Shown here: positions 1 to 12,688 of the stretch, in pieces | Layout: the number at the start of each line of letters is the position of its first letter | Position numbering within the stretch: position 1 is the first letter of the stretch | Source: Sulfuricella sp. | GTDB taxonomy: Bacteria > Pseudomonadota > Gammaproteobacteria > Burkholderiales > Sulfuricellaceae | Length of the DNA: 12,688 nt | Reading direction: 5' to 3' | Assembly: GCA_019911785.1 (NCBI GenBank) | Contig: JAIOJM010000204.1 | Location: 1-12,688 of the forward strand | The notes under the pieces: model-generated | Told to the model about the DNA's origin: nothing | What the model saw: the letters and a program-made list of their open reading frames with translations, nothing else | Database searches by the model: none | Translations under genes and position numbers: made by a program

Positions 1-1143
1 GCTGATGTAATACACGTCCTTGGCGAGGAAGTGCACGCCGAACAGCCGCTCGATGGCCGGCACCACCACGTCGATGTTCAGCGCCAGCACCACGCCGCCG
101 GCCACGCCGATCAGCGTGCCGATGACCCCGATCAGGGTGCCTTGGACGATGAATATCTTCATGATGCTCGCGGGCGAGGCGCCCAGCGTGCGCAGGATGG
201 CGATGTCGGCCTGCTTGTCGGTGACCGCCATGACCAGGGTGGAGACGATGTTGAACGCCGCCACCGCCACAATCAGCAGCAGGATGATGAACATCACGTT
301 CTTTTCGATCTGGATGGCGCGAAAGAAATTGGCGTGCTGCCGCGTCCAGTCGCTGATGTAGATATCGTCACCGAAGCGGGCGGACAGCTCGCGCGCCACC
401 TGCGGCGCCTGGTTCATGTCCTTGAGCTTGAGCCGCACGCCGGAAACGCGGCTGCCCATGCTGTAAAGCTTGGCCGCGTCATCCATGTGAACCAGCGCCA
501 GCCCGGCATCGAATTCGTACATGCCGGCCTCGAAAATCCCGACCACGCTGAACTGCTTCACCCGCGGCATGATGCCGGCCGGCGTAACTCGCCCCTGAGG
601 CGCAATCAGCACCACCTTGTCGCCCACCGAGACCGACAAGGTCCGCGCCAGCTCGGAACCCAGCACAATGCCGAACTCGCCGGAGCGCAAGGCATCCAGA
701 CGGCCCACTTTCATCTTGTTTGCCAGCTCGGACACCTGCGCCTCGCGGTCAGGCAGAATGCCTCGCACCACCGACCCCTGCACGGTCTGATCGTAGGACA
801 GCAGCCCCTGCGCCATGACGTAGGGCGCCGTGCCAACCACCTCGGGGTGCTGCGCCGCCACCCCGGCAACACTTTGCCAATCGGCCAGGGTATTGTTCGC
901 GCCGCTGATCTGGGCATGCGCCGCCACGCCCAGGATGCGGGTGCGCAGCTCCTTCTGGAAGCCGTTCATCACGGAAAGCACCACGATCAGCGCCGCCACG
1001 CCGAGTGCGATGCCCAGCATGGAAACCAGGGAAATGAAGGAAATGAAGTGGTTGCGCCGCTTGGCGCGGGTGTAACGCAGGCCGACGAAGAGTTCGAAAG
1101 GTTGCACGGTTTGGAATGGCTGGCAAAGGCGCCAGTTTGCCAT
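1..1143 (-). CDS. lolC: Lipoprotein-releasing ABC permease LolC/LolE, 3' end cut by window edge
   Basis: Inner-membrane permease of the LolCDE complex, which extracts outer-membrane lipoproteins from the inner membrane and hands them to LolA. The visible 381 codons show the family layout: a short cytosolic N-terminus ending in GLRYTRAKRRNHFISFIS, a first membrane helix at about residues 38-58 (SMLGIALGVAALIVVLSVMN, followed by GFQKELR), a long periplasmic domain, then a hydrophobic helix (VMFIILLLIVAVAAFNIVST) and the cytosolic coupling segment DIAILRTLGASPASIMKIF of the FtsX/MacB permease fold. The C-terminal helices lie beyond base 1; lolD often follows in this gene order. The start is uncertain. 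ATG at 1143 has no Shine-Dalgarno sequence; an in-frame GTG at 1107 (VQPFELFVGLRYTRAKR) would better match usual LolC N-termini but also lacks one. LolC and LolE cannot be told apart here; many betaproteobacteria have a single such permease. Confidence 0.92.
   Translation of the reverse strand, partial: MANWRLCQPFQTVQPFELFVGLRYTRAKRRNHFISFISLVSMLGIALGVAALIVVLSVMNGFQKELRTRILGVAAHAQISGANNTLADWQSVAGVAAQHPEVVGTAPYVMAQGLLSYDQTVQGSVVRGILPDREAQVSELANKMKVGRLDALRSGEFGIVLGSELARTLSVSVGDKVVLIAPQGRVTPAGIMPRVKQFSVVGIFEAGMYEFDAGLALVHMDDAAKLYSMGSRVSGVRLKLKDMNQAPQVARELSARFGDDIYISDWTRQHANFFRAIQIEKNVMFIILLLIVAVAAFNIVSTLVMAVTDKQADIAILRTLGASPASIMKIFIVQGTLIGVIGTLIGVAGGVVLALNIDVVVPAIERLFGVHFLAKDVYYIS
1120..1141. 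repeat. Inverted repeat at the 5' end of lolC
   Basis: Arms TGGCAAA and TTTGCCA flank an 8-base GC-rich loop. The repeat covers the first codons if ATG 1143 is used, or lies just upstream of the start if GTG 1107 is used. It could form a hairpin in the lolC mRNA leader or be an operator. It is short enough to be chance. Confidence 0.35.
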
Positions 1144-1226
1144 TTAATGGGCGGAAACACAAAACCGGTTAACCGCATCCCGGAAGGGTTGGCCTGCCGC
1201 CGCTCTGATGATAACCTAGCCCCTCA

Positions 1227-2273
1227 ATGCACTGCCATCTTCTAATTCCGGGCCTGTTTCCGCCCTTCCGCCCCGAAACCAGACACGCGCTACGGGATTT
1301 ATCCCTGCCCGCTCTGGCCACGCTGCTGGCGCGCGGCAGCCAGAAGACGCTGCCGGATGACAGCATGGATGCCTGGCTGTGCCAAAGCTTCGGCGTCGAG
1401 AAACAGCACGACTGGCCGGTAGCGGCCTTCACCCTGCTGGCGGACGGCGGCAGCCCCGGCGGCGATTTCTGGCTGCTGGCGGAACCTGTGCACCTGCAGT
1501 TGCAACGCGACCGGCTGGTGCTGGCGGATGCCGGCAACCTGGACATCACCAAGGAAGAGGCGAACAGCCTGACTGCCGCCCTTAACGAGCATTTCACCGA
1601 TGCGGGTCTGCGCTTCTTTCCGACCCGGCCCGGCCACTGGCATTTGCGCCTGACTCACCCCCCCGCCCACCTGCAAACCCATTCCCTGGAAACCGCCATT
1701 GGCAGGAATATCCGGAATATCCTGCCAGGCGGTGCGGACGGCAAACGCTGGCACAGCCTCCTCAATGAAACCCAGATGCTGCTGCACCGCCATCCGGTCA
1801 ACGAGGCGCGGGAACAGCGCGGCCTGCTGCCGGTGAACAGCATCTGGCCGTGGGGCGGTGGCGTTCTGCCGACTAACCTGACCCCCCATTTCGCCCATAT
1901 CTGGGCCAACCACGCGCTGGCCAGCGGCTTGGCTGTCGCTACCGGCACCCCCTGCGCCAGCGTGCCGGAAACCGCCGTGGAATGGCTGCCTGCTGCCCAA
2001 GCCGGCTCGTATCATCTGGTCGTTCTCGACGCGCTGCGCAACGTGGCTTTGTACGGCGACGTCCACCGCTGGCGCGAGACCCTGTTGCACCTGGAAAAAG
2101 ACTGGTTTGAGCCGCTGCGGCAGGCCCTGTCCCGCGGCAAGATTTCCCGATTGACGCTCACTGCTTTCGATAGTAGGCAGGCCCGGTCGTTTTCGGCCAG
2201 CCGAACCGACCTGTGGAAAATCTGGCTCCGCGGCAAACCCCTGGAAGCCTACATGGAGAACCCTAAATCATGA
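1227..2273 (+). CDS. RpfE-like protein (phosphoglycerate mutase-like family)
   Basis: A 348-residue soluble protein resembling the betaproteobacterial family annotated as 'RpfE' or '2,3-bisphosphoglycerate-independent phosphoglycerate mutase-like', often found near lol genes and recJ. Recognised from the MHCHLLIPGLFPP start and the central LLPVNSIWPWGGGVLP block, with a C-terminal half of predicted beta/alpha character (SYHLVVLDALRNVALYGD). The catalytic motifs of true iPGM are not evident, so I would not assign mutase activity; the role is unknown and the name rests on remembered annotation. ATG 1227 is chosen because it gives the expected N-terminus, although no Shine-Dalgarno sequence precedes it. 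It is divergent from lolC across 83 bases. Its stop TGA overlaps the next start (ATGA), so the two are probably translationally coupled. Confidence 0.72.
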   Translation: MHCHLLIPGLFPPFRPETRHALRDLSLPALATLLARGSQKTLPDDSMDAWLCQSFGVEKQHDWPVAAFTLLADGGSPGGDFWLLAEPVHLQLQRDRLVLADAGNLDITKEEANSLTAALNEHFTDAGLRFFPTRPGHWHLRLTHPPAHLQTHSLETAIGRNIRNILPGGADGKRWHSLLNETQMLLHRHPVNEAREQRGLLPVNSIWPWGGGVLPTNLTPHFAHIWANHALASGLAVATGTPCASVPETAVEWLPAAQAGSYHLVVLDALRNVALYGDVHRWRETLLHLEKDWFEPLRQALSRGKISRLTLTAFDSRQARSFSASRTDLWKIWLRGKPLEAYMENPKS

Positions 2274-2887
2274 TGAACACCCCGAGTTTCTATAATGACG
2301 TCCCAAAAATCACCCTTTACGATCCGCTGGCCGAGTTCCTGGGCGCGGCAGAAAAAGGAATTATCGAATACCGCTACCTCGACGCGGTCAAACTGGCCGG
2401 CCACTCCTGCCCCACGGTGGCGGGCGCTTGGCTGATGACGCGCAAGGCGCTGGCGAGCCTGTATGGCGACGAACTGCCGGTGCGGGGCGCAATCCAGGTT
2501 TCATTCCGTGACGGCCAGGCTGATGGCGTGACCGGGGTGATCGCCAATGTCGTCGGCCTGCTCACCGGCGCTGCGCAGTCCGGCGGCTTCAAGGGAATCG
2601 GCGGGAAATTCGACCGCAGAAACCTGCTGCATTTCAATGCCGGCATCACCGGCGAGATCCGTTTCACCCGACTGGATACCGGAATCAGTGTGGAGACGAC
2701 CTATCATCCGGAACGGGTCGGCCCCTCCCCCGGCATGAAAGAACTGATGCAAAAAGCCATGATGGGCGTCGCCAATGCGGAAGAACGGAACAGCTTCGGC
2801 CTGCTCTGGCAGGACAGGGTCAAGCGCATCCTGATCGACCATGCCGAAGATGCCGAGCTGATCTCGGCCGTCATCAGCGGGAGGTAG
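2270..2887 (+). CDS. FmdE-family protein (formylmethanofuran dehydrogenase subunit E-like N-domain)
   Basis: A 205-residue cytosolic protein. Residues 40-54 (VKLAGHSCPTVAGAW) contain the GHxCP-type motif, with His45 and Cys47, that marks the FmdE domain; this motif is thought to bind metal in the family. There is no C-terminal zinc ribbon as in full-length archaeal FmdE, and Cys47 is the only cysteine, so this is the single-domain bacterial form. Its substrate is unknown; methanofuran-dependent C1 chemistry should not be assumed. The start overlaps the stop of the RpfE-like gene (ATGA), with GGAGA at 2255-2259 as a likely ribosome site. ATG 2273 directly follows as an alternative. The next gene's Shine-Dalgarno sequence overlaps this gene's last codons, so the three genes form one operon. 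Confidence 0.75.
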   Translation: MMNTPSFYNDVPKITLYDPLAEFLGAAEKGIIEYRYLDAVKLAGHSCPTVAGAWLMTRKALASLYGDELPVRGAIQVSFRDGQADGVTGVIANVVGLLTGAAQSGGFKGIGGKFDRRNLLHFNAGITGEIRFTRLDTGISVETTYHPERVGPSPGMKELMQKAMMGVANAEERNSFGLLWQDRVKRILIDHAEDAELISAVISGR

Positions 2888-2890
2888 GCA

Positions 2891-3430
2891 GTGGCCGAAC
2901 ACAACGAAATCACCCTGCTGCTCACGCCCGATGCTGCCGAAACCCAGTGCCTGGAAGCCGTCAAACAGGCGCGCAACACCAGTCACGCCCTGGCGGCGCT
3001 GATCGCCCTGCAGGCATTTGTTTCAGCCACTGCCCGCCCGACAGATCGCCACACCCCGGCTTATGAGGCGGTCAAGGCGGTCATCGAAAAGCATGCCATC
3101 GCAACACGGGCAAAAATTCTCGCCGAAAATGCGGGCGTCCTGGCCAAGGCGATCCGACAGAGAAACCGGCCGGAAATCGCGCATATCCACGCCGCACTAT
3201 CCCGCAACGGTTTCTGGCAGGCGGCGCAACAGGCCATCGGCCAATTCGGGCCGGACGATCTGGCTAGCGCTGCCGAATGGGCAAAAGACTGGTGTAGCGA
3301 AGCCAAGACGCAAGCCCAAGCTGCCAGCGGCTACCCGGATGCGCTGGATTTCAGCAAGGCCGGGATTGCCGCAACCGAATACGCCGCCATGACGGAAATC
3401 AGTCATTATTTCACCGATGCCATCGGTTAA
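2891..3430 (+). CDS. Hypothetical protein, third gene of the RpfE/FmdE operon
   Basis: A 179-residue protein I do not recognise. It is alanine-rich and predicted mostly helical, with no signal peptide, membrane helix or obvious catalytic motif; its two cysteines lie in ETQCLEAV and KDWCSEA. The start is GTG 2891, supported by a strong GGGAGG at 2879-2884 spaced 6 bases away and overlapping the last codons and stop of the FmdE-family gene. That spacing implies co-translation with the FmdE-like protein and suggests a partner or accessory role, but nothing in the sequence states which. Codon use and GC match the neighbouring housekeeping genes, so it does not look recently acquired. Confidence 0.75.
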   Translation: MAEHNEITLLLTPDAAETQCLEAVKQARNTSHALAALIALQAFVSATARPTDRHTPAYEAVKAVIEKHAIATRAKILAENAGVLAKAIRQRNRPEIAHIHAALSRNGFWQAAQQAIGQFGPDDLASAAEWAKDWCSEAKTQAQAASGYPDALDFSKAGIAATEYAAMTEISHYFTDAIG

Positions 3431-3440
3431 ATGGCATTTT

Positions 3441-3453
3441 AGGGGAAACCCCT
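3441..3453 (+). terminator. Possible weak terminator hairpin after the three-gene operon
   Basis: The perfect inverted repeat AGGGG-AAA-CCCCT starts 10 bases after the stop of the 179-residue gene. The stem is only 5 bp and is followed by ATTGAC rather than a T-run, so it is not a canonical intrinsic terminator. Its position is the main support. Confidence 0.3.
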
Positions 3454-3466
3454 ATTGACAATGCAA

Positions 3467-3501
3467 TTTTCCACATAAGCTGTGGATAAGTTTGTGCATA
3501 A
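3467..3501. promoter_or_regulatory. dnaA boxes: Cluster of three DnaA boxes
   Basis: 3467-3475 reads TTTTCCACA on plus (one mismatch to TTATCCACA). 3481-3489 on minus is a perfect TTATCCACA. 3493-3501 on minus is TTATGCACA, a perfect match to the looser TTATNCACA. The first two face each other around a CCACA-TAAGC-TGTGG palindrome and the last two are in tandem. Three boxes in 35 bases is far above chance and suggests a DnaA-binding locus. The function (origin, titration/inactivation site or DnaA-regulated promoter) is inference. Confidence 0.6.
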
Positions 3502-3586
3502 GCTGTAAAGATATGCCGCAAGTCCAATACGCACAAGGAAGAACGACAATTTGACTAAATTCTACCCTTATGCTCTTGTTGATTAG

Positions 3587-3599
3587 AATCAATATGTTA
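3587..3599 (+). promoter_or_regulatory. IHF-consensus site
   Basis: AATCAATATGTTA matches the IHF consensus WATCAANNNNTTR at every specified position and sits in an A/T-rich tract. It lies about 86 bases from the nearest DnaA box in the cluster. IHF next to DnaA boxes is the known layout of oriC, datA and DARS2 in E. coli. The short consensus means one chance match is possible. Confidence 0.5.
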
Positions 3600-3658
3600 T
3601 CAATAAGCCCGTGGTTTATCATGAGGTTATGATCGAAATTCCTCGCTACGGCCAAAAT

Positions 3659-3667
3659 TGTGGATGA
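3659..3667 (-). promoter_or_regulatory. Degenerate DnaA box
   Basis: The minus strand reads TCATCCACA, one mismatch from TTATCCACA. It lies 60 bases beyond the IHF-like site, on the opposite side from the main cluster, so the IHF site is flanked by DnaA-like boxes. Weak on its own. Confidence 0.3.
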
Positions 3668-3756
3668 ATCAGTCCTCAAATGCTTTGTCAAGTGACGACT
3701 CGTACATTAAAGCCCGGGGAACAACCAACCTCGGCGAGCATTCACCGGATGCGAAC

Positions 3757-3762
3757 TATAAT
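3757..3762 (+). promoter_or_regulatory. Candidate -10 element for pncA-pncB
   Basis: A perfect TATAAT would place transcription start near 3769, about 36 bases before the GTG chosen for pncA. No good -35 lies at 16-18 bases, so the promoter is weak or activator-dependent, if real. It supports reading the stretch before 3805 as untranslated leader rather than coding. Confidence 0.35.
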
Positions 3763-3804
3763 GAGCAAATAACTCACTCAAACACATCCCGCCGGCAACC
3801 CATC

Positions 3805-4413
3805 GTGAAAAACAGTTCACCCTTCCCTTTGAACCTTCGTCCACACCCCGGCGACGCGCTAGTGCTGGTGGATGTGCAAAATGATTTTCTGCCTGGGGGC
3901 AGTCTGGCCGTGCCGGCCGGCGACGAAGTCATCCCTGCGCTCAACCGTTACATCAAGGCATTCAGAAGAGCATCCCTGCCGATATATGCAACCCGCGACT
4001 GGCACCCGCCAGACCACTGCTCATTCCGGGCACAGGGCGGCATCTGGCCGCCGCACTGCATCGCCGGCAGCAAGGGGGCGGAGTTCTCGCCGAAACTCGA
4101 CCTGCCCGCCAATGTGGTGATCATCTCCAAGGCCACGAACCTGAACGCTGACGCCTATTCCGACTTCGACTCACCGGACATGGAACAGCGCCTGCGCCAG
4201 AGTGGCATCAACCGCCTGTTTATCGGCGGACTGGCGACCGAGTACTGCGTACTCTACACAGTCAGGGACGCACTGGCCCGCGGCTTCGATGTACTGCTGC
4301 TGCTCGATGGCATCCGCGCCATCAACGTGAAACCCGAAGACGGGCAGCGCGCCATCGAGGAGATGACTTCGCTCGGTGCGCACCCCATCCACATCGAGGA
4401 TATCGCCGCGTGA
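3805..4413 (+). CDS. pncA: Nicotinamidase PncA
   Basis: Cytosolic isochorismatase-fold amidohydrolase that converts nicotinamide to nicotinic acid and ammonia, the first step of NAD salvage. From GTG 3805 the protein has 202 residues, normal for the family. The catalytic triad is visible: Asp23 in LVLVDVQNDF, Lys109 in IISKATN and Cys148 in GGLATEYCVLYTVRDA. The metal-site residues are Asp65 and His67 (ATRDWHPPDH) and His84 (WPPHC). The frame is open back to ATG 3664 and TTG 3658, but that 47-49 residue extension (rich in Ser, Asn and Thr) has low GC and resembles nothing in the family, and a TATAAT lies within it. No good Shine-Dalgarno precedes any candidate, so the start is uncertain. Its stop overlaps the pncB start. 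Confidence 0.93.
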   Translation: MKNSSPFPLNLRPHPGDALVLVDVQNDFLPGGSLAVPAGDEVIPALNRYIKAFRRASLPIYATRDWHPPDHCSFRAQGGIWPPHCIAGSKGAEFSPKLDLPANVVIISKATNLNADAYSDFDSPDMEQRLRQSGINRLFIGGLATEYCVLYTVRDALARGFDVLLLLDGIRAINVKPEDGQRAIEEMTSLGAHPIHIEDIAA

Positions 4414-5741
4414 ACCCGCAATCCAGCCCTCTGCTCACCGACCTTTACCAGTTCACCATGCTCCAGGCCTATTTCGACGAGGGCATGGATGAAACCGCCG
4501 TGTTCGAATTCTTCGTGCGCGACCTGCCGCAGCGGAATTTTCTCATGGCAGCGGGGCTGGAGCAGGTGCTGCAGTTCCTGGAAAACCTGCACTTCACTCC
4601 CGAGGAGCTGAACTGGCTGGCCGACTGCGGCCGTTTCAACACGGATTTCATCGACTTTCTCAAGACGCTGCGCTTTACCGGCGAAGTCCACGCCATGCCG
4701 GAAGGCACATTGTTCTTCCCGCACCAGCCGATCCTGCGCATCACCGCCCCGATTACCCAGGCGCAACTGGTGGAAAGCCGCATCATCAACCTGCTGCATT
4801 TCCAGACTCTGATCGCCTCAAAAGCCGCACGCAGCGTGCTTGTCGCGCCCGGTAAACTGCTCGTCGATTTCGGCCTGCGCCGCGCCCACGGCGCCGAAGC
4901 GGGGATGCTGGCGGCGCGCGCCGGTTACCTGGCAGGCTATTCCGGCACAGCCACGGTGCTGGCCGGGGCACAGTTCGGCATCCCGCTCTACGGCACCATG
5001 GCGCATTCCTACATCCAGGCACACGCCGACGAAACCGACGCCTTCGAACGTTTCGCCCATTCCCACCCGACCAACACCGTACTGCTGATCGACACCTACG
5101 ACACCGAAGCGGCGGCAGAAAAGGTGGTCAAGCTGGCACCACGCCTGCAACCCATCCGCATCAAGGCAGTACGCCTGGACAGCGGCGACCTGTCCGAGCA
5201 CGCGCACAAGGTCCGCCGCATACTCGACCGGGGCGGGCTCGGCGAAGTCGGCATCTTCTGCAGCGGCAACCTCGACGAACACGAAATCGCCCGACTGCTG
5301 GCACAGGGCGCGCCGATCGACGGATTCGGCGTCGGCACCCGTCTCGACACCTCCGCCGATGCCCCCTATCTCGACTGTGCCTACAAGCTGGTGGAATATG
5401 CCGGACAGCCGCGCCGCAAGCGCTCGGAAGGCAAAGCCACCTGGCCCGGCAGAAAGCAGGTTTACCGCATCCATGCCGCGGACGGCAGCCTGGATCGCGA
5501 CATCCTGACACTGGAAAACGATGTGCAGGCGGGGACGCCCCTGATCCAGCCCTTCATGCTCTCGGGCAAGCGACTGGCCGCACCCGAACCGCTGGAAGAA
5601 TCGCGGCGCCGTGCAGCCGCCGAACTGGCGCGGCTGCCGGAACGCTTGAAGCAGCTTGATGCGACGCAAACACCCTATGCCGTCGAGATCGCCCCGGCTT
5701 TGCGGCAACTGGCCGAAGCAGTCGACCGCACCGACCATTAA
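4410..5741 (+). CDS. pncB: Nicotinate phosphoribosyltransferase
   Basis: Converts nicotinic acid and PRPP to nicotinic acid mononucleotide, usually with ATP hydrolysis; the second step of Preiss-Handler NAD salvage, directly using the PncA product. 443 residues. Family motifs in order: LLTDLYQFTMLQAYF at the N-terminus; FGLRRAHGAEAGMLAARAGY; LYGTMAHSYIQAH, with His199 the likely catalytic (phosphorylated) histidine; VRLDSGDL; FCSGNLDEH; and GFGVGTRLDTSADAP for phosphate/ribose binding. The GTG start overlaps the pncA stop (GTGA), so the two are translationally coupled. No hairpin terminator is evident after the stop. Confidence 0.95.
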   Translation: MNPQSSPLLTDLYQFTMLQAYFDEGMDETAVFEFFVRDLPQRNFLMAAGLEQVLQFLENLHFTPEELNWLADCGRFNTDFIDFLKTLRFTGEVHAMPEGTLFFPHQPILRITAPITQAQLVESRIINLLHFQTLIASKAARSVLVAPGKLLVDFGLRRAHGAEAGMLAARAGYLAGYSGTATVLAGAQFGIPLYGTMAHSYIQAHADETDAFERFAHSHPTNTVLLIDTYDTEAAAEKVVKLAPRLQPIRIKAVRLDSGDLSEHAHKVRRILDRGGLGEVGIFCSGNLDEHEIARLLAQGAPIDGFGVGTRLDTSADAPYLDCAYKLVEYAGQPRRKRSEGKATWPGRKQVYRIHAADGSLDRDILTLENDVQAGTPLIQPFMLSGKRLAAPEPLEESRRRAAAELARLPERLKQLDATQTPYAVEIAPALRQLAEAVDRTDH

Positions 5742-5793
5742 AGTCGAGCTTTCCAACAGAATATGCCATAACCGGCCGTTCATTATTTTCAAT

Positions 5794-5812
5794 TGTTCAC
5801 GCAACGTGAACA
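5794..5812. promoter_or_regulatory. Operator 1 of the AbiE-like operon (perfect palindrome)
   Basis: TGTTCACG-CAA-CGTGAACA: two perfect 8-base arms with a 3-base spacer. An offset pair AATTGT (5791-5796) and ACAATT (5812-5817) surrounds it. It shares its core with operator 2 and lies about 24 bases upstream of the -35 box. AbiEi antitoxins are known to bind inverted repeats before their operon, so AbiEi is the natural candidate binder. Confidence 0.8.
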
Positions 5813-5835
5813 CAATTCTTTAATGAACAATCCTA

Positions 5836-5863
5836 TTGACACCGCTGTTCACTGTGCGGTAAT
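5836..5863 (+). promoter_or_regulatory. Sigma70-type promoter of the toxin-antitoxin operon
   Basis: A perfect -35 TTGACA (5836-5841), a 16-base spacer and a GGTAAT -10 (5858-5863) preceded by an extended TGC (5855-5857). Transcription would start near 5870, inside operator 2. A TGAACA half-site (5824-5829) and a TGTTCAC half-site (5846-5852) flank the -35. The predicted leader of about 30 bases is AT-rich and has no Shine-Dalgarno sequence. Confidence 0.6.
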
Positions 5864-5882
5864 GTTCACGTAACGTGAACAT
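5862..5882. promoter_or_regulatory. Operator 2 of the AbiE-like operon (perfect palindrome)
   Basis: Perfect 9-base arms ATGTTCACG and CGTGAACAT around a TAA spacer. The palindrome begins within the -10 box and covers the predicted transcription start, so a bound protein would block RNA polymerase. Its centre is 69 bases from that of operator 1. A further TGAACA at 5893-5898 abuts the start codon. Confidence 0.85.
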
Positions 5883-5898
5883 ATTAAAATATTGAACA

Positions 5899-6969
5899 AT
5901 GAACCCACTTAACGACAAAGAACAGACAATCTTGCTGCGTGCCTTGGAAGCCTTGCATAGAACAGCAGGCATTACCGGCCACGTGATTGAAAGGGAAACG
6001 ACAATTCCCCAAGGCTTTCGTGCGGATGCTCGCGTTGAAGTCGAGGCAAATGGACAGTGCTATGGCTATATGGCCGAAATCAAGCGTGTCGATCGATTCG
6101 CCACCCTGGGGGACATCAAGAATCAGTGTGGCCAGTATGGTGATCAACTGCTTCTGGTAGCACCCCGCGTCACAACTGAAATCGCTGAAAAATGCCGCGA
6201 ACTTGATCTGCAATTCATAGACACGGTCGGCAATGCCTATCTGCGCCGCCCCGGGTTGTTTGTTCTGGTAAAAGGACAGCGACCTGTTAAAGGTGAAGAT
6301 TTTCAGCTGGCAGAGCAAGAGGGCAAACGTGCAGGAACAGCCACCAACTTACGTGTCTTTTTCGCACTGCTATGCAAACCAGAACTGCTCAATGCACCTT
6401 ACCGCGATATCAATCAGGCCGCCGGTGTCGCGCTGGGCGCGGTTGGATGGGTATTCTTTGACCTGAATGCCAGAGGCTACATCACCGGCGGGAAAGGCAA
6501 GGGTGACAGAGTGCTGCTTGAGCGCCAGAGACTCGTGCAAGAGTGGGTCACAAACTACCCGATAAAGCTGCGTCCGAAACTCAACCCCAGAAGGTTCCGC
6601 GCTCCGACAACCGACTGGTGGAAAGAAGTGGATATCACTAAATATGGTGCCCAATGGGGGGCAGAAGTCGCAGCGGAGAAATTGACAGGCTACTTGCGCC
6701 CGCACGTACTCACCATTTATCTTCATAAGGAGCAAGGACAGAAAAATTTGACCCGAATGGTCGCCGAGCACAAGCTGCGGGCAGACTTGCAAGGCGACAT
6801 AGAAATTCTCGATGCATTCTGGGATTTTGAAGATGAAAAACCAATGCCGGAAACAGTGCCGCCATTGCTGACTTATGCTGACTTGATAGCTACGCTGGAT
6901 CCTCGCAACCTGGAAGCTGCAAAGCTGATTCATGAACGATACATCGCGACCACTGACGCCGAAGCCTGA
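5899..6969 (+). CDS. AbiEi-family antitoxin with nuclease-like N-terminal region and winged helix
   Basis: A 356-residue protein of the family annotated as type IV toxin-antitoxin AbiEi-like antitoxin: expected to repress its own operon and counter the following nucleotidyltransferase toxin. Three parts are visible. Residues 1-125 resemble a PD-(D/E)XK fold: Asp43 (RADARVEVEANG), a GYMAEIKRV strand with Glu60-x-Lys62, then QCGQYGDQLLLVAP and FIDTVGNAYL. Residues ~150-197 look like a winged helix (LRVFFALLCKPELL..YRDINQAAGVALGAVGWVFFDL). Residues 200-356 are the family C-terminal domain (YGAQWGAEVAAEKLTGYL, DPRNLEAAKLIHERY). ATG 5899 is the only sensible start but has no Shine-Dalgarno. Its 3' end overlaps the toxin gene by 38 bases. 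GC is lower than in flanking genes, suggesting transfer. Whether the nuclease-like motif is active is unknown. Confidence 0.8.
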   Translation: MNPLNDKEQTILLRALEALHRTAGITGHVIERETTIPQGFRADARVEVEANGQCYGYMAEIKRVDRFATLGDIKNQCGQYGDQLLLVAPRVTTEIAEKCRELDLQFIDTVGNAYLRRPGLFVLVKGQRPVKGEDFQLAEQEGKRAGTATNLRVFFALLCKPELLNAPYRDINQAAGVALGAVGWVFFDLNARGYITGGKGKGDRVLLERQRLVQEWVTNYPIKLRPKLNPRRFRAPTTDWWKEVDITKYGAQWGAEVAAEKLTGYLRPHVLTIYLHKEQGQKNLTRMVAEHKLRADLQGDIEILDAFWDFEDEKPMPETVPPLLTYADLIATLDPRNLEAAKLIHERYIATTDAEA

Positions 6970-7807
6970 TCGCCCTGTTGAGCCGATAGCCTTGTTGGTG
7001 ATACATGAAATCCACAAAGCTGCAAAAGAGCTTGGATTCCCGGTATTCCTGGTTGGGGCGATGGCTCGAATTATCCTTCTCGAAAATATTTTTGGATTGA
7101 AGGCCGGACGCGCCACTACCGATGTGGATTTTGCATTTGCCTTGGACAACTGGGAACAATACAGGACACTCAAAACATTCCTGGTTGCAAATTCAAGTTT
7201 TGAGGAATCAGGGCATGTTGCCCATCGGCTGCTTGTCCATCTGCCGGGCCTGGAGCATAAGTTCAAAGTGGATTTGATTCCGTTCGGTGGAATTGAAACA
7301 AGCCCAGACACCATTGCCTGGCCGCCAGACATGAGTGTCATGATGAACGTTGCAGGTTATAGCGACGCATTGGCCGCCGCAGTTACAGTTGAAGTGGGTC
7401 CTGGAATAAACATCGCGGTTGCCTCGCTGCCTGGAATTGCGATCCTGAAACTATTCGCCTGGGCCGATCGGGGGCGGGAAAACCCGAAGGACGCAATTGA
7501 CCTTGTTTCGCTGTTGCGTGGCTATCACGAAGCCGGCAACGAGAGCAGGATTTATGAGGAAGAAGGCGCGCTTGCAGCACTTGAAACAGCCGGGTATGAC
7601 ATAGAGCTTGCCGGAGCCTGGTTGCTTGGAAATGACGCTGCTGCAATGGTTTCCGCACAAACGAGCAGAGACCTTATAGAGCTGTTAACAGGAACAAAAA
7701 GGAGTCGATTGGTAGAAGATACGGCAAGAGCGATGCTTGGCAAGGATAATGCACTGGAATATTCGCATCGCTTATTGGAACAATTCACCAACGGTTTTAT
7801 CGCCTGA
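6932..7807 (+). CDS. AbiEii-family nucleotidyltransferase toxin
   Basis: A 291-residue protein with the nucleotidyltransferase signature of AbiEii/AbiGii toxins (PF08843-type): VFLVGAMAR at residues 38-46 (the G-[GS]-like loop, here Gly42-Ala43), TDVDFAFA with Asp64 and Asp66 as metal ligands, and a third acidic residue Asp114 in FKVDLIPFGGIE. Then come VASLPGIAILKLFAW (Lys173) and the ENPKDAIDL segment typical of this subfamily. Related toxins transfer nucleotides to RNA or other targets and halt growth; the target here is unknown. ATG 6932 lies inside the antitoxin gene (38-base overlap, different frame) with no clear ribosome site, implying translation coupled to the antitoxin. GC is among the lowest in the window. 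The Gly-Ala variant of the usual Gly-Gly/Ser loop occurs in the family as I recall it. Confidence 0.82.
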   Translation: MNDTSRPLTPKPDRPVEPIALLVIHEIHKAAKELGFPVFLVGAMARIILLENIFGLKAGRATTDVDFAFALDNWEQYRTLKTFLVANSSFEESGHVAHRLLVHLPGLEHKFKVDLIPFGGIETSPDTIAWPPDMSVMMNVAGYSDALAAAVTVEVGPGINIAVASLPGIAILKLFAWADRGRENPKDAIDLVSLLRGYHEAGNESRIYEEEGALAALETAGYDIELAGAWLLGNDAAAMVSAQTSRDLIELLTGTKRSRLVEDTARAMLGKDNALEYSHRLLEQFTNGFIA

Positions 7808-8095
7808 ACGGACAAGTAAAACAAACGGAATTCATGAATAAAAACACTACTGTCCGGTTAACTTTGACGTCACAACGCTGTGAGCCATATTTGATACGCC
7901 ATTCGAGAACATTGTACGTGTCCCCGACTTCACTGCAAACTTCCGGTTTTGACTCCGGGGGTTGCGATGTACGACGGCAAAACACTGTTTGCTCAGGTCA
8001 TGGACTTTTGCGAGTTGGGCGATAAAGCCATGGTAGAAGGATTGTTCCATGCCCAGATGGGATTGGAATTACCGTAGCCCTCCCCGCCGCGCCCT
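7808..8095. other. Gene-poor stretch after the toxin gene, with IS remnant
   Basis: 288 bases between convergent abiEii and the SufB-like gene. It contains a CGGACA (7809-7814) and TGTCCG (7851-7856) pair, a TGTCCGGTTAACTTTGAC stretch that could be an IS end, and the short transposase-like frame at 7967-8077. No rho-independent terminator was seen for either flanking gene. Confidence 0.6.
7967..8077 (+). pseudogene. Remnant of an IS4-family transposase 5' end
   Basis: A 36-codon frame beginning MYDGKTLFAQVMDF, which closely resembles the start of the DUF4372 domain of IS4-family transposases (typically M-x-x-GKTLFAQ-[LI]-MDF followed by LPWTTF). Similarity ends after the first 14 residues: the frame continues CELGDKAMVEGLFHAQ and stops at TAG 8075-8077, where an intact transposase runs some 350 residues or more. 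About 110 upstream bases, from roughly 7851, may be the element's left end. No matching right end or target duplication was found. The assignment depends on a short N-terminal match recalled from memory. Confidence 0.5.
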
Positions 8096-9034
8096 CTACC
8101 TCAACAGGCCTGAGATGACGACATCCACCGCCTCGTCGGGCGTCAGGCCGTGGGCCATCAGGGTTTCGAGCTGCTTCTGGTCGACCGTGCCCACCGCTGC
8201 CTCATGGGTAACCATGGCCTGCGGGTGTTCCACCCTGACGATGGGCTCGGCACTGGCCACGGCACGGTCGCGCACGATCTCCTTGCAGTCCATGTGGCCG
8301 CGCGCTCCGGCAGCCTTGCCGTGGGTCACCCCGATCACGGCGCTGGTGGCCTCATCCTCCACCGCGACGCGCGACTTGATCAGCCCCCGTGCATCCTCCC
8401 CTTCCAGGACCAGTTCGTCCCTGATGTGGATCTCGTCCGTGCCATGGCCGTATACCCGGGCGGTGATCTCGGCTACGCCCTGCTTTTCCACCACCACCCG
8501 GTAATCGATGTGCAGTTTGCCCACCCGCCCGCTGGTCAGGGAAAAATCTGAAAAATACCGGGCATGCGGCCCGACCCGCACATCCGCCTGCGGAATCACC
8601 TCGATGCCGCCGTACGGCCCGTGATAATGGCCTTCGCTATGGTGCAGCTCGGCGCCTTCCCCGAGTTCCACCCGGGACTCCATCACATGGCGCACCTTCT
8701 CCGCGTTGGGGAACAGGCAGTGGGCGACGATATGGGCCGAGGCATGCGCTTCGAGTTTGACCAGCAGTCGGATATGCTGGCTGCCATGCGGTTTCATCAG
8801 GCCGATGCAGGTGTGGATCGGGTTTTCCACCTGGATGCCGCTGGCGACGGTGATCTGGATGGTGATGACCCCGGCGCTTTCCTGGCTGCGAACCTCAACG
8901 CCGGGTACGGTCTGCCGGCTGAGCATCTGCTGGCCATCGATCACCAGGTGGGCGGTCTGCGGCTGGGTGAGGATAGCTGCATCCGGATAGTGGCTGAACA
9001 GTTCGCCCAGCAGGTTATTCAAGCTCTCAACCAT
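8096..9034 (-). CDS. sufB: SufB/SufD-family Fe-S cluster scaffold protein (short form)
   Basis: A 312-residue cytosolic protein of the SufBD family, shorter than E. coli SufB (~495) or SufD (~423). The C-terminal half carries the family beta-helix and tail: ARGHMDCKEIV, with Cys250 where SufB has its essential cluster-building cysteine, then AMVTHEAAVG (His277, Glu278) and LMAHGLTPDEAVDVVISGLL. It should pair with the SufC-like ATPase encoded just before it to assemble Fe-S clusters. ATG 9034 is preferred: GGGGAG lies 7 bases upstream, it overlaps the sufC-like stop by 8 bases, and the following sequence (MVESLNNLLGELF) fits family N-termini. A longer frame from 9103 would overlap the ATPase gene heavily. 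No SufS, SufE or SufA is adjacent. Closest to the minimal two-gene SufBC-like systems of archaea and anaerobes. Confidence 0.85.
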   Translation of the reverse strand: MVESLNNLLGELFSHYPDAAILTQPQTAHLVIDGQQMLSRQTVPGVEVRSQESAGVITIQITVASGIQVENPIHTCIGLMKPHGSQHIRLLVKLEAHASAHIVAHCLFPNAEKVRHVMESRVELGEGAELHHSEGHYHGPYGGIEVIPQADVRVGPHARYFSDFSLTSGRVGKLHIDYRVVVEKQGVAEITARVYGHGTDEIHIRDELVLEGEDARGLIKSRVAVEDEATSAVIGVTHGKAAGARGHMDCKEIVRDRAVASAEPIVRVEHPQAMVTHEAAVGTVDQKQLETLMAHGLTPDEAVDVVISGLLR

Positions 9035-9740
9035 GGCATGTCTCCCCGTCGCATGCCCTGCAATCGCGATTGCGGAAATGTTCGGCGACCCGTTCCGGTT
9101 CATCCGTCATGACCAGCCTGCCGCCGCAGAGCAGGGAGGCGCGGCTGGCGATGCGTGCGATCTCCTGTCGATGGGTAATCAGCAGCACGGCGGCCCCCTC
9201 CCTTTGCAGTTCCTTGATCACATCGACGACTTCCTGCAGGGACAGCATGTCGATGCCCGAGTCTGGCTCGTCGAGGATCGCCAGCTTCGGCTTCAGAGCC
9301 AGCAAAGACGCCAGCTCGATGCGCTTGCGCTCCCCTCCGCTGAGTGTCTTGTCCAGCGCCCGTCCCAGGTAGAGACCCGGTTCCAGGCCGACGCGCCGCA
9401 GGCAGTCCGCCGGGGCATTGGCCGCCCGCCCCAGGCTCAGATAGTCAGCCACGCTCAGCCCTTCAAAGCGGGCCGGCTCCTGCCAGGCCAGGGTAATCCC
9501 GAGCCGGGCGCGTTCGTGGATGGCCAGGGTGTTGATCAACTGTCCCTGAAAACGGATTTCGCCGGCAGTGGGCACATAGCCGCCGCAGCCCATGATGAGA
9601 TTGGCGAGAGTGGTCTTGCCGGCGCCGTTGGCGCCGAGCAGGGCATGAATCTCCTGCTCGTGCACCGTCAGGTCAAGACCGGACAGGGGTTTCTTGTCCC
9701 GCACCGAATAAGTCAAGCCTTTAACCTCAAGCAAAACCAT
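9027..9740 (-). CDS. sufC: SufC-like Fe-S assembly ABC ATPase with cysteine-rich tail
   Basis: A 237-residue soluble ABC ATPase that powers the SufB-like scaffold. Walker A is GANGAGKTT (residues 36-44), the Q-loop lies in LAWQEPARFEG, the signature is LSGGERKR, Walker B is LAILDEPDSGID, and the H-loop is LLITHRQEIAR. The QEPARFEGLSVADYL region and the lack of membrane partners fit SufC rather than a transporter ATPase. The last 11 residues hold three cysteines, C227-x2-C230-x4-C235, not present in E. coli SufC as far as I recall; they could bind metal or a cluster. ATG 9740 has GGAG at 9749-9752, 8 bases upstream. The gene is first in a two-gene operon and is divergent from the RNase Z-like gene across 143 bases. 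Confidence 0.9.
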   Translation of the reverse strand: MVLLEVKGLTYSVRDKKPLSGLDLTVHEQEIHALLGANGAGKTTLANLIMGCGGYVPTAGEIRFQGQLINTLAIHERARLGITLAWQEPARFEGLSVADYLSLGRAANAPADCLRRVGLEPGLYLGRALDKTLSGGERKRIELASLLALKPKLAILDEPDSGIDMLSLQEVVDVIKELQREGAAVLLITHRQEIARIASRASLLCGGRLVMTDEPERVAEHFRNRDCRACDGETCHG

Positions 9741-9883
9741 GCGCTATACTCCAATCAAGCCATTTCATAAGGCAGGCAAGCTGCTCGCCGAATACGCCCG
9801 AACACCCACAGCTTCTCTTATGTATAGCTTTCTTCCTGGCCCGGAGCAATTCCGGTGCGGGACATCCATGGACAGAACCGACA

Positions 9884-10903
9884 ATGAGACCCCTGTTCCA
9901 TCCGAAACTCGTCAACGATCCTTTCGGGGATCCCGCGCTTTATGTGGATTGCCTGTTCGAGAAACGGGCCCTGATGTTCGACCTGGGGGATATCAGGAAG
10001 CTTGCCCCGCGGAAGATCCTGCGCCTGAGCCACATTTTCGTTTCCCACACCCATATGGATCATTTCATGGGGTTCGACTGGCTGCTCAGGATTTCCCTGG
10101 GCCGCGAAAAGCTGATGCATCTTTTTGGCCCGGCCCGCTTCCTGGAGCAGGTCGAACACAAGCTGGCGGCGTATACCTGGAACCTGGTGGAGAATTATTC
10201 CAGCGACTTCACCCTGGTCGTGACCGAGGTTCAGCGGGACGGGATGGCGAGAAGGGCCAGATTCCGCTGCAGGGCCGGTTTCCGAAGAGAAGCCGAAGAA
10301 GAGCTGGCGCTGGCCGACGGGGTTCTTGTCGATGAAGAGATATTTCGCATCCGCTGCGCCATCCTCGACCACAAAACCCCCTGCCTGGGCTTCGCGTTAG
10401 AGGAAAAGGCGCATGTCAACGTGTGGAAAAACCGCCTGGCGGAAATGCGCCTTCCCATGGGGCCATGGCTGCGGGAATTGAAACAGGCCGTGCTCCGGGG
10501 CGAAGCGGACGATACGCTGTTCCGTGTCTGGTGGAAGGAGGACCGGCAGGTCCGGGAGACGCATGTTCCGCTCGGCCGGCTCAAGGCCGAAGTGCTGCGC
10601 ATCGTGCCGGGGCAGAAGATCGGCTACGTCACCGACCTGGTCTATCATCCGGAGAATGCCGGAAGGGTCATCAATCTGGTTCGCGGTTCGGATCTGCTTT
10701 TCATCGAAGCCGGCTTTTTGCAGCAGGACGCCGAGCGTGCGGCACAAAAGTACCACCTGACTGCCCGGCAGGCGGGCTCAATGGCGCGGGAGGCAGGGGC
10801 GAAGAACGTTATTCCGCTTCATTTCTCGCCCAGCTACTCCGACCGGGAGGCGTTGTTGCGCCAGGAACTGGAAGACTCGCTTGGCTTGCCGCCAAACGCT
10901 TAG
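9884..10903 (+). CDS. RNase Z-like metallo-beta-lactamase-fold hydrolase
   Basis: A 339-residue soluble MBL-fold protein. The metal motif SHTHMDH (His55, His57, Asp59, His60) is intact. Further ligands appear as Asp251 in IGYVTDLVYHP and His313 in VIPLHFSPSY. The segment KYHLTARQAGSMAREAGAKNVIPLHFS parallels the GHSTA-x2-A and LxH[FI]S motifs of tRNase Z, so an RNA 3'-processing or related phosphodiesterase role is likely. The N-terminal GTG-type loop of canonical ElaC/RNase Z is not obvious and there is an insert around residues 120-165, so this may be a divergent homologue with another substrate. ATG 9884 has only a weak ribosome site (GGACAG). Its stop overlaps the convergent downstream gene by 4 bases. 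Confidence 0.78.
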   Translation: MRPLFHPKLVNDPFGDPALYVDCLFEKRALMFDLGDIRKLAPRKILRLSHIFVSHTHMDHFMGFDWLLRISLGREKLMHLFGPARFLEQVEHKLAAYTWNLVENYSSDFTLVVTEVQRDGMARRARFRCRAGFRREAEEELALADGVLVDEEIFRIRCAILDHKTPCLGFALEEKAHVNVWKNRLAEMRLPMGPWLRELKQAVLRGEADDTLFRVWWKEDRQVRETHVPLGRLKAEVLRIVPGQKIGYVTDLVYHPENAGRVINLVRGSDLLFIEAGFLQQDAERAAQKYHLTARQAGSMAREAGAKNVIPLHFSPSYSDREALLRQELEDSLGLPPNA

Positions 10904-11379
10904 AATGCCGGCACGTCAGCCGGGAGGGTCCTGCTGAATGATGCCCAGTTCATGCGAGCCAGCACGTCCTTGTTCTGGCGCAGGATTCTTTGGGCTGCCC
11001 GCACCTTGTCGAGCAAACCGGTCAGTTCGGCATCGAACCCTTCACTGGCAACCACTCGGTACCACTCGTCACCGTCCGGATCCTCCTCATCAAGATTGCG
11101 CCAGAACAGGTTGCTGAAGCTCCCGTATGAAACCGGTTTTCCCGCAAGAAGGTCGGCCCTGATTTTGCCGGCCCATAGCCGGCGTCTCTCAATCAGCCCT
11201 TCCGCGCCATTGTGAACCGTCACGGACAGGTAGGAATGGAGATCTCCCGGCCGCCTGATCTGCTCAAGCTCAAAAACCCGGTCCCCCGCGGTAGCATCCG
11301 CAATCAGGGCTCGCAGAGCGGCGCTGGAGATTTCCAGGGCAACACCGGTTTGGAATTGGTGAATCTTGTCGAGGTACAT
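10900..11379 (-). CDS. Hypothetical protein convergent with the RNase Z-like gene
   Basis: A 159-residue protein I do not recognise. It is predicted soluble, without signal peptide or membrane helix. It has an acidic centre (NLDEEDPDGDEWYRVV) and a C-terminal helical stretch (LLDKVRAAQRILRQNKDVLARM). The start ATG 11379 is well supported by AAGGA five bases upstream. It has its own candidate promoter, with TTGAAC (11426-11431) and TATCAA (11404-11409) on the minus strand 16 bases apart, overlapped by an imperfect palindrome. Its stop overlaps the RNase Z-like stop tail to tail. It is divergent from rtcA, so a link to RNA repair is possible but untested. Confidence 0.7.
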   Translation of the reverse strand: MYLDKIHQFQTGVALEISSAALRALIADATAGDRVFELEQIRRPGDLHSYLSVTVHNGAEGLIERRRLWAGKIRADLLAGKPVSYGSFSNLFWRNLDEEDPDGDEWYRVVASEGFDAELTGLLDKVRAAQRILRQNKDVLARMNWASFSRTLPADVPAF

Positions 11380-11395
11380 TTGTTCCTTCTCTTAA

Positions 11396-11422
11396 GGCAG
11401 ATTTTGATAGCAAAATCCTGCC
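11396..11422. promoter_or_regulatory. Imperfect palindrome in the hypothetical-rtcA divergent region
   Basis: Arm GGCAGATTTTG (11396-11406) pairs with CAAAATCCTGCC (11411-11422) apart from one unpaired base, around ATAG. It covers the candidate -10 and spacer of the minus-strand hypothetical gene, so it could be a repressor operator. In RNA it would also fold into a hairpin of about 11 bp in that gene's 5' region if transcription starts further upstream. Confidence 0.5.
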
Positions 11423-11510
11423 AAGGTTCAATGTGTCATTCCAGAATTTTATCCAGATCGCGCCGGGGCGGCTGCTACACTGGTAGTGTTGCATTTGCCG
11501 TGAGGTGGGC

Positions 11511-12548
11511 ATGCGCGAAATTGACGGTTCCTACGGAGAAGGGGGTGGACAGCTGCTGCGCACGGCGGTGGCGCTTTCGGCCATTACCGGGGAAGCCGTC
11601 CATGTCCGGAACATCCGTGCCAATAGAAGCAATCCCGGCCTTGCTCCCCAGCACCTGACCGCGGTCATGGCTGTGGCCAGGCTGTGCGGCGCTGAGGCAG
11701 AAGGGCTGGAAGTCAAATCGCGGGAAATTCTGTTCCGGCCCGGCCGGTTGGGTGGCGGCCGGTTCGATTTTCACGTTGGCACTGCCGGCAGCATCACTCT
11801 GGTGTTGCAGGCGGCGCTGCCCGTTGCGGTTGCCTGCGGCGAAAGATTATGGCTGCGCATCAGCGGCGGCACCGATATCCGGGCTGCCCCGCCCCTGGAT
11901 TACTTTCGCCTTGTTCTGCTGCCCCTGCTCTCCCGCATGGGCGTCAGGGTCCGAATCGAGGTGTTGCAGCGGGGGTATTTTCCAAGAGGTGGCGGGGAGG
12001 TGGCCGTGGAGGTACTGCCCTCCTTGCCGCTTCAGCCGTTGATGCTGGATGCGCCCGGTGCCCTGAGGGAAATCCGCGGTTTCGCCCACGTTGCCAACCT
12101 GCCGGATCATATCGTTCAACGCATGGCGAGTTCGGCGCTGGCGGAGCTCTCGGCCTTTCCTGCGCCATCTATCGATCAGGCGGTATTGGGTGCAGATGAA
12201 GCTATCGGGGCGGGAGGAGCGATTGTTTTGGTCGCGCGGATGGCGCACACCATTCTGGGCGCTTCCGCCATCGCGCAACGAGGGGTGCCCGCAGAGACGC
12301 TTGGCTCGGAAGCGGGCAGGTTGTTGCGCGAGGAAATTTCTGCCGGGGCCACCCTCGACATCCATGCTGCCGATCAGGTGCTGATTTACCTCGCCCTTGC
12401 TGGCGGTGCCTCACGCTTTCGGGCAAGAAGGCTCTCCTCCCACGCTGTTACCACCATCTGGCTGCTGGAGCAGTTTCTGCCTGTGCGCTTCACCATCATT
12501 GAGGCCGATTCCCTGGTGAGGGTCGAGGCGACATCCAATCCGGCTTGA
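11511..12548 (+). CDS. rtcA: RNA 3'-terminal phosphate cyclase RtcA
   Basis: Converts RNA 3'-phosphate ends to 2',3'-cyclic phosphate using ATP, through a covalent histidine-AMP intermediate; it acts in the cytosol in RNA repair or end processing. 345 residues from ATG 11511, close to the E. coli length of 338. Motifs: IDGSYGEGGGQLLRTAVALS at the N-terminus; IRANRSNPGLAPQHL; the LQRGYFPRGGGEV block; HAADQVLIYLALAG; and SSHAVTTIWLLEQFLPVRF, in which His311 matches the E. coli nucleophile His309. The start is supported by GAGGTGG just upstream; GTG 11505 is in frame but lies in that ribosome site. There is no RtcB ligase or RtcR regulator in view and no convincing sigma54 promoter. It is convergent with the rpoS-like gene, 4 bases between stops. 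Confidence 0.95.
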   Translation: MREIDGSYGEGGGQLLRTAVALSAITGEAVHVRNIRANRSNPGLAPQHLTAVMAVARLCGAEAEGLEVKSREILFRPGRLGGGRFDFHVGTAGSITLVLQAALPVAVACGERLWLRISGGTDIRAAPPLDYFRLVLLPLLSRMGVRVRIEVLQRGYFPRGGGEVAVEVLPSLPLQPLMLDAPGALREIRGFAHVANLPDHIVQRMASSALAELSAFPAPSIDQAVLGADEAIGAGGAIVLVARMAHTILGASAIAQRGVPAETLGSEAGRLLREEISAGATLDIHAADQVLIYLALAGGASRFRARRLSSHAVTTIWLLEQFLPVRFTIIEADSLVRVEATSNPA

Positions 12549-12552
12549 AAAT

Positions 12553-12688
12553 TCAGAAGAATACGTCCCTCGAAAGCCCTTTGCTTTTGAGAGTGCGATG
12601 CAGGGATTCCAGTGCCTCCACCTGAATCTGGCGCACCCGTTCCCGGGTAATATCGAGCGTATCGGCCACCTTTTCCAGGGTGTGGACT
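12553..12688 (-). CDS. rpoS: RpoS-type sigma factor, C-terminal end only
   Basis: The last 44 codons and stop of a sigma70-family factor; the rest lies beyond the right edge. The visible residues VHTLEKVADTLDITRERVRQIQ are the region 4.2 helix-turn-helix that reads the -35 element, with the ITRERVRQIQVEAL signature shared by RpoD, RpoS and RpoH. The tail ESLHRTLKSKGLSRDVFF matches the RpoS pattern (LRRLREILQTQGLNIEALF in E. coli), so the stationary-phase/stress sigma factor is the best call. RpoD normally ends differently, soon after LRKLRHPSR. The assignment rests on a short segment. Confidence 0.82.
   Translation of the reverse strand, partial: VHTLEKVADTLDITRERVRQIQVEALESLHRTLKSKGLSRDVFF

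Follow-up and report, generated by a model that had tools for sequence, protein, structure and literature searches.

A COG4861-type AbiE operon of Sulfuricella sp. with a nuclease-like antitoxin domain and a predicted operator that recurs in phage sequences

The window analyzed here, a 12,688-nucleotide stretch of a Sulfuricella sp. contig (JAIOJM010000204.1), encodes an abiE pair for which the best explanation overall, and on its sequence a likely one, is a self-repressing type IV toxin-antitoxin operon of the COG4861-COG4849 AbiE type in which an ancestral nuclease module serves as an accessory. As a kind, the pair is unremarkable, and it had already been predicted as COG4861-COG4849. Within the literature searched, what is new is the operator grammar and the presence of this operator in phage sequences. 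Antitoxins of the COG4861 branch appear to carry a nuclease-like domain, and a distinctive operator seems to accompany much of the branch.

Results

The antitoxin gene abiEi (COG4861 / AbiEi_2; 356 aa) lies at 5899..6969 on the + strand, as called from the ORF list, Pfam, and a homologue search, and is followed on the same strand by the nucleotidyltransferase toxin gene abiEii (PF08843; 291 aa) at 6932..7807, as called from the ORF list, Pfam, and an alignment. The ORF coordinates confirm the 38-base overlap claimed in a first-pass annotation of this DNA (6932..6969, + strand). In Pfam, the antitoxin matches AbiEi_2 (PF09952) over residues 206-350 (E 2.4e-37; 128.9 bits against a curated cut-off of 21) and the toxin matches AbiEii (PF08843; E 4.1e-10; 40.4 bits against a cut-off of 22.5); NCBIfam provides no name for either protein. 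The bicistronic order, regulator before toxin, is common to relatives possessing both genes, and the nearest relatives in the genome collection (65 to 87% identity, n=4) occur on contigs of Nitrosospira, Sulfuritalea, Nitrosomonadales, and Rhodocyclales. In two relatives, the toxin frame is split (L003:5016-5879) or shortened (L004:5034-5738) while the antitoxin frame upstream is open.

The surroundings of the pair look like housekeeping genes. Upstream are an isochorismatase-family protein and a nicotinate phosphoribosyltransferase; downstream are a SufBD-core protein with an ABC-ATPase, a beta-lactamase-fold protein, and an RNA 3'-phosphate cyclase. No family was assigned for 3 of the 10 neighbour genes scanned.

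Toxin residues T62, D64, D66, D114, K173, and D190 are invariant in all 14 aligned toxins. A PDB search with the toxin profile recovers MenT1 (E 4.9e-6), and searches with the single antitoxin or toxin protein list nothing at E<=1. Together with the ORF pair and the AbiEi_2 and AbiEii domains, the invariant residues bear out the earlier toxin-antitoxin call at the level of sequence. MenT relatives are described as tRNA-modifying nucleotidyltransferase toxins (PMC11375011), and by analogy the target of AbiEii is probably tRNA.

The winged helix that had been proposed for the antitoxin is seen both in the structural model and in PDB matches, as a winged helix-turn-helix at residues 145-228 (6331..6582, + strand), and the AbiEi-type C-terminus, proposed likewise, corresponds to the AbiEi_2 match. 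The C-terminal domain (residues about 229-354; 6583..6960, + strand) has a nucleotidyltransferase-like fold, and by eye T-I-Y stands where the catalytic DxD would be. Kinship of this domain with its own toxin can be argued by only the modelled fold: hhalign found no sequence homology between the two with 16 versus 14 rows or with up to 255 versus 129 rows before filtering, and a PDB sequence search with the C-terminal profile gave a best E of 0.48, taken for chance.

For residues 1-125 (5899..6273, + strand), structure prediction supports the PD-(D/E)XK-like fold suggested by the first-pass annotation. Two AlphaFold2 models of this region contain the element order of an alpha-beta-beta-beta-alpha-beta core, with D43 within strand 41-50, E60 within strand 53-61, and K62 directly after that strand. 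The best fold-search match reaches Z 7.5, a range that unmatched models reach too, and no Foldseek match falls below E 1e-3; among 50 fold-search rows, most are proteins that, from their titles and superfamily membership, we take to be PD-(D/E)XK proteins. The composition of these rows and the location of the motif residues in the expected strands make it very unlikely that the domain is not a nuclease fold and that the resemblance reflects a common alpha/beta arrangement. Pfam lists no nuclease family in the window's own N-terminal domain, and a PDB sequence search with the N-terminal profile gave a best E of 0.066, taken for chance. A precomputed NucS_C label on another AbiEi_2 protein (P0139) covers residues 155-218, which are its winged helix, so this label is a misleading annotation and no nuclease evidence.

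The N-terminal region is present in all 37 rows of alignment A1, shortened in some (e.g., L013 and L018), and a homologue search with the window's antitoxin recovers a large family of 1804 proteins at E<=1e-3. The view that the antitoxin is unusual, drawn from comparison with classical AbiEi, is therefore not supported. Given the models, we regard the nuclease-like domain as well supported at the level of fold and as a family trait.

Asp43, Glu60, Lys62, Gln79, and Tyr80 all occur at the residue numbers first reported, and alignment of homologues upholds the conservation of the first three. Of 118 rows near the window, the window included (3 of 121 proteins were shorter and dropped), 111 retain D43, 112 retain E60, and 108 retain K62. 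A divergent set of 137 rows, from which one short protein was dropped, keeps D43 in 123, E60 in 121, K62 in 124, and all three jointly in 110. When the 255 rows are reduced to 87 non-redundant antitoxins (<80% identity, >=300 aa, the window's own included), 67 carry D-E-K and 2 carry D-D-K, i.e., D plus (D/E)xK in 69 of 87, and D43, K62, and E60 rank 11th, 13th, and 15th in conservation among 130 N-terminal columns. In the RecB-like subgroup, a Gln-Tyr motif follows (D/E)xK. Here Q79 and Y80 rank 78 and 96 of 130 in the same 87 antitoxins, which leaves the Gln-Tyr part of the proposed motif unsupported.

A tree built from the remainder of the protein needs at least 16 changes between intact and broken motif states, and well-supported branches force 13 of these. 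The two states cluster no more than shuffled labels do (194 of 500 as low). Gains could account for part of these changes, and sequencing errors in metagenome proteins for part of the broken tips. From these alignments, we read the intact D-ExK site as ancestral and often lost.

This pattern bears on a plainer reading, to which we give somewhat less than an even chance: that the nuclease fold, its site dead or dying, is retained for binding DNA or a partner, for example by bridging half-sites, and that the locus is a plain toxin-antitoxin pair. The D, E, and K positions change repeatedly while D108 and N112 are invariant (87 of 87) and G111 is kept in 86 of 87, and four loci (L012, L013, L016, and L018) have partly lost the motif and retained toxin and operator; yet D43, E60, and K62 stand out from variable neighbours, D-E-K persists in the majority of non-redundant proteins noted above, and the broken rows, a few of which may be sequencing errors, are scattered on the tree instead of grouping in ancient clades, a hint that lost forms are short-lived. 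We put at about even the chances that the N-terminal domain is capable, in some condition, of cleaving or nicking DNA.

Two enzymatic arms, nuclease plus nucleotidyltransferase, are possible in sequence terms. A full two-arm defence, in which infection would free AbiEi from its operator, with its nuclease cleaving the phage DNA and AbiEii halting translation, seems unlikely. It would fit the intact motif of most homologues, the match of the toxin to the PADLOC candidate PDC-M21B (E 1.4e-6), and the company that some antitoxins keep, namely type I-like restriction/modification genes in L001 and L020 (from ORF reading), a restriction endonuclease in L027, and an N-6 DNA methylase in L187, but the four loci with a partly lost motif indicate that loss of the nuclease site is tolerated.

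Upstream of abiEi are two 57-base direct repeats, 70% alike, each containing one copy of a predicted 53-bp operator of four half-sites, TGTWCA-N11-TGTWCA-N7-TGWACA-N11-TGWACA. A pattern scan places the distal copy at 5777..5829 (+ strand; 1 mismatch of 24) and the proximal copy at 5846..5898 (+ strand; 0 mismatches), the last base of which abuts the start codon. The pattern has 2 matches in the window and 0 in 200 shuffles. Directly 5' of the proximal operator, TTGACA (5836..5841, + strand; by eye) is a candidate -35 element, and by eye TTGAC recurs at the same position in L001-L004; the candidate is weak because the consensus scan did not report it. That scan listed no + strand promoter at the operator, one minus-strand promoter-like match, and one terminator-like match, the latter two both near chance, and the terminator-like match is the inner palindrome of the distal operator.

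When spacings of 14 to 20 are compared over 21 loci (L001-L020 plus the window), a spacing of 17 is best in 18 loci; 17 of these 18 loci have 0 to 4 mismatches, and the L012 site has 1 mismatch in the genome scan. The other three (L015, L017, and L019) encode AbiEi_2 with neither operator nor adjacent toxin and are candidates for domesticated regulators. The operator was also considered as the mark of a working toxin gene, a rule that we dropped on two exceptions: L001 (Nitrosospira) has an orphan AbiEi_2 at 2767-3834 with an operator and no toxin found beside it, and L022 has both antitoxin and toxin and no operator at <=4 mismatches. Genes after the L001 orphan look, from ORF reading, like type I restriction-modification. 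With respect to negative autoregulation, the window and most of its near relatives thus have the predicted operator, and some other loci lack it.

In a class-level sample of 274 genomes, the site (<=2 mismatches) occurs in 12 genomes at 14 places, 13 of which adjoin AbiEi_2; the other is a solitary site at L031:1501-1553 (G127) with no AbiEi_2 nearby. AbiEi_2 itself is found in 16 genomes of this sample, 11 of them with a site at the same threshold. An overlapping phylum-level sample of 299 genomes adds one site genome, G504, which lacks AbiEi_2 and carries a solitary operator at L166:1501-1553; both AbiEi_2 genomes of this sample lack the site at <=2 mismatches. A reversed-letter control pattern has 0 matches in either sample. 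Among plasmids, 10 loci were examined of 31 matching records, and the site (<=2 mismatches) is present in those of Spirosoma, Fibrella, Hymenobacter, Synechococcus, and Diaphorobacter; the remaining five (L025, L027, L028, L183, and L187), from Cupriavidus, Vibrio (twice), Arthrobacter, and Robbsia, have none even at <=4 mismatches. The operator of COG4861 loci is not universal.

The exact pattern is also found in at least 120 viral stretches, 80 of which (L043-L122, from IMG/VR) were analyzed; control patterns yield no viral match when reversed, 3 with N10 spacers, and 13 with an N8 centre. In 12 of the 13 N8-centre stretches (L170-L182), the core begins with TGTTCACG, and these 12 resemble a genuine variant. 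The core TGTTCACGAATACGTGAACA, in either orientation, is seen in 11 of these 13 stretches.

Each of the 50 whole records among the 80, which reach 321,624 bases, contains one site at <=3 mismatches. The viral sites are mostly intergenic: ORFs of >=100 aa make up 76% of bases and cover half or more of only 11 of 79 sites. A tRNA gene is no more than 9 bases away from 14 of the 80 sites, several of them near-copies, and overlaps one of these by a base; in 6 of 8 such loci tested with Rfam, two tRNA genes flank the site, which takes up the whole spacer; Rfam scans of 11 of the 80 loci listed tRNA genes alone. At the unspecified positions, base preferences of 19 abiE and 33 phage non-redundant sites agree (r 0.77; 0.80 without the centre), and 0 of 20,000 column shuffles are as high.

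An RNA hairpin formed by the N11 arms was considered and rejected: complementarity within the 33 viral sites is 3.67 of 11 against 3.34 between sites (sd 0.26), and 12% of shuffles are as high. The three central pairs are more complementary within viral sites than between them (1.58 versus 0.99).

Among named phages, neither tblastn of the antitoxin nor the window's own 53-mer gave a match. A viral 53-mer query recovers the exact pattern in Tenacibaculum phage pT24 (LC168164.1:138768-138820), in a large gap between divergent gene blocks, and a copy in Maribacter phage Panino with 5 mismatches and the fourth half-site missing.

AbiEi_2 is absent from the fetched stretch in 79 of the 80 viral loci, and a binder of phage origin related to the AbiEi winged helix was rejected: such a relative is found in 1 of the 50 whole records, many of which are fragments, and it is AbiEi itself. 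Since the motif is nearly confined to AbiEi genes in the class-level and phylum-level genome samples (13 of 15 sites), we consider AbiEi the leading candidate binder from these sequence distributions; some of the site-bearing phages probably have Bacteroidota hosts.

If so, a replicating phage operator could draw AbiEi off the abiE promoter, as a means of phage sensing or as a decoy. We hold this titration reading tentatively and well short of an even chance. The excess of exact viral sites over controls, their single copy per record, the shared base preferences, and their position (68 of 79 under half covered by ORFs of >=100 aa) are what it would predict, although the binder may be another host or phage protein, the tRNA-adjacent sites and the divergent-gene site of pT24 may serve a cis function of their own, and an AbiEi winged-helix relative is absent from 49 of 50 records, many of them fragments.

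Discussion

We propose that AbiEi would use its winged helix to bind both 53-bp operators, occupying the four half-sites of each as several winged-helix units and repressing its own promoter. A shortage of AbiEi would then lead to toxin production, whereupon the AbiEii nucleotidyltransferase would modify RNA, probably tRNA as MenT does, unless neutralised by the antitoxin C-terminal domain. The N-terminal domain would be an ancestral PD-(D/E)XK nuclease module, its D-ExK site intact here and in most aligned relatives, and any nuclease activity would be accessory to toxin control and no requirement for it. We hold as about equal the chances that the domain acts on phage DNA or DNA bearing the operator and that it serves only to support binding.

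The presence of the site as a lone copy in unrelated phage sequences yields a concrete hypothesis of how type IV toxin-antitoxin systems might sense phage or of how phages might counter them. In its most specific form, phages of many kinds would carry one AbiEi (COG4861) operator apiece, in some cases within a tRNA array, that is recognised by a nuclease-domain AbiEi, either as host sensing, with toxin release and perhaps cutting upon phage replication, or as a phage decoy against the toxin-antitoxin system; judged from the sequences, this composite is somewhat unlikely. As the operator is recognisable from its pattern alone and accompanies a nuclease-like domain, its binding mode and regulon are directly testable.

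We found no description of a nuclease domain in COG4861 or of the operator in phages in the literature searched, which comprised titles, abstract openings, and passages of PMC3985639, PMC11375011, PMC7251935, PMC3968373, and PMC7319586. In particular, the passages of PMC3985639 make no mention of an N-terminal nuclease-like domain or a four-half-site operator, and a term search of the available text of PMC1913061 and PMC2701414 did not find COG4861.

Proteins that share the predicted fold of antitoxin residues 1-125 include XisH, NucS/EndoMS, AF1548, and the N-terminal part of PaqCI; these are titled as repair or restriction enzymes, as an excision-control factor, or as unassigned in function, and none is titled an antitoxin. 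Among other AbiE systems, the Streptococcus agalactiae AbiEi/AbiEii pair (COG5340-COG2253) has, by description, a two-domain AbiEi without an N-terminal nuclease-like domain, and its operator is the palindrome TGTTGCTTTTA-N27-TAAAAGCAACA, unlike the four-half-site operator of the window. The Mycobacterium tuberculosis regulator Rv2827c (COG5340) is likewise described as two-domain, in contrast to the window's antitoxin, whereas its promoter, by description, carries two sets of inverted repeats, much as the window has two operators (PMC7319586, PMC3968373). M. tuberculosis Rv0837c is assigned to COG4861, like the antitoxin studied here (PMC7319586, PMC3968373). COG4861 and COG4849 are reported as a highly associated pair by Dy et al. 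2014 (PMC3985639), and, as far as that source describes such AbiE pairs (PF09952-PF08843), the window's operon shares their gene order, their domains, and a predicted regulator preceding the nucleotidyltransferase, with no difference in kind.
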